Shown in pieces: positions 1 to 64,000 of a stretch of DNA of 64,000 bases (the stretch's first letter is position 1; every line of letters starts with the position of its first letter). Source of the DNA: Deltaproteobacteria bacterium HGW-Deltaproteobacteria-6 (GTDB taxonomy: Bacteria; Desulfobacterota; Syntrophia; Syntrophales; Smithellaceae); the NCBI GenBank assembly GCA_002840435.1, contig PHAT01000001.1, forward strand, positions 842,979 to 906,978, in the 5' to 3' direction. The notes beneath the pieces are model-generated. The model worked only from the letters and a program-made list of their open reading frames with translations, was not told the origin of the DNA and did not search any database. The position numbers and the translations under genes were made by a program.

Positions 1-2
1 TT

Positions 3-73
3 TTAAAGGGGGACAAAGGGGGATTTTTTGACATTCAACTATTAATAAAATCCTCCCCAACTCTCCTTTATAC
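3..73. repeat. Imperfect inverted repeat at the window edge
   Basis: The left arm (about 5-29) carries two runs of GGGGGA separated by CAAA and ends in a T run. The right arm (about 48-72) reads AATCCTCCCC and CTCTCCTTTA, which is roughly its reverse complement. The arms can pair over about 24 bases with a few mismatches. It lies just beyond the stop codon of the metallo-hydrolase gene, so it could act as a 3' structure for that operon or be a dispersed intergenic repeat. The neighbouring genome was not available to decide. Confidence 0.4.
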
Positions 74-105
74 CCTGAAGGGCACAAGTAAAAGGAGGGA
101 GAATC

Positions 106-792
106 TCAGTCGTACTCCTCAAGATATCGCTCAATATAATCCAGCACTTTATTTTTTGGCTGATAAATGCCGAAGTGGCCTTCGCACAGGATGTCGGCGT
201 CCAGGTCAAGAAGCATCTGCATCGACTTTTTCCACGCTTCGATATCCGAGCCAAATGCTTTGTTGAACGGTCCGTGAATATCCTGGCCGAATAAAATTCT
301 CTTGCCTGCCCTGTCCAGATAAATGGAAATTGAACCCGGCGTGTGGCCGGGTGTGTGCAGACAGTGTAATTCCTCATCGCCGAATTTCAATATTTCACGC
401 GCACCCGTTAACTTCTGATCAACTATTGTGGGTGGAAAAGTCGTCCCGTACCAGTTGGCCGCGGTTCGAATCGAATCGCCTGTCTCCAGCGCCCTTGCAT
501 CCAATTCATGAATGACGATTTTGGCGCCGTATTTTTCCCGGAAGTAAGGCGCGGAGCCGATATGATCAATATGGCAGTGTGTCAGGATTACATGCGATAC
601 TGAAACAGGACTCAAACCAAGCATCTCAATATTGCGGACAATCTGTGAAGAACTCCTGCCCGCGCCGGAATCAATCATCGTAAGCGATCCTGCAAAATCG
701 ATCAGGTATACTGCCGCATCTTCGGCCGCAGTTACATCGGGGCCGCCGATCAGATAAACGCCTTTGATAATCTCTGCAGTTTTCATCCTCAT
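106..792 (-). CDS. Metallo-beta-lactamase-fold hydrolase
   Basis: A 228-residue cytoplasmic protein of the metallo-beta-lactamase superfamily. The metal-binding motif HCHIDH lies at residues 72-77, with further ligands His150 (TPGHTPG), Asp171 (FGQDIHG) and His206 (CEGHFG), so both metal sites look intact. Size and motifs suit a small hydrolase of the glyoxalase II/lactonase type. Nothing in the sequence fixes the substrate. The start ATG is 3 bases after the pyrD stop, so it is probably the last gene of the PTS-rimI-pyrK-pyrD transcript. A second in-frame ATG lies two codons in. Fold assignment is firm; function is open. Confidence 0.85.
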   Translation of the reverse strand: MRMKTAEIIKGVYLIGGPDVTAAEDAAVYLIDFAGSLTMIDSGAGRSSSQIVRNIEMLGLSPVSVSHVILTHCHIDHIGSAPYFREKYGAKIVIHELDARALETGDSIRTAANWYGTTFPPTIVDQKLTGAREILKFGDEELHCLHTPGHTPGSISIYLDRAGKRILFGQDIHGPFNKAFGSDIEAWKKSMQMLLDLDADILCEGHFGIYQPKNKVLDYIERYLEEYD

Positions 793-795
793 GTT

Positions 796-1743
796 TTATG
801 TGCGCAATGTTCCAACAATATCTTTTATGCTTTTTATTTTACGGTCACGCAGGTAATGCCCGATGCCGTCAATGATTTCTACTGTCGCGCAGGGATTAAT
901 GAAATTGGCCGTGCCGATTTGCACTGCTTTGGCTCCCGCTATCATAAATTCCAGGGCATCCTCAGCCGTCACAATACCACCGATACCGATAATCGGCACA
1001 GATACTTTTTGAGCCACCTGCCAGACCATCCTCAGCGCGACCGGTTTAATGGCCGGACCGGACAGGCCTCCGGTAATATTTTTCAGATGCGGGGTTCTCG
1101 TTTTCAAATCAATGGACATGCCGGTAAGCGTATTGATCAGGGACACCGCATCCGCCCCGGCTTCTTCGACCGCCTGCGCAATAGCCGTGATGTCCGCGAC
1201 GTTGGGCGTGAGTTTAACGATCACCGGCAAATCCGTTTCAGCCTTCACGCGGCGGGTCACTTCAGCCGCCGCTTTCGGATCGGAACCGAAACTCAAGCCT
1301 CCTTTTTTAACATTCGGACAGGAAACATTGACTTCCAGGGCGTGAACACCCTGAACCCTGCTCAGCTTTCGGGCGACCTGCGCATATTCTGAATAACTTT
1401 CACCATAGATATTGGCAATGACAGCGACGTCGTACCGGCGTAAAAAGGGAAGTTTCTCATCGATAAACACATCGACGCCGATATTCTGCAAACCCACGGC
1501 ATTCAGCATACCGCCTGATGTTTCAATGATCCGCGGCGGCGGATTGCCCAGACGCGGATTGAGCGACAGCCCTTTTACCACAATGCCGCCCAACCGGTTT
1601 AAGTCCACATAATCCGCATATTCTTCACCGTAGCCAAATGTTCCGGATGCCGTCATGACCGGATTTTTCAGCTTCAATCCGGCAATTTCCATCGCCATTG
1701 TCGCATCGAATTTTATTTTTTTTGTTCCCACGTTTATTCCCAA
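796..1743 (-). CDS. pyrD: Dihydroorotate dehydrogenase, class 1B catalytic subunit
   Basis: FMN enzyme that oxidises dihydroorotate to orotate in pyrimidine synthesis. Class 1B enzymes work as a PyrD-PyrK complex that passes electrons to NAD+. The N-terminal KNPVMTASGTFGYG segment (residues 27-40) and the loop NVSCPNVKKGG (139-149) with catalytic Cys142 are typical, and the GAGIxxIGT-like phosphate-binding region near the C terminus (GAKAVQIGTA) is present. The frame opens with a TTG at 1743 overlapping the end of pyrK by 10 bases; a GTG at 1731 or ATG at 1698 are possible alternatives. The directly upstream pyrK confirms the 1B type. Confidence 0.95.
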   Translation of the reverse strand: MGINVGTKKIKFDATMAMEIAGLKLKNPVMTASGTFGYGEEYADYVDLNRLGGIVVKGLSLNPRLGNPPPRIIETSGGMLNAVGLQNIGVDVFIDEKLPFLRRYDVAVIANIYGESYSEYAQVARKLSRVQGVHALEVNVSCPNVKKGGLSFGSDPKAAAEVTRRVKAETDLPVIVKLTPNVADITAIAQAVEEAGADAVSLINTLTGMSIDLKTRTPHLKNITGGLSGPAIKPVALRMVWQVAQKVSVPIIGIGGIVTAEDALEFMIAGAKAVQIGTANFINPCATVEIIDGIGHYLRDRKIKSIKDIVGTLRT

Positions 1744-2549
1744 ATCACTTTCTGAAGATCAAAAACCGGTCCGTCCGCACACACCCGCTTGTATGCCTTC
1801 CGGCCCTGGTCATCTTTAACAGCCACGGCACAGCCCACACAGGCGCCCACCCCGCAGGCCATGCGTTCTTCCAGCGATACCTGGCAGAAATATTTATCGT
1901 CCAGGATTGCTGATAAAGACCGGAGCATCGGCCGGGGTCCGCAGGCATAAACCGCCGTCCGGGCAGGTTCATATTTTTTAATGTCTTTTTGAAACGCTTT
2001 TGTCACCAGTGATTTTTCACCCAGTGTTCCGTCATCCGTACAGACGATGATCTTGTAACAATATTTGCGAAGATGGTCGAGACCGACAACAGCATTCGCT
2101 GTCTGCGCGCCCAGATAAAACGTCATGGCGTCCGCATCATGACAGGCTGTCCTGCAAAGATATTGAGCAAGCAGCGACAAGGGCGCAACACCGATGCCTC
2201 CGGCAATCAAAACCATTTTTTTCTTACTTTTTTCCACCGAATAGCTTCCGCCCAACGGACCGGAAATCTCGACCTGCGACCCTTTAATCAAGCCCGCCAA
2301 TATTTGCGTTCCCTTGCCGACCACCCGATAGAGCAGGTCAAGGGTGCAATGCGATTTGCCGCGTGAAAATGCATAAATGCTGATGGGCCGTGACAGAAAG
2401 GGGTCATGCAAGCCTGCAATGCGGATCATCACAAACTGCCCGGGCAGAGGTTCAGTAAAACTCAAAGGCAGTTTCACCTTCATCAGAAAGCAATCGATCT
2501 GGATCTCCTCATTCGCGGATACTTCTCCGATATAAATATCTTTAGCCAT
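1734..2549 (-). CDS. pyrK: Dihydroorotate dehydrogenase electron-transfer subunit
   Basis: Ferredoxin-reductase-like subunit carrying FAD and a [2Fe-2S] cluster; it moves electrons from PyrD to NAD+. The flavin-binding segment RPISIYAF lies near residue 54, the nucleotide-binding GGIGVAPL near 117, and the cluster cysteines near the C terminus are in CGVGACVGC plus a fourth in RVCADGP. Length of 271 residues is normal. Its first codons overlap the end of rimI by 8 bases and its end overlaps pyrD, so the three genes are translationally linked. Confidence 0.95.
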   Translation of the reverse strand: MAKDIYIGEVSANEEIQIDCFLMKVKLPLSFTEPLPGQFVMIRIAGLHDPFLSRPISIYAFSRGKSHCTLDLLYRVVGKGTQILAGLIKGSQVEISGPLGGSYSVEKSKKKMVLIAGGIGVAPLSLLAQYLCRTACHDADAMTFYLGAQTANAVVGLDHLRKYCYKIIVCTDDGTLGEKSLVTKAFQKDIKKYEPARTAVYACGPRPMLRSLSAILDDKYFCQVSLEERMACGVGACVGCAVAVKDDQGRKAYKRVCADGPVFDLQKVIWE

Positions 2550-3036
2550 TATTTTTTTCCTGTTCTCTTCCGGCCCACATAATCAAGGCATCTTCATGGG
2601 TGTCGGTGTAATAATGAGGACGTTTTCCTTTTACTACAAAACCGCATTTACGGTAAAGATTTATTGCCTCGTGGTTCGATTCGCGAACTTCCAGGGTATG
2701 CCGCGTAATCCCCACCTGCGCCGCAATATCTTTCATTAAATTTATCATATTGCAGGCAAGCCCGGATCTGCGGAATTCATTTCTGACCGCCAGGTTATGC
2801 AAATGAACTTCGTCGGCCACCAACCAGAAAATAATATAACCGGCAATAAATGTCTTCCCTTCCATCTCAATTTTAATAATCAGACACTGAGCATGCTTTG
2901 TTCTGATTTCATCGAGAAACATGCCTTCCGTCCAAGGCGCTGGAAATGACGCGCGTTCAATCGCCATTATTTCCTGCAGATCTTCTTTTTTCATCAGATC
3001 GACACTTACTTGCTGTCTTGTGTTTTCAGAAGACAT
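2542..3036 (-). CDS. rimI: Ribosomal-protein-alanine N-acetyltransferase (RimI family)
   Basis: GNAT acetyltransferase of about 164 residues. RimI acetylates the N-terminal alanine of ribosomal protein S18. The acetyl-CoA loop RRSGLACNMI and the downstream LEVRESNHEAINLYRKCGF segment are characteristic. The reading frame stays open to a TTG at 3060, but the ATG at 3036 gives the usual family length and overlaps the EIIC stop by only 11 bases, so it is preferred; no strong Shine-Dalgarno sequence is visible for either. The substrate is inferred from the family, since GNAT proteins of this size can have other targets. Confidence 0.85.
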   Translation of the reverse strand: MSSENTRQQVSVDLMKKEDLQEIMAIERASFPAPWTEGMFLDEIRTKHAQCLIIKIEMEGKTFIAGYIIFWLVADEVHLHNLAVRNEFRRSGLACNMINLMKDIAAQVGITRHTLEVRESNHEAINLYRKCGFVVKGKRPHYYTDTHEDALIMWAGREQEKNNG

Positions 3037-3721
3037 GGAAAAATTCCATAGCGGCGGCAACCACTAAAAATATCGCGCAGAAAACGGGGATCGCGCCGCG
3101 CAGTTTGATGGTATTGATCGCAACGGCAATGCCTAAGAGCGGCAGAAAATAGTAGGTTAGAGAAAGCATCGCATTGATTGGAGCCGGCAGTTTCGGATAA
3201 ATCCAGATCAGTGTGGGAATAAAAATGATTTGCAAAACAAACAGCAGAACCACATAAAACAGGAATACTTTGGCCAAACCGAGATACGTTTTTCTTTCTA
3301 TGGCTCTTATATTTAAATCTTTGGCGTCTACCAGAGCCTGATCGGAAAGATGATTGTTGGACGCCATGATTTTAACATCAACTTTTTTTGCTCCAATGCC
3401 GAAAGGAATCGCCAGGAGGATCGACAGGGCCATCAGTTCCCTGGTAACCGCAGCCGGTGTTTGGGCCGACAGTATCGCCATCGATACGGCGATCACGGCC
3501 GCAATGGAATCATTAGGAGGAACATAAATGCCGACGGGAATGCGGTCAATCCAGAAGAGTTCGAGAATCGCGCCGATGATCAATCCCGCATAGGGATTGC
3601 CGAGAATGAGGCCGATGACCGGAGCAACAATAATCGGCCGGGAGATCATGGCCTGAACAAATACGCGATCAAGACAAAGCAGACCGCCGACAAAAGATAT
3701 GATAATTATTTTTACAAACAA
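3026..3721 (-). CDS. PTS mannose/sorbose-family EIIC membrane component
   Basis: Hydrophobic 231-residue protein matching the EIIC component of mannose-type phosphotransferase systems. The N-terminal half has the typical pattern SRPIIVAPVIGLILGNPYAGLI split by GAILELFWID and PVGIYVPPNDS. Several transmembrane stretches follow, including a C-terminal hydrophobic block. It starts with TTG (3721), 11 bases after a GAGG sequence. The usual partner EIID is not encoded next to it: the next gene is rimI. Whether this EIIC transports a sugar or has become part of a regulatory PTS cannot be told from the sequence. Confidence 0.85.
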   Translation of the reverse strand: MFVKIIIISFVGGLLCLDRVFVQAMISRPIIVAPVIGLILGNPYAGLIIGAILELFWIDRIPVGIYVPPNDSIAAVIAVSMAILSAQTPAAVTRELMALSILLAIPFGIGAKKVDVKIMASNNHLSDQALVDAKDLNIRAIERKTYLGLAKVFLFYVVLLFVLQIIFIPTLIWIYPKLPAPINAMLSLTYYFLPLLGIAVAINTIKLRGAIPVFCAIFLVVAAAMEFFHVF

Positions 3722-3737
3722 TATCGTACCAGCCTCG

Positions 3738-4250
3738 CTATTGCTTTACCTGACAGAACTCCTTTAAAGCATCCCTGATATTCACGGCTTTTTCTCTCGG
3801 AACTCTTTTCAGTTCAACGGCAACGCCCTCATCTTCCAGTAGCTTGAAGACATCCTGAATTTCCGTCTCGCATAAAAAAACGGAAGGAGCGCAGCAGACT
3901 TTATAGTCTTCATGATGAATATTACCGATATTGAGCTTTTCAAAATGAAACCCCAAATGATAAGCCTTCAGGGCATCCGCAATATTGCTGAACAATACAA
4001 TCGTCTTTTTCCCGTTACCCTGAGCATAAACGTAATTGGCCGCAAAATCTTCCACGGAGCAGATATTGACTTCGATTTCACTGGGAACCGCCATCCGGAT
4101 GACTGTCTCGCAGAAGAAATCACAGGAAGAGTTGTCATCCACGACGATGATACATTTCGCTTCGATGAAGGGCACCCAGGCCTCCAGAATCTGGCCATGA
4201 ACAAGCCTGTTGTCCACCCGCACCAGAGCGATGTCGTAAGATTCCGTCAA
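3738..4250 (-). CDS. PTS mannose/sorbose-family EIIB
   Basis: Phosphocarrier EIIB of the mannose family, 170 residues, cytoplasmic. The phosphorylated histidine is expected at His18 in VDNRLVHGQILEAW. It would receive phosphate from the EIIA encoded immediately upstream. The first codon is TTG at 4250; a GGGTG sequence overlapping the EIIA stop provides a plausible ribosome-binding site, and no ATG near the conserved start is available. Family membership is clear; substrate is not. Confidence 0.9.
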   Translation of the reverse strand: MTESYDIALVRVDNRLVHGQILEAWVPFIEAKCIIVVDDNSSCDFFCETVIRMAVPSEIEVNICSVEDFAANYVYAQGNGKKTIVLFSNIADALKAYHLGFHFEKLNIGNIHHEDYKVCCAPSVFLCETEIQDVFKLLEDEGVAVELKRVPREKAVNIRDALKEFCQVKQ

Positions 4251-4254
4251 TTGA

Positions 4255-4665
4255 TCACCCGATTGCTTTTTTGCTTAATATTTCACTGGCCAGCGAAATA
4301 TTCTTTTTCCCGTAATCTTTTATGAAAGTGGCAAACTCATTAAGCGTGATCGCTTCATTAACGTCCGACAACTTGAGCAGCATGGGTAGATTAACCCCCG
4401 TAACCACTTCTACCTTACCCTCCTTCATAAAAGACAGAGAAATATTCGAAGGCGTGCCGCCGAAAAGATCCGTCAGAATCAACACGCCCTTGCCGTGATC
4501 CAGTTTCTTGATGGCGTTTTGGATTTCTTTTTTCAAATCTTCCACACCTTTGGTCTGTTCAACACAAACGTGCATAACATCTTTTAACGGACCCTTGATC
4601 GACTCCGCCGCATGGATCAACTCATTTCCCAGATTTCCGTGCGTTGTGATAAGCACACCAATCAT
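4255..4665 (-). CDS. PTS mannose-family EIIA
   Basis: Small (136 residues) EIIA phosphocarrier with the active-site histidine at His9 (LITTHGNLG) and the conserved LTDLFGGTPSN segment around residues 64-75. It accepts phosphate from HPr and hands it to EIIB. HPr and Enzyme I are not in the window. It is the first gene of a seven-gene minus-strand run (EIIA-EIIB-EIIC-rimI-pyrK-pyrD-MBL hydrolase) with no gap above about 20 bases, so it heads the transcript. A GGGGGAGG ribosome-binding site lies just upstream of the ATG. Confidence 0.93.
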   Translation of the reverse strand: MIGVLITTHGNLGNELIHAAESIKGPLKDVMHVCVEQTKGVEDLKKEIQNAIKKLDHGKGVLILTDLFGGTPSNISLSFMKEGKVEVVTGVNLPMLLKLSDVNEAITLNEFATFIKDYGKKNISLASEILSKKAIG

Positions 4666-5019
4666 TATTGCCTCCCCCTTTTTGAAAGCGCATGCAACAT
4701 TACCGTTAACGGCATGTCCGGTTCAGACGCTCGCAATGTTCCCTAAAAACAGTACGGTAGGCTAATGGATTGCCTAATAATTGTCAAGATTTATCAGGAA
4801 AAACTCAAAGAAATTCATGACGGGAACATATCGTGGCAGTGTATTGATATCATTGATTTATTTCATAATCACTGTCGCTCGGGACAGGAGGACATTCATT
4901 AACCAGAATGCGGAAGAATCTGTCCCGATGATGCTGACGAAAAATATCAAGACACCCGGCTCATTTATAACCACAGGCATTAAAGTTGAAGCCTGTGCAA
5001 ACAGGCCCTTTATTTCAGC
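4666..5019. other. Intergenic region upstream of the PTS operon
   Basis: This 354-base gap separates the PTS operon start from the stop codon of the AddA-like gene. It holds the predicted PTS promoter (4759-4787) and, in the leader, a perfect palindrome CCGTTAACGG (4703-4712) flanked by ACAT/ATGT, which could be an operator or a small hairpin. The rest (about 4800-5015) shows no convincing gene or structure. An 80-codon open frame on the plus strand there has no ribosome-binding site or family resemblance. Confidence 0.6.
4759..4787 (-). promoter_or_regulatory. Sigma-70-type promoter for the PTS-rimI-pyrKD operon
   Basis: On the minus strand a perfect -35 box TTGACA (4782-4787) is followed after 17 bases by TAGCCT (4759-4764). 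Transcription would start near 4752, giving a leader of about 87 bases before the EIIA ATG. The -10 match is only partial, which limits confidence. Confidence 0.5.
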
Positions 5020-7809
5020 CTAGACATCCATTGATAAAATGTAATATTCAACCTTGGTCAGCGGATAGAGCATCTCCATGATTTTGGTGTAGCGTTTCAG
5101 CTGTTCATCGTACTTTTGTTTGAGCCCCCGCATGGAACCGGATTTATAATCAATGATGGTGATGAGGTTGTCCGAAACGATCATTCTATCCACTATGCCG
5201 AAATTCTTCTTGTCGGATATCTGCTGTTCGATATAAAGTTTGCCCGGTCTGAACATGACGGCAGAGACCTCACTTCTATCAACAAAACGAAGCGCCGTCT
5301 CATATTCCTCATTGTTCAACTCTCCGGCAGGCGGCAGTTTCGTCTGATCAACAACCTTGGCCAGCCACCGGTGCAGCCGTTCACCCCGCATGATGCCTGC
5401 TTTGATATAGGCGGATAAAAGCGCCGGGTCAATCTCGCCATACTGATCAGGTTCGTCATGATGTTTTTCCGGAACATCAAATACTGCGATGCATTCCGCT
5501 TCTTTTAACGGGCCGGCTGAAGTACAGATATCTTTTTTACCGCCATCGGGCGCAAACTGCGCAAATGTGTCCAGCACCGCCCGGTGAACAGGCTTATAAC
5601 TCCCTTCTTTTTTTACCGGCAGAAAAATAGTAAGCGTTTGTATCGCCCTGGTCGCTGCGACATAAAAAACATTTGCCTTCTCGCGCCTCAGCCGCACCAT
5701 ATTTTCTTCATGTCTTTTGACGATTTCCTTTGCAACAGCCGATTCTCCCGCCCCCAAAAGGGCAAGTTCATCCGACGTGAACTGCACATGAGATCTTTCG
5801 GAATGCAGATAGAACGGCGGCTCTTTTTCATCTTCGTTCCAAAACACAAAAACGTGCCTGAACTGAAGTCCTTTTGTTCCGTGGATGGTGTCAACCTTGA
5901 TATGATCCCTGTCCTCGGCCTCAGGCACCTTCAGGTTAAAGCGGATATTAAACATCCGTGAAAGGAAGGCGTCAGCATCGACGCCGCCTTCACTGAAAAA
6001 GGCCTGCGCCTCATCCTGCCATATATCCAGTATGGTTGCCGGCAGTTTTCCCCGCAAAAGCTCAATGGCGCTGCTTACGGCCATTATCCCGAAAGGTTCG
6101 GGGAATTTGCAGGCATACTCAGCCCTGACATTCCCTATATTCCCGAATATTTCACTCCATAAAGGAGACTGCGCCGCCGTTGCAGCAAACTGCTTATCGC
6201 CGTCTTTAGAAAGAACACCCGCCAGGAAAAGCATTACCGCGACACCTTCCTTCTTCGACAGAAGCTGCCTGCCTTTGACCTCTGACACATCAATGTGTTC
6301 CCTGGCAAGTTCGGATGATATCTTCTGGACATGATTATTGGTGGCCGTCAGCACTGCTATGTCTCCCCACTGACAACCGTATTCCGACTTCTTGGCTTTC
6401 AGAACATCGATGATGGCGGAATAAAATGGATCTTCCGATCTGCCGTCTTTTTCAAGTTGGACAAGGTTCACCTCCGTCAGGCCTTCAAACCCGTCATTAT
6501 TTTCCGGTGGTTTCTGCACCTCTGTTTTCTCTTTCCCATCAAAGAGATTTTCCACAAGTTTATTGAAAAAAGATATCAGCAGGGGCGTGCTTCTGTAGTT
6601 GAATTCCAGCGAGCTTTCGGTGATTACGCCGCTTTTCAGATAGCTCCCGATCGCCATTTCCAGCGCCTCGCGGTCCGCGCCGCGCCATCCGTAGATCATC
6701 TGTTTCCAATCGCCTACGGCAAAGAATGATCTTTCGCCCCGCTCGCCATGGCCGGATAAAATCTCGTCAATGAGAGGCAGCAGGATCGCAATATCGCCTG
6801 TCGATGTGTCCTGGAATTCGTCAACCAGCAGATGTTCGGTCCTGTCCAACCCGAGGGAAAAGTAGTTGCTCATGAGCTTCGGCCGTTCATTCGATGCGGT
6901 TCCATCAAGGGCCAGGAGCGATTTCCGCACATCGGAGAAAAATATTAAGCCTTTTTTCTTTTTAACTTTTTCCGCCGCATCAAGGTAGATCCCGCAAAGA
7001 AACGCAACGGCCAGTTCTCTGAGGAGAGCCTTGTTAACTGACAGCTTTTCAGCTGTCTTTCTATAATTCTTGAAAATCCTGTTGAGATCTGAATAAGGAT
7101 TCTGATCCCACCTGATCTTCATGCCAAGACCTTTGTAATCCTCCAGATCGGAATGGGTGGCGACTGTTTTGGCAATAAAGCTTTCATAATCAGTCATCGC
7201 ATGGACAACCCATCTTTGAACATTGCCGGCCGGAATCTGTTCTGACAATTCATTTACCTTTTTACTCAGCGATTCAAGCTCATTCGTTAAAACGCCGTTC
7301 TCTTTCATAAGGGCGTCAAGATCTTCAAGCCTGTCCATATCCATCAGACAGCGCTCGACAGTTTGTTCTTCTGCAAGGGGACTCCAGAGCGCGTCAATGT
7401 CTGTTTTCAATATTCTGGCGGCAATGATCAGCTTATTTCCTTTGCCGCTTCGTATGATGCTGTCGCGAAAAAGACCTTCTATTTCTCCGGATAGTTCCAT
7501 CTGTGTCTTTTCATCAGCCATCTTCGGCGCATGACCGGATGCGGCAAAAAGTCTGTAAAAGAATGAGTCTATCGTCGAGTAGCCGACCCGGCCCGCCTCC
7601 ATGATCAGGCTTAGCCTGGCCAGCAGGGGCATCTCTTTTCCGGATGCTATCTTTTCCATGATGCGGGAGCGCATCTCGGCGGTTGCGGCGCGGGTAAAGG
7701 TGAGCGCTGAGATGAATTTCCCCCCGGCGGATATTCTGTTAAATACCTCGTTGGTGAGCCGTGTTGTTTTCCCCGAACCGGCGGAAGCCTTCAGAAGGAT
7801 GCTTTGCAT
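5020..7809 (-). CDS. AddA/RecB-like helicase-nuclease
   Basis: UvrD-type superfamily 1 helicase fused to a C-terminal RecB-type nuclease, 929 residues. Helicase motifs are in order: Walker A ASAGSGKT (8-15), DEFQDT (330-335), GDWKQMIYGWRGA (366-378), NYRST (404-408), HGTKGLQF (643-650) and VAATRA (717-722). The nuclease has GIVDR (871-875) and IDYKSG (886-891), the D...DxK core. AddA proteins usually exceed 1,100 residues, so this is a compact version. Its ATG shares one base with the stop of the AddB-like gene upstream, so the two are translated together. Role by family: processing double-strand DNA ends for RecA-dependent repair. Confidence 0.88.
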   Translation of the reverse strand: MQSILLKASAGSGKTTRLTNEVFNRISAGGKFISALTFTRAATAEMRSRIMEKIASGKEMPLLARLSLIMEAGRVGYSTIDSFFYRLFAASGHAPKMADEKTQMELSGEIEGLFRDSIIRSGKGNKLIIAARILKTDIDALWSPLAEEQTVERCLMDMDRLEDLDALMKENGVLTNELESLSKKVNELSEQIPAGNVQRWVVHAMTDYESFIAKTVATHSDLEDYKGLGMKIRWDQNPYSDLNRIFKNYRKTAEKLSVNKALLRELAVAFLCGIYLDAAEKVKKKKGLIFFSDVRKSLLALDGTASNERPKLMSNYFSLGLDRTEHLLVDEFQDTSTGDIAILLPLIDEILSGHGERGERSFFAVGDWKQMIYGWRGADREALEMAIGSYLKSGVITESSLEFNYRSTPLLISFFNKLVENLFDGKEKTEVQKPPENNDGFEGLTEVNLVQLEKDGRSEDPFYSAIIDVLKAKKSEYGCQWGDIAVLTATNNHVQKISSELAREHIDVSEVKGRQLLSKKEGVAVMLFLAGVLSKDGDKQFAATAAQSPLWSEIFGNIGNVRAEYACKFPEPFGIMAVSSAIELLRGKLPATILDIWQDEAQAFFSEGGVDADAFLSRMFNIRFNLKVPEAEDRDHIKVDTIHGTKGLQFRHVFVFWNEDEKEPPFYLHSERSHVQFTSDELALLGAGESAVAKEIVKRHEENMVRLRREKANVFYVAATRAIQTLTIFLPVKKEGSYKPVHRAVLDTFAQFAPDGGKKDICTSAGPLKEAECIAVFDVPEKHHDEPDQYGEIDPALLSAYIKAGIMRGERLHRWLAKVVDQTKLPPAGELNNEEYETALRFVDRSEVSAVMFRPGKLYIEQQISDKKNFGIVDRMIVSDNLITIIDYKSGSMRGLKQKYDEQLKRYTKIMEMLYPLTKVEYYILSMDV

Positions 7810-10196
7810 CAGGCAGTCCCCCTTGAAGCCTTATAATAGCCTTCTCTCCCGCATAATGACTGGTACAGGCAGAATTCACATTCCTGAGAGTCATGATCAG
7901 GCGCAAGCTCATTTCCTCCGATAATTGCATCAAGGCGCGCCTTGACGGCGAACATCAGCTCATCCGCCCCGGCACTTTGCTCCGGAGGAAGAGCCATGTC
8001 CCGGTCTTTTGACGATTCTTTCAGAAAACAAAAACGGGCTCCTTCAACGTCTTTATTAAAATGCTGGTAAATCATCAGCTGCACAACGGGATGCAAAACG
8101 CCCTTTTCTTGAAAACGCTCCAGCACGGTTTTTCTTACGGGGATATTAAACCTGCTTTGCTTTTTTGAATATTTGAAATCTATCACCTCGGTACGCCCCG
8201 ATATCCTTGCCAGCCTGTCCGACCGTCCGGTGATCTTATAGCATCCGCCGATCATACCGCTGAATTTTTCCTCGCAGGATATGGCATTGTCGGCAAATAT
8301 GATCCGCCGGTCTGATTTCAGCTCGTCTTCATATATTTCCTGCAATAAGATTTTTGCGTTCAGCATGTAGATATTGATGCCTTCAACATTTCTTAATTCT
8401 TCGTTCTCATCGCTTTCCCAGAGCTCATCAAAAAGTTTTTCCCAGTTGCCAAGCAGATCCTTCCTGCCGGTTGAAAGCTGCTGAAAGAATTTGTGGATAA
8501 AAGTCCCCATCTGCATGTTTATTTTTTCATTGTCATCCATAAATGCAGGGGGGGCAATTCCCTGTATGTATTGATGGTAAAATAAAAACGGGCACGCCAG
8601 AATCTTGGCGAGGCTCGAATAAGAATAAGTAAAGGCTTTGAGCCTGTTCCGAAGGGAATCATCAACAGGTATCGCCGTCTTCCTGCTGATTTGCCTTTCT
8701 GACAACGATTCCTTAAATGCTACTGCCGTAATTGGCTTTCCGAACTCCTGTGCAAGGAGGCTCATGTAATAGCTTGGAGTTCTCTCCCTTATTTTGTCCT
8801 CGACGGCTGCTATTTTAATCCTGCCGCCATCAGCCAGGATTTGCCTGAAAATCAGATCCTCATATTCAAATACGCTTTTTCTCATCTGCGGAACATGCAC
8901 CGGATTTATGAAAGGACCTTCAAAAGGCTGCGTCGGCATAATGCCGCTGTCCAGAGGCAGTATCAGGCCCCGGCTGAATTTTTCGCCTGAAACATGACCA
9001 AAACCGACAACCTGTATCGGCGCCGACCGGCTTCCCGTGATCCGGAATTTTCTCACTTCAAGCAGCATCTTCGCGGCATCGTTTAAATTCCGCCCCAGCC
9101 TTTCTTTCCAGTCGTCGAGAAGGGTGGAAAAAGATACGGCCGTCTCCAGCGCCTCGCACTCCTCGCGGACATAATTTTCTCTGTTTTTGGACAATTCCGC
9201 GGCGCACGACATGGCGTATTTCTTAAAATCGGGCGTCACGCCCGTTTGCTCTGCCTCTTCTATCTCAGTTAAAAGTCTTCTTCCCGCCGACGTTGTCGAA
9301 AAGGGGAGCCAGACAGCAAGATTGACGGCATTGGCGAACAGCCGAAGCGATCTGTTCCAGAGCATCGTGGTGAGCGACTCATCCAGCAGATATATCAGCA
9401 GTTGATCCGTTTCCGACCGCTCTTTAAGGAACCTGGAAGCCTCCAGGGTAACCAGGTCAACAATGGCATGAAGCCCGCCCAGTCTGACCATTTCAATGCG
9501 GGCGCCGTCCGACGGCTCGACTTCGCCGCCGAATGACCCGACAAGGTTTTTCGCCGAATCAAATGGAAGTTTGTCAGGCGAGGCCAGTTCGATACCGCAA
9601 AGCGGCTTACCAATAAACAACCTTTCTCTTTTTATTCTTCTGTAGAACCGGTCCGTCACCGGCGTTATTCCGGGAAGTCCGATAAATATTTCCCTTTCAC
9701 CGGGGATAATCTTATCCAGCCAAGCCACTTCAAGTTCCGTCATGAAGAGATTCCTTCCGGACAGCCACTCCCGGAAAGTCTGGGCAGTGTCAAGGTATTC
9801 TTCAAACCTGCCCCACTCTTCCCCGGTAAACCGTTCCGATCCCGCGATCGTATCCTTCCCGATATTATATTCCGACAGATTGGTGATCAACGGCAGAAGG
9901 CTTGCGGCGCGACGCGCGGGATAGGCTTCATCAGGATATCTTTCCCCGATAAACTGGATAAGGTAAAGCAACCGCTCATCACCCGGGACAGGCTTCAGGT
10001 TTGAATTTTCACTGATCTTATGGGTTATGTAGGATTTGAGTGCTTCAATTTTGGGAAGAATACCGCCAAGTTCAGTATGGATAAGATGCTGGACAGGATC
10101 AACAGCCCTTTCGTTTGCACATATTATCGTCCAATCGGAAAGATCGGGATGGTCATGACTGAGAAGCTCGATTAACTTTTTCGAATATTGTGACAT
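7809..10196 (-). CDS. AddB-like PD-(D/E)XK nuclease with iron-sulfur cysteines
   Basis: A 795-residue partner of the AddA-like gene. The C-terminal nuclease has HKFFQQL (568-574), TGRSDRL (656-662) and VIDFKY (671-676). Four cysteines fit an AddB-style [4Fe-4S] clasp around it: Cys535 (ILACPFLFYHQY) and Cys773, 776 and 782 (CEFCLYQSLC). No Walker A motif is visible in the N-terminal part, so the helicase-like domain is probably inactive or very divergent. AddB proteins are usually well over 1,000 residues, so this one too is compact. It is the first gene of the pair; the ATG at 10196 follows a TCAGGAGAC ribosome-binding site. Confidence 0.85.
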   Translation of the reverse strand: MSQYSKKLIELLSHDHPDLSDWTIICANERAVDPVQHLIHTELGGILPKIEALKSYITHKISENSNLKPVPGDERLLYLIQFIGERYPDEAYPARRAASLLPLITNLSEYNIGKDTIAGSERFTGEEWGRFEEYLDTAQTFREWLSGRNLFMTELEVAWLDKIIPGEREIFIGLPGITPVTDRFYRRIKRERLFIGKPLCGIELASPDKLPFDSAKNLVGSFGGEVEPSDGARIEMVRLGGLHAIVDLVTLEASRFLKERSETDQLLIYLLDESLTTMLWNRSLRLFANAVNLAVWLPFSTTSAGRRLLTEIEEAEQTGVTPDFKKYAMSCAAELSKNRENYVREECEALETAVSFSTLLDDWKERLGRNLNDAAKMLLEVRKFRITGSRSAPIQVVGFGHVSGEKFSRGLILPLDSGIMPTQPFEGPFINPVHVPQMRKSVFEYEDLIFRQILADGGRIKIAAVEDKIRERTPSYYMSLLAQEFGKPITAVAFKESLSERQISRKTAIPVDDSLRNRLKAFTYSYSSLAKILACPFLFYHQYIQGIAPPAFMDDNEKINMQMGTFIHKFFQQLSTGRKDLLGNWEKLFDELWESDENEELRNVEGINIYMLNAKILLQEIYEDELKSDRRIIFADNAISCEEKFSGMIGGCYKITGRSDRLARISGRTEVIDFKYSKKQSRFNIPVRKTVLERFQEKGVLHPVVQLMIYQHFNKDVEGARFCFLKESSKDRDMALPPEQSAGADELMFAVKARLDAIIGGNELAPDHDSQECEFCLYQSLCGREGYYKASRGTA

Positions 10197-10398
10197 GCTG
10201 TCTCCTGATGAGTATGAGTGTCTTTTTTACTCTTCCCGTCCCGTTTACAAACCAACCTGATCTATACCTTCCCGCATGAGTGGAAAAAGGATTCAATGAA
10301 AGATGTTCATATCGCCTGTCTTATTTAACTTGTTGAAGCTGACTATGAATAAGCAAATGAACCTTGTCAAGACCATAATTATTTTTTAGAACATTATG

Positions 10399-10427
10399 TT
10401 GACTTTGCCATTTTCAATATTTATACT
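10399..10427 (+). promoter_or_regulatory. Sigma-70-type promoter for the VKOR-DsbA gene
   Basis: TTGACT (10399-10404), a 17-base spacer and TATACT (10422-10427) form a good consensus promoter 33 bases before the ATG at 10460. The surrounding 10197-10459 gap is AT-rich and shows nothing else distinct. Confidence 0.65.
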
Positions 10428-10459
10428 CACCACAGATTACTGTTCCGAAAGAATAGCAG

Positions 10460-11503
10460 ATGCACCCATACCGGTTACTCATCGAACATCGTTTTATGAT
10501 CACAGTCCTGCTGGGCATTATCGGCATTGGTTTGATGGCCTTTTACACCATTTGCGACACCTCCTGTTCCTATCTCCGGGGTGATATTTTCGACATTGAC
10601 CTGAAGTACATTGGCGTGGTTTACATGACCGTCATCATCATTCTGGCACTTTTAAAACAGTCGGATTTATTGCGAATGCTGGTCGCAGCGGGCATTGGCG
10701 TGGAAGTATATCTGGTTTCTTTTCAGATATCGGAAAATGTTTTCTGCCCTTTTTGCCTGTCTTTCGGCATCATGGTTCTACTGATGTATGTGATTAACTA
10801 TGAGAGGTCCATCATGTTGAATAAAAGATATCAAAAAATGATATACGCTTTCGGTGAAGCGGAAATCCCTTTCACGAACCATCAGCGGATCCCGCTGCTG
10901 GCGATGATGGTCATCGGTTATCTATTTGTCAGCCTTTCCTTTTCCGGATCGGCAACACCCGCCTATGCCGCCGACAATACGACCGTCCCTTCCTATGGCA
11001 AAGGCGCATGGGAGCTCATCATTTTCACGGATTATTTTTGTCCACCCTGTCAATCCGTTGAAAAAGAACTGGAACCCGAGCTGGAAAGGCTTCTGGCCAG
11101 GGGCGATGTTAAAATTACTTTCGTTGATTTTCCCGGTCATAAGGGAACCGGCCTCTATGCAAAATATTTCCTTGCTGCCGTCGCTGCGGACAAAGGCTAT
11201 CAAAATGTTTTAAAAGCAAGAAATATTCTTTTTTCTCTGGCCTCGCAGAAGAAAGTCGATCAGGAAAATATTCTGGCGGCCGCCTTGAAATCGAAAAATG
11301 TCTCTTTTAAAGTAGTGGATCCCAAACCTGTTTTTAATCAATGGTCGGCGTTGATCAAACAGCACGAAATTGATCAGACACCAACCTGCATCCTGCGTTT
11401 CTCCAGCGCTTACTCACGAAAATACGTTGATTCGGAACATATTCGAACCGAACTTATTCCGGAGCTTCAGAAGAGATTCCCCAAGGGAAAAAGTAAGCAG
11501 TAA
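10460..11503 (+). CDS. VKOR-DsbA fusion: thiol oxidase
   Basis: Membrane protein of 347 residues joining a vitamin K epoxide reductase-like domain to a thioredoxin/DsbA-like domain. The VKOR part (about 1-115) has hydrophobic helices, loop cysteines Cys32 and Cys36 (CDTSC) and the redox pair CPFC (96-99). A further membrane segment near 143-162 leads into the thioredoxin-like part with CPPC (194-197) and a TPTC cis-proline loop near residue 303. By family, VKOR reoxidises the attached DsbA-like domain and passes electrons to quinone, making disulfides in exported proteins. The loop cysteine spacing (C-x3-C) is short, so electron routing deserves care. Confidence 0.85.
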   Translation: MHPYRLLIEHRFMITVLLGIIGIGLMAFYTICDTSCSYLRGDIFDIDLKYIGVVYMTVIIILALLKQSDLLRMLVAAGIGVEVYLVSFQISENVFCPFCLSFGIMVLLMYVINYERSIMLNKRYQKMIYAFGEAEIPFTNHQRIPLLAMMVIGYLFVSLSFSGSATPAYAADNTTVPSYGKGAWELIIFTDYFCPPCQSVEKELEPELERLLARGDVKITFVDFPGHKGTGLYAKYFLAAVAADKGYQNVLKARNILFSLASQKKVDQENILAAALKSKNVSFKVVDPKPVFNQWSALIKQHEIDQTPTCILRFSSAYSRKYVDSEHIRTELIPELQKRFPKGKSKQ

Positions 11504-11524
11504 GACAGAATTACACTTTCATGA

Positions 11525-11553
11525 TTGATTTTTCCGCTTTCCTGAACTAGAAT
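11525..11553 (+). promoter_or_regulatory. Sigma-70-type promoter for methyltransferase-DUF2845
   Basis: TTGATT (11525-11530), a 17-base spacer and TAGAAT (11548-11553) lie 46 bases before the ATG of the methyltransferase gene. It makes the pair 11600-12910 independent of the VKOR-DsbA gene. Confidence 0.5.
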
Positions 11554-11599
11554 CACAGACATCCTGATTTTAATAAGACTGATACAATATTTCAAGCAT

Positions 11600-12544
11600 A
11601 TGGGCTATTTTTTAAATACCACGGATGATTATCACATTCGAACGCTGACGTCTCTGGGCTGGGAGCTGACTGTCGTGAATGCGCTTTATCCGGACAACAG
11701 CCCCTGCCGCCGTGCGCTGCAAAACAACGCGTCATTTGGTGCGCATCTTTTTCATTTTCTGGAAGATAAGATTCCACTTGCGGATTTAAAAACCGTCCTG
11801 GAAGTCGGCGGCGGCCTCGGGTATTTAATGAAGGACTTTCTGGCTCTTACCCCGAACCTCCAGGCAACCATGTTGGACATTTCACCCCTTCTGCTGCAAA
11901 AGCAGAAGGAAACATTGACCGGACATCCCGTAAATTTCCGGGAAATGGATTTCTTAAAGATGCCCATAGCCGATCTGCGAGCTTTTGACCTCGTTATTCT
12001 GAACGAAAATCTTGGCGATTTTCCCACGCTGTTCTTCCGGCAAAACCAATCGGGGGAAAATGATCCCGACACCATCCGCTCTTTAAACAGAGTAGCCGAT
12101 TATGTGGAAGAATACGCTCTCGAATTTACCCCCACTGAAAATATCAACATCGGGGCCTTGGAAATCATGGAAAAAATATGCGGCGCCGCCGTCCCGTACA
12201 TTTATTTAAGTGAACACAGCTGTGAAACGTCATTAAACGATCCCCTGTTCCCCCATCGAAACTTTACGGCAGCAGGCAGTCCCGAAAAAATTTCTCTTCA
12301 GGGGCATGCTGAGTTCACCATCAAATTTTCCCACCTGGAAAAAATAGCACGGGCCTACCGATACAAAATATTGCGTGGCCGGTATATCGACATCCTCCCC
12401 ATTGCTTTGAATGATAAAGTCCAGGCGGCTCTGCGTTCGGCCACACCGCTTTCCGACGAGCAGGAAATCCTCCAGCAGTTTTTTTATGATCTCCACAAAT
12501 ATGAATATTTAGTGCTCATCAATCACTCTGAGAAGAAAGGATAA
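11600..12544 (+). CDS. SAM-dependent methyltransferase-like protein
   Basis: A 314-residue cytoplasmic protein with an AdoMet-binding motif I, VLEVGGGLG (66-74), and an acidic motif II region TMLDISPLL about 25 residues later, as in class I methyltransferases. The post-motif FDLVILNENLGDFP (motif IV region) is also present. The C-terminal 150 residues are not recognised. The substrate cannot be read from the sequence. The stop is 3 bases before the next ATG (DUF2845), suggesting co-expression. Confidence 0.7.
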   Translation: MGYFLNTTDDYHIRTLTSLGWELTVVNALYPDNSPCRRALQNNASFGAHLFHFLEDKIPLADLKTVLEVGGGLGYLMKDFLALTPNLQATMLDISPLLLQKQKETLTGHPVNFREMDFLKMPIADLRAFDLVILNENLGDFPTLFFRQNQSGENDPDTIRSLNRVADYVEEYALEFTPTENINIGALEIMEKICGAAVPYIYLSEHSCETSLNDPLFPHRNFTAAGSPEKISLQGHAEFTIKFSHLEKIARAYRYKILRGRYIDILPIALNDKVQAALRSATPLSDEQEILQQFFYDLHKYEYLVLINHSEKKG

Positions 12545-12547
12545 CAA

Positions 12548-12910
12548 ATGAAAACTATTCAAATCGTACTGGTCGGTCTTGTTCTCTTATTTTTTGCAAG
12601 TACAGACGTGCTGGCTTTTCGCTGCGGGTCCGGGCTGGTAACCAGCGGCGCCTCAAAGGTGCAAGTCGCTACAACATGCGGCAAACCATCATCAAAAGAA
12701 ACAGCCTGTGAAGGACGTCAGACATCGACCCGCACAGACAAAGACGGAAAAGTAAAAAAATATAAAAAATGCGCCAACAAAGTAGAAATCTGGTACTACA
12801 ACTGCGGCGACAATGATTATATCTATGCCCTGACGTTTGAAAACGGCAAACTGACCAAAGAATCAAACGAAGGACAGGGAAAAGGCAAATCAAGCTGCAT
12901 GGGGAAGTAA
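12548..12910 (+). CDS. Secreted DUF2845-family protein
   Basis: Small exported protein of 120 residues. Residues 1-23 form a signal peptide (hydrophobic IVLVGLVLLFF, cleavage likely after VLA). The mature part has six cysteines, including FRCGSGLV at its start and WYYNCGDNDY, which match the DUF2845 pattern; a periplasmic, disulfide-bonded fold is likely. A basic stretch KDGKVKKYKKC lies mid-protein. Function of the family is unknown. The periplasmic thiol oxidase encoded just upstream could supply its disulfides, though that link is inference. Confidence 0.75.
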   Translation: MKTIQIVLVGLVLLFFASTDVLAFRCGSGLVTSGASKVQVATTCGKPSSKETACEGRQTSTRTDKDGKVKKYKKCANKVEIWYYNCGDNDYIYALTFENGKLTKESNEGQGKGKSSCMGK

Positions 12911-12917
12911 CCGTCAG

Positions 12918-12952
12918 AAGTAGGGAACGGTCGCGACCGTTCCCTACTTTTT
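12918..12952 (+). terminator. Terminator between convergent genes
   Basis: A perfect 14-base stem (12918-12931 with 12936-12949) closes on a CGCG core, so the 32 bases are fully palindromic. A short T run follows on the plus strand, ending the DUF2845 transcript. On the minus strand the T run is missing. The stop codon of the convergent DUF255 gene (12944-12946) lies inside the right arm. Confidence 0.75.
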
Positions 12953-15028
12953 ATTCAACAATTCCATCATCTGTTGCGGATCAGTTGTCGGCAGCGAACA
13001 GGTAAAGTTCGAACAGACATAAGCGGTCGCCTGACCGTTGACGCTGGCATGAGACTGCACAAACGGAGCAATGGTTTCAATATCGGGATGGGCTGAACTC
13101 TCGGGGCGGAAAACAACGATCTTATTGGGCACATAATGGCTTCTTAAAACCTTCAACAGCGACTTCGTGTCCGAATTCTCCAGATTCCCGGCGATGATCA
13201 CTTCGCTCGCCGGACCGATGGCAAAGTCCAGTCCGCAGAGAAATTGGGTAAAAGCCGTCGGCATTGCATCCGCCTCTCCGCAAAAAGCTCTGTAAACTTC
13301 GTGCGCTCTTTCGTCCATCTCGACATCCCCGGTGATTCGCGACAAGCGCAGCGTATTAACAAACGCTATTGAATTGCCTGACGGAATGGCGCCGTCATAG
13401 AGTTCTTTCGGGCGCATCAAAAGTTCTTCCGCATCACTGGAGGTAAAAAAGAATCCTCCGTTTTGATCATCCCGGAAGTAAGCTAACAAGTGAGACTGGT
13501 ACTCCAGGGCTTTGAACAGATGTTTTGTTTCAAATGTCGTCTCGTAGAGTTCCAGGAGCGCCCAGATCATGAAAGAATAATCATCGATATTCGCCGCGAT
13601 GGATCCCTGCCCTTCCCGGTAGCGGTGCAACAGCCGGCCTTCATCGGTATGCAGAGATTGAACAATAAAATTCATCGCGCGAAGCGCGGCTCCGGTATAA
13701 GCCGGCTCATCAAAAACTTGCGCGGCGCGGGCCAGCGCCGCAATCATCAGAGCATTCCAGTCGGTCAGAATCTTGTCGTCCTTATGCGGGTGCACCCTTT
13801 TTTCACGAACGGCAAATAGTTTTTTCCGGATGGCCTCCATTTTGCCTGACAATTCCGGTAACCAATCCTCTGTGCCTCCGCTTGATAATGGTTTGAGATG
13901 CGGGATAAAGTGACCGGCGGGAATTTCCTGCATCCCCTGCACAGACCTGTCGCTCATGTGCCTGTAGTGAGACAGAAACAAATCCGCATCTTCTTTTGCA
14001 AGGACGCTGCGGATCTCATTTTCCGACCACAGATAAAATTTTCCTTCAATACCTTCGCTGTCCGCATCTTCGGCGCAGTAAAAACCACCTTGAGCATCCG
14101 TCATATCGCGCAATACATAGGTAAAGATTTCACGGGCTGCCATTTCGTATTCTTTTTTCCCCGTCGCCTGATAGATTTCAGTATAGGCCATGGCCATCAA
14201 CGCCTGATCATAGAGCATCTTTTCAAAATGCGGAACGATCCATTGGGCATCCGTTGAATAGCGGTGAAAGCCGAAGCCGATCTGATCATAAATCCCGCCG
14301 CACCGCATATTTTTTAGCGTGTGTTCCACCATTTGCAAAGCCTGCGCCTCACCGGTCCGCTTCCAGCAGCACAGTAAAAAAAAGAAATTGTGAGGTGTTG
14401 GGAACTTCGGCGAATGGCCGAAACCGCCAACTGCTCTGTCGTAACTCATCAATAAAGATTGATAGGCCCGCTGCAATATTTCTTCGCTGACATCCCGTGA
14501 GTTGCCGGTCATCGGCCGCTTCAGAAGCTGGATTATTTCCGATGAGGTGGAAAGAACATCCTCGCGTCTCGTCTGCCACAGCGTTTTAACTTCCGGAATC
14601 ATCTCCAGCAGGCCCACCCGGCCATATTTTGTTTCCCTGGGGATATAGGTTGCGGCAAAGAAAGGTTTTTTGTCCGGCGTCATCATAATGGTCAAAGGCC
14701 AGCCGCCGCTCTTTGTCATGATCTGACATACTTTCATATAGACCGCATCAATATCCGGACGCTCTTCGCGGTCAACTTTAATATTCACAAATGTGTCATT
14801 GAGAAGTTCCGCCACATCCGCGTCTTCAAACGATTCGCGTTCCATCACGTGGCACCAGTGACAGGTGGAATAGCCGATGGAAAGAAAGACGGGCTTGTCT
14901 TCGCGTCGCGCCTTTTCAAACGCTTCTGCACCCCAGGGATACCAGTCCACCGGATTCCGGGCATGCTGCAGCAGGTACGGACTTTTTTCATCTTTCAATC
15001 GATTATAGGTCATGGTGTTCATTTCCAA
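12944..15028 (-). CDS. DUF255/YyaL-type thioredoxin-like protein
   Basis: Large cytoplasmic protein (694 residues) of the DUF255 family (YyaL, human SPATA20). It opens with a thioredoxin-like domain ([24 protein letters not shown]) holding the CHWC motif (56-59), followed by a long alpha/alpha-barrel region resembling N-acylglucosamine 2-epimerase-like folds, with conserved FEKMLYDQA and AEDADSEG segments. Its biochemical role is not established. A second possible start is the ATG five codons in (MTYNRL). No promoter was identified with confidence in the upstream gap. Confidence 0.88.
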
Positions 15029-15256
15029 TCAGTTATTTTATAGTTATATTATAGCGATCTTCTTAAAATAGGCAAGCGGCTCAGACCTTTTGAGCTTTAA
15101 ACCCACAATGACAGATTCCTGAGAACGCTTGGATCTCCCTTTAACGGCGCACCTCACCCATGGAATTGAACTCCGGGAATTGAGCATTGAATGTTAAAAT
15201 GAGCGTCGCAGCGTTTATCGGGGAAAAACGGAGATATATAATCTTGGATTTTCCGG

Positions 15257-15280
15257 ATTACCCGGTCGGGGCCGGGTAAT
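15257..15280. repeat. REP-like palindrome (first copy)
   Basis: ATTACCCGG (15257-15265) pairs perfectly with CCGGGTAAT (15272-15280) over a TCGGGG loop. Flanks read CCGG before and GAC after. It shares the frame GGATT..CCGG..CCGG..AATGAC with the palindrome at 17607-17626, which suggests one dispersed intergenic family. Confidence 0.55.
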
Positions 15281-15419
15281 GACAAAATGGCGTCGGATTA
15301 ACCATTGACGTAACCGGTTTCACGCCTTCAGACCCTGGAGGACACACGCCGCAATCACAAAGAGGATGGACTTTTCCAACAGCAACACGACAACATAATT
15401 TCCTGAAATTAAAATTAGC

Positions 15420-15448
15420 TTGACTTACCGGCTCATTATCAATATTCT
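15420..15448 (+). promoter_or_regulatory. Sigma-70-type promoter for acyl-CoA synthetase
   Basis: TTGACT (15420-15425), a 17-base spacer and TATTCT (15443-15448). It predicts a leader of about 195 bases containing the AAAGGACT/AGTCCTTT hairpin, long enough to be worth testing for regulation. Confidence 0.5.
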
Positions 15449-15648
15449 TCCAACACTGAAAAAGGACTTTCTTGTCCGGAAAACAGTCCTTTGGTCACAA
15501 CCATTTGAATGGAACAAAATCTCCAAAACCGTCGTTATGTAAAAAGCGTCCTGCTTAACGTGTTTAAGAACGTACCATAACCAATAATTTGATAAATATT
15601 TTTCATTAAGCTTTCAGTAACTTTGAATGAATAATTTCGAAAGGAACG

Positions 15649-17484
15649 GTGAAGTTTATGGCGATTTTTGAATATGGTGAGTATAGCAGCAAATATGAAG
15701 CCCCGGATAACATAGTGGATATTTTTGAAAACAGCGCCTCCCGATATGCAAACAATCTGCTCATGGGCGAGAAAGACGGTACAGGGGTGTATCAATGGGT
15801 AACCTACAGTCAAATCGCCGCCCGCGTGAATAATTTGCGGGCGGGACTATCATCGATCGGGGTTAAGGCGGGCGATACCATCGGTATTATCGCCAATAAC
15901 CGGAAGGAATGGTTAATCGGCGAAATAGCCACTCAGGGCCTGGGCGCCGCATACGTGCCCATGTATGAAAAAGAATTGGTTTCGATGTGGAAGTATATTA
16001 TCAAAGATGCCGAGATCAAGATCCTTTTTGTATCCAAACCTGAAATTCTGGAAAAGGTAAAAGATTTTCCTGCCGAAATCCCCACGCTGAAACAAATCTT
16101 TCTGATTGAAGGTTCAGGGGAAAACACCATGGCGGCATTAGAGAAAAAAGGAGCGGAAAAACCCGTTCCTTCTATTCATCCTAAATACAGTGATGTTGCC
16201 GTGCTCATCTATACTTCGGGAACAACAGGCGAACCCAAAGGTGTTCTGCTTTCTCATGGCAATCTGGCGGAGAATGTTAAAGCGGGCCTGGCCTGGTTTC
16301 TAAACCTGACTGAAAAAAGCCGGTGCATCTCCATGCTGCCCTGGGCGCACTCATTCGGAATTACGGCAGATTTACACGCATTTATCCTGAGAGGCGGCTC
16401 TATCGGCATTATGGGGTCGGTCGAGACCTTGATTGATGATTTGCCCAAAATCCAGCCTACCTTTATGATCACCGTACCCCGCATCTTCAATAAGGTCTAC
16501 AATGGGGTCTGGGCCAGAATGAGGGAAGAAGGCGGGTTGAAACTGAAGCTCTTTGAAGCGGCACTGGCAGCAGCCAAACTCAAACGGGAAACAGGCAAAG
16601 CGGGTTTAAAATACAAAATTCTGGATACGATTGTCCTGAAAAAGATTCGCGCCCGCTTCGGAGGGTGCCTGGAAAACGCGGTCACCGGCAGCGCCCCCAT
16701 GAACGTGGAAATTGCCAAATTCTTCATCGATGTGGGAATTCCGACCTATGATGCCTACGGCTTGAGTGAAACGTCTCCGGCCATTACCATCAACTCCCCT
16801 TTAATGGGAAATCGCCTGGGATCGGTCGGCAAACCGATTAATAAAACCAAAGTCGTGATTGATCGTTCGCGGACAGGCGAAGACACTGATGACGGCGAAA
16901 TTATCTGTTTCGGCCCCCAATGCATGATCGGGTACCACAAAAAACCGGAACAAACCAAAGAGGTGATTGTGGAGCAAAACGGCATGCGCGGGGTGCGCAC
17001 CGGAGACCGGGGACGGCTGGATGATGATGGATTCTTGTTCATCACCGGCCGGTTCAAGGAAGAATACAAACTGGCCAACGGCAAATACATCCATCCGGAT
17101 ACCGTTGAACTGGAAATGAAGGTTTTGCCCTGGATTTTAAACGCAGTCATCACCGGGGCGGGACATGAATACAATGTGGGATTAATTGTACCCGACATGA
17201 AACTGCTGCAACATTTGGCTACTGAGCTGGACCTGTCCGTCAAGCCTGAAGATCTTTTTGATCCTTCTAATCCCGCGGGACAGAAATTCAAGGAGCTTTT
17301 AACTGCCGAGGTCCAGAACCATCTCAAGAAAACGGTAGGATCCTATGAAATTCCCCGTAAATTCGAGTTTATCCTGGAAGATTTCACGCTGGATAACGGC
17401 ATGCTCACTCAAACCATGAAACTCAAACGTCAGGTGGTCATGGAAAAATACGGGAAGAAATTGGAAGATCTCTACAAAGAATAA
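15649..17484 (+). CDS. Long-chain acyl-CoA synthetase (AMP-binding family)
   Basis: Adenylate-forming enzyme of 611 residues that activates fatty acids to acyl-CoA with ATP. The P-loop YTSGTTGEPKGV (188-199), the YGLSET motif (370-375) and the TGDRGRLDDDGFLFITGR region near 446 are all present, as is a C-terminal lysine-bearing domain. The family resembles long-chain FadD/FAA-type ligases rather than acetyl-CoA synthetase. Start: GTG at 15649 or ATG at 15658; AGGA at 15642-15645 is close to the first and distant from the second, so the choice is open. The gene is monocistronic, with its own promoter and terminator. Confidence 0.9.
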   Translation: MKFMAIFEYGEYSSKYEAPDNIVDIFENSASRYANNLLMGEKDGTGVYQWVTYSQIAARVNNLRAGLSSIGVKAGDTIGIIANNRKEWLIGEIATQGLGAAYVPMYEKELVSMWKYIIKDAEIKILFVSKPEILEKVKDFPAEIPTLKQIFLIEGSGENTMAALEKKGAEKPVPSIHPKYSDVAVLIYTSGTTGEPKGVLLSHGNLAENVKAGLAWFLNLTEKSRCISMLPWAHSFGITADLHAFILRGGSIGIMGSVETLIDDLPKIQPTFMITVPRIFNKVYNGVWARMREEGGLKLKLFEAALAAAKLKRETGKAGLKYKILDTIVLKKIRARFGGCLENAVTGSAPMNVEIAKFFIDVGIPTYDAYGLSETSPAITINSPLMGNRLGSVGKPINKTKVVIDRSRTGEDTDDGEIICFGPQCMIGYHKKPEQTKEVIVEQNGMRGVRTGDRGRLDDDGFLFITGRFKEEYKLANGKYIHPDTVELEMKVLPWILNAVITGAGHEYNVGLIVPDMKLLQHLATELDLSVKPEDLFDPSNPAGQKFKELLTAEVQNHLKKTVGSYEIPRKFEFILEDFTLDNGMLTQTMKLKRQVVMEKYGKKLEDLYKE

Positions 17485-17548
17485 TGGGCAGGATAAGCAC
17501 TCCCGGCACATATGAAGGAATCGAGGATTAAAGATTGTTGAATAAAAA

Positions 17549-17579
17549 ACACCCCGCTGAAATCAGCGGGGTGTTTTTT
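17549..17579 (+). terminator. Strong intrinsic terminator
   Basis: Perfect 12-base stem ACACCCCGCTGA (17549-17560) and TCAGCGGGGTGT (17563-17574) with an AA loop, followed by a T run. It is preceded by an A run, so it could work in both directions. It ends the acyl-CoA synthetase transcript. Confidence 0.93.
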
Positions 17580-17606
17580 CATTGTATGCTTAATCGAATT
17601 TCCTGG

Positions 17607-17626
17607 ATTCCGGCCTGCGCCGGAAT
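17607..17626. repeat. REP-like palindrome (second copy)
   Basis: ATTCCGGC (17607-17614) pairs with GCCGGAAT (17619-17626) over CTGC, within TGGATT...AATGAC. This is the same architecture as 15257-15280 and like short repeats that are common between genes in many proteobacteria. Confidence 0.6.
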
Positions 17627-17688
17627 GACCTGATGAATAATTGATTTATAGTAATTGCCACACAGACAAGGAGACAAGTCGCTATTAC

Positions 17689-17813
17689 AGCGGCTTTGCA
17701 AAATGCTCCAGATGCAAGGCAGACAAGGTCTGAGGAATGAGGCGTATATTTATACGCCGCAGTGACGAAGGCCACAGTCGAACGCAGCAGATGGGGTATT
17801 TTCCAAAGCCGCT
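17689..17813. mobile_element. MITE-like element, about 125 bases
   Basis: Terminal inverted repeats of 16 bases, AGCGGCTTTGCAAAAT (17689-17704) and ATTTTCCAAAGCCGCT (17798-17813), match at 15 of 16 positions. In the middle is a perfect hairpin GGCGTATA-TT-TATACGCC (17741-17758). There is no coding capacity. The size, terminal repeats and inner palindrome are those of a miniature inverted-repeat element moved by another transposase. The right end supplies two of the three bases of the stop codon of the adjacent ATPase gene. No clear target duplication is visible. Confidence 0.6.
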
Positions 17814-18597
17814 ATTCTTTGATCAGCATCGTTGCCGGATCCAACAGCAACGCATCCTGTTTCGCGTTGGGCGACTGACCTTTCAGGGCCTTGAGGTATA
17901 CTTCCGGACCTTTGGCCGCCAACTGTACCAGCACATCGAATAAATCTTCCACATGCAGAAAAGAAAGGGGCAATCCATCTTCCTTGGGTGGTTCATGGCG
18001 ATGCGTGTGAACCGTGAACCAGATGCGCATGGAATACTTTTTCGCCAATTCTTTCAGTTCAAGAAGCAGACCACGTCCGGATTCATCAAACTTCAAGCCG
18101 TCGAGAATAACGGCATAGGGCTTGAAAATATTCTGCTGCATCAGATCAGTCAGTCTTTCTTCAAGTTTCGGAACGCTGAAACCCTCAACGCGAAAAGTCA
18201 TAATGAAACGATAATTGAGAATGCTCTCCCAATACTCGGTAACTTCTGCAGAATCATATTTTGACGCCATGTCGTTGAATAATTCGCGATACCAGACATC
18301 CACCTTGCTGACAGCATCATTCAAACTGACATGCAAAACAGGCCGCTCATTCATCATGGCATGCAGCGCCATCTGAACCAGTAAAGCGGTCTTACCCAGT
18401 CCGGCATGCGCCAAGACTGCGCCAAAACCGCCGTTAGGCAAAATATATTCGTCGTCGAATCCCAGATTCAAAAGCGGATTGCGTTGAATGATTTCTTTTT
18501 TGATCATGATCATATCCTCATAAGTTAAATGGATAACATTGTCTTCCCGTCTTAACGCTCTGCCAACCGCCATCATCTTTACTTCAGCCTCCAGCAT
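17812..18597 (-). CDS. RecA-superfamily (KaiC/DnaB-like) ATPase of unknown role
   Basis: A 261-residue protein with Walker A AHAGLGKT (63-70), followed by LLVQMALHAM as in DnaB/KaiC/RecA folds, and a Walker B-like strand YAVILDGL (161-168, Asp166). A later FTVHTHRH segment may be a sensor motif. No DNA-binding or membrane segment is obvious. It starts 15 bases after the fusA stop on the same strand and probably shares its transcript. Alternative ATGs at 18576 and 18573 lie downstream of a GGAGG. I do not recognise a specific family. Its stop codon overlaps a MITE-like element, so the original C terminus may have been longer. Confidence 0.75.
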   Translation of the reverse strand: MLEAEVKMMAVGRALRREDNVIHLTYEDMIMIKKEIIQRNPLLNLGFDDEYILPNGGFGAVLAHAGLGKTALLVQMALHAMMNERPVLHVSLNDAVSKVDVWYRELFNDMASKYDSAEVTEYWESILNYRFIMTFRVEGFSVPKLEERLTDLMQQNIFKPYAVILDGLKFDESGRGLLLELKELAKKYSMRIWFTVHTHRHEPPKEDGLPLSFLHVEDLFDVLVQLAAKGPEVYLKALKGQSPNAKQDALLLDPATMLIKE

Positions 18598-18612
18598 CCA
18601 GCCTTCAGCTTT

Positions 18613-20700
18613 TTATGCTGCCGTTTTCTTGTTTTGAGCCACTTCCAGAGCAATCTTTTCCGCAATCGACTGCGGCACCTGACGATAAAGAGCAAACTCC
18701 ATCGTAAACTGCGCTTTGCCCTGCGTAGATGAACGCAGGATGGTAGAAAAACCGAACATTTCCCCCAATGGGACCTGAGCTTCAATCACGCACATCACAC
18801 CCTCGTCCTGAGAACCGATAATCATGCCGCGGCGTTGATTCAGAAGCCCCATCACGGACCCTTGAAATTCAACCGGTGATTCCACAACAACTTTCATAAT
18901 CGGTTCATGAACAACCGGTTTGGCCCTGAGATATGCTTCTTTGAAAGCGCCGCGGGCGGCCGCCTGGAAAGCCATGTCCGAAGAATCCACCGCGTGGGAA
19001 GCGCCGTCATTGATGACGACTTTAACACCGGTAATCGGGAACTCGAGTTTGGGTCCTTTGGCCATGCTCTGTTTAAAACCTTTTTCGCAGGCCGGAATAT
19101 ATTGCGTGGGAATGGAACCGCCGAATATTTTGTTTTCAAAAACAAATTCCGCATCACTGATCGGTTCGATCCAGCCGGCAATCCGCCCGAACTGTCCGGA
19201 ACCACCGGTTTGCTTTTTATGCGTGTAGTTGAAATCCGCCCGCTGGGTGATGGTTTCACGGTAAGCCACGCGCGGGTTGCCTGTGGTCACTTCCGCATTG
19301 TATTCACGCTTCATTCTCTCCACGTAAATATCCAGATGCAGTTCGCCCATCCCTTCGATAATGGTTTCGTTGGTTTCGTGATCAACGTACGTTTTGAAGG
19401 TCGGGTCTTCCTTCGAGAATCGATTAAGGGCCTTCGACATGGCCATTTGCGACTTGTTGTCTTTCGGCACAATCGCCAGCGAGATAACCGGCTTGGGCAC
19501 ATACATGGAGGTCATGGTCATGTTGATGCCCGGCGATACAAACGTGTCGCCTGACGAGCATTCGATGCCGAATAAAGCGCCGATGTAACCGGCCCGCAGA
19601 TAATCGACTTCTTCCATCTGATCGGCGTGCATCCTCACGACGCGGCCAACCTTAACTTTTTTTCCGTTGCGTACATTGACGATCGTAGAACCTTTTTCCA
19701 CTGTTCCTTCGTATACGCGAATGTAGGTTAACTGGCCATACTGGCCGTCTTCCAGTTTAAACGCCAGCGCGACAATCGGTTTTTCCGAATCGCTCGTCAA
19801 TACAACCGGTTCTTCATTATTATCCATATCGAGGGCGATATTTTCTACTTCGGATGGCGTGGGCAAAAGATAGGTCACACCATCGAGCAGCGGCTGAACC
19901 GCTTTGTTTTTATAGGCCGACCCCATGTAAACCGGGGTGAGTTCTCTTTTTAATGTTCCTTTGCGAACGGCGGCATAAAGCATTTCCGAAGTAATTTCTT
20001 TTTCCTCCAGAATGGTTTCCGTCAGTTCGTCGGAAAACAGGGACGCGGCTTCAACGAGTTCTTCCCGTTTCGTTCTGGCTTCATCGAGGAGTTGTTCCGG
20101 AATGGCTTCAATGCGAATATCTTCACCGTTATCGCCGTCAAAATACATCGCTTTCATGCCCACCAGATCGACCACACCCTGAAGTTCCGTTTCCAGTCCG
20201 ATAGGAATCTGCATGGCAACGGCGTTATGACCCAGTTTGGAGCGCAATTGCTCGATTACACGGAAAGGATTGGCGCCGCTGCGGTCGCATTTGTTGACGA
20301 AAGCAATGCAGGGGACTTTATAACGCTTCATCTGATGATCAACGGTAATGGACTGCGACTGCACACCGCCCACTGAACATAAAACGAGGATCGCACCGTC
20401 CAGAACACGCAGGGATCTTTCTACTTCAATCGTGAAATCGACGTGGCCGGGCGTATCAATGATATTAATTTCATGCCCTTTCCATTCGCAATAGGTCGCG
20501 GCCGATGCGATGGTAATGCCTCTTTCTTTTTCCAGGTCCATGGAATCCATGGTCGCACCTACGCCGTCTTTGCCTTTCACATCATGGATGGCATGAATTC
20601 TTTTCGTGTAAAAAAGAATCCGCTCACTGAGCGTGGTTTTGCCGGAATCGATATGCGCACTGATCCCGATATTGCGTATTTTCTGATCGTCGAACTTCAT
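18613..20700 (-). CDS. fusA: Elongation factor G, spdEFG1/mitochondrial type
   Basis: Translocation GTPase of 695 residues. The G1 motif is AHIDSGKT (15-22), with serine where classical bacterial EF-G has alanine, followed by [20 protein letters not shown]; the G3 DTPGHVD (82-88) keeps the catalytic His86, and G4 is NKCD (136-139). These match the spirochaete/planctomycete/deltaproteobacterial EF-G class related to mitochondrial EF-G1. Domains II-V follow in full, including [13 protein letters not shown]. No str-operon genes (rpsL, rpsG, tuf) are adjacent. A structured leader with a terminator precedes it. Confidence 0.95.
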
Positions 20701-20810
20701 GATACTTTCCTCTCCTGAATAAAAACTAATCTTTCGTTATTCAATTACATCGTTTCTTACCGAAGGTGCCCACTACCCTGCTCGCTTCACTCGCGGGATT
20801 GTTCAACTAA

Positions 20811-20842
20811 CCAATTCCGCCGCGCTTCGCTTACGAAATTGG
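20811..20842 (-). other. Hairpin in the fusA leader
   Basis: CCAATTCCG (20811-20819) can pair with CGAAATTGG (20834-20842) with one mismatch. A second GC-rich inverted segment lies at 20776-20797. Both fall between the upstream terminator and the fusA ribosome-binding site, within the 378-base gap 20701-21078. Confidence 0.4.
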
Positions 20843-20853
20843 AGTTTCACTAT

Positions 20854-20896
20854 AAAAAAAACCCCCGCATTTGGAAGAGTCTCTGCCAGATGGGGG
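20854..20896 (-). terminator. Intrinsic terminator upstream of fusA
   Basis: Read on the minus strand: CCCCC (20892-20896) pairs with GGGGG (20862-20866), with an inner interrupted stem ATCTGG/CCAAAT and AGAGACTCTT loop, followed by a run of eight T (20854-20861). It lies about 155 bases before the fusA ATG and after a promoter on the same strand, and no minus-strand gene lies upstream, so it would stop a transcript that begins within this same gap. Confidence 0.75.
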
Positions 20897-20932
20897 ATCC
20901 ACCGTAATCGAGCCAAGTAATAAGAACTTGGC
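20854..20932 (-). ncRNA. Candidate short RNA or attenuated fusA leader
   Basis: Between a minus-strand promoter (20935-20961) and the terminator at 20854-20896 is about 75 bases of likely transcript. It starts in or next to a perfect hairpin GCCAAGT-N7-ACTTGGC (20912-20932), then has the linker CGATTACGGTGGATC before the terminator stem. I could not match it to a riboswitch or known small RNA class. Either a free small RNA or a transcription-attenuation leader controlling fusA is possible. Confidence 0.4.
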
Positions 20933-20934
20933 CT

Positions 20935-20961
20935 TCTATATTTTTAGTCGGCATTTGTCAA
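20935..20961 (-). promoter_or_regulatory. Promoter for the fusA leader
   Basis: On the minus strand a perfect -35 TTGACA (20956-20961) is followed by TATAGA (20935-20940) after 15 bases; with 17 bases the hexamer is TAGAAG. The perfect -35 box makes initiation here likely, although the spacing is ambiguous. Confidence 0.5.
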
Positions 20962-21001
20962 GCTAATGTTTTAATGTAATCTTATTTTTAAATACTATGT
21001 A

Positions 21002-21030
21002 TTGACCATAATCAATCCTGCCGATATATT
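21002..21030 (+). promoter_or_regulatory. Sigma-70-type promoter for the transglutaminase-ABC operon
   Basis: TTGACC (21002-21007), a 17-base spacer and TATATT (21025-21030), 48 bases before the ATG at 21079. Confidence 0.6.
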
Positions 21031-21078
21031 ATTATCGTTATATTCACTCGCTTTAATATTTCAGAAAGATTACGGAAC

Positions 21079-22545
21079 ATGACAAAATTAAAATGGAATA
21101 TTACCTGGGGCATTGTAATCACTCTGATTTTTGTTGTACTGCTTGCCATGCGCCTGGGATTGTTTAAGGAAAAAGAAGCACCAGGCCCGGTCAGGCAAAC
21201 GATTGAAGCTTCACGTACACCGGAATCCTGGATGAATATTTATCAAAACAAGCATAAAATCGGCGTAATCCGTCGTAATTTCAATAAATTGGAAAATGGC
21301 CGCTTCCAGACAGAAGAATTTGTCACGATGCAGATCAATACCATGGGTGTCCTGCAGGTGCTCAATTTATCGACGGAAACAGAACTTAATCCCGACATGA
21401 CTTTCTCTTCTTTCAACTTTGAGCTCAATTCCAGTTTGTTTCGTTTCACGGCCCGCGGCTACGCCGGCAAAGATAAACTCACTTTATATGCCGGGCTCCC
21501 CCATGCGCAGCAAAAAACAATCATCCCCATCAAGGATATTCCCCATATCAGCGGCAATATTTATGAAGCAGCCTTTCGGGGCAGTCTGGAAAAAGATAAA
21601 ACCCGCAATTTCAGTATTTTTGATCCCTCTACGCTGGCTTTGCGCAAAATATCCGTTACACGTCATGCGGATGAAATTATCCCGATAATGGGAAAACGCG
21701 TTCTGACGCAAAAATTCTGCGCCGACTTTATGGGTGCTAAAAATTGCGCCTGGCTGGCTAAAGACGGGGAAATATTAAAAGAAACAGGGATTCTGGGGCT
21801 TTCCATGGAAAAGGTCAGCGCCAGTCAGGCCAAGGAAGGGCTCAATGCCAGGGACGGCGTTGATTTTACTCAGCTCGCTTCGATTCCCTCTAATATAAAT
21901 ATCGCCACACCTTCAAAATTAACGGAGATAAAAATCAAAATTGACGGTATCCGTAATTTGCCTGTTCTCCTGCAAGGAGGCCGGCAAAATTTCCATCAGA
22001 ACATTTTAACAATTACTCAGGAGAAAATTCCGAATGCAACGACACAAAACATACCATCACTCTTTCTGAAGTATTTGCAGCCTTCACCGCTTGTTCAATC
22101 CAATGCCCCGGAGATGAAAACACAGGTGGAAAAAATTATTCATCATACGGACAGTCCGCAAATCAAGCTTCAAAAAATCGTTCACTGGGTTTACCGCACC
22201 ATAGAAAAAAAGCCGGTATTGTCCGTGCCCAATGCGTTGGAAGTCTTAAAAAACAAAACAGGCGATTGCAATGAACACGCGATTTTAACCGCCGCACTCT
22301 TGCGTTCCGCGGGTATTCCCGCTCAGATTGAAAACGGGCTTGTCTATCTCAACGGCCGTTTTTATTATCATGCCTGGAATCTGGCCTATATCGGACAATG
22401 GGTTACGGCGGACGCTGTCTTTAACCAGATTCCCGCCGATGTCACACATATCCGCCTGACACGCGGTGAAGGCGGCGAACAACTGGATTTACTGGGTGTT
22501 ATGGGTAAAATAAAATTGGAGGTCACATCCGCAAAAAATGATTGA
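21079..22545 (+). CDS. Membrane-anchored transglutaminase-like protein
   Basis: A 488-residue protein with an N-terminal membrane anchor (about residues 9-27), a long unrecognised extracytoplasmic region, and a C-terminal transglutaminase-like domain. The catalytic triad is visible: Cys397 in KTGDCNEHA, His431 in YYHAWN and Asp445 in VTADAVFNQ. Prokaryotic members are usually proteases or peptide-modifying enzymes; the substrate here is unknown. Its last 8 bases overlap the ATG of the ABC ATPase gene, so it is coupled to an exporter. Confidence 0.8.
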   Translation: MTKLKWNITWGIVITLIFVVLLAMRLGLFKEKEAPGPVRQTIEASRTPESWMNIYQNKHKIGVIRRNFNKLENGRFQTEEFVTMQINTMGVLQVLNLSTETELNPDMTFSSFNFELNSSLFRFTARGYAGKDKLTLYAGLPHAQQKTIIPIKDIPHISGNIYEAAFRGSLEKDKTRNFSIFDPSTLALRKISVTRHADEIIPIMGKRVLTQKFCADFMGAKNCAWLAKDGEILKETGILGLSMEKVSASQAKEGLNARDGVDFTQLASIPSNINIATPSKLTEIKIKIDGIRNLPVLLQGGRQNFHQNILTITQEKIPNATTQNIPSLFLKYLQPSPLVQSNAPEMKTQVEKIIHHTDSPQIKLQKIVHWVYRTIEKKPVLSVPNALEVLKNKTGDCNEHAILTAALLRSAGIPAQIENGLVYLNGRFYYHAWNLAYIGQWVTADAVFNQIPADVTHIRLTRGEGGEQLDLLGVMGKIKLEVTSAKND

Positions 22546-23263
22546 ACTTAGCAACCTGTCCAAAGATTACGGTACGACGCTGGCCGTCAATGATTTGAGC
22601 CTGGATGTGGCAGCAGGAGAAATTTATGGATTCATCGGTCCCAACGGCGCGGGTAAAACCACGACGATCCGCATGATGGGCGGTATTATCGAGCCGACGG
22701 CCGGAAACATCACCATTGCCGGAATCGATTTAAAAAAAGACCCGGTTGCCGCAAAAAAGATCATCGGCTTCGTGCCGGACAGGCCTTTTTTATATGAGAA
22801 GCTGACCGGCATGGAGTTTCTTAAATTCATCGCTGATTTATACAACGTGGATACGCGGACGCTCTCCCGCAGATCGGAGGAGCTTTTAAAACAATTCGCC
22901 CTGTGGGAGTGGGCCAATGAAATCATTGAAGCCTATTCGCACGGGATGAAGCAAAGACTGATTATCGCCGCGGCGCTGCTCCATGATCCCAAAGTGCTGG
23001 TCATCGACGAGCCAATGGTCGGGCTTGACCCTCAGGCCGTGCACATGGTCAGGGATATTCTTAAAGGGCTGGCCCGGCAAAATGTCACCGTTTTTGTTTC
23101 CACGCATACCTTAAGCCTTGCGGAAGATTTGTGTGATAGAATCGGCGTCATCCACAAAGGAACACTGCTGGCACAGGGCACCGTTGCCGAGTTGAACAGG
23201 GCCGCTCAGACCGGCGAAGCCAAACTGGAAGAAGTATTTTTAACTTTGGTTCGGGAAGCATAA
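22538..23263 (+). CDS. ABC transporter ATP-binding protein
   Basis: ATPase subunit of 241 residues. Walker A is GPNGAGKT (34-41), the signature is the divergent YSHGMKQR, Walker B is VLVIDEPMVGLD, and the switch histidine lies in FVSTHTL. It resembles ABC-2 type export ATPases. The next gene (4 bases downstream) encodes the membrane partner. Confidence 0.93.
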   Translation: MIELSNLSKDYGTTLAVNDLSLDVAAGEIYGFIGPNGAGKTTTIRMMGGIIEPTAGNITIAGIDLKKDPVAAKKIIGFVPDRPFLYEKLTGMEFLKFIADLYNVDTRTLSRRSEELLKQFALWEWANEIIEAYSHGMKQRLIIAAALLHDPKVLVIDEPMVGLDPQAVHMVRDILKGLARQNVTVFVSTHTLSLAEDLCDRIGVIHKGTLLAQGTVAELNRAAQTGEAKLEEVFLTLVREA

Positions 23264-23267
23264 ACCT

Positions 23268-24965
23268 ATGAAGAGCACGGTATTGACATTATTGAGGCCG
23301 CGACTGCTTTCCGCCGGAAATGGATTGAGGGCGGATTCGAAAAATAATCACCGGATGCGTCTTTTCCTGTTTTCCTTTGTCGGTTTGATTTTCTGGATCG
23401 GCGCCTTTTTAATTTTTTACCGTGTTTTAATCTATTTTCAAAGTGTGCAGGATTTCGGCGACATCCTGGCCATGAAACTTCTTTCCATGATGATCATCAC
23501 GTTCTTCACCCTTTTGCTTTTCAGCAGCATCATCAACAGTCTTTCTCACCTGTATTTAAGCCGTGACCTGTCGCTTACGCATTCCCTGCCGGTTACGATC
23601 GGGAATATTTTCCTTGCGCGATGGCTTAGCAGTTCTTTTGATTCCTCATGGATGGTGATGGCCTTCAGCCTTCCCATTTTCCTATCGTACGGTCTGGTCT
23701 ACAAAGCCGCTATCTTTTTTTATCTGATCGCCTTTGCGGCTATTATCTGCATGTGTCTGATCGCTTCAGCCATCAGCAGCCTGATCGTCTTATTAGGTGC
23801 GGCAACGCTCCCCGCGGGAAAAATCCGCACCCTTTTTGTCATCCTGGGCGTTGGTCTGTCGATACTGCTCATCATTGTTTTAAGGATGATCCGGCCCGAA
23901 CAACTTGTGAATCCTGACAGTTTTGCCTCGGTTGTTCTTTATTTAAATTCCATGCAGACGCTCGATCTGCCTTATCTTCCCACCACCTGGATCACGGATA
24001 CGGTGCGTCTGGCTTTGAAAAAAGAATGGAGTCAGTCGTTATTTAATCTGGCTCTTTCGGCCAGTTGTTTTTTTTCTCTGATTTTTTTAAACCAAATGGC
24101 CGCCTCCGCCATCTATTTTCGCGGCTTCTCCCGAGCACAGACAACCGCCAAAAGGCTTTTCTCACCGTTTAAATTCCGCGGACACAGTTGGGAAAGCCTG
24201 TTGAATTTTTTATCGCGCCCGGCAAAAGCTTTTGCCGTAAAGGAAATTCGTTCGTTCTTTCGAGATTCCACGCAATGGCCGCAATTGTTTTTAATCTGCG
24301 CATTGATTGTTGTTTATCTGTATAATTTCTCCGTTCTGCCTTTGGATCGATCACCCATGAAAACGGTCTACCTGCAAAATGTCTTTTCTTTTTTAAATGT
24401 GGGACTGGCCGCTTTTGTGCTTTCGGCCATCGCCGCCCGTTTTGTTTTTCCGGCGGTCAGCATGGAAGGGGAAGCTTTCTGGATTATTCAGTCCGCGCCC
24501 GTTTCCATAAAAACGTTCCTCTGGATCAAATTCTTTCTTTACTACATCCCGCTGCTTATTCTGTCGGAAATCCTGATTGTCGTTTCCAACATCCTCCTGG
24601 GGGTTACGCCATTTATGATGTTTTTATCCGTCCTGACGATATTTTGTCTCGTACCCGCCATCGTCGCACTTGCCGTGGGACTGGGCGCCCGCTATCCGGA
24701 CTTCAAATCGGAAAATCCGGCCCTGTCGGCAACCAGTTTCGGCGGGGTCCTTTTTATGCTGATCAGTTTTGGTTTGATTGCTCTGGTCATTATTCTGGAG
24801 GCGGGACCGGTTTATCGAATCTTTATGTCGAGAATGCACGGCCACGGCTTTTCTCTTCTGCAAATTATCTGGTTTATCCTTTCCTTCACTTTAGTACTGT
24901 TTCTTTGCGTTTTTGCAGTCTTTTACCCCATGAAACTGGGTGAAAAGAATCTGCTGAAAAGATGA
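23268..24965 (+). CDS. ABC exporter membrane protein
   Basis: A 565-residue integral membrane protein with at least ten hydrophobic stretches, for example FLFSFVGLIFWIGAFLIFY near the N terminus and IIWFILSFTLVLFLCVFAVF at the C terminus. Central AVKEIRSFFRDSTQWPQL is typical of large ABC-2-type permeases. With the preceding ATPase it should form an exporter; the transglutaminase-like protein encoded first in the operon may act on or with the cargo. Cargo unknown. Confidence 0.8.
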   Translation: MKSTVLTLLRPRLLSAGNGLRADSKNNHRMRLFLFSFVGLIFWIGAFLIFYRVLIYFQSVQDFGDILAMKLLSMMIITFFTLLLFSSIINSLSHLYLSRDLSLTHSLPVTIGNIFLARWLSSSFDSSWMVMAFSLPIFLSYGLVYKAAIFFYLIAFAAIICMCLIASAISSLIVLLGAATLPAGKIRTLFVILGVGLSILLIIVLRMIRPEQLVNPDSFASVVLYLNSMQTLDLPYLPTTWITDTVRLALKKEWSQSLFNLALSASCFFSLIFLNQMAASAIYFRGFSRAQTTAKRLFSPFKFRGHSWESLLNFLSRPAKAFAVKEIRSFFRDSTQWPQLFLICALIVVYLYNFSVLPLDRSPMKTVYLQNVFSFLNVGLAAFVLSAIAARFVFPAVSMEGEAFWIIQSAPVSIKTFLWIKFFLYYIPLLILSEILIVVSNILLGVTPFMMFLSVLTIFCLVPAIVALAVGLGARYPDFKSENPALSATSFGGVLFMLISFGLIALVIILEAGPVYRIFMSRMHGHGFSLLQIIWFILSFTLVLFLCVFAVFYPMKLGEKNLLKR

Positions 24966-24967
24966 TT

Positions 24968-25018
24968 GCCGGCCAGCCTGATGAAAATCTTTCATCACCG
25001 TAATCAGGAAGGCCCGGA
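24968..25018. repeat. Imperfect inverted repeat after the ABC operon
   Basis: CCGGCCAGCCTGAT pairs imperfectly with ATCAGGAAGGCCCGG (25003-25017), and inside it GATGAAA (24980-24986) pairs with TTTCATC (24990-24996). It starts 2 bases after the permease stop. No T run follows, so it is more likely an mRNA 3' structure or a repeat than a classical terminator. Confidence 0.45.
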
Positions 25019-25042
25019 AATCGTCAGAAGTTGAAAATTATC

Positions 25043-25071
25043 TTGATTTTAGTCGCCGGATAGGCTAAACA
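25043..25071 (+). promoter_or_regulatory. Possible promoter for EF-G-II and moaB/mog
   Basis: TTGATT (25043-25048), a 17-base spacer, and TAAACA (25066-25071), about 70 bases before the ATG at 25143. Matches to consensus are moderate. Confidence 0.35.
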
Positions 25072-25142
25072 TCCCCGCATTCTGAATGACCCGTTTCATC
25101 AGATCTTTTGAGGATCTTGTTGAGATATTGAAAGGAGTTTTC

Positions 25143-27224
25143 ATGGCAAAGTACGAATCCAAAGCTCTCAGAAATCTGGCCGTCATCGGCCACGGCGGCA
25201 CAGGTAAAACCTCCCTTTGTGAATCACTCTTATTTGTTTCCGGTAAAAATGAACGGCTGGGCCGCGTAGACGATGGCTCGTCCACCATGGACTATGAACC
25301 GGAAGAACAGAAAAAGCATGTTTCCATTTCCTCTGCTGCCAATTTTGTCGAATGGGATAAGCATAAAATCAATATCGTGGATACCCCGGGCGACTCCAAT
25401 TTCACCTTTGACATTAAATGTTCATTAAGCATCGTGGATAATGCAGTCGTCGTGATCGATTCCGTCGGCGGCGTGGAATTCCAGACACAAAAAGTCTGGG
25501 AGATGGCCGATGAATATTCTCTTCCTCGCATCATTTTCATCAATCGCATGGATCGTGAACGTGCGGATTTCAATAAAGTGCTGGATAGCATCAAAACAAA
25601 GCTCAAAAAGAAAACAACCCCCGTCTGCCTGCCCATCGGATCGGAAGATAAATTTCAGGGCATTGTCGATCTCCTGACCATGAAAGCTTATACTTTTACC
25701 GATAATAAAGGCATCGGCAAGGCGTCTGATATTCCGGCGGATCTGATGGATGAAGCCAACCTGATGCGCAGTTCCATGGTTGAAGACATCGCGGAAGCCG
25801 ATGAAGAATTGATGAACAAGTATCTGGAAGCCGGTGAGCTTTCCACTGAAGAAATCAAATCCGGTCTGAGAAAAGGCGTCATTTCGGGAAGCATTATCCC
25901 CGTCATTTGCGGTTCGGCCGCCAAAGGCATCGGCATCACGATGCTGATGGATCTGGCAGTCGGTTCTTTCGCGTCACCCGTTGACCGTGGCCCCGTCAAA
26001 GGAACAAAACCGGGCACGAACAGCGCGGAAGAAAGAAAACCGTCGGAAGATGAAGCTTTCTCGGCCATCGTCTTCAAGACCATTGCCGATCCCTACGCGG
26101 GCCGGCTGACCTTGTTCAGGGTTTATTCCGGCAAACTTAATTCCGATACAGCCGTGTATAACTCTTCGAGAAAAATTACGGAAAAATTCGGCCATATCTT
26201 CTTTCTGGAAGGCAAAAATCAGAAACAGGCGGAAGTGCTTATTCCCGGGGATATCGCGGGCGTCGCCAAATTGAAGGAAACGGTCACCGGCGATACACTG
26301 TGCAACGAAAAATCCCCGATCGTCTTTGCCAAAGTTGCTGTTCCTCCGCCGATCATGTCTTTTGCGGTTGAACCGAAATCCAGAGGCGATGAAGACAAGA
26401 TCGCCTCTTCCATTCACCGCCTGACGGAAGAAGATCCGACCATTGTCTTCTCCCGCAACGTTCAAACCAAAGAAATGATTCTCTCCGGCATGGGTCAGGT
26501 GCATATCGAAGTCAACGTAGAAAAAATGAAAAGAAAATTCGGTGTCGAAGTCAATCTGAACACACCGAAAGTTCCTTACTTTGAAACCATCAAAGGAAAA
26601 ACCAACGTTCAGGGACGATACAAGAAGCAGTCCGGCGGACGCGGCCAGTTCGGTGATTGTACGATCGATATCGAACCCATGCCGCGCGGCGGAGGTTATG
26701 AATTCCTGGATAAAATCGTCGGCGGCGTTATTCCCGGGCAATACCGCCCGGCCGTAGACAAGGGCATCCAGGAAGCAGCGGCTAAAGGCGTTATCGCAGG
26801 CTATCCGGTGGTGGATTTCAGGATATCCCTTGTTTTCGGCTCCTATCATACCGTCGATTCTTCAGAAATGGCCTTTAAAATTGCCGGATCGATGGCTTTC
26901 CAGAAGGGTATTATGGAATGTCAGCCGATTCTTCTGGAACCCATTGTAAACATCGCGATTGAAGTTCCGGATGAATACATGGGCGATGTCATCGGCGATC
27001 TCAACAGCCGCCGGGGACGCGTTCTGGGCATGGATACCAACGGCACCAATCAGGTCATCAAAGGTCAGGTGCCCCTGGCGGAAATTTTGAAGTATGCCCC
27101 CGATCTGCGTTCCATGACCAGCGGCCGCGGCAACTTCACTTACACCGATTCGCATTATGAAGAAGTCCCCTCTTATATCGCGGACAAAATTATTGCTGAA
27201 TCGAAAAAAGAAGCGGAAGAATAA
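25143..27224 (+). CDS. EF-G-II-type translation GTPase paralogue
   Basis: EF-G-like GTPase of 693 residues. Start at 25143 is set by GAAAGGAG upstream; the frame is open further left. G1 is GHGGTGKT (16-23), G4 NRMD (134-137). In G3 the usual DTPGH is DTPGD (80-84): the catalytic histidine is replaced by Asp84. The rest (domains II-V, with KQSGGRGQFG) is complete. The sequence fits the EF-G-II subfamily, whose role is poorly known and whose GTPase activity is often altered. It differs clearly from the spdEFG1 gene at 18613-20700. Confidence 0.9.
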   Translation: MAKYESKALRNLAVIGHGGTGKTSLCESLLFVSGKNERLGRVDDGSSTMDYEPEEQKKHVSISSAANFVEWDKHKINIVDTPGDSNFTFDIKCSLSIVDNAVVVIDSVGGVEFQTQKVWEMADEYSLPRIIFINRMDRERADFNKVLDSIKTKLKKKTTPVCLPIGSEDKFQGIVDLLTMKAYTFTDNKGIGKASDIPADLMDEANLMRSSMVEDIAEADEELMNKYLEAGELSTEEIKSGLRKGVISGSIIPVICGSAAKGIGITMLMDLAVGSFASPVDRGPVKGTKPGTNSAEERKPSEDEAFSAIVFKTIADPYAGRLTLFRVYSGKLNSDTAVYNSSRKITEKFGHIFFLEGKNQKQAEVLIPGDIAGVAKLKETVTGDTLCNEKSPIVFAKVAVPPPIMSFAVEPKSRGDEDKIASSIHRLTEEDPTIVFSRNVQTKEMILSGMGQVHIEVNVEKMKRKFGVEVNLNTPKVPYFETIKGKTNVQGRYKKQSGGRGQFGDCTIDIEPMPRGGGYEFLDKIVGGVIPGQYRPAVDKGIQEAAAKGVIAGYPVVDFRISLVFGSYHTVDSSEMAFKIAGSMAFQKGIMECQPILLEPIVNIAIEVPDEYMGDVIGDLNSRRGRVLGMDTNGTNQVIKGQVPLAEILKYAPDLRSMTSGRGNFTYTDSHYEEVPSYIADKIIAESKKEAEE

Positions 27225-27231
27225 TCACAGA

Positions 27232-27726
27232 ATGTTTAACGCCGGAATCATCACGGTGAGCGATAAAGGCTCACAGGGCAAACGGCAGGATCTAAGCGGC
27301 CCCGCAATCGCAGAAATGCTTGCGGGCGCCGCTATTCAGATTAAGAAAACCCTCATTATCCCCGACGAAGTCGATCAAATATCCAAAGCCATTATCCAAT
27401 TTGCGGACATGGAACAACTGGATCTGATTTTAACCACTGGCGGGACAGGCGTCAGCCCGCGTGATTTAACGCCGGATGCCACCCTGCAAGTCATCGATAA
27501 AGAAGTGCCCGGCATGGCCGAAGCTATGCGGATCGCCAGCATGAAAATAACCCCGCATGCCATGATTTCACGGGCCGTAGCCGGCATTCGCGGCCGGTGT
27601 CTGATCATCAATCTCCCCGGCAGCCCCAAAGGCGCCAAGGAAAATCTCGCCTCGGTCTTACCGGCGCTCAAACACGCCATCGAAAAAATTAAAGGCGACG
27701 ACCGCGACTGTGCCGCATCTTCATAA
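27232..27726 (+). CDS. MoaB/Mog-family molybdopterin adenylyltransferase-like protein
   Basis: Protein of 164 residues with the MoaB/Mog hallmark TTGGTGVSPRDLTPDAT and NLPGSPKGA near the end. Mog proteins adenylate molybdopterin before molybdenum or tungsten insertion; MoaB homologues take this role in some bacteria. The ATG at 27232, 7 bases after the EF-G stop, gives the family start (MFNAGIITVSDKG). Coupling to a translation GTPase gene has no obvious functional reason. Confidence 0.9.
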   Translation: MFNAGIITVSDKGSQGKRQDLSGPAIAEMLAGAAIQIKKTLIIPDEVDQISKAIIQFADMEQLDLILTTGGTGVSPRDLTPDATLQVIDKEVPGMAEAMRIASMKITPHAMISRAVAGIRGRCLIINLPGSPKGAKENLASVLPALKHAIEKIKGDDRDCAASS

Positions 27727-27743
27727 CGTTTAATGATTCCTTT

Positions 27744-28223
27744 TTAACCACTGATTGTTATGTGATGTTTTTCCAGAAATCCGAGGGCATTACGCTGATG
27801 GGTGCCCGGCCAGTAAATCTTCCGGCATTTTGGACATTGATTAAAATGGCCGCAATTTTCAAAAACAAATTGCGGCACCCGATCACGAATGTTTTCCTTT
27901 TCTACAGGAATAACCGGTTCATTACATCCCAGACACCGGGTGTGCATTTTTTCTTTGCTGATTTCTAAAGACAGCTTGCTTACCACAAAAAAGAGTTGGC
28001 CACCGACACCGGTTTCCGGCAGGAGGAGTAATTGCCCGGTAAACTGCCGCTCCATCATGTCCCTTCTTCTGGTCAGGAGAATACGCGCCTGGCTTTGGGC
28101 CTGGCGCATCATCGGTCTGCCCGCTTCGTTTCCATAAATTGCCGCATCATAACCCAAAAGCCTGAGCCATCTGGCAAGCCCGGTAAGTGATGCATCAACA
28201 ATAAATTTTGGATCGCCGCTCAT
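27744..28223 (-). CDS. Mut7-C domain protein (putative RNase)
   Basis: A 159-residue Mut7-C protein: an N-terminal PIN-like part (FIVDASLTGLARWLRLLGYD with Asp at the start, then ILLTRRRD) and a zinc ribbon with CLGC and CPKC pairs. The family is predicted to be an RNase, from the PIN-like fold; activity is not shown. The ATG overlaps the LapA-like stop by four bases (ATGA), so it is the last of four coupled genes. It is convergent with the moaB/mog gene. Confidence 0.85.
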   Translation of the reverse strand: MSGDPKFIVDASLTGLARWLRLLGYDAAIYGNEAGRPMMRQAQSQARILLTRRRDMMERQFTGQLLLLPETGVGGQLFFVVSKLSLEISKEKMHTRCLGCNEPVIPVEKENIRDRVPQFVFENCGHFNQCPKCRKIYWPGTHQRNALGFLEKHHITISG

Positions 28224-28537
28224 ACGGAAGGATTGGACGTTTTCGTACGGTCTTCGATGATGGGAGGTGCTTCGTGTTCTCTCAATTCCTTGCGCAAATC
28301 ACGAATCGTCTTGTTTTGCTTGGCAATGGTTCGATTGAGCCGAAATCTTTCCACGACGCCTAAAAGACCGGTGATAATGACACCTGCCAGCAGGGCGACA
28401 AAAATAAGCATATATGCCGGCACGACAATGTCCTTGACGTAGTAGTATCGAATGGTTACCTGTGCGGAATTAAACTGTGAAAAAGTCACAATAAAGAAAG
28501 CAAAGAGAATGGTGAGAATTAAATAAAAAACTTTCAT
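28220..28537 (-). CDS. LapA-family (DUF1049) membrane protein
   Basis: Small protein of 105 residues with two transmembrane helices (about 1-20 and 38-60) split by the FNSAQVTIRYYY segment, then a charged C-terminal coiled coil (RTIAKQNKTIRDLRKELREH). This is the LapA/YciS layout; in enterobacteria the family helps regulate lipopolysaccharide assembly. Overlaps both neighbours by ATGA. Confidence 0.85.
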   Translation of the reverse strand: MKVFYLILTILFAFFIVTFSQFNSAQVTIRYYYVKDIVVPAYMLIFVALLAGVIITGLLGVVERFRLNRTIAKQNKTIRDLRKELREHEAPPIIEDRTKTSNPSV

Positions 28538-29028
28538 GGCGTTAGAACCTCCTGAGCATATTTTTTAAAGAGAGGCGCAAGGTTTGCGGCGGTTGTCGCC
28601 AGATCCTCCGGGATAACACGGACATTAGCGACGACACTTACAAAATTGGTGTCACCTTCCCAGCGCGGGATGATATGAAGATGGACATGCTCGGCAATAC
28701 CCGCACCCGCCGCTTTCCCTAAATTCATGCCGGTATTAAAACCCTGCGGATTCATGGCTTCCCTCAGCACCTTAACGGATATATCCAACAAGGTGAACAT
28801 TTCCATGCGTTCCGCAGAGGTCAACTCAGTAATGTCACCCAGATGCCGCTGGGGAATGATCATCAAATGACCGTTGACATAGGGATACCGGTTGAGCATC
28901 ACAAAACAGGTCTCCCCTTCAAATACGATGTAGTCATTACACCTTGTTGAACATTTACAAAATACGCAACCATCCTGCTTTTCACACACGAGATACTCCA
29001 TTCGCCACGGCGCAAACAATGTTTCCAT
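28534..29028 (-). CDS. HIT-family hydrolase or nucleotidyltransferase
   Basis: Histidine-triad protein of about 164 residues with the active site HVHLHIIPRW and an N-terminal METLFAPWRMEY typical of AP4A-phosphorylase-like HIT proteins. A Cys pair (GCVFC) with another further on may bind zinc. The open frame begins at 29046, but ATG 29028 has a better ribosome-binding site (AGGTG) and matches the family start. Substrate likely a dinucleoside polyphosphate or similar, by family only. Confidence 0.88.
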   Translation of the reverse strand: METLFAPWRMEYLVCEKQDGCVFCKCSTRCNDYIVFEGETCFVMLNRYPYVNGHLMIIPQRHLGDITELTSAERMEMFTLLDISVKVLREAMNPQGFNTGMNLGKAAGAGIAEHVHLHIIPRWEGDTNFVSVVANVRVIPEDLATTAANLAPLFKKYAQEVLTP

Positions 29029-29058
29029 ATCACCGACACCTGACATTACTTATTTGCA

Positions 29059-29556
29059 TTATTCGATCGGTATGATCCTGCCTGCTATATCCGTGCCTAT
29101 TTCCAGGATACCGATGCTTCTGGATTTTGCAAACCGCTTATCAACCGCTGAACCCGGATTAAAAAAGTAAACGCCGTCGATTTTTCTGTTCACCGGATAA
29201 TGCGTATGGCCGAACACAATGCAATCGAGTTTGCCCAGCCTATCTTGCAGTTTTCTTTCGATTCCTTCGGGCGATCCCCAGCCGTGAATCAGGCCGATTT
29301 TGAATCCGTTGATATCCATTAACAATTGCTCGGGCAGTTCCTGTCTCACCCGCGGGCCGTCCATATTGCCGCAAACCGCCCGGACCTCTTTAGTGCCGAA
29401 AAGATCCAGAACACATAAATCAACCAAATCTCCGGCATGAAATATCAAGTCAACATCAGAAAAATTTTCGTCAATAATTTTCTTTAAGTTCTGATCAAAA
29501 CCGGAAATGTGTGTATCGGACAACACACCTATTTTGACTTTGTTTTCAAGCATCAT
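29059..29556 (-). CDS. YfcE/MJ0936-type metallophosphoesterase
   Basis: A 165-residue calcineurin-like phosphoesterase. Metal ligands are in SDTH (N terminus), HAGDLVD, CGNMDG and FGHTH motifs, all present. Small bacterial members hydrolyse phosphodiesters in vitro; the physiological substrate is unknown. It opens the four-gene operon with HIT, LapA-like and Mut7-C genes. Confidence 0.9.
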   Translation of the reverse strand: MMLENKVKIGVLSDTHISGFDQNLKKIIDENFSDVDLIFHAGDLVDLCVLDLFGTKEVRAVCGNMDGPRVRQELPEQLLMDINGFKIGLIHGWGSPEGIERKLQDRLGKLDCIVFGHTHYPVNRKIDGVYFFNPGSAVDKRFAKSRSIGILEIGTDIAGRIIPIE

Positions 29557-29633
29557 CTTTCATGGTTTATTAGCGGTAAGATAAAAAAAATACAAGCGTT
29601 ATTTACTGCAATTCCGCTGTTGCGGGACGAGCG

Positions 29634-29666
29634 TTAATCCGCCGCAGCTTGTCGCGAGGTGGTTAA
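29634..29666. repeat. Inverted repeat before the ligA operon
   Basis: TTAATCCGCC (29634-29643) pairs with GGTGGTTAA (29658-29666) with one mismatch and a bulge around a CGCG-containing loop. A similar arrangement occurs at 35532-35567. It lies just upstream of the promoter at 29683. Confidence 0.4.
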
Positions 29667-29682
29667 TTAAAAAGCTTTTAAT

Positions 29683-29711
29683 TTGACTTTAGCGGCAAGC
29701 CAAGCTAAAAT
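29683..29711 (+). promoter_or_regulatory. Promoter placed for a leaderless transcript
   Basis: TTGACT (29683-29688), a 17-base spacer and TAAAAT (29706-29711). The ATG of the first gene is at 29719, just 7 bases after the -10 box, so transcription should begin at or within a base or two of the start codon. Confidence 0.6.
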
Positions 29712-29718
29712 TAAACAT

Positions 29719-32006
<2,288 letters not shown>

Positions 32007-32012
32007 ACTTTC

Positions 32013-32285
32013 ATGAAAAGCGTGCATGTCACAATCAGCGGCAGAGTCCAGGGTGTTTTCTTCCGTGCGGAAACTGAGCGCACGGCAGAAAGCCTTAACC
32101 TGACCGGCTGGGTACGCAACAGGTCCGACGGAAGCGTGGAAGCTGTGTTTGAAGGAGAGGACAAGGCTGTCTATCAAATGGTGGTCTGGTGCCACTCCGG
32201 CCCCCGATTCGCCCGTGTGGATGATGTCATCATCGAAGATGAACCCTACACCGGGAAATTTCAAAACTTCAGAGTCAGGTATTGA
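32013..32285 (+). CDS. Acylphosphatase
   Basis: A 90-residue acylphosphatase, hydrolysing carboxyl-phosphate bonds as in acetyl- or acyl-phosphates. The conserved GRVQGVFFR (with the active arginine) and GWVRN (active asparagine) are present, as is the core FEG and CHSGP pattern. Six bases after ligA, probably its last operon gene. Full length, no oddity. Confidence 0.95.
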   Translation: MKSVHVTISGRVQGVFFRAETERTAESLNLTGWVRNRSDGSVEAVFEGEDKAVYQMVVWCHSGPRFARVDDVIIEDEPYTGKFQNFRVRY

Positions 32286-32334
32286 TCCATGCCCGGCACC
32301 TTAATCGCGGACGTTATTGCGCTATTCATTCCCT

Positions 32335-32394
32335 CCGGCAGCTTAGTATTTAGGGGCCAGATTCAATCTGCTAAGCGATATCGAAAGTTGCCGG
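32335..32394. other. Three-layer hairpin between convergent genes
   Basis: CCGGCA (32335-32340) pairs with TGCCGG (32389-32394); inside, GCTTAG (32341-32346) pairs with CTAAGC (32371-32376); inside that, CAGATT (32358-32363) pairs with AATCTG (32365-32370). It fills the gap between the ends of acylphosphatase and the response regulator. No T run on either side, so it may be a structured 3' end or a repeat. Confidence 0.5.
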
Positions 32395-32397
32395 TGC

Positions 32398-33759
32398 TTA
32401 TTCCACGCCCAGCTTTTCGATGCGGTACTTCAGGGAATCACTGGTAACCCCCAGCATCTCGGCGGCTCTTGTTTTGACCCCTTTTGTTTTTCGCAGTGCT
32501 TTTTCTATTATTCTTTTTTCAATTTTTTCCAGCTCGGCATTCAGATCAATACCCGTGTCGGGGATATTCAAATCAATATTTTTCTCAGTGCCATCGGCCT
32601 CGACGGACAGCACCAGATTCTCGGGTAAAATTATATTCGACGTTTCCATCGCCACGCCGCGTTCAATGATATTTTCCAGCTCGCGAATATTACCGGGGAA
32701 AGCGTATCCCATCAGCAATTCCATGGCATATGAGGAAATCATCCGCACTTCTTTGTCAAACTCGCGGGCATATTTTTCAATGAAATGTTTGGTTAAAAGG
32801 GGAATATCATCTCTTCTATCCCGAAGCGGCGGCATCTGGATGGGAATAACATTCAAACGAAAATAGAGATCTTCACGAAATTCGCCTTTTCTGACCTTTT
32901 CCTTCAGGTTCTGATTGGTGGCGGAGATAATACGCACATCCACTTTGATATCGTCTCCTCCTCCGATGCGCCGAAAAGTCTTTTCCTGCACGACTCTCAG
33001 GAGTTTAACCTGCAGCACCGGCGGCAGTTCGCCAATTTCATCCAGGAATACCGTACCCCCTTTAGCTAATTCGAACAGACCCGCCCGATCCGCATAAGCA
33101 CCGGTAAAGGACCCCTTCATGTAACCAAACAGCTCACTTTCCAGCAGATTCTCCGGAATGCCGCCGCTGTTAATGGCCATAAACGGCATCCTGGAACGGG
33201 AAGAATTGGCGTGTATGGCGCGGGCGACCAGTTCCTTGCCGGTACCGCTTTCTCCCAGAATCAGAATGTTCGCCGGTGTGTCGGCCACCTTTTTAATCGT
33301 CGCGAACACCCTGGCCATTTCCCTGCTGGTTCCGATCATACCGCAAAAAGACGTCTCGATTGTTTCGCTTTTCGGAACTTGATTATCACTGACCAGACCG
33401 TTCTTTAATAAGGCCTGACGAACGATCTGCTTCAATTCTTCAATGCTGCCGCCTTTTTCCACATAATCGTAAGCGCCTTCCTTCATCGCATTGACGGCTG
33501 TTTCACCGGAAGCATAAGCGGTAATCAATATGACAACGGTTTCCGGCCGGTGATCCTTGATGGTTTTCAAAAATTCAATACCGTCGATTTTGGGCATTTT
33601 CAAATCCGTGATGACCAAATCATACGCCGTTTTGCGACACAGATTAATTGCCCTCACGGGACTGTCGGCGGAAGTGACGTCATATCCCTCTTTGGTCAAC
33701 ATGATTTCCATAAATTCCCGCATGCCTTGATCGTCGTCGAGAACCAGAATCTTCGCCAT
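32398..33759 (-). CDS. Sigma-54-dependent response regulator
   Basis: NtrC/PilR-like activator, 453 residues. Receiver domain with phosphorylated Asp52 (VITDLKMP); AAA+ domain with Walker A GESGTGKE (169-176) and the sigma-54 contact loop GSFTGA (216-221) where GAFTGA is usual; Fis-type helix-turn-helix at the C terminus ([18 protein letters not shown]). Start ATG 33759 follows an AAAGGAG sequence; an upstream in-frame ATG at 33780 would add seven residues. Encoded after its kinase with a 31-base gap. No -24/-12 promoter target was found in this window. Confidence 0.95.
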
Positions 33760-33790
33760 GGTGCTACTCCTTTTTATCAATGTTCATACT

Positions 33791-35449
33791 TTATTCACAG
33801 GGCAGCCACACCGTAACGGACGTGCCCAGGTTAATCTGACTTTCAATTTTTACCTTCCCGCCATAACCGTCGACAATACGGCTGACGATGGCCAACCCTA
33901 ATCCCGTACCCTTTTCCTTGTTGGTAAAAAAAGGTTCAAAGACATTTTTTAAATCTTTTTCTTCAATCCCGCATCCATCATCCGTTACTTTAATTGCCGT
34001 GTAGTCTTTTCTATCTTCCAGGTTTACGGTTTTAATTTCAAGAAATAAATTGCCTGCTCCTTCCATGGCCTGCACGGCATTAAGAATCAGATTTTGAATG
34101 ATTTGCCGGATTTGTTCTTTATTGGCGAAAGCTTTTTTCCGACCGGAAAATTTTTTGACTACTTTTATGCCTTCCGCCCATTCGTCAGACATTTTTAAAT
34201 TTTCCAAAACTTCCTCGGCAACGTCATCAACACTTATGGTTTCTCTGGATTCGGGAACCGGGCGGGCCAGCAGAAGAAAATCCCGTACGAAGTTATCCAG
34301 CCGGTCTTTGCCCCGCATGATGATCTGCATCAACCGTCTATCCGTTTCTTCCATGTTTGCCGCCTGCCCCAGCAATTGGATGGAACCGGTAATCGATGCC
34401 AGGGGATTTCTCATTTCGTGCGCAAGACCGGCAGCCATTTCACCAATCAAAGCCAGCCTTTTACTTTTTTCAAGATTTTCCTCCATACGCTTGATTTCGG
34501 TTAAGTCCTGAAAGATCAAAATACGGCCTATCTGCACATCGTGTCTGTCTTTCAGCGGAGAAATTGAGCAACCGAGATGAACCTGCGTCCCTTCCCTGCC
34601 GGTTAAGGTTATTTCTCTTCTGCCTTTGATCCATTCATCATCATTCACGTCAAACAGAGACGCGAAGACCGGAAAAACATCTTTGATTTGACGGTTTTCT
34701 ATTGACCTGAAGTGAAGGCCTGTAATCGTCTCGGCCGCCCGGTTGAACGTCTTAATCCGGCCCTGTAATGTTGTCGTCATAATGCCGGTATCCACCGATT
34801 CAATGATGCTGCGGAAAAGAAGATCCAACTGGTCAAAAGCCGACTCTCTTTCTTTCAATAAAGACCTGGTTTTCTTTTCCTGTTCAACGACAAAGCTGGC
34901 CAGAAAGGCTACAATGTAAAACGATAAAATATGAACGATGATTCTGACAAATACGTCGCTTGCTTCAACAGAATAGTCACGGCCGGTGGAAGAGAGGGTG
35001 GGAATGATCTCGAAATATTCAAGATCCAGCACAAGTCCATACGCAATGCCGCAAGCCGAGGCAAATATTAAAGCGCCCCTGCGCCCCAGGAAAATCGCGG
35101 AATAGATAATGACCAGCGTATAAAGCAGCGAATAGTTGCTGCCGATGCTGCCGGTTAGGTAGACCAGAAAAGAAATCAGGCAAATATCGACTGCCAATTG
35201 AACATAAATATTAATCTGAAAAAACTTTTCTTTTCTTAAAAGCAGTGTATAAACTATCGACAGGCAATACATCACAATAATAACAGCATAAATTAAATAG
35301 AGAAGCGACGATGAAACCGGGATAGCCGGTCTGATCGTGCCGAGAAAAAAAGTAACCAGTAAAAATATGGAGAGGACCATCACTCTGCTGAAAATCAGCA
35401 GTTTGAGTCTCTGCCAGGTTCTTTCGTCTTGCTCTATATTGTGAGACAT
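33791..35449 (-). CDS. PAS-containing membrane sensor histidine kinase
   Basis: PilS-like sensor of 552 residues: about six transmembrane helices (residues 18-190), a coiled stretch, a PAS domain (around 208-320), a HisKA domain with His344 (LAHEMRNPLASITG) and an ATPase domain (NLILNAVQAM, DDGCGI, KGTGLGLAI). Genomic pairing with the sigma-54 activator is direct. The layout matches kinases such as PilS and ZraS; the signal is unknown. Confidence 0.95.
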   Translation of the reverse strand: MSHNIEQDERTWQRLKLLIFSRVMVLSIFLLVTFFLGTIRPAIPVSSSLLYLIYAVIIVMYCLSIVYTLLLRKEKFFQINIYVQLAVDICLISFLVYLTGSIGSNYSLLYTLVIIYSAIFLGRRGALIFASACGIAYGLVLDLEYFEIIPTLSSTGRDYSVEASDVFVRIIVHILSFYIVAFLASFVVEQEKKTRSLLKERESAFDQLDLLFRSIIESVDTGIMTTTLQGRIKTFNRAAETITGLHFRSIENRQIKDVFPVFASLFDVNDDEWIKGRREITLTGREGTQVHLGCSISPLKDRHDVQIGRILIFQDLTEIKRMEENLEKSKRLALIGEMAAGLAHEMRNPLASITGSIQLLGQAANMEETDRRLMQIIMRGKDRLDNFVRDFLLLARPVPESRETISVDDVAEEVLENLKMSDEWAEGIKVVKKFSGRKKAFANKEQIRQIIQNLILNAVQAMEGAGNLFLEIKTVNLEDRKDYTAIKVTDDGCGIEEKDLKNVFEPFFTNKEKGTGLGLAIVSRIVDGYGGKVKIESQINLGTSVTVWLPCE

Positions 35450-35468
35450 GGCCTGTTTCCGAATAATT

Positions 35469-35499
35469 TTGAATTTGATCCTTATTGAGAGTTTATAAT
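35469..35499 (+). promoter_or_regulatory. Possible promoter for comEC
   Basis: A perfect -10 TATAAT (35494-35499) follows TTGAAT (35469-35474) after 19 bases, a long spacing. It would give a leader of about 80 bases that contains the hairpin at 35532-35567. Confidence 0.35.
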
Positions 35500-35531
35500 A
35501 TTTTATGGTTTTTAGCTAATCTTTTGAGCTT

Positions 35532-35567
35532 TTTAATCAACCGGCTCGCGGCAGGCTGGTGATTAAA
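35532..35567 (+). repeat. Hairpin in the comEC leader
   Basis: TTTAATCA (35532-35539) pairs with TGATTAAA (35560-35567) and CC/GG pairs extend it past a bulged A, with a CGCG-containing loop. It resembles the inverted repeat at 29634-29666 (TTAATC...CGCG...GGT...TTAA). Just 17 bases lie between it and the comEC ATG. Confidence 0.45.
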
Positions 35568-35583
35568 AGATGAATGGCTTTTT

Positions 35584-38055
35584 ATGCAGAGACCTCTATT
35601 GTATCCCCTCATTGCTCTGATGACCGGTATGATCATCGGCGATTCCATCATTTTACCTTTTTTTCTTTTCCCGGGTGGAGCGCTGGTGGTCCTGCTTGTT
35701 TTACTGGTCTGTGTCAGAAATCAATGGAACCGATCCGCTTTTTTCCTGATCCTTATTCTGATGCTGATCATCGGTTTATTTAACGCTCAAAGACAACAAT
35801 ACCTGACCCAAAATGATCAGCATATTATCTACCAGACAAGCCAGGGGATATTGACGGTGGAGGGCATCGTCCTGGCAAACGATCAGATTTCCCCGTCAAA
35901 CAATGCTCTGGTAGTGCGTTGCCGGAGAATCATAAAAAATAATTCCTATCTCCCTGTGACGGGGAATATTCGTCTGGTCATCCCTTCGGACCTCAGTTTT
36001 CAATACGGTGACTTTATCCGTTTTCATTCTAAAATTAAGAAAATCCAGAGTTTTCACAATCCGGGCGGGTTCGATTATGAACGTTATCTCAACCGGCAGG
36101 GTATTTATGCCGCAGGTTTTATCGCCAATGGCGCCGGCATTGTTCTGATCCGGCCCAATTCGGCAAGCGGTATCAAGCTGAAGCTGGAAACTTTTCGTTT
36201 ATATTTAAAACAACTAATTTATGCCAATGCTCCGTCTCCGCAAAGAGAAATCATTGAAGCCATGACCATCGGCAATCAAAAAGCTATTCCCATGGACGTA
36301 CGCGACAATTTCGCCAAAACCGGCACGTCTCACATTCTGTCCATTTCCGGGCTGCATATCGGCATGGTAGCGGCAGGCGGTTTTTTCCTGATATTTTTTC
36401 TGCTGAAATCTTCAGAATATATGATGCTCAAATTCAATATCATCAAAATGGCAACAGCCGCTGCTTTCATCCCGGTTATCGTTTACGCCCTGGTCGCCGG
36501 AATGGGAACAACCGTCCTTCGTTCAACGCTCATGACTCTGGCTTTTCTGCTGGCGTTGATCATTGGCAAACAAAGAGACCTTTACAATATTCTGTTCGGC
36601 GCGGCGTTGATCATTCTGATTCTTGCACCGGAGTCCCTTTTCGAAATTTCTTTTCAACTTTCCTTCAGCGCGGTTTTTGCCATTTTGTATATCGTTCCAA
36701 AATTCAGCAAGACAACATTTGATTTTTTGTCATCAACGCCGCATTTATTGCAAACGTTTATTCACCGTACTTATATTTTTATCCTGGTGTCCGCCGCCGC
36801 CACATTAGGCACCCTGCCCATTATTGTTTTTTATTTTAACCGCGTCTCCGCCGTGACATTAATCGCCAATCTCATTGCGGTCCCCCTGCTGGGTATGCTG
36901 GCGTTGATCCCGGCAATGGCTTTTATTCTGACGGCAATATTCTCACCCGCCATTGCAGGTTTTTGCATCAAAGCAGCATCTTTTTTTACACACTTCTCCG
37001 TCGAGATCATCAATCGGCTGGCTTCCTTATCCTGGTCGACTTTCAGCTTCACGAAACCAAACATTGCTGAAATAATTATTTTCTATGTTTTTATTTTTCT
37101 TATAATCGAGGTCATAACACCCGAAGATAAGATAAATAAAAAAGGATTCCCGGCGCGTCATCCCTTATTGATCAGGACGGCTCTCCTGATTTCGGTGGCT
37201 CTGCTTTTTACGGATGCCGTTTATCTGCTGGCGAAAGATAAATATTCCACCCATTTAAAAATAACGGCCGTTGACGTCGGCCAGGGCTCATCCACTCTTG
37301 TCCAGTTTCCCCGCGGGATCAATATGCTCATTGACGGCGGCGGATTTTCTGACAGTTCCTTTGATATGGGCAAGTCAGTTATCGCACCATTTCTTTACGC
37401 CGGACGAATCGGGAAAATTGATATTGTCGTGTCGACACATCCTCACCCTGACCATCTTCAGGGATTGATTCATATCGCTGAAAACTTTGCCGTCAAAGAA
37501 ATATGGCACACCGGTGTCCACGCTGATGATGACCTTTACCTGCTATGGAAAAAAACAATTCTGGAGAAAAAAATAAGAATAAAGCAGCTTTCGGCACAAT
37601 CACCGTCTGAAAATATTTCTGGTGTTCATATTCAATTTCTATGGCCTTTCCACAAACAATTTTTTAATGATTCGGAAGTATCCTACGATGACATGAATGA
37701 CGCTTCATTGGTTGCAAAAATAACCTATGGGGATAGAAGCTTTCTTTTGACCGGTGACATTTCCGGGCGCGTGGAAGCAAACCTGATCGCTTCCGGGCAG
37801 AATTTAAAAAGCGATCTTTTGTTTGTGCCGCATCACGGCTCCAGACATTCCAGCTCCATGCAATTTATCAGCGCCGTTTGTCCTCACTATGCCATTGTCA
37901 GTTCAGGTAAAAACAATGTCTTTCGCCATCCGCATCCTACCGTACTCAACCGCTACCTGTCCGGTCATGTCACGGTGTACCGTACGGATCAGCAAGGCGC
38001 GATTTTCGTGCAAACCGATGGAAAATCGCTCGATATCACACCCTGGCTGAAGTAG
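35584..38055 (+). CDS. ComEC/Rec2-type DNA-uptake channel protein
   Basis: An 823-residue membrane protein: an N-terminal DUF4131 part with two or three helices, the competence domain (about 225-500, with GTSHILSISGLHIGM) and a C-terminal metallo-beta-lactamase-like domain (ITAVDVGQGSSTLVQFP; STHPHPDHLQG; FVPHHGSRHSSS). By family it carries single-stranded DNA across the inner membrane and may have nuclease activity. No other competence gene is in the window. Complete length. Confidence 0.92.
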   Translation: MQRPLLYPLIALMTGMIIGDSIILPFFLFPGGALVVLLVLLVCVRNQWNRSAFFLILILMLIIGLFNAQRQQYLTQNDQHIIYQTSQGILTVEGIVLANDQISPSNNALVVRCRRIIKNNSYLPVTGNIRLVIPSDLSFQYGDFIRFHSKIKKIQSFHNPGGFDYERYLNRQGIYAAGFIANGAGIVLIRPNSASGIKLKLETFRLYLKQLIYANAPSPQREIIEAMTIGNQKAIPMDVRDNFAKTGTSHILSISGLHIGMVAAGGFFLIFFLLKSSEYMMLKFNIIKMATAAAFIPVIVYALVAGMGTTVLRSTLMTLAFLLALIIGKQRDLYNILFGAALIILILAPESLFEISFQLSFSAVFAILYIVPKFSKTTFDFLSSTPHLLQTFIHRTYIFILVSAAATLGTLPIIVFYFNRVSAVTLIANLIAVPLLGMLALIPAMAFILTAIFSPAIAGFCIKAASFFTHFSVEIINRLASLSWSTFSFTKPNIAEIIIFYVFIFLIIEVITPEDKINKKGFPARHPLLIRTALLISVALLFTDAVYLLAKDKYSTHLKITAVDVGQGSSTLVQFPRGINMLIDGGGFSDSSFDMGKSVIAPFLYAGRIGKIDIVVSTHPHPDHLQGLIHIAENFAVKEIWHTGVHADDDLYLLWKKTILEKKIRIKQLSAQSPSENISGVHIQFLWPFHKQFFNDSEVSYDDMNDASLVAKITYGDRSFLLTGDISGRVEANLIASGQNLKSDLLFVPHHGSRHSSSMQFISAVCPHYAIVSSGKNNVFRHPHPTVLNRYLSGHVTVYRTDQQGAIFVQTDGKSLDITPWLK

Positions 38056-38167
38056 TGCACCGGCATTCCATCAGACCTATCATTAGTCGTTGTAAATTCT
38101 TCATTTTTAAGTTATGGGGACCATATTAAAAAAAAGAATCTAATAATACTAAATTGGGGGAAGGTAT

Positions 38168-38674
38168 ATGGCCATTCAACAAACGTTAATCATTATTAAA
38201 CCTGATGGGCTTGTAAAGTCACTGACGGGAAATGTTATATCCCGGTTAGCAGAGGCGAAATTGACCATCATGGGCGCAAAGGTGGTGCGTGTCAGCCGTC
38301 AACTGGCCGAAAAACATTATGAACATCTCAAGGATAAGCCTTTTTTTGAAGAATTGATCCAGTATATCGTGGGTGACGTGCACAATACTCACAGAGTTCT
38401 CGCACTGGTCTATCAGGGGGATGACGCCATTTTCAAAATTCGGGATATTGTCGGCGATACGGATCCGGAGAAAGCCAACCCCGTATCCATAAGAGGTGCC
38501 TACGGCCGAATCACGACATCGGGAGTATTTGAAAATGTTGTCCATGCATCTTCCAGCCCGGAAGATGCCGAAAAAGAGATTAAGCTCTGGTTTGAACCGG
38601 AAGAAATTGTCGAAGACATGTATCCTATAAAAGAAGTGACATTCGATCATGTTAAAAAGACGGTCTGGGCTTAA
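38168..38674 (+). CDS. ndk: Nucleoside-diphosphate kinase (divergent)
   Basis: Balances NTP pools by passing the gamma phosphate through a phosphohistidine. The start (QTLIIIKPDGL) is conserved and the active His126 is in NVVHASSSPEDAEKEI; standard enzymes read NxxHGSDS. The central block (VGDVHNTHRVLALVYQGDDA) departs from the usual SGPVVAMVxEG, and the protein is 168 residues instead of about 140, with a 25-residue C-terminal tail. A GGGGGAAGG ribosome-binding site precedes the ATG. Its own terminator follows. Confidence 0.88.
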   Translation: MAIQQTLIIIKPDGLVKSLTGNVISRLAEAKLTIMGAKVVRVSRQLAEKHYEHLKDKPFFEELIQYIVGDVHNTHRVLALVYQGDDAIFKIRDIVGDTDPEKANPVSIRGAYGRITTSGVFENVVHASSSPEDAEKEIKLWFEPEEIVEDMYPIKEVTFDHVKKTVWA

Positions 38675-38691
38675 TTTCAAGAGTTAATCCG

Positions 38692-38721
38692 GAGTGGCCT
38701 GCAAAGGCCACTCTCTTTTTT
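38692..38721 (+). terminator. Intrinsic terminator after ndk
   Basis: GAGTGGCC (38692-38699) pairs perfectly with GGCCACTC (38706-38713) over TGCAAA, then TC and six T (38716-38721). The rest of the 331-base gap up to hisS shows only the possible promoter at 38947-38974. Confidence 0.9.
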
Positions 38722-38946
38722 GTCTGGAATGAGTCATTTGTCGCACCTGAAGTTATTCTATCTTCCAGAACTCACCTTTCAATGCCCGTCAGAAAACTGA
38801 TAAATGATACATGCCTGTCAATATGCATAATCCGGTTAGACGCCGTTAAGAAATAATCTTTTTATCCAGTTATTATTGAACAGCGGCTTGGTCTGAAAAT
38901 TTACCCTGTATCGGCAATGCGGATATCATCCTGACATTTATAATAT

Positions 38947-38974
38947 TTGATTGCGAACGTACAGGCGATATGCT
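38947..38974 (+). promoter_or_regulatory. Possible promoter for hisS-aspS
   Basis: TTGATT (38947-38952), 16-base spacer, TATGCT (38969-38974), 31 bases before the hisS ATG. Confidence 0.4.
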
Positions 38975-39005
38975 AGAAAATACCGCTTTATATTAGGATA
39001 TAACT

Positions 39006-40268
39006 ATGGAAAAAATTACAGCGATCAAGGGCATTAAAGATATTCTCCCCAAGGATTCACCCATCTGGCATCAGGTTGAATTAACGGCCCGCAAAGTTTT
39101 TGAATGCTTCGGCTTTTGCGAAATTCGTGTGCCGATTATGGAAAAAACATCGTTATTCCAGCGCAGTATCGGCGAGACCACCGATATTGTCGAAAAGGAA
39201 ATGTACACTTTCCGCGACCGGGACGACGAACTTTTGACCCTGCGCCCGGAAGCCACGGCGTCCGTCATCCGCGCTTACATTGAACATAACCTCCTGGGGT
39301 CCGATCCAATTACCAAGCTGTATACCATGGGTCCGATGTTTCGCCGCGAACGCCCGCAAAAAGGCCGTTTCCGGCAGTTTCATCAGATTGACGTGGAATT
39401 ATTTGGAGATGATCAACCGGCATCCGATGCGGAAGTTATTTTCATGCTGATGCATTTTCTGCAGACAGCTGGTGTCGAAAAGTTATCGCTGGAAATTAAC
39501 TCACTGGGCTGCAAGGCCTGTCGGCCGGTCTTTTCCCAGTCTGTGGTTGATTTTCTGAAAGGATCGGAGAATGATCTCTGCCCTGATTGTCAGAGGCGTA
39601 TTTATACAAACCCGTTGCGCGTATTTGATTGTAAAGTGGAAACCTGTGGTTCGGTCATTGCCGGTGCTCCCCGTATCCTGGATTTTCTGTGTACGGAATG
39701 CTCGGATCATTTTTCGGCAGTTAAAAGTTATCTCGATGAACTGAAACTGACCTATGAAATCAATCCACGAATGGTGCGCGGCCTGGATTATTATACAAAA
39801 ACAGCCTTTGAAGTGAAATCCGGCGCATTGGGCGCGCAGAATTCTCTGGCGGGCGGCGGTCGTTATGACGGCCTGGTCAGTTTTCTGGGTGGACCCGAAG
39901 TTCCGGGAATCGGCTTCGGAATCGGCATGGAGCGTCTCATCGCCTGCCTGCCGCCGGATGATAAAAAACCGTACCAAACCGATATATACATTGCCGCTTT
40001 AGGCGCGCGCGCGCAAAAAATTGCATTCGGTTTGACGCAGGAATTACGTCGCACCGGGATCTGCGCGGCAATGGATTATTCCGATAAAAGTTTGAAGAGC
40101 CAGATGAAGCGATCCGATAAATTAAACAGCGCCTACACATTGATTTTCGGAGATAAGGAAATTGATGAAAACCGCGCCGAGTTAAGAAACATGACTACCA
40201 AAAATCAACAAAGCCTGCCCCTGGACCAACTCCTTGCGGCAGTGACGAATATTATTAAAGAGAGGTAA
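39006..40268 (+). CDS. hisS: Histidyl-tRNA synthetase
   Basis: Class II synthetase of 420 residues charging tRNA-His. Motif 1 region and the motif 2 loop ([18 protein letters not shown]) are clear, with [13 protein letters not shown] and the histidine-specific [11 protein letters not shown] and GGGRYDGL motifs, followed by the anticodon-binding C-terminal domain. The aspS GTG lies 5 bases after its stop, an arrangement often seen in bacteria. Confidence 0.98.
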
Positions 40269-40273
40269 ACTTT

Positions 40274-42046
40274 GTGAGCCAATTTATTTCGAAAGACAAA
40301 AGGACGCATTATTGCGGAAAGGTCAGTTTAGCCGATGACGGCAAAGAAGTGATTCTTATGGGCTGGACTCAACGAAGGCGTGATCATGGCGGCGTTATTT
40401 TCGTCGATCTGCGAGATCGCGAAGGGATCGTCCAGATTGTCTTCAATCCGGAAGCAGGCGAAACCGTCCACGGCGAAGCGCATAAAATCCGCAGCGAGTA
40501 TGTTCTGGCGGTCAAAGGCAAGGTGCGAAAACGTCCGGAAGGCATGGATAATCCCGCACTGGCCACAGGCAAGATTGAAGTGATTATTTCCGAGCTGGAA
40601 ATATTAAACGAATCCAAGACACCGCCTTTCTCTTTCGATGAAGATGATACGTCCGAAAACGTCCGGCTCAAATACCGCTATCTGGATTTACGCCGTCCTG
40701 CGATTCAAAAAAATCTGTTCCTGCGCAGTAAGCTGGCCATTGCCACCCGGCAATACTTTAACGATAATGGATTTATCGAAGTCGAAACACCGTTCCTGGG
40801 CAAAAGCACCCCGGAAGGCGCACGCGACTATCTGGTGCCCAGCCGTGTCAACAAGGGAACCTTTTATGCCCTGCCGCAATCGCCGCAAATCTTCAAGCAG
40901 CTGTTGATGGTCTCCGGGTTTGACCGTTATTTTCAAATTGCCAAATGTTTCCGCGACGAAGACCTGCGCGCCGACCGCCAGCCGGAATTCACGCAGATCG
41001 ACGTGGAGATGTCATTTATCTCCGAAGAAGACATTATGCAGATGATGGAAGGCCTGATGAAAGCCATCTTCAAGGCCTGCCTGGACAAAGATCTGACGCT
41101 TCCCCTGCCCAGAATAACTTACGCCGACGCCATCAGCCGTTACGGCAAAGACAACCCCGACGTACGTTTTGGAATGGAAATTGTGGACCTCACGTCTATC
41201 GTGAAAAATGCCGGCTTTAAGCTGTTTACGGAAGTTGCGGCAACCGGCGGCGTTATTAAGGCCATTAAAGCCGAGAAAGCATCCACGCTTTCGCGCAAAG
41301 ACCTCGACGGGCTTACGGAGTTTGTCGCCATTTACGGCGCAAAGGGGCTGGCCTGGGCTAAAGTCAATGCCGCCGACTGGACATCGCCCATCTTTAAATT
41401 CCTGAAGCCTGAAGAAGTGGCGGCCATTGCCAAAGCCATGGATGCCAAAGAAGGAGACATCATCTTTTTTGTCGCAGACTCACCGAAAGTCGTTAATGAT
41501 TCTTTAGGCAATCTCCGTCTGAATCTGGGCAAGAAACTGAACTTGATTGATCCCGATGCCCTGGCCTTCACCTGGATCACGGAATTTCCGTTGATGGAAT
41601 ACTCGGAGACGGAAAAACGATTCATGTCCACGCATCATCCTTTCACGTCACCGTTCATTGAAGATATACCGCTCATGACCACCGATCCGGGAAAAGTAAG
41701 GGCAAAAGCCTATGATCTGGTGCTCAACGGCTCGGAAATCGGCGGCGGCAGCATCCGTATCCATCGCAAGGACGTGCAGTCGCAGGTCTTCAGCGCGCTG
41801 GGGTTAAGTGAAGATGATGCAAGAATGAAATTCGGGTTTCTGCTGGATGCTCTTGAGTTCGGCGCGCCGCCTCACGGAGGACTCGCCTTCGGCCTGGACC
41901 GGCTCACCATGATCATGACCAAAGCGGAATCAATTCGCGACGTGATCGCCTTCCCGAAAACACAAAAGGCAGCGGATTTGATGTCCGACGCCCCTTCCAA
42001 GGTCAGCATTGAACAGTTGATGGAACTTTCATTGAAGATTGTCTAA
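40274..42046 (+). CDS. aspS: Aspartyl-tRNA synthetase
   Basis: Class II synthetase of 590 residues of bacterial type: N-terminal OB fold, catalytic domain with [21 protein letters not shown], and the bacterial GAD insertion (about residues 300-420) before the C-terminal GLAFGLDRL motif 3. It starts with GTG at 40274. Whether it is discriminating or charges tRNA-Asn as well cannot be decided here. It ends 18 bases from the convergent helicase gene, with no visible terminator. Confidence 0.98.
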
Positions 42047-42064
42047 GTTTCCACAGAAAGTATT

Positions 42065-44032
42065 TTAATAATCATCGAACAGCGTCCATTGCTCAAACGG
42101 GCGCTGTTCGTCTTTTAACGACAGTGGCGCAATTTCGCTGATAAACCGCGACGGACTGAGCGTCAGCGTGCCTGCTGACCGGGTATAGTCCAGAACGGGA
42201 GAAGAAAGGTAGAGCTGATCCTTTGCCCTGGTCACGGCCACATAAAAAAGCCTTCTTTCCTCTTCTTCTCCACCCGGCTCCTTGAGCGCCCGCTGCAGGG
42301 GTATCATGCCGTCAGCGCACCAGATCAAAAAGACATAAGACCATTCCAGACCTTTGGCCTGGTGGATCGTGCTTAAGATAACCTTGTCTTCCTGACGTTC
42401 TTCTATTTCTTCTTCCTTGGACATGTTGGTGAGTAGCGCCAGTTCGTTCAAAAAGTCATCCATCCTTTCAAACTTGGCCGCAAAATTTCCCAGTTGGATT
42501 AAGTCTTCTTCCCGCGCTGACGCATCGGAATAATTATCCTGCAGATACGTCCGGTAGTCGCCTTTGTTCAGGAGCAGATCAATGATTTTTTCAGGCACTC
42601 GATCGGGAACATCCAGCGATAACAGTACCAGCAGAGTGTCCCGGCACAGCCCGACACCGTTTTGCGCCGGCTTGGGCGCGGATTTCAAAAACGCATCGGT
42701 CAAAAAGGTTTCCAGGGGATTATCCTGTTTATTAAGCCGGCTCCATATTTTTTCAAAGGTGACCTTGCCTATTTTGGGATACATCATCAAAAGCCTTCGC
42801 CAGGCCAGTTCATCATGCGGGTTAACCAATACCCGCATATAGGATGTCACATCCTTGATATGCGCCTGCTCAAAAAAGCGGATGCCGGAACGGATGTCGA
42901 AAGGAATATCCCGCCGCACAAATTCCATCTGCACTTCCATCGAATGATAATGAGCGCGATAGAGCACGGCTATCTCGCAAAACGGCACGCCGCTGCGGGT
43001 GAGCTCCGTAATCCTTTGCGCGACGAAATCCGCCTGTTTTAAAACGTTTTGCGCGGAAACCATGACCGGCCTCATTCCTTTGCTGCGAACGGCTTTCAGG
43101 GCTTTGGGAAACTGGTTTTCATTGTTATTGATACTCAGATTGGCCAGATGCAGGATCTCCGGCGTACTGCGGTAGTTGGTCTCCAGCTTGAATATTTTAC
43201 AGTCGGGATAACGCTCGGGAAACTGAATGATGTTCTCGAAATTCGCACCGCGAAAAGAATAAATGCTTTGTGAGTCGTCTCCCACCACCATCAGGTTGCG
43301 GTGGCCGGAAGCCAGCAGATCGACCATATCCGCCTGAATAATGTTGGTGTCCTGATATTCATCCACCAGCACATATTGAAATCGCTGGGAAAGCGTCTGT
43401 AGAATATCGGGGTGCTCCCGAAGCAATCGGCGGCAGTTGACTAGCAGATCATCAAAATCCATCACCGATAAATCTTTCTTCTTCTGCTCATAGAGGCAGG
43501 CAATCTGATGAATGTCCGGACTTAAATGCAAAAAGAAAGGATAGCGTGAGGCAATCACCTCTTCCAGCGTTGCTTCGGTGTTCAGCGCCAGACTGATCAT
43601 CTCCGCAATAATATTATTCTTGGGGAATTTGGTCAGTTTGGTGTCGATCTTTAATTCAGCCATCGCCGATCCGATAATCTGGCGGGCATCTTCACTATCC
43701 ACGATGGAGAAACTATTGTTGTAACCGAGACGAAAAGCGTAACTTCTGAGGAACCGATGGGCAATGGAATGAAACGTGCCGCCCATAATTTTTCCGGTGT
43801 AACAGTGGACAAGACTCTCCACCCGGTTGAGCATGGCATGGGCGGCTTTATTGGTAAAAGTCGCAAGCAGAATGCTTTCCGGCCGCACGCCGGATTCCAG
43901 AAGATGCGCCACCCGGTAGGTCAGTGTCCTCGTCTTTCCGCTTCCTGCCCCGGCAAGGACAAGCAGCGGCCCGCCTTGTTCTGTGACAACGCGGTACTGT
44001 TCGGGGTTCAGCTCTTTTTCATAGTCAATCAT
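42065..44032 (-). CDS. UvrD/PcrA/Rep-type DNA helicase
   Basis: Superfamily 1A helicase of 655 residues: Walker A AGAGSGKT (27-34), VDEYQDTN, GDDSQSIYSFRGA, LETNYRST, STIHQAKGLEW and VAVTRA motifs in order. It lacks the nuclease domain found in the AddA-like protein at 5020-7809. Roles by family are nucleotide-excision or mismatch repair and clearing of replication blocks. It sits 15 bases downstream of adk and probably shares its transcript. Confidence 0.93.
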   Translation of the reverse strand: MIDYEKELNPEQYRVVTEQGGPLLVLAGAGSGKTRTLTYRVAHLLESGVRPESILLATFTNKAAHAMLNRVESLVHCYTGKIMGGTFHSIAHRFLRSYAFRLGYNNSFSIVDSEDARQIIGSAMAELKIDTKLTKFPKNNIIAEMISLALNTEATLEEVIASRYPFFLHLSPDIHQIACLYEQKKKDLSVMDFDDLLVNCRRLLREHPDILQTLSQRFQYVLVDEYQDTNIIQADMVDLLASGHRNLMVVGDDSQSIYSFRGANFENIIQFPERYPDCKIFKLETNYRSTPEILHLANLSINNNENQFPKALKAVRSKGMRPVMVSAQNVLKQADFVAQRITELTRSGVPFCEIAVLYRAHYHSMEVQMEFVRRDIPFDIRSGIRFFEQAHIKDVTSYMRVLVNPHDELAWRRLLMMYPKIGKVTFEKIWSRLNKQDNPLETFLTDAFLKSAPKPAQNGVGLCRDTLLVLLSLDVPDRVPEKIIDLLLNKGDYRTYLQDNYSDASAREEDLIQLGNFAAKFERMDDFLNELALLTNMSKEEEIEERQEDKVILSTIHQAKGLEWSYVFLIWCADGMIPLQRALKEPGGEEEERRLFYVAVTRAKDQLYLSSPVLDYTRSAGTLTLSPSRFISEIAPLSLKDEQRPFEQWTLFDDY

Positions 44033-44047
44033 TTAATGCCTGATGAT

Positions 44048-44695
44048 TCAGACTTTCAGGGATTTTTTAATTTCCGCAATTGTGTCGGAGGCAATAAGCG
44101 ACAGAAAATTTTTCAGCAAACCTTCTTTTTCATAATATCCGATAAGCGGCGCCGTCTTCTGATTATATATCTCCAGACGATTGGTTATGGCCTCCTCCGT
44201 TTCATCGGCTCGCTGAATGGTCTGGTGATTACACAGCTTGCAGGCGCCGTCTTCTTGCGGCGGATTGTTTCTGATATTGTAAATCGCCTGACAGGCCGGA
44301 TTGCAGCAGGTTCTGCGCGTGGTCAGCCGCTCCAGAATAACATCGCGCGGCACTTCCAGATTGGCGACAAAATCCATCTTGATATTGAGTTTGGCCAGCA
44401 ATTTCTTCAGTTCTTCCGCCTGTGGAATCGTCCGCGGAAAACCATCCAGAATAAATCCCTTCCGGCAATCCGGTTCCTGCAGCCTTGCTTCCATAATGTC
44501 CATAATCAGAGAATCAGGCACGAGATCTCCCCGATCCATGTATTCTTTTGCTTTCTTCCCAAGGGCATTCCCTTCCTTGACGGCAGATCGCAAAATGTCG
44601 CCGGTGGATATCTGTACGGATCCGTCAAATTCTTCAAGCAACTTGGCTATCGTGCCCTTGCCGGCTCCCGGTGCGCCTAATAATATTATTCTCAT
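44048..44695 (-). CDS. adk: Adenylate kinase, zinc-LID type
   Basis: Converts AMP and ATP to two ADP. 215 residues; P-loop GAPGAGKGT (7-15), GFPRT motif, and a LID with Cys130/131, Cys135, Cys152 and Cys155 that should bind zinc, as in Gram-positive and some deltaproteobacterial enzymes. The true start is ATG 44695 (MRIILLGAPG) with GAGGG upstream; the frame extends a further 19 codons without reason. Confidence 0.97.
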   Translation of the reverse strand: MRIILLGAPGAGKGTIAKLLEEFDGSVQISTGDILRSAVKEGNALGKKAKEYMDRGDLVPDSLIMDIMEARLQEPDCRKGFILDGFPRTIPQAEELKKLLAKLNIKMDFVANLEVPRDVILERLTTRRTCCNPACQAIYNIRNNPPQEDGACKLCNHQTIQRADETEEAITNRLEIYNQKTAPLIGYYEKEGLLKNFLSLIASDTIAEIKKSLKV

Positions 44696-44740
44696 TTTTT
44701 CCCTCGCAAAGCTGAATATCGAATGTTGTAAGCTGCGGCG

Positions 44741-44769
44741 CTTATAATGCAAAATAGATATACGGTCAA
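44741..44769 (-). promoter_or_regulatory. Sigma-70-type promoter for adk-helicase
   Basis: Minus-strand TTGACC (44764-44769), a 17-base spacer and TATAAG (44741-44746), about 45 bases before the adk ATG. Confidence 0.6.
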
Positions 44770-44792
44770 GTTAATTAAGGTTTTTGAAATAC

Positions 44793-45650
44793 TTACCTCG
44801 ATAACTTAATTTCAAATACTTTAGGCCAGTATTTCCCCGTTACAAAAATACGGTCTTCTTTTGCGTCATACGCAATACCGTTGATTACATCGACCCGGGC
44901 ATTCATGGGAAGGTAAGAACGGAGGGCCGATAAATCAATCCAGCCGTTTACCCTGCCGTTTTTCGGTGAAATCCGGACTATCAAATCTTCCATATATATG
45001 TTGGCCCAGATTTCGCCTTTGATAAACTCCAATTCATTGAGTTTGCCCACCTCGGCATTACCGTCACGGACCTGGATTTTCCGAACCACTTTAAACGAAT
45101 CCGGATCATGAAACGTGATGTTCGATGAACCATTGCTCATCAGCAAATATTTGCCGTCGGAGGTTAATCCCCAACCTTCTCCGTGATATTTTATTTTTCT
45201 GATTTCCCGGAAAGACCTTGCATCATAAATCAAAACGGTTTCATTCTGCCATGTCAGTTGATAAATTTTATTTTTGAATAAAACAATCCCCTCGCAAAAA
45301 TACTCGGGAGGAATTCTGATCTCCTGCAATATTTTCCCGGTTATCACCTCTTTCCGGACAAGCGTTGATTTGTCGTTAAGTCCGGTTGATTCATAAAAAT
45401 ATCCCTGATAAAAAAACAATCCCTGCGTGAAGGCGCCGGTATCGTGGGGATATGCGTTCTTAACTTCGACAGATGCAATCGGAACTCTGGTTTTCAATAC
45501 GGTTGAAAGTTGCATCGATTGCGACAGATTGTTTCCGGCAAAAACCGGGCATGACGGAAATACAGATAGTGCAATGAAAAAAGCGATGACTGTCCACCTG
45601 AATATCTCTCTATCTTTACCGGACCTTTCACGCCATTCTTTTCGGATCAT
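44793..45650 (-). CDS. Glutaminyl-peptide cyclotransferase (exported)
   Basis: Glutamine cyclotransferase of the plant/bacterial beta-propeller type, about 285 residues. It turns N-terminal glutamine into pyroglutamate. A hydrophobic segment (about residues 18-38) is a signal peptide or anchor, so the propeller is periplasmic. Typical segments are AYPHDTGAFTQGLFFYQGYFYESTG, split here as PHDTGAFTQGL and YESTGL, then WGLTSDGKYLLMSNGSS and LNELEFIKGEIWANIY. The ATG 45650 is chosen; the frame extends to a TTG at 45695. It is divergent from the Crp/Fnr gene. Confidence 0.88.
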   Translation of the reverse strand: MIRKEWRERSGKDREIFRWTVIAFFIALSVFPSCPVFAGNNLSQSMQLSTVLKTRVPIASVEVKNAYPHDTGAFTQGLFFYQGYFYESTGLNDKSTLVRKEVITGKILQEIRIPPEYFCEGIVLFKNKIYQLTWQNETVLIYDARSFREIRKIKYHGEGWGLTSDGKYLLMSNGSSNITFHDPDSFKVVRKIQVRDGNAEVGKLNELEFIKGEIWANIYMEDLIVRISPKNGRVNGWIDLSALRSYLPMNARVDVINGIAYDAKEDRIFVTGKYWPKVFEIKLSR

Positions 45651-45755
45651 ACAATTGTTTACCTTAGTGCTGTTTGTCTTTATCGTCCTATACAATAAAT
45701 ATATTTGATAATAAAGGATTTGCTATCCAGGACCATTTCTTGTAAAAATGCAGTT

Positions 45756-46454
45756 ATGAAGTTCAGTTCTGAAGATTTTTTTAAAATTTGCAATGGCATT
45801 CCTTTTCTGGCCTGCCTGTCACATAAGGAACTGTCTGAAATTGAATCTGTCGTTATCGTTAAGAAATTTCTTAAAAATCAAGTTATTTTGCTGGAAGAAG
45901 ATGAACCCTCTTATTTTTATTTTATTATTTCCGGCAAAGTCAAAGTCATCCGATATAATGAAGCGGGTAAAGAGTTAATGCTGGCCATCCATAAAAGATA
46001 CGATTACTTCGGCGAGATGGCCATATTGGACGGCAAAACGGCTCCGGCAACCATTATTGCGATGGATAGCTGCACAATCGGCTTTATCACCAGAAGCAAT
46101 TTCATCAAACTCATTATGAGCAATGAAAAATGCCTTCAGAAACTCATTGATCTCCTTTGCTCCCGCCTTCGGGAAGCATGGACCATGTTGAACGTCTTTG
46201 GTTTTGCAGATGCCGGCGACAAAGTTCGCGCGGCTTTAAAAATATTCAGTCAAAAATTTGGAACCGTCGGAAAAAACGGTACAATGATCAATATCAAGCT
46301 CACCCATAAAGATCTGGCTAACTTCGCGGCAGTTTCCAGAGAAACAGCCAGCCGGATCATCAGTACCATGATGAAAAACGGCGAAATTGAACTGATTGAC
46401 CACAAATATTTCATTTTAAAACAATCATTTTTCAATAAAGAATCGCTTTTGTGA
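45756..46454 (+). CDS. Crp/Fnr-family transcription regulator
   Basis: A 232-residue regulator: cyclic-nucleotide-binding-like beta barrel (about 10-115), dimer helix and a winged helix-turn-helix (182-222). The recognition helix VSRETASRI (193-201) has the Arg195-Glu196...Arg200 pattern of E. coli CRP, which reads TGTGA half-sites. In the binding pocket, FGEMAILDG (85-93) is kept, but the Arg-Ser that holds the cAMP phosphate is replaced (KTAPATI). No FNR-type cysteine cluster is present. ATG 45756 is preferred over a TTG at 45705. A CRP-like palindrome overlaps its own stop codon. Confidence 0.9.
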   Translation: MKFSSEDFFKICNGIPFLACLSHKELSEIESVVIVKKFLKNQVILLEEDEPSYFYFIISGKVKVIRYNEAGKELMLAIHKRYDYFGEMAILDGKTAPATIIAMDSCTIGFITRSNFIKLIMSNEKCLQKLIDLLCSRLREAWTMLNVFGFADAGDKVRAALKIFSQKFGTVGKNGTMINIKLTHKDLANFAAVSRETASRIISTMMKNGEIELIDHKYFILKQSFFNKESLL

Positions 46455-46465
46455 TCTGTATCACA
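46450..46465. promoter_or_regulatory. CRP-type operator TGTGA-N6-TCACA
   Basis: TGTGATCTGTATCACA is a perfect CRP-consensus palindrome centred at 46457.5. It includes the stop codon (46452-46454) of the Crp/Fnr gene. The candidate -10 box GATAAT (46486-46491) predicts a start near 46498, which places the operator about 41 bases upstream of the start, the class II activator position. The target would be the three-gene unit starting at 46607. Confidence 0.75.
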
Positions 46466-46485
46466 GATTCCATTTCCATTTTCCC

Positions 46486-46491
46486 GATAAT
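46486..46491 (+). promoter_or_regulatory. -10 element of an activator-dependent promoter
   Basis: GATAAT, with no good -35 hexamer at the right distance, as expected when an activator replaces it. The leader to 46606 contains a small palindrome CAAAGG-N5-CCTTTG (46521-46537). Confidence 0.45.
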
Positions 46492-46606
46492 ATATTCACC
46501 AATAAAATTAGTCTAAATGGCAAAGGTTAATCCTTTGGATACGGGTTATTATCGTTTTCCGTCTGAATCGTTTAAGCGTTTATCTTAACAGAAAAGGAGT
46601 AAAATT

Positions 46607-46879
46607 ATGGAAAGCTTATTTCAAGGTACGATGTCGATACCTCTTTATCAAATCGTGTCTTTACTGATTATCATGACTGTTACGGCACTTTTCGGTTTTT
46701 TAAAGATGGGTTTGTTTTTAAGCTATATTTTTGTTTTTTATTGGGGTAATATGCTAAATATACGCTCGATATTTGGAAGCACCGATCCGAACGACACTAT
46801 TTTATCTTTTGCCTTCGTTGGATTCGGATTAATCATCTTCCTGCTGGCAATGTTGGGATTCGTATTAAACAAAGAATAA
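46607..46879 (+). CDS. Small membrane protein of unknown function
   Basis: A 90-residue hydrophobic protein with two or three helices: about 12-33, 34-50 and 66-88, with a short polar loop GSTDPNDT between the last two. I do not recognise a family. A strong AAAAGGAG ribosome-binding site precedes the ATG. It is first of three same-strand genes with an ExeA-like ATPase and a TPR protein (gaps 1 and 22 bases) and may be the membrane partner of the ATPase. Confidence 0.65.
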   Translation: MESLFQGTMSIPLYQIVSLLIIMTVTALFGFLKMGLFLSYIFVFYWGNMLNIRSIFGSTDPNDTILSFAFVGFGLIIFLLAMLGFVLNKE

Positions 46880-46880
46880 C

Positions 46881-48227
46881 GTGAAACATATGTATTGCGA
46901 ATACTGGAATTTACATAAGGCACCTTTTGATAATGTACCTGATCCTTCCATGTACGCTGATTGTCACGTATCCATGAAGAAAGTCATTTCCGAAACAATT
47001 TCAGCAGTTAAAGGCGCTAATGAGGCTTTTGCGGTAATTATCGGCGCAGCGGGTTCAGGGAAAACTCTATCGCTGAGAATGATCATCGACTCCCTCGAAC
47101 CGGAAAAATACAAAAGTGTAACCATTAAAAATCCGGGAATTGCGTTTGCCGAGCTCCTGAAAGAAATTATTGGTCAGATAACCGATAAAACCTGCGAAGA
47201 AAACGAAAAAACCGTCTTACTGGAAATTTTTAATCATCTTTTATTCACCGCTCATGATCACGGGCAAAAAATTGTGATTTTTATTGATGAGGCAAATGCC
47301 CTATCGCAGGCAAATCTGGAAAACCTTCGTCTTTTAACAAACATACAGGATGATCAAAGGAATCTCTTCACAATTGTCCTGGCCGGTCAAATGGATTTGG
47401 CCGAACGGCTGGAACATCCCAAACGCATTAACCTTTTTCAACGTATAAGCACTTACGGCCGGATTGATAAGCTTCCATCGGAAGAAGCCGTTAAAGCGTA
47501 CATTACAACAAGGCTCAAACTTGCCGGTGCACAAAACGACATTTTCACTGATGATTCTATCCCTGTTATATGGGAACAATCGGAACATGGCGTTCCGCGT
47601 CTTGTCAATAAGATATGTAAATTGTCCTTGAAAGCCGCCGAAGATTATGGATTTGATTATATTACATCTAATACCGTAACACTAATCTCAGAAAGATTGC
47701 ATAAGCTCGGTGAAACGGCTATCCAGCAGCGCAAACCCCGCATCCGGCCGCTTAATGCCGAAGATTCGTTCATTGTGGCGGCTGAAAATGAACCGGAAGA
47801 AGCCGTTATTACCGAAGTGGCTGCTGATAAAGACATACAAAATGAGACTGCAAAATCAGCCGTTCAAGCAACTTCTGAACTGAAACAGAAAGAAATCTCT
47901 TCTGTGCCTGAGATTCCGATTTCCTCAATTCCTGTAATAGAATCTCCACAGGAAGATTCTTCATTTAAAGATGAAAAACATCTGAGAACTGAAAATGAAA
48001 ATTATGACGAAGTCATGATTGGCGAGTATAAAATACAACTGGCAATACCCAAAGATATTTTAAGACAGGTAAAATTATTTAATCGTGCGAGCGCCAATAA
48101 GTCGGCAGGATTCTGGGCAGCTAAAATAATAAAAAATAATCCACAGTTGACCAGCTCACCACTTGCCGATCCTGTGTATATCTGGAATGAGATCAAAGAT
48201 AACATATTAAAGAAAATCGCCGTCTAG
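46881..48227 (+). CDS. ExeA/GspA-like AAA ATPase with a novel C-terminal region
   Basis: A 448-residue protein. Residues 5-275 match ExeA/GspA-type ATPases: the N-terminal YCEYWNLHKAPFDNVPDP signature, Walker A GAAGSGKT (55-62), Walker B IVIFIDEA (131-138) and a GVPRLVNKIC C-lobe motif. ExeA proteins usually help assemble the type II secretion pore with a peptidoglycan-binding domain; none is seen here. Instead an acidic, Ser/Pro-rich linker (about 285-380) leads to a 60-residue C-terminal domain (QVKLFNRASANKSAGFWAAKIIK) I do not recognise. GTG 46881 or ATG 46890 could start it. Confidence 0.8.
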   Translation: MKHMYCEYWNLHKAPFDNVPDPSMYADCHVSMKKVISETISAVKGANEAFAVIIGAAGSGKTLSLRMIIDSLEPEKYKSVTIKNPGIAFAELLKEIIGQITDKTCEENEKTVLLEIFNHLLFTAHDHGQKIVIFIDEANALSQANLENLRLLTNIQDDQRNLFTIVLAGQMDLAERLEHPKRINLFQRISTYGRIDKLPSEEAVKAYITTRLKLAGAQNDIFTDDSIPVIWEQSEHGVPRLVNKICKLSLKAAEDYGFDYITSNTVTLISERLHKLGETAIQQRKPRIRPLNAEDSFIVAAENEPEEAVITEVAADKDIQNETAKSAVQATSELKQKEISSVPEIPISSIPVIESPQEDSSFKDEKHLRTENENYDEVMIGEYKIQLAIPKDILRQVKLFNRASANKSAGFWAAKIIKNNPQLTSSPLADPVYIWNEIKDNILKKIAV

Positions 48228-48249
48228 AATAAAAACCCGATGGAGTGGC

Positions 48250-49155
48250 ATGAATCAATCAGATAGAGATTTTATTGAAAAAAAAAGACCTAAAAAGCAG
48301 CGCGATGTTCATATCAAGGATTATGAACTTGTCATATTACATTACCAAAACCTGATTAAAAAAGGCAAGAACGCAACAGATGCCTATGTAAATATGGGGT
48401 TCATTTATCTGGATAAGGAGGATTATGAAGAAGCCTTAAAATGCTTCCTTAAAATACTTGAACTGGAACCTCAAAACCCGGAAGCATTCAATAACGTCGG
48501 TTATGTCTATGAAAAAATGAATATGTTCGATTTCGCGAAACAATCCTATGAAAAAGCGTTAGGATTAAATACTCAGGATCCGGAAGCAGTTATTAATATC
48601 GGTCATATTCTGGAACTGCAGGGAAACTACAAGGAAGCAGTTGAGCAATATTTAAAAGCGATTGAAATGAATCGGCAAAATGATTCCGCCCGCTTTTGTC
48701 TGGCCGTTTTATACGACCACCAGGATATGCATGAGGAAGCGATTGATCAATATTCAGAAATTATTCGACTTAACCCCGGACATCTCAAGGCCATGTATAA
48801 TATGGGTAGACTCTACTTTCAGCTGGGAAACTATTCTGCCGCTTTAAAGCAATTTCAAAATGTTCTGAAGCTGGATCATGACAACGCCGATGTCTGGAAC
48901 AGCGTGGGCTTGATTCATGAGGCAAACAATGATTACCCGGCTGCAATAGACTCCTATCGTAAATCTCTTGCCCTGAACCCTTTTCATGAAGATACAAACT
49001 TCAATCTGGCCAATCTGCAATATCTGACCTATCAGGACTCACCCAATCAGGTAAAGATTGCCGATATCATGCGCAGGTTGCAGTTTGTACTTTCACTGAA
49101 TCCCCGCAATCAAAAAGTGGATAAGCTTTTGTCCAAAATTCAAAAGAAGATTTAA
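48250..49155 (+). CDS. Tetratricopeptide-repeat protein
   Basis: A 301-residue protein with a basic N terminus (KKRPKKQR) and about six consecutive 34-residue TPRs from residue 42 to 248, each with the A..G.....G.Y..A...Y..A..L.P pattern, plus a weaker seventh. No signal peptide or membrane helix is visible, so it should be a cytoplasmic scaffold. It is last in the unit with the ExeA-like ATPase, and PilF/GspA-type systems use such proteins for assembly; a similar role is inference. GGAGTGG lies before the ATG. Confidence 0.85.
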   Translation: MNQSDRDFIEKKRPKKQRDVHIKDYELVILHYQNLIKKGKNATDAYVNMGFIYLDKEDYEEALKCFLKILELEPQNPEAFNNVGYVYEKMNMFDFAKQSYEKALGLNTQDPEAVINIGHILELQGNYKEAVEQYLKAIEMNRQNDSARFCLAVLYDHQDMHEEAIDQYSEIIRLNPGHLKAMYNMGRLYFQLGNYSAALKQFQNVLKLDHDNADVWNSVGLIHEANNDYPAAIDSYRKSLALNPFHEDTNFNLANLQYLTYQDSPNQVKIADIMRRLQFVLSLNPRNQKVDKLLSKIQKKI

Positions 49156-49181
49156 TCGATAAGCGTTTATCAAGGATTGCT

Positions 49182-49874
49182 TCAAGGAAGCATTTGCTTT
49201 TTCGGCAGCGCATCGGCTGAACGTAAATAAACAGGAGCACATCCTGCCAAATCAAGCAAATCATTGCGGCGGTATTTTTCAATCGCCAGAGTTCCCACAG
49301 CTGAAGCACATACAAATTGCTGTTCCGCGGGGGCTAGTTTATTTTTGTTGGCTGAAAGGGAACCAACCACGCCGGCATATTTAATCGCACCGTCGCCCAC
49401 ATAGATCACCTGCTCTTCATAGGGATCAAGAATGCTTTGTGGATCAAGAGCTCTTGCTGCTTCCAGCTGATTCAAAATACCGTCCTGACCATACTGGTAG
49501 TATGCAAGATAAACCTGTCCGCGACCCGCATCCATCATCGAACCGATTATTTTTTCTTTTTCGTCCACATTGAGCGCCAGTGCGGCAAGGGTTGAAACAC
49601 CCGCCGCCGGTTTGCCTGTTGCCATCATCAAAGCCTTGAGGGTACTGACGCCAATGCGCAAGCCGGTAAACGACCCCGGCCCCAATGTGCAGGCAAATAA
49701 ATCAATTTCAGGCAACTTAATACCCGTCAGCCGGCAGGCCTCGTCGATGGACGGAAGAAGCACTTCTGAGTGGTTCAGTCCTTTATTGATAAGTGTATCA
49801 TATAAAACTGTTTCATCCCGCAGCAGGGATACCGAGGCTGTTTTTGAAGAAGTATCGAAAGCTAATGTCAACAT
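49182..49874 (-). CDS. tsaB: tRNA threonylcarbamoyladenosine (t6A) synthesis protein TsaB
   Basis: TsaB (230 residues) partners TsaD to transfer the threonylcarbamoyl group to A37 of ANN-decoding tRNAs. N-terminal LTLAFDTSSKTASVSLL and CTLGPGSFTGLRIG are characteristic of the ASKHA fold. It is the last gene of the uppS-cdsA-dxr-rseP-tsaB run, one base after the rseP stop, and ends 26 bases from the convergent TPR gene. Confidence 0.95.
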   Translation of the reverse strand: MLTLAFDTSSKTASVSLLRDETVLYDTLINKGLNHSEVLLPSIDEACRLTGIKLPEIDLFACTLGPGSFTGLRIGVSTLKALMMATGKPAAGVSTLAALALNVDEKEKIIGSMMDAGRGQVYLAYYQYGQDGILNQLEAARALDPQSILDPYEEQVIYVGDGAIKYAGVVGSLSANKNKLAPAEQQFVCASAVGTLAIEKYRRNDLLDLAGCAPVYLRSADALPKKQMLP

Positions 49875-49875
49875 A

Positions 49876-50967
49876 TTACTTAAATAATTTCAAAACATCG
49901 TTGATCGGTTTAATATTGAGCCGTTCAATATCAATCATGATGACAAAAAGCATCAGCATCAGCAAAGCGACAAAACCGATTTGTTGAGATATTTCTTTAA
50001 CCTTCAGAGGAATTTCTCTGCGCGTGACCATCTCGATGAGATAAAAGAATATATGTCCTCCATCCAGAACAGGAATAGGAAATAAATTGATGACGCCCAA
50101 ATTAATTGAAAGAATCGCCATAAAAAGAATAAACGGGATGATGCCTTCCTTAACCTGATTCCCCGCCACCTGAGCTATGAAAATAGGTCCGCCGAGCGTC
50201 CGGGGCGAAATAACCCCTTCAATCATTTTTACAACGGAAATAACCGTCAGCTTGCTTATTTCCCACGTCTTGCTGCATGAAGAAACGATGGCCATCAAAG
50301 GATTTTTCCTTTCAATGACCGTCTTGCCCGCCGGCGAAACACCAATCAGGTAGGTTGATTCTTCCTCGCCGAAAATATTCTTTGCTTTGGATAATTTCGG
50401 TTTTACGGTCACCGTCTTCTCCTCATTGCCGCGCGCCACAACTATCCGAACATCCTTACCCTTAGAGTCTGTTATGATTGGTTTTATTTCATCCCAATAC
50501 GTTATCTTCTTGCCATCCATCATTATAATTTTATCACCGGTTGCAATGCCTGCCTGCTCAGCAGCGGATTCCGGCGACATCTGGCCGATGACGGGGAGGA
50601 GATTGGGCAGTCCATACATGTAAACAATAAAGAAAATGACAATGGCAAGCAGGAAGTTAAAAACAGGCCCTGCCAGCACAATGAGTAAGCGCTTCCAGGT
50701 CGGTTGTTTAAAAAAAGATCTTTCTTCATCTTCCGGTGATAATTCTTCCGTGCCGGACTCACCCAGCAATTTGACAAATCCGCCCAGGGGAATCCAGGAC
50801 AGGACATACTCTGTTTCACCGATTTTTTTCCCGACAATTTTGGGCCCGAATCCCAGAGAGAATTTTAAAACCCCCACTCCACCAATGCGTGCAGCCAGAA
50901 AATGACCGAATTCATGAACAAAAATCAGAATACCCAGTAAAACGATAAATGAAATTAAGGTAACCAA
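49876..50967 (-). CDS. rseP: Site-2 intramembrane zinc protease RseP
   Basis: A 363-residue membrane protease. The HEFGH motif (18-22) lies in the first helix and the LDG motif (NLFPIPVLDGGHIF) near residue 295. A single PDZ domain sits between (about 115-190), fewer than the two in E. coli RseP. It cleaves anti-sigma factors and leftover signal peptides. It follows dxr by 4 bases. Confidence 0.95.
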   Translation of the reverse strand: MVTLISFIVLLGILIFVHEFGHFLAARIGGVGVLKFSLGFGPKIVGKKIGETEYVLSWIPLGGFVKLLGESGTEELSPEDEERSFFKQPTWKRLLIVLAGPVFNFLLAIVIFFIVYMYGLPNLLPVIGQMSPESAAEQAGIATGDKIIMMDGKKITYWDEIKPIITDSKGKDVRIVVARGNEEKTVTVKPKLSKAKNIFGEEESTYLIGVSPAGKTVIERKNPLMAIVSSCSKTWEISKLTVISVVKMIEGVISPRTLGGPIFIAQVAGNQVKEGIIPFILFMAILSINLGVINLFPIPVLDGGHIFFYLIEMVTRREIPLKVKEISQQIGFVALLMLMLFVIMIDIERLNIKPINDVLKLFK

Positions 50968-50971
50968 ACTA

Positions 50972-52138
50972 TTATCCTTTCTTTAACTTTTTAATAACGT
51001 TTTGGGTCTGTATTCTGGCCTCGCGATCAACTCCCAGAATGTCTTCCAGACATGGATTGTTCATTGCCTGATGCTTATTCAACACTTTTTCTATTACTTT
51101 CGGCAGATCATTAAAGCAAATTTTATTTTCAAGAAACGCGGCAACAGCAACTTCATTGGCGGCGTTTAAAACCACAGGCGCAGTTCCCCCCGAACGCCCC
51201 GCTTCATAAGCCAGCCCAAGACAGGGAAACTTTTTCATATCCGGCTGATGAAACTCTAATGGGCCTGTTTTCGCCAGATTTAATATCGGCAGGTCATTGG
51301 TCAAACGATCCGGATAACCTAAAGCATAAGCAATCGGTATTCTCATGTCGGCAATGCCCAGTTGCGCTAAAACTGATCCATCAAGAAGTTCAATCAGCGA
51401 ATGCACCACACTTTGCGGATGAATTAAAACATCAATATGAGCAATGTCCACATTAAACAACCATTTTGCTTCAATAACTTCCAGTCCTTTATTCATCATG
51501 GAGGCTGAATCAATCGTGATTTTGCGACCCATTTTCCAGCGCGGATGTTTAAGCGCCTGCTGAAGTGTCACTTTCTTCAGATCATCCTTCGATAAACCGA
51601 AAAAAGGACCGCCGGAAGCCGTGAGAATAATCTTTTTTAAATTTTGCGGCATCTGTCCTGCCAAACATTGAAATATCGCACTGTGCTCACTATCCACGGG
51701 AAGAATGTTGATCTTTTTTTGTCTGGCTTTCTTCGTAACAACAGCCCCTGCCACCACCATAGTTTCTTTGTTGGCCAGGGCAATGTCTTTCCCCGCTTCT
51801 ATCGCCGCCAGTGTAGGCTTCAGCCCCGCCGCACCGGAAATGGCTGAAATTACGATATCGGAAGACGGATAAGAAGCAATTTCTTCAGCACCTGTTTCAT
51901 CATAGAGAACTGAAATATTATTCTTCGGTCCCAGGATTTCGCACAATCGCCGGGCATCGGGTTTGGATTGAACCGCAACCATTTTGGGATGAAATTTTAA
52001 AATCTGTCGGGCCAGAAGCCGGACGTTCCGTCCAGCGGCAAGCGCCACAACCTTAAATTTTTCAGGGTTCTCAGCAATAACATCCAGTGTACTGACGCCG
52101 ATGGAACCTGTTGATCCTAATAATGTTATCTTTTTCAT
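50972..52138 (-). CDS. dxr: 1-Deoxy-D-xylulose 5-phosphate reductoisomerase
   Basis: MEP-pathway enzyme turning DXP into MEP with NADPH. 388 residues from ATG 52138; the family start MKKITLLGSTGSIG and the NADPH fold are clear. The metal site and DSEHSAIFQCL segment are in place, followed by GPLEFHQPD. The frame remains open to 52282 but the extra residues overlap cdsA and are not conserved. Its ATG shares a base with the cdsA stop. Confidence 0.98.
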   Translation of the reverse strand: MKKITLLGSTGSIGVSTLDVIAENPEKFKVVALAAGRNVRLLARQILKFHPKMVAVQSKPDARRLCEILGPKNNISVLYDETGAEEIASYPSSDIVISAISGAAGLKPTLAAIEAGKDIALANKETMVVAGAVVTKKARQKKINILPVDSEHSAIFQCLAGQMPQNLKKIILTASGGPFFGLSKDDLKKVTLQQALKHPRWKMGRKITIDSASMMNKGLEVIEAKWLFNVDIAHIDVLIHPQSVVHSLIELLDGSVLAQLGIADMRIPIAYALGYPDRLTNDLPILNLAKTGPLEFHQPDMKKFPCLGLAYEAGRSGGTAPVVLNAANEVAVAAFLENKICFNDLPKVIEKVLNKHQAMNNPCLEDILGVDREARIQTQNVIKKLKKG

Positions 52139-52959
52139 CAGCCAATCACAAAAATGCGGTAATAATAGACAAAGGGAGCCAAAAACATCAGACTGTCCAG
52201 TCGGTCCATGAGCCCCCCGTGCCCGGGTAACAACGAACTGGCGTCCTTTCTGCCGTAATTTCTTTTGATGGCGGATTCGCAAAGGTCTCCCAGCTGCCCG
52301 ATAATACTGCCCACAAAACCGAGAATCACGAAATGGACCGGAGAGATTTCTCGAAATAAAAAATAACCGAATAGAGTAGCAGCTATGGTGCCGCCTATCA
52401 TAAGTCCTATGGTACCTTCAATGGTCTTACCGGGACTGACCAGTGGAATCAGCTTCCTTTTACCCAACGATTTGCCCACGTACATCGCTACAGTATCGCC
52501 GACAATTCCAATCACCAGAACCAGCAAAATCCAATATATGCCGCTATTGTTGTCCAGTTTGCGAAGTAAAATAAAGTGCGATGTCAGTAACGGAATATAG
52601 AGCATTCCGAAAATCACTTTAGCCACGGAGGATACATCAAAGCTGGTTTCGTCGACCTTCCACAGAAAGACAATAAAAACGACCAGAACTGCAAAGACCA
52701 GCAGGGCAACCAGCAATTGAGCATTGCCGATGAACATAAATCCCGGAATGAGAATGGCGAAGATCAGACTTTCAATTTTTTCCTTCAGAAAACCGGAACC
52801 GAAGACAATGCCGTTATATTCCCAGACGGCGACGATAATAAGCAGAGTAACCACAGCAGTCAATAATTCTAAAGGGCCTAAAAAGATGATCAGGAGTATT
52901 GCCACCGCTAAAACAATGCCAGTCAGCCATCTTTGCAGATTAGAGTTTTTTATTGCCAT
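52138..52959 (-). CDS. cdsA: Phosphatidate cytidylyltransferase
   Basis: Makes CDP-diacylglycerol for phospholipid synthesis. 273 residues with about eight transmembrane segments and the signature PGHGGLMDRLDSL near the C terminus; earlier VSPGKTIEGTIG is also conserved. Normal length. Lies 22 bases after uppS. Confidence 0.97.
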   Translation of the reverse strand: MAIKNSNLQRWLTGIVLAVAILLIIFLGPLELLTAVVTLLIIVAVWEYNGIVFGSGFLKEKIESLIFAILIPGFMFIGNAQLLVALLVFAVLVVFIVFLWKVDETSFDVSSVAKVIFGMLYIPLLTSHFILLRKLDNNSGIYWILLVLVIGIVGDTVAMYVGKSLGKRKLIPLVSPGKTIEGTIGLMIGGTIAATLFGYFLFREISPVHFVILGFVGSIIGQLGDLCESAIKRNYGRKDASSLLPGHGGLMDRLDSLMFLAPFVYYYRIFVIG

Positions 52960-52981
52960 CTTCTACCCTTTTTGTGAAAAA

Positions 52982-53719
52982 CTATTTGTTGCTGATTTGC
53001 TCACTTGTTAATCCGAAACGCCTCTCGCGGCGCTGGTAAACAGCAATCGCCTTCAACAAATCCTCCTTCTTAAAATCAGGCCATAAGACATCCGTAAAAT
53101 AAAGTTCAGTATATGCCAGCTGCCAGAGAAGAAAATTACTGATGCGATACTCGCCGCTGGTTCGAATTAGCAGATCGGGATCCGGAATGTTATGGGTGTA
53201 TAAATAACGTCCCATCATATCCTTATCGATATCTTCGATCTTAAGCTTTCCATCCCGGCTGTCTGCTATCATTTTTTGTGCTGCAATAACAATCTCATCA
53301 CGGCCGCCGTAGCTTAATGCCAGATTCAATACCATATTCCGGTTTTGTCCGGTAAGCTTTTTCACTTCCAGAAGTTTTTCTCTCACAGGAGGATAGAGCC
53401 GGTCAATATCTCCGATGGTCGTAAGCCTGATTTCCTGTTTTTGAAGGGTTGGTGCTTCCTTGTCCAAATAGTCTGCAAGCAATAACATCAGGGCGTTAAC
53501 TTCCTCGCTGGGCCTGCCCCAGTTTTCAGAGGAGAACGCAAATAATGTCAGGTATTGAATTCCCAATTCGCGACATGCCGTTACTGTGGCCCTGACAGCC
53601 TGGGCCCCTTTTTTATGGCCTCGAATCCGCCCCATGGCATGCTGTTTTGCCCATCGCCCATTGCCGTCCATAATAATGGCTATGTGCCGGGGCAAGTGGT
53701 TTTGATCAATCTTAAACAT
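52982..53719 (-). CDS. uppS: Isoprenyl transferase (undecaprenyl diphosphate synthase)
   Basis: cis-Prenyltransferase of 245 residues, making the C55 lipid carrier for cell-wall assembly. IAIIMDGNGRWAKQ with catalytic Asp18, FAFSSENWGRP and RTSGEYRISNFLLWQ are complete. A terminator-like hairpin sits upstream (53739-53770), so a share of expression probably comes from a promoter in or next to it. Confidence 0.97.
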   Translation of the reverse strand: MFKIDQNHLPRHIAIIMDGNGRWAKQHAMGRIRGHKKGAQAVRATVTACRELGIQYLTLFAFSSENWGRPSEEVNALMLLLADYLDKEAPTLQKQEIRLTTIGDIDRLYPPVREKLLEVKKLTGQNRNMVLNLALSYGGRDEIVIAAQKMIADSRDGKLKIEDIDKDMMGRYLYTHNIPDPDLLIRTSGEYRISNFLLWQLAYTELYFTDVLWPDFKKEDLLKAIAVYQRRERRFGLTSEQISNK

Positions 53720-53738
53720 TATGATTCAATAGATCCTC

Positions 53739-53770
53739 AAAAACAAATGGGGAGCTTTTGACTCCCCATT
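53739..53770 (-). terminator. Terminator between frr and uppS
   Basis: On the minus strand AATGGGGAG (53762-53770) pairs with CTCCCCATT (53746-53754) around TCAAAAG, followed by TGTTTTT. The stem is perfect for 9 pairs. It lies inside the otherwise continuous rpsB to tsaB run, 20 bases before the uppS ATG, and should split it into two units or attenuate the second. Confidence 0.7.
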
Positions 53771-53793
53771 GAAAATATTTTCTGCGCTTGCGC

Positions 53794-54351
53794 TTAAATC
53801 TCCATAATTTCTTTTTCTTTTGCCGACAGAATCTTATCTGTTTTTTCGATATAACGGTCCGTTAATTTCTGAACTTCATCCTGAGCACCGTGCAGTTCAT
53901 CCTCAGACATTTTATTATTCTTCTTTAAATCTTTTAACGCTTCATTGGCATCGCGACGTTCGTTGCGCAGCTTAACCTTGCCTTCTTCAGCCATTTTTTT
54001 AACAACCTTCACCAGCTCTTTGCGCCGCTCTTCCGTTAATTGAGGAATGGACAGGCGAATCACCTTGCCGTCAGTGGAAGGCATTAAACCTAAATCAGAC
54101 TTCTGAATCGCTTTTTCAATTGCGCCGATGGCCGTTGCATCCCAGGGCGCAATCACGATGAGGCGGCTTTCCGGAACAGAAAGAGTGGCTACCTGAGCCA
54201 TCGGGGTTGGTGTTCCATAATAATCAACCTTGATACCATCCAGCAGTGAAACAGATGCCCGACCGGTTCTTACTCTGCTGAATGATTTCTCCAGAGAAGA
54301 TATCGTTTTTTCCATCTCATCTTTTAACTTTGAAAAAATCTGCTCTTTCAT
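53794..54351 (-). CDS. frr: Ribosome recycling factor
   Basis: 185 residues from the third of three consecutive ATG codons (54357, 54354, 54351); that one is spaced best from GGAG and gives the standard length. It frees ribosomes after termination, together with EF-G. Conserved [19 protein letters not shown] and [16 protein letters not shown] are present. It overlaps the pyrH stop. Confidence 0.97.
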
Positions 54352-54353
54352 CA

Positions 54354-55684
<1,331 letters not shown>

Positions 55685-55743
55685 TTTCTTATCCTCCTAG
55701 AATTCTATTCCTAAAACACCATTGTACGCGTTTTGCGCGCTCA

Positions 55744-56553
55744 TTATTTCTCTGTTGGGGCAGAACCATTTTCCATCTCGACGCTTTCGGGAATATCCGC
55801 TTCGGCGTCTTTATTGATGACAACAGCTGCTCCCGCTTCCTTGTTGGATTCAGCAGCCAGTTTCTCTTCGAATCGTTTTTTGCCTTCTAAAACAGCATCC
55901 GCAAATTTCGAGGCAAACAATTTTATAGCCCGAATGGCATCGTCATTTCCCGGAATGATATAGTCGATATCCGTCGGATCGCAGTTGGTATCAACAATGG
56001 CGACCAGAGGAACTCTCAATTTTTTCGCTTCTTTGACGGTGATGTGTTCCCGGTTGGGATCGACAATGAAAACAGCCGCCGGATGGGATTTCATGTTTTT
56101 AATGCCGCCTAAAACATTTTCCAGTTTATCCATCTCTTTTTGCAGTTTGGTAATTTCTTTTTTGGGAAACGCCTTAATGGAATCGTCATTGAACATCTTG
56201 TTCAAGCTGTTTAAACGATCAACACTCTTTTTAACGGTGACGAAATTGGTTAACATGCCACCCAGCCAACGCTGATTGACATAAGGCATGCCGCAGCGCG
56301 ACGCCTCTTCACGGATTGCTTCCTGCGACTGTTTCTTGGTTCCGACAAAAAGAATTTCTTTCCCCTGACTGACCGTATCTACCACAAAATTATAGGCCGA
56401 CTGGAACATACCGACGGTTTGCTGAAGATCAATAATGTAGATGTTGTTGCGCGCCCCGAAGATGTAGGGCTTCATTTTAGGGTTCCATTTGTTGGTTTGA
56501 TGTCCGAAATGAACACCGGCTTCGAGTAACAGTTTCATTGAAATTGCTGACAT
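55744..56553 (-). CDS. rpsB: 30S ribosomal protein S2
   Basis: 269 residues from ATG 56553 with AAGGAG upstream; the open frame extends 17 further codons. Family starts [15 protein letters not shown] and the [17 protein letters not shown] core are conserved. A C-terminal extension of about 40 acidic and Ala-rich residues follows. First gene of the rpsB-tsf-pyrH-frr unit. Confidence 0.97.
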
Positions 56554-56657
56554 ATTTTCTTCTCCTTTGTTTTTTTCCGCCACCCCCGTCAACTTGTGCG
56601 GCACACTTAATTTCTAAGCAACATGCCGTCAATCAGAGGATGTGTGAAATTTTGCGG

Positions 56658-56686
56658 CAATTACCACAAATAATCGAATTGTTCAA
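56658..56686 (-). promoter_or_regulatory. Possible rpsB promoter
   Basis: Minus-strand TTGAAC (56681-56686), 17-base spacer, TAATTG (56658-56663). It gives a leader of about 98 bases with self-complementary TGCCG/CGGCA segments, which may form a control hairpin. Confidence 0.4.
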
Positions 56687-56734
56687 GCTCAAATAACATT
56701 TTTAGCAATAAAATTAATATATTTATTCATTTTC

Positions 56735-57934
56735 TCAGGTTGAGTAATCCGCGTTGATTTTGACATAATCGTATGAAAGATCCGATGCATAAACGCAATA
56801 GGACTTATCACCGCCCCCCAAACCGACGCGGATCTCAATTTTGTCGCCTTGAAAGACTTCTTTCAATTTGGCAAGAGGGATGTTGGCAGGTGTATCTTGT
56901 GAGAATACAGTCATGTTCCCGATCGATAAACTGATTTTTTCTTTTTCCAGCGGTATTCCCGAAGATCCAACGGCGGCAATAATTCTGCCCCAATTGGGAT
57001 CTTCACCAAAAAAAGCGGTTTTAACTAGATTGGAATTGGCAACCGAATACGCAACCCGTCTCGCATCGGATTTAGATTTGGCACCATCAACCAGAATCGT
57101 TATAAATTTTGTCGCACCTTCGCCATCTTTCACTACGGCCTGCGACAGTTCCGCCAGGACATCCGTCAGCATCTCCCGGAATCTTTGAAGCCTGGCCTGA
57201 GCCCGCTCCAGCGGGTTGTTTCCCGCCAGACCATTGGCCAGAATAATGGCCGTATCATTGGTGCTCATACAACCATCCACGCTGATGGCGTTAAAGGTGG
57301 AATCAATCACCTGATGAAATACTGTATTGAGCGCTTTAGCGTCAATCAACGCGTCGGTCATCACGTAAGTCAACAGCGTTGCCATGTTCGGTTCAATCAT
57401 ACCGGCGCCTTTGGCAATCCCGCAGATCGTAATATCTTTTGCGCCGACAATACCTTTGCGAATAGCTATTTTGGGATACTTATCCGTTGTCATCATGGCG
57501 GCTTCGGCATCTTCAATACCAAATTCATTGAGTCCCTTGACCAGTTTACCGATACCTGTTTCGATTTTTTTAACGGGAAGCCTTTTACCGATTACACCCG
57601 TTGAACAAACCAGCAGATGCTCTTCGGATATCTTTAATTGCCTGGCCGCTGCTGAAGAAACGGCCAGCGCGTCCGCCATCCCTTCTTTTCCGGTAGCTGC
57701 GTTGGCACAGCCGCTGTTCGTAATGATCGCCTGCGCGATTCCTCTTTTGACCCTTTCAGTATCAATTAACACCGGAGCGGCTTTGAAGGTATTTTTTGTA
57801 AACAGCGCGGCAACCTTTGCCGGAACTGTGGAATAGATCAGCCCCAGATCCTTTTGGTCGCCGCCCTTAATGCCGACAGAAACTCCGTTTGCTAAAAAAC
57901 CGGGAACACTTATTTTACTCGTCGATTTCGCCAT
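56735..57934 (-). CDS. argJ: Bifunctional ornithine acetyltransferase/N-acetylglutamate synthase
   Basis: ArgJ (399 residues) recycles acetyl groups in arginine synthesis. The self-cleavage site is within DGCMSTNDTAI, at the Thr that becomes the N terminus of the beta chain. Other markers are ITNSGCANAATG and DPNWGRIIAA. Whether it is mono- or bifunctional cannot be read reliably. It follows secA by 21 bases with AGGAG before the ATG. No other arg gene is in the window. Confidence 0.96.
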   Translation of the reverse strand: MAKSTSKISVPGFLANGVSVGIKGGDQKDLGLIYSTVPAKVAALFTKNTFKAAPVLIDTERVKRGIAQAIITNSGCANAATGKEGMADALAVSSAAARQLKISEEHLLVCSTGVIGKRLPVKKIETGIGKLVKGLNEFGIEDAEAAMMTTDKYPKIAIRKGIVGAKDITICGIAKGAGMIEPNMATLLTYVMTDALIDAKALNTVFHQVIDSTFNAISVDGCMSTNDTAIILANGLAGNNPLERAQARLQRFREMLTDVLAELSQAVVKDGEGATKFITILVDGAKSKSDARRVAYSVANSNLVKTAFFGEDPNWGRIIAAVGSSGIPLEKEKISLSIGNMTVFSQDTPANIPLAKLKEVFQGDKIEIRVGLGGGDKSYCVYASDLSYDYVKINADYST

Positions 57935-57955
57935 TCCTGCTACTCCTCTTAAAGG

Positions 57956-60475
57956 CTAAGCACCGCAACATTTTTTATATTTTTTACCGCTGCCGCAAGG
58001 ACAAGGATCGTTCCGGCCAACCTTTTCATTCTCACGCTTGATGGTTTGATTTGCCGGCGTGTCTTCGCCGCGGCTCATAATGTAATCCTGTTTCTGCTTC
58101 TGTCTTATTTCTTCGACTTCTTCCTCCCTTTGAATTCTAACGATACAAAGTTTTTCCAGAGTATCCATTTTAATACGGCTGATCATTTCCATGAACATGG
58201 CATATCCTTCGCGCTGATACTCTCTTACCGGGTCCTTTTGACCGTAACCGCGCAATCCGATGCCTTCCCTTAAATGATCCATGGACAGCAAATGTTCTTT
58301 CCAATGGGTGTCAATAGCCTGCAACATGATAACTTTCATGAGATAGGGCATGAGTTCCGGACCGAATTCTTTTTCTCGGTCCCGCAAATATTTTTGAACA
58401 TTCCGGATAATGAAGTCGCGGACAGCATCCACGGAAGTCATCTCTTTTGCATTGACGATGTCTAATCGTAAGTTGAATTGTTTAAATATCGCATCTTCAA
58501 GAGGCTTGAGATCCCAATCCTGGGGATGGCTTTTTTCACCGATAAATTCATTTAATAAATCGCCGGTTATTTCTTCAACCATCTCTTCAACATCTGACCA
58601 TAAGTTATCGCCACGTAACACTTTTTTACGCTGTTCATAGATGACTTTTCTCTGGTTATTCATCACGTCATCATAGTCGAGCAGATGTTTACGAATATCG
58701 AAGTTCTGGCCCTCCACCCTTTTCTGAGCGTTTTCAATCGCTTTGGAGATGTATTTATGTTCAATAGGCTGTCCTTCTTCAAGACCGACCGTATCCATCA
58801 CCGAGGATATTCTTTCAGCTCCGAAGACCCGCAGCAAATCGTCTTCCAGGGAAAGATAGAAACGCGAAGAGCCGTTATCCCCCTGACGGCCTGCTCTCCC
58901 TCTCAGCTGGTTGTCAATCCGGCGGCTTTCGTGCCTTTCTGTTCCCAGAATATGCAGCCCGCCCAGTTCGGCGACATTTTCACCAAGCTTGATATCCGTG
59001 CCGCGGCCGGCCATGTTTGTAGAAATTGTAACCTGTCCCGGCTGCCCAGCCTGGGCAACGATTTCCGCTTCTCTTTCATGATTCTTAGCATTCAGCACAT
59101 GATGCTTCACTCCAGCGCGGGTAAGATGCTTACCCAGAAGCTCAGACTTCTCAATGGAAATGGTGCCAATCAGCACGGGTCGTTTGGCTTTGTGCAATGC
59201 CTTCACTTCTTCAATGACGGCTGCGATTTTTTCCTGTTCCGTTTTATAAATTAAGTCATTATGATCCTGGCGGATCATCGGCATGTTGGTCGGCATAACC
59301 AGAACGTCCAGATTATAAATTTTCTTGAATTCAGCGGCTTCCGTATCGGCCGTACCGGTCATTCCCGCCAGTTTTTTATACATCCTGAAATAATTCTGGA
59401 ATGTAATGGACGCCATGGTCTGATTTTCTTTTTCAATCTTAACCTTTTCTTTTGCTTCCAGCGCCTGATGCAGGCCGTCACTGTATCGCCTGCCCGGCAT
59501 GACTCGTCCGGTAAACTCATCGACGATAATCACTTCACCATCTTTGACCAGATAATCCACGTCGCGTCTGAATAATGTGTGAGCCCGCAGAGCCTGATTT
59601 ACATGATGCACAATTTCAATATTGCGCGGCTCGTACAAATTCTGAACATTTAAATATTTTTCAACGTTAGACACGCCTTCTTCAGTTAAAACAACTGTTT
59701 TGCTCTTCTCTTCAATCGTATAATCCACATCTTTCTTTAAGCGCGGAATGATCTGATTGATCTTATAATATTTTTCCGTCGATTCTTCCGATGCACCGGA
59801 AATAATAAGCGGCGTTCGGGCTTCATCAATTAAGATACTATCGACTTCATCGACGATCGCGAAATTGAATTCCCGCTGAACATATTCTTCGAGGCTGAAT
59901 TTCATGTTATCGCGAAGATAATCAAACCCAAACTCGTTGTTGGTGCCGTAAGTAATATCCTTCCCATAGGCATTGCGGCGTTCGTCGTCGTCCATGCCGT
60001 GTATAATAACGCCCACGGTCAATCCGAGGAAATGATAAATAGGACTCATCCATTCCGCGTCGCGGCGGGCCAGATAATCATTAACTGTTACGACATGGCA
60101 TCCTTTGCCTTCCAGAGCATTCAGATACAGCGGCATCGTTGCGGCCAGCGTTTTGCCTTCCCCTGTTTTCATTTCCGCAATTTTGCCTTCATGCAAAGCA
60201 ATTCCGCCGATAACCTGCACATCAAAAGGCCGCATCATCAGCGTTCTGCGCGACGCTTCTCTGGCTACCGCAAACGCTTCCGTCAGGATATCGTCAAGCG
60301 TTAATCCGTTTTTAAGCTTTTCCCTGAAATAGAGTGTCTTGTTCTTTAATTCGGCGTCACTAAGTGACATCAGTTCGGTTTCAAAACCGTTAACTTCGTT
60401 CAGCAGTATGGATAATCGTTTTAATTCACGATCATTTTTTGTTCCCACTATCTTTTTGAGAATTGCATCCAGCAT
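57956..60475 (-). CDS. secA: Preprotein translocase ATPase SecA
   Basis: The motor of the Sec export pathway, 839 residues. Walker A is MKTGEGKT (102-109); the DEAD-like motif is [16 protein letters not shown]; the second nucleotide fold has [13 protein letters not shown]. The C-terminal zinc motif has Cys825, 827, 836 and 837 ([14 protein letters not shown]) and may bind SecB or ribosomes. Full-length. A minus-strand terminator-like hairpin lies 12 bases before its ATG. Confidence 0.98.
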
Positions 60476-60486
60476 CTTTCACCTTC

Positions 60487-60509
60487 AAAAAAAAACCGGT
60501 TTTTACCGG
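60487..60509 (-). terminator. Short terminator directly before secA
   Basis: On the minus strand CCGGT-AAAA-ACCGG (60496-60509) is followed by nine T (60487-60495). The stem is only 5 pairs, so it may be weak. It stands between the M23 peptidase gene and secA, and the GAAGGTGAAAG before the secA ATG is right after the T run. Confidence 0.5.
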
Positions 60510-60638
60510 CGGATTTTAACACATTTAATCATTTAAAAAAAACAACAATCTATTGGGGAAATAATTTACCCGGATATTTAAACGCTTCAGTTACCCGCCC
60601 GGGACCGACGTTTAAGAATATTAATGCAGATCCGTTGA

Positions 60639-61544
60639 TTATTTCAAGTATTTTCTTGGATTGACCGGAACATTATTCACATAGACACCGTAATGGAGAT
60701 GCGTTCCGGTACTCCGACCGGTATCGCCGACATAGCCCAGCACGTCACCCCTTTTAATCCGGAGACCTTGTTTTGCAGCTATCTTTGATAAATGCGCATA
60801 ACTGGAGGAAACACCGTGCCCATGATCAATTCTCACAATGTGGCCATCATCGGAACGATAGGCAGCCTCAATAACAAGTCCATCAGCCGGAGCGGTGACT
60901 TCTTTTCCCATTCTTGTTGCAATGTCCAGACCTTTATGAAACTCGGTTCCCTTCCCGAAAGGATTGTCCCGCAAGCCAAATTCTGAGGTAACCCACCCTC
61001 TGACCGGCCACAGAGAAGGCGTAGCAGCCAGAAGAGATTTTTGTTCCCGAAGAAATTTTAAAAGTTCATTAAAGCTTAACTCTCTTTCGTTGGCATCATC
61101 ATTTAACTGACTGATGCTGTTACGCATGCCGGAAATAAGTTTTTCACGATCCTGATCAATCAACTCTTTTAATCTGATCTGCTCGTTGTTCGAGCCTCCG
61201 ATACCCAATGGAATTTTTTTATCCCGTCCGACCTGATTTATTGCCAATATTCGTATTTTTTTATCGAATTGTTTAAATTCTTCCATCCGATCGGCAAATT
61301 GATCGACCTTTAAGGCTAAATCATTGATCTCCTTTGATTGCTGGGCTGTCTGTTGTCTGAGGCGCGAGAGTTCTGCCCGATCTCTTTTAATGCTGGCGTA
61401 ATCGTAAATAACATAAGAGGTTAAGAGGACAGCCAGAATGGAACCAACGAAAAGTCCTCGCACCAAATTACTCGAAAGAGAAATCTTTGTCACTGCGCTC
61501 TTTCTACGGGGAATAATCATCAGTGTAAAGAAATTATCAGACAT
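60639..61544 (-). CDS. Membrane-anchored M23 peptidase
   Basis: A 301-residue peptidoglycan endopeptidase-like protein. Transmembrane helix about 28-47, coiled coil about 52-95, then an M23/LytM domain (about 185-300). Zinc ligands His203, Asp207 (HKGLDIA) and His284 (THLHYGV), with catalytic His251, are all present, so it should be active. Usually periplasmic in Gram-negatives. It is followed by secA on the same strand, 163 bases away. Confidence 0.92.
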   Translation of the reverse strand: MSDNFFTLMIIPRRKSAVTKISLSSNLVRGLFVGSILAVLLTSYVIYDYASIKRDRAELSRLRQQTAQQSKEINDLALKVDQFADRMEEFKQFDKKIRILAINQVGRDKKIPLGIGGSNNEQIRLKELIDQDREKLISGMRNSISQLNDDANERELSFNELLKFLREQKSLLAATPSLWPVRGWVTSEFGLRDNPFGKGTEFHKGLDIATRMGKEVTAPADGLVIEAAYRSDDGHIVRIDHGHGVSSSYAHLSKIAAKQGLRIKRGDVLGYVGDTGRSTGTHLHYGVYVNNVPVNPRKYLK

Positions 61545-61600
61545 CTTCCTCCTCAGGAACCGAAGCTAAAAAAACAAATGTCAGGCCACAAAGTTTCCGA

Positions 61601-61629
61601 TACCTAACATAGAGGAAAATCAAAGTCAA
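61601..61629 (-). promoter_or_regulatory. Possible promoter for the M23 peptidase gene
   Basis: Minus-strand TTGACT (61624-61629), a 17-base spacer, then TAGGTA (61601-61606), 57 bases before the ATG. Confidence 0.4.
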
Positions 61630-61712
61630 GCATAAGTAGCGGGGTCTCTCATCGCCAATCAACCATTATTTATTAATGAATTTAATATATTATCTTATCA
61701 GCGCCCCCTGAC

Positions 61713-62570
61713 TTATATGGCGCAGGGAGAATGCCTGCCCGGCAGCAAATCCATTTTATGCTTTCGTTTGACAAAAAGGTCAAGGTTCAGATCAGCTTTC
61801 ATTTCTTCCAGCCTCACAATCCTTATCCCCATCGCCAAGCTGTTCTTCAAAAGTCTCCTGAACTTTTCTTCAAAAATTCCACCCTCCACTTCGGCATGAA
61901 CCGGAAGAACATGATGGCTTGCATCGTTCATTAAACCGCCGATGATGGATACGTCTTTTTGAGGATCAAGCTCTTCAAAACACGGCAGATCGGATGGTAT
62001 TTCCGGAATATTGAGTTCTTCGTGAATAAAAGGCGTCTTTGCCCGCGTGCAGCTGAGGTATTCAAAATGATAGTTTTGAAGAGTTTTTAAAACGCGATCA
62101 TCAATCAGCCAGGATGGCGCTCCAAACGCGGTGGGTTTTTTTCCTGTCAACTTTTCAAACCCGCTTATCCCCGATTCAAACCAGCGCTCAATCCATTGTT
62201 CTGATTTTTTAGGCAGTTCATCCTGCCAGCGGCGGTGATCCCAGGCATGAAACTGCACCTCATGGCCTTCATGGATGATTTGATGAACGATATCCGGGAA
62301 GGACAATGCAATCATCGGCGCAGGCAACAGCGTGCCGTACAAAGCGGTTTTCCATCCATAAAGACTGGCGGCTTTTGTTCGCAGCATTTTTTTCAGGAAA
62401 AGCGGATTTTTAATAAGCTGTAGCGCGGCGCGCCCCGAGTTATCAGGTCCGATGCTTAAGAAAAAAGTCCCCTTGACGTGGAAATCTTTTAATACCTGCA
62501 AAAGACGGGGAACGCCATTTTTCATACCCCAATAGGTATCTACATCAATTTTTAGCCCGAGCATTCCCAT
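61713..62570 (-). CDS. arnD: 4-Deoxy-4-formamido-L-arabinose-phosphoundecaprenol deformylase
   Basis: Polysaccharide-deacetylase-like enzyme of 285 residues. It removes the formyl group in the L-Ara4N pathway that modifies lipid A. GLKIDVDTYWG with Asp9/Asp11, FFLSIGPDNSGR, KMLRTKAASLYGW and HAWDHRRW match ArnD closely. The ATG 62570 is 38 bases after the arnA-like dehydrogenase stop. It is the last visible arn gene; arnB, arnC, arnT and ugd may lie to the right of the window. Confidence 0.92.
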   Translation of the reverse strand: MGMLGLKIDVDTYWGMKNGVPRLLQVLKDFHVKGTFFLSIGPDNSGRAALQLIKNPLFLKKMLRTKAASLYGWKTALYGTLLPAPMIALSFPDIVHQIIHEGHEVQFHAWDHRRWQDELPKKSEQWIERWFESGISGFEKLTGKKPTAFGAPSWLIDDRVLKTLQNYHFEYLSCTRAKTPFIHEELNIPEIPSDLPCFEELDPQKDVSIIGGLMNDASHHVLPVHAEVEGGIFEEKFRRLLKNSLAMGIRIVRLEEMKADLNLDLFVKRKHKMDLLPGRHSPCAI

Positions 62571-62608
62571 AAGATATTCCGTTTGAAGCAGCGAAAAAGG
62601 CCCTGCTT

Positions 62609-63628
62609 TTATTTTTCTTCCAAAAACGAATTAAGCGTCAGCCGCATGGATTCCTTCAAGTCGACTTTCGGTTCCCATTGAAGAAGATTTCTGGCCTTCT
62701 CGATGCTTGGCTTGCGTGTATAAATATCCTGATAACCTTTTCCGTAGAAAGTGTCGGCGGGGACTTCAACAATATCGGAATAGGTCGAATCATTTTTATG
62801 GTCGGGATGCTCTTTGAATAATTGTTTGAGAATATCCGCCAGTTCCTTTACCGAACACTCATTGTAGGGATTGCCGATATTGATGATTTGATTTTTACAG
62901 ACATCATTTTTGTTTTCCAGAATTTTCATGAGTGCTGCAATACCGTCATCTACATAAGTAAAGCAGCGTTTCTGCTGACCGCCGTCGACCAGATTAATCG
63001 GTCGCTTCAGGAGTAATTCGGCGATAAATTGGGTGACGACGCGGGAACTTCCTTCTTTGGCCGTATCCAGAGAATCCAGTTTGGGTCCGATCCAGTTGAA
63101 CGGTCGAAAAAGCGTGAATTCAAGATGGCCCCGCGTGCCGTATCCGTAAATAACACGATCCAGCAATTGCTTGCAGCAGGAGTAAATCCAGCGTTCTTTG
63201 GCAATGGGTCCCACCACCAGATAGCTTTCGTCTTCCTTGAATTCCGGATCGGTGCAAGCCCCATAGACTTCCGACGTGGAGGGAAATACAACACGCTTAT
63301 GATACTTTACGCATTGTTTGATAATGTTGATATTCATTTCAAAATCCAGGTTGTAAACGCCGATCGGATCTTCCACATAAGCTTTCGGCGTGGCGATAGC
63401 CACCAAAGGCATGATCACATCACATTTTTTGATATGATATTCGATCCACTCCTTGTTGATGGAAATATCGCCTTCCAGGAAATTGAAACGCGGATTATTC
63501 AGCGCAGCGCCAATCCGCTCCGTGCCCAAATCCATTCCGAATACCTGCCAATCGGGCCTTTCGGCCAGTATTCTGTTAACCAGATGGTGTCCGATAAAAC
63601 CGTTTACGCCCAGTATTAATATCTTCAT
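62609..63628 (-). CDS. arnA: UDP-glucuronate oxidative decarboxylase (ArnA dehydrogenase half)
   Basis: A 339-residue short-chain dehydrogenase matching the C-terminal domain of ArnA, which turns UDP-glucuronate into UDP-4-keto-arabinose. NAD-binding GVNGFIG (7-13), ECs such as GDISINKEWIEYHIKKCDV, PSTSEVYGACTD, LFRPFNWIGPKLD and QQKRCFTYVDDG match that domain. In E. coli this is fused to the formyltransferase; here it is a separate gene, with its ATG overlapping the formyltransferase stop (ATGA). Confidence 0.93.
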   Translation of the reverse strand: MKILILGVNGFIGHHLVNRILAERPDWQVFGMDLGTERIGAALNNPRFNFLEGDISINKEWIEYHIKKCDVIMPLVAIATPKAYVEDPIGVYNLDFEMNINIIKQCVKYHKRVVFPSTSEVYGACTDPEFKEDESYLVVGPIAKERWIYSCCKQLLDRVIYGYGTRGHLEFTLFRPFNWIGPKLDSLDTAKEGSSRVVTQFIAELLLKRPINLVDGGQQKRCFTYVDDGIAALMKILENKNDVCKNQIINIGNPYNECSVKELADILKQLFKEHPDHKNDSTYSDIVEVPADTFYGKGYQDIYTRKPSIEKARNLLQWEPKVDLKESMRLTLNSFLEEK

Positions 63629-64000
63629 TTAAGTTTAATCACCTTTCTCGTTTTAAAGTATTCACAAATCTGCGATTCAATCATTCTTTTTCCGGATATT
63701 TCAACATCCAAAAGCCTTATAGCATCAATGCCTGTTTTCACAAGAACATCCTGTCCTGATATTTCAACATCGCCCGGCTCGTTTCCAAAGGATAATGCCG
63801 CGGGCTCCGCCCGCCAGACAATAATCTTTTCATCATTTTCCAGCAGGGAAAACGCCCCCGGGTAAGGGTTTGTCACCGCGCGGATCAGATTGTAAATCTC
63901 GACCGCTGATTTCGTCCAGTCGATGCGGCCGTCCTCCGGACGCCTGCCGCCGTAATAACTTCCCCGTGTCAAATCCTGTTTGCGGCTCGGGATTTGACCG
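63625..64000 (-). CDS. ArnA-like formyltransferase, C-terminal fragment (truncated by window end)
   Basis: The frame is open to the window edge, so only the last 125 or so residues are visible. They contain SRKQDLTRGSYYGGRRPEDG and RIDWTKSAVEIYNLIRAVTNPYPGAF, the C-terminal side of a methionyl-tRNA formyltransferase-like domain, as in the formyltransferase half of ArnA (UDP-Ara4N formylation). The real start lies beyond 64000. An apparent TTG start at 63972 is not the true one. Confidence 0.88.
   Translation of the reverse strand, partial: GQIPSRKQDLTRGSYYGGRRPEDGRIDWTKSAVEIYNLIRAVTNPYPGAFSLLENDEKIIVWRAEPAALSFGNEPGDVEISGQDVLVKTGIDAIRLLDVEISGKRMIESQICEYFKTRKVIKLK

Follow-up and report, generated by a model that had tools for sequence, protein, structure and literature searches.

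The palindrome TGTGATCTGTATCACA, which contains the stop codon of a Crp/Fnr-type regulator gene, is very probably the operator of that adjacent regulator; it lies at the position of a class II activator site and would drive a unit encoding a 90-aa protein, an ATPase and a TPR-repeat protein. The window, i.e. the whole 64-kb stretch of DNA analysed, is from a Syntrophales genome (G000); its relevant features are listed in the table. A regulator dimer would bind 46450-46465, centred at about -41.5 and covering the -35 region. The bound dimer would recruit RNA polymerase to a promoter whose -10 element lies at 46486-46493, and transcription from around 46499 would then read all three genes, for the 90-aa membrane protein, ExeA-like ATPase and TPR protein in turn. 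An earlier note on the window had proposed this control relation; it is supported by the co-occurrence of site and regulator, by the conserved class II distance and by the way in which the site follows the target gene.

Features of the proposed regulator, operator and target unit (window coordinates)
Feature	Coordinates	Strand	Basis or remark
Crp/Fnr-type regulator, 232 aa	45756..46454	+	PF00027, PF13545; orthologue alignment A1
Operator TGTGATCTGTATCACA	46450..46465	.	sequence; conserved among orthologues
Regulator stop TGA	46452..46454	+	operator bases 3-5, within the left half-site
-10 region: GATAAT 46486-46491 or TAATAT 46488-46493; family register 46487-46492	46486..46493	+	
Predicted transcription start	46499	+	from conserved geometry; operator centre then -41.5
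90-aa hydrophobic, probably membrane, protein; proposed first target	46607..46879	+	family A2
ExeA/GspA-like AAA ATPase	46890..48227	+	PF13401; TIGR03015 below cut-off; found behind the regulator in relatives
TPR-repeat protein, last gene of the unit	48250..49155	+	PF00515 and others; neighbour kept in G006, G009, G018, G046

The proposed operator, the regulator and its stop codon

TGTGATCTGTATCACA reads TGTGA-N6-TCACA at the place given in the earlier note. Its description there as a perfect palindrome holds for the arms (6+6 complementary bases) but not for the CTGT core. The regulator TGA was correctly placed inside the operator, as was the operator between the regulator gene and the three-gene unit: the next gene, on the same strand, starts at 46607. 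The window contains no other exact TGTGA-N6-TCACA (0.07 per 64 kb are expected from an independent-base estimate), and the whole 4.09 Mb genome no other exact TGTGAYNNNNRTCACA. Elsewhere in the genome there are 17 one-mismatch copies of TGTGAYNNNNRTCACA, compared to 8 for a reversed control pattern (approximately two-fold); in the window, matches with up to two mismatches are not enriched (14 versus a mean of 23.2 in shuffles). Statistics from this single genome are, by themselves, no more than suggestive of an operator. The site is raised above chance by its retention at the same place in orthologues and by its fixed distance to a -10-like element. Positions 6 and 11, which were not constrained by the search, are a pyrimidine and a purine in 31/31 sites (C-G in 15, T-A in 11, T-G in 4 and C-A in 1).

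The regulator starts at ATG 45756, which is common to the orthologues; TTG 45705 is a mechanical extension only. The protein falls in the Crp/Fnr superfamily, with scores above cut-off for PF00027 (82 bits), PF13545 (36.6) and PF00325 (24.3). Recognition-helix residues R195, E196 and R200 are invariant in the twelve sequences of alignment A1; they correspond to R180, E181 and R185 in CRP. The R-E-x-x-x-R residues of CRP-type TGTGA specificity are thus retained, and their fit to TGTGA supports the adjacent regulator as the reader of the site. In delta-proteobacteria, Arg180 is linked to the TGTGA signal (PMC545781).

The regulator falls outside both the CRP equivalog NF008732 (73.9 versus a cut-off of 266 bits) and Fnr (50.2 versus 228 bits). 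FNR has an N-terminal iron-sulfur cysteine cluster; the sole invariant cysteine of alignment A1 is C135, outside the N-terminus. In all twelve regulators, the R-S phosphate-binding pair of cAMP binders is replaced by A/S/T-P. Since these residues belong to the cyclic-nucleotide phosphate pocket, the signal is probably not cAMP. Sequence comparison supports a local CRP-like class II activator that is ordinary in kind. A divergent glutamine cyclotransferase gene (44793-45695, minus strand) adjoins the regulator gene in the window; by eye, it is also found there in G006, G010 and G018.

Alignment A1 was searched against 155 Syntrophales genomes. Matches that reach 270 bits number 24 and come from 23 genomes; scores then drop to 190, 179 and 148 bits. 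The 179-bit match is an incomplete gene at the end of a contig in G060, and it too reads into an exact site. The earlier note had proposed looking for the palindrome in related genomes. When all 24 stops are read, 14 carry a site with at most one mismatch (G000, G006, G009, G018, G031, G034, G037, G052, G056, G061, G073, G122, G129 and G144). Counted from the first base of the stop, these sites start anywhere from two bases before it to four bases after it. The stop overlaps the site in 13 of them, and in 12 the TGA forms operator bases 3-5. A TAG overlaps the first two operator bases in G006, while in G122 a single base separates TAA from the site.

The other ten stops have no site (G010, G046, G049, G087 with two genes, G088, G089, G091, G093 and G119). 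In G046, a one-mismatch site is found 576 nt past the stop, before the operon; the DNA between the two is repeat-like ('gagtcccgagtccagagtt', locus L010). G119 has the regulator and no site was found in its locus. G010 has no site, its 90-aa gene was not found and its ATPase is reduced to a C-terminal fragment. G052 has the site at the stop, yet the first same-strand ORF of at least 60 aa begins 616 nt past it.

Outside this group, exact sites at the stop are present in L068 (a Geobacter MAG), L108 (a Tectomicrobia MAG) and L216, and a distant paralogue, L019, has a one-mismatch site there. In L108, the 1.4 kb after the exact site contains no same-strand ORF of at least 70 aa. The background is low: 3 of 97 other Crp/Fnr loci (L068, L108, L019) have a site with at most one mismatch at the stop. 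These 97 loci are mostly more distant; they comprise 18 paralogue loci and 79 of a collection of 80 Crp/Fnr loci, a few close orthologues among the latter.

The proposed 90-aa target gene and relocated sites

The 90-aa protein has no Pfam or NCBIfam match. Its family (A2) has 45 copies in 41 of the 155 Syntrophales genomes, and positions -250 to -30 upstream of every copy were scanned for sites with zero or one mismatch. A site precedes the gene in 14/16 genomes with the regulator and 3/25 without it (Fisher p = 1.9e-6, ignoring kinship); seven of the 14 site-bearing genomes are also seeds of the 90-aa family alignment, and have the 90-aa gene beside the regulator. Counted by copy, the figures are 14/19 and 3/26.

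The most telling evidence for a link between site and regulator comes from six genomes of another family, f16 (G049, G087, G088, G089, G091 and G093). None of these has a site at the regulator stop; instead, the site precedes the 90-aa gene on another contig, at 104-131 nt (five exact, one with one mismatch). Three f16 loci were read further and contain no ATPase or TPR homologue near the 90-aa gene.

There are a number of exceptions. G052 and G144 have a site at the regulator and none at the 90-aa homologue. The second 90-aa copies in G000 and G060 also lack a site. Conversely, no regulator was detected in G090, which has an exact site before the 90-aa gene, in G092, which has a one-mismatch site, or in G084, which has two one-mismatch matches. 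The G092 assembly is 82% complete and its genus-mate G093 has the regulator. In G090, locus L202 (C492:5500-7700) retains the operator and the 90-aa gene with no regulator upstream; this reflects either gene loss or an assembly fault.

It is unlikely that the class II site, although real, serves a different Crp/Fnr paralogue in the cell and not the adjacent gene's product. G000 contains eight Crp/Fnr matches, TGTGA-N6-TCACA is a generic CRP-type motif, and G090 and G092 keep the site without a detected orthologue. Across the 41 genomes, however, the site tracks this particular orthologue, including the six cases in which the two are on separate contigs.

Promoter geometry and the remaining readings

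The earlier note had pointed to a -10-like GATAAT at 46486-46491. The hexamer is present; the register shared by the family is one base off, and TAATAT at 46488-46493 is an alternative, so that the window's best hexamers lie one base either side of the family register. A -10 matrix (E. coli frequencies) was slid downstream of sites aligned on the palindrome. The first set (n=17) contains the 14 stop sites together with L010, L017 and L018; the second (n=14) was found later.

In the first set, the score peaks for a hexamer whose first base is the 22nd past the palindrome (offset 21), which corresponds to -12 to -7 when the operator centre is at -41.5. The second set has its peak there too, and scores higher. 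In neither set is the peak reached at any offset by any of 1000 shuffles, and this is also true of one-per-cluster subsets of 12 and 9 sites. The peak also holds when the f16 family and its relatives are removed (n=7; 0/1000 shuffles). Two sets of sites, collected separately, therefore keep the class II distance predicted by the earlier note, with the window deviating by one base. The -10-like element reads, for instance, TATAAT in L216 and TAGAAT in L202, and in five f16 genomes it reads TAGATT.

Five weaker or late-found sites (L019, L062, L074 and two matches in L189) were left out of both sets, as were the L215 upstream site and further one-mismatch matches inside loci. Taken separately, the five show no class II peak; when they are included in the second set (n=19), the score falls and the peak stays where it was (0/1000 shuffles). 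A shared extension, GACAATTCTTCT, follows some sites and was set aside; it is exact in five genomes, and the remaining matches, with one mismatch, look like background.

The geometry also bears on whether the palindrome is a repressor or autogenous site and not an activator site, which is quite unlikely. Crp/Fnr proteins can repress, and the site is at the end of the regulator's own gene. Against this, the -10-like element keeps the class II distance in both sets, the -10 sequences are imperfect, and in the window there is no site between the regulator start and 45600.

Fusion of the operator with the stop codon may be explained by shared descent and compact spacing. Little credence is given to a function for the overlap itself, whereby the bound dimer would activate the unit and also stall polymerase arriving from the regulator gene, with the mRNA ending before the stop. 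Such a function is favoured by the retention of the overlap in 13 of the 14 orthologues that have a stop site and by its recurrence in the more distant L019, L108 and L216; it is disfavoured by the six f16 genomes without a site at the regulator stop. A functional overlap would amount to a built-in negative feedback in which activating the target also shuts off the regulator.

The inverted repeat could also act as RNA, in the form of a hairpin or terminator that ends the regulator mRNA; this is very improbable. It would form a 6-bp stem with a 4-base loop, and positions 6 and 11 are complementary in 26/31 sites. However, no terminator-like site is found in 45600-46700, 8/31 sites lack Watson-Crick pairing at the outer pair 1/16, the -10-like element keeps a constant distance, and sites also occur away from the regulator gene. 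A chance match, for which the expected 0.07 exact matches per 64 kb and the unenriched two-mismatch matches in the window leave some room, is practically dismissed by the same position in 14/24 orthologues compared to 3/97 other Crp/Fnr loci.

Downstream genes, wider occurrence and known systems

The three genes of the proposed unit are on the regulator's strand, and the next gene, at 49182, is convergent. ATG 46890 fits the ATPase homologues as a start; GTG 46881 is also in frame. Assignment of this ATPase to the XrtA/PEP-CTERM system was rejected: TIGR03015 scores 142.4 versus a cut-off of 324.5 bits, and G000 has no exosortase (PF09721) match. In relatives, the regulator is followed by the full unit in G006, by the ATPase and TPR genes in G009, G018 and G046, and by the ATPase gene in G144.

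Elsewhere, the gene behind the site is prepilin-like (L054), or encodes a prepilin peptidase (L056), a spore-coat-U protein (L057), a DUF4382 protein (L017) or a fervidolysin-like protein (L068). These gene names give hints of a possible role in surface structures or secretion. Judged by eye from translations, CRP-type sites are also present before a prepilin peptidase and a prepilin-like gene (L019, near 2171) and before a prepilin-like gene in L236 (G090:C402). In L101 and L103, an exact TGTGA-N6-TCACA is found about 75 nt upstream of distant Crp/Fnr matches, possibly for autoregulation.

The regulator is matched at 1e-45 in 14 of 395 genomes across the phylum. The class II pattern as a whole has 37 matches in the 155 genomes (one site is counted twice) versus 6 for the reversed control. 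By hand tally, it occurs in 16/24 regulator-bearing genomes and 13/131 others. A large regulon was considered and rejected, as the pattern has one further match only in G000. This match (L002; G000:C4:291718-291760, minus strand) precedes a PilZ-like gene and a response-regulator gene; among 11 genomes searched, the PilZ-like gene is found in G000 only.

For an uncharacterised Crp/Fnr subfamily of the Syntrophales, the comparison predicts an operator, the geometry of its promoter and a target. Natural controls are available in the form of sites that have moved or been lost and of target homologues that have none, and the operator-in-stop layout offers a simple way to ask whether the end of a coding sequence and an operator place limits on one another. 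A narrow literature search found no account of the regulator or of an operator overlapping its regulator's stop; this does not imply absence in print.

At class II promoters, E. coli CRP binds TGTGA-N6-TCACA centred about 41.5 bases before the start, using R-E-x-x-x-R. The system described here is similar in motif, in operator-centre distance (about 41.5) and in the R-E-x-x-x-R residues. It differs in that the regulator is local, beside its target, has A/S/T-P for R-S in the phosphate pocket, and has one other class II-pattern match only in its genome. Among solved structures, the best Crp-type match over both domains is 7pza, a putative cAMP-binding protein-catabolite gene activator (E 6.9e-20, residues 16-215); at the aligned place, 7pza has P-R-S-A and the regulator T-A-P-A. 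Another delta-proteobacterial Crp/Fnr protein, HcpR of Desulfovibrio, has the predicted consensus TTGTGANNNNNNTCACAA, which is tied there to Arg180 (PMC545781); the likeness lies in the consensus alone. HcpR is associated with hcp-frdX and sulfate-reduction genes (PMC545781), whereas here the neighbouring genes are those for the small membrane protein, the ATPase and the TPR protein.
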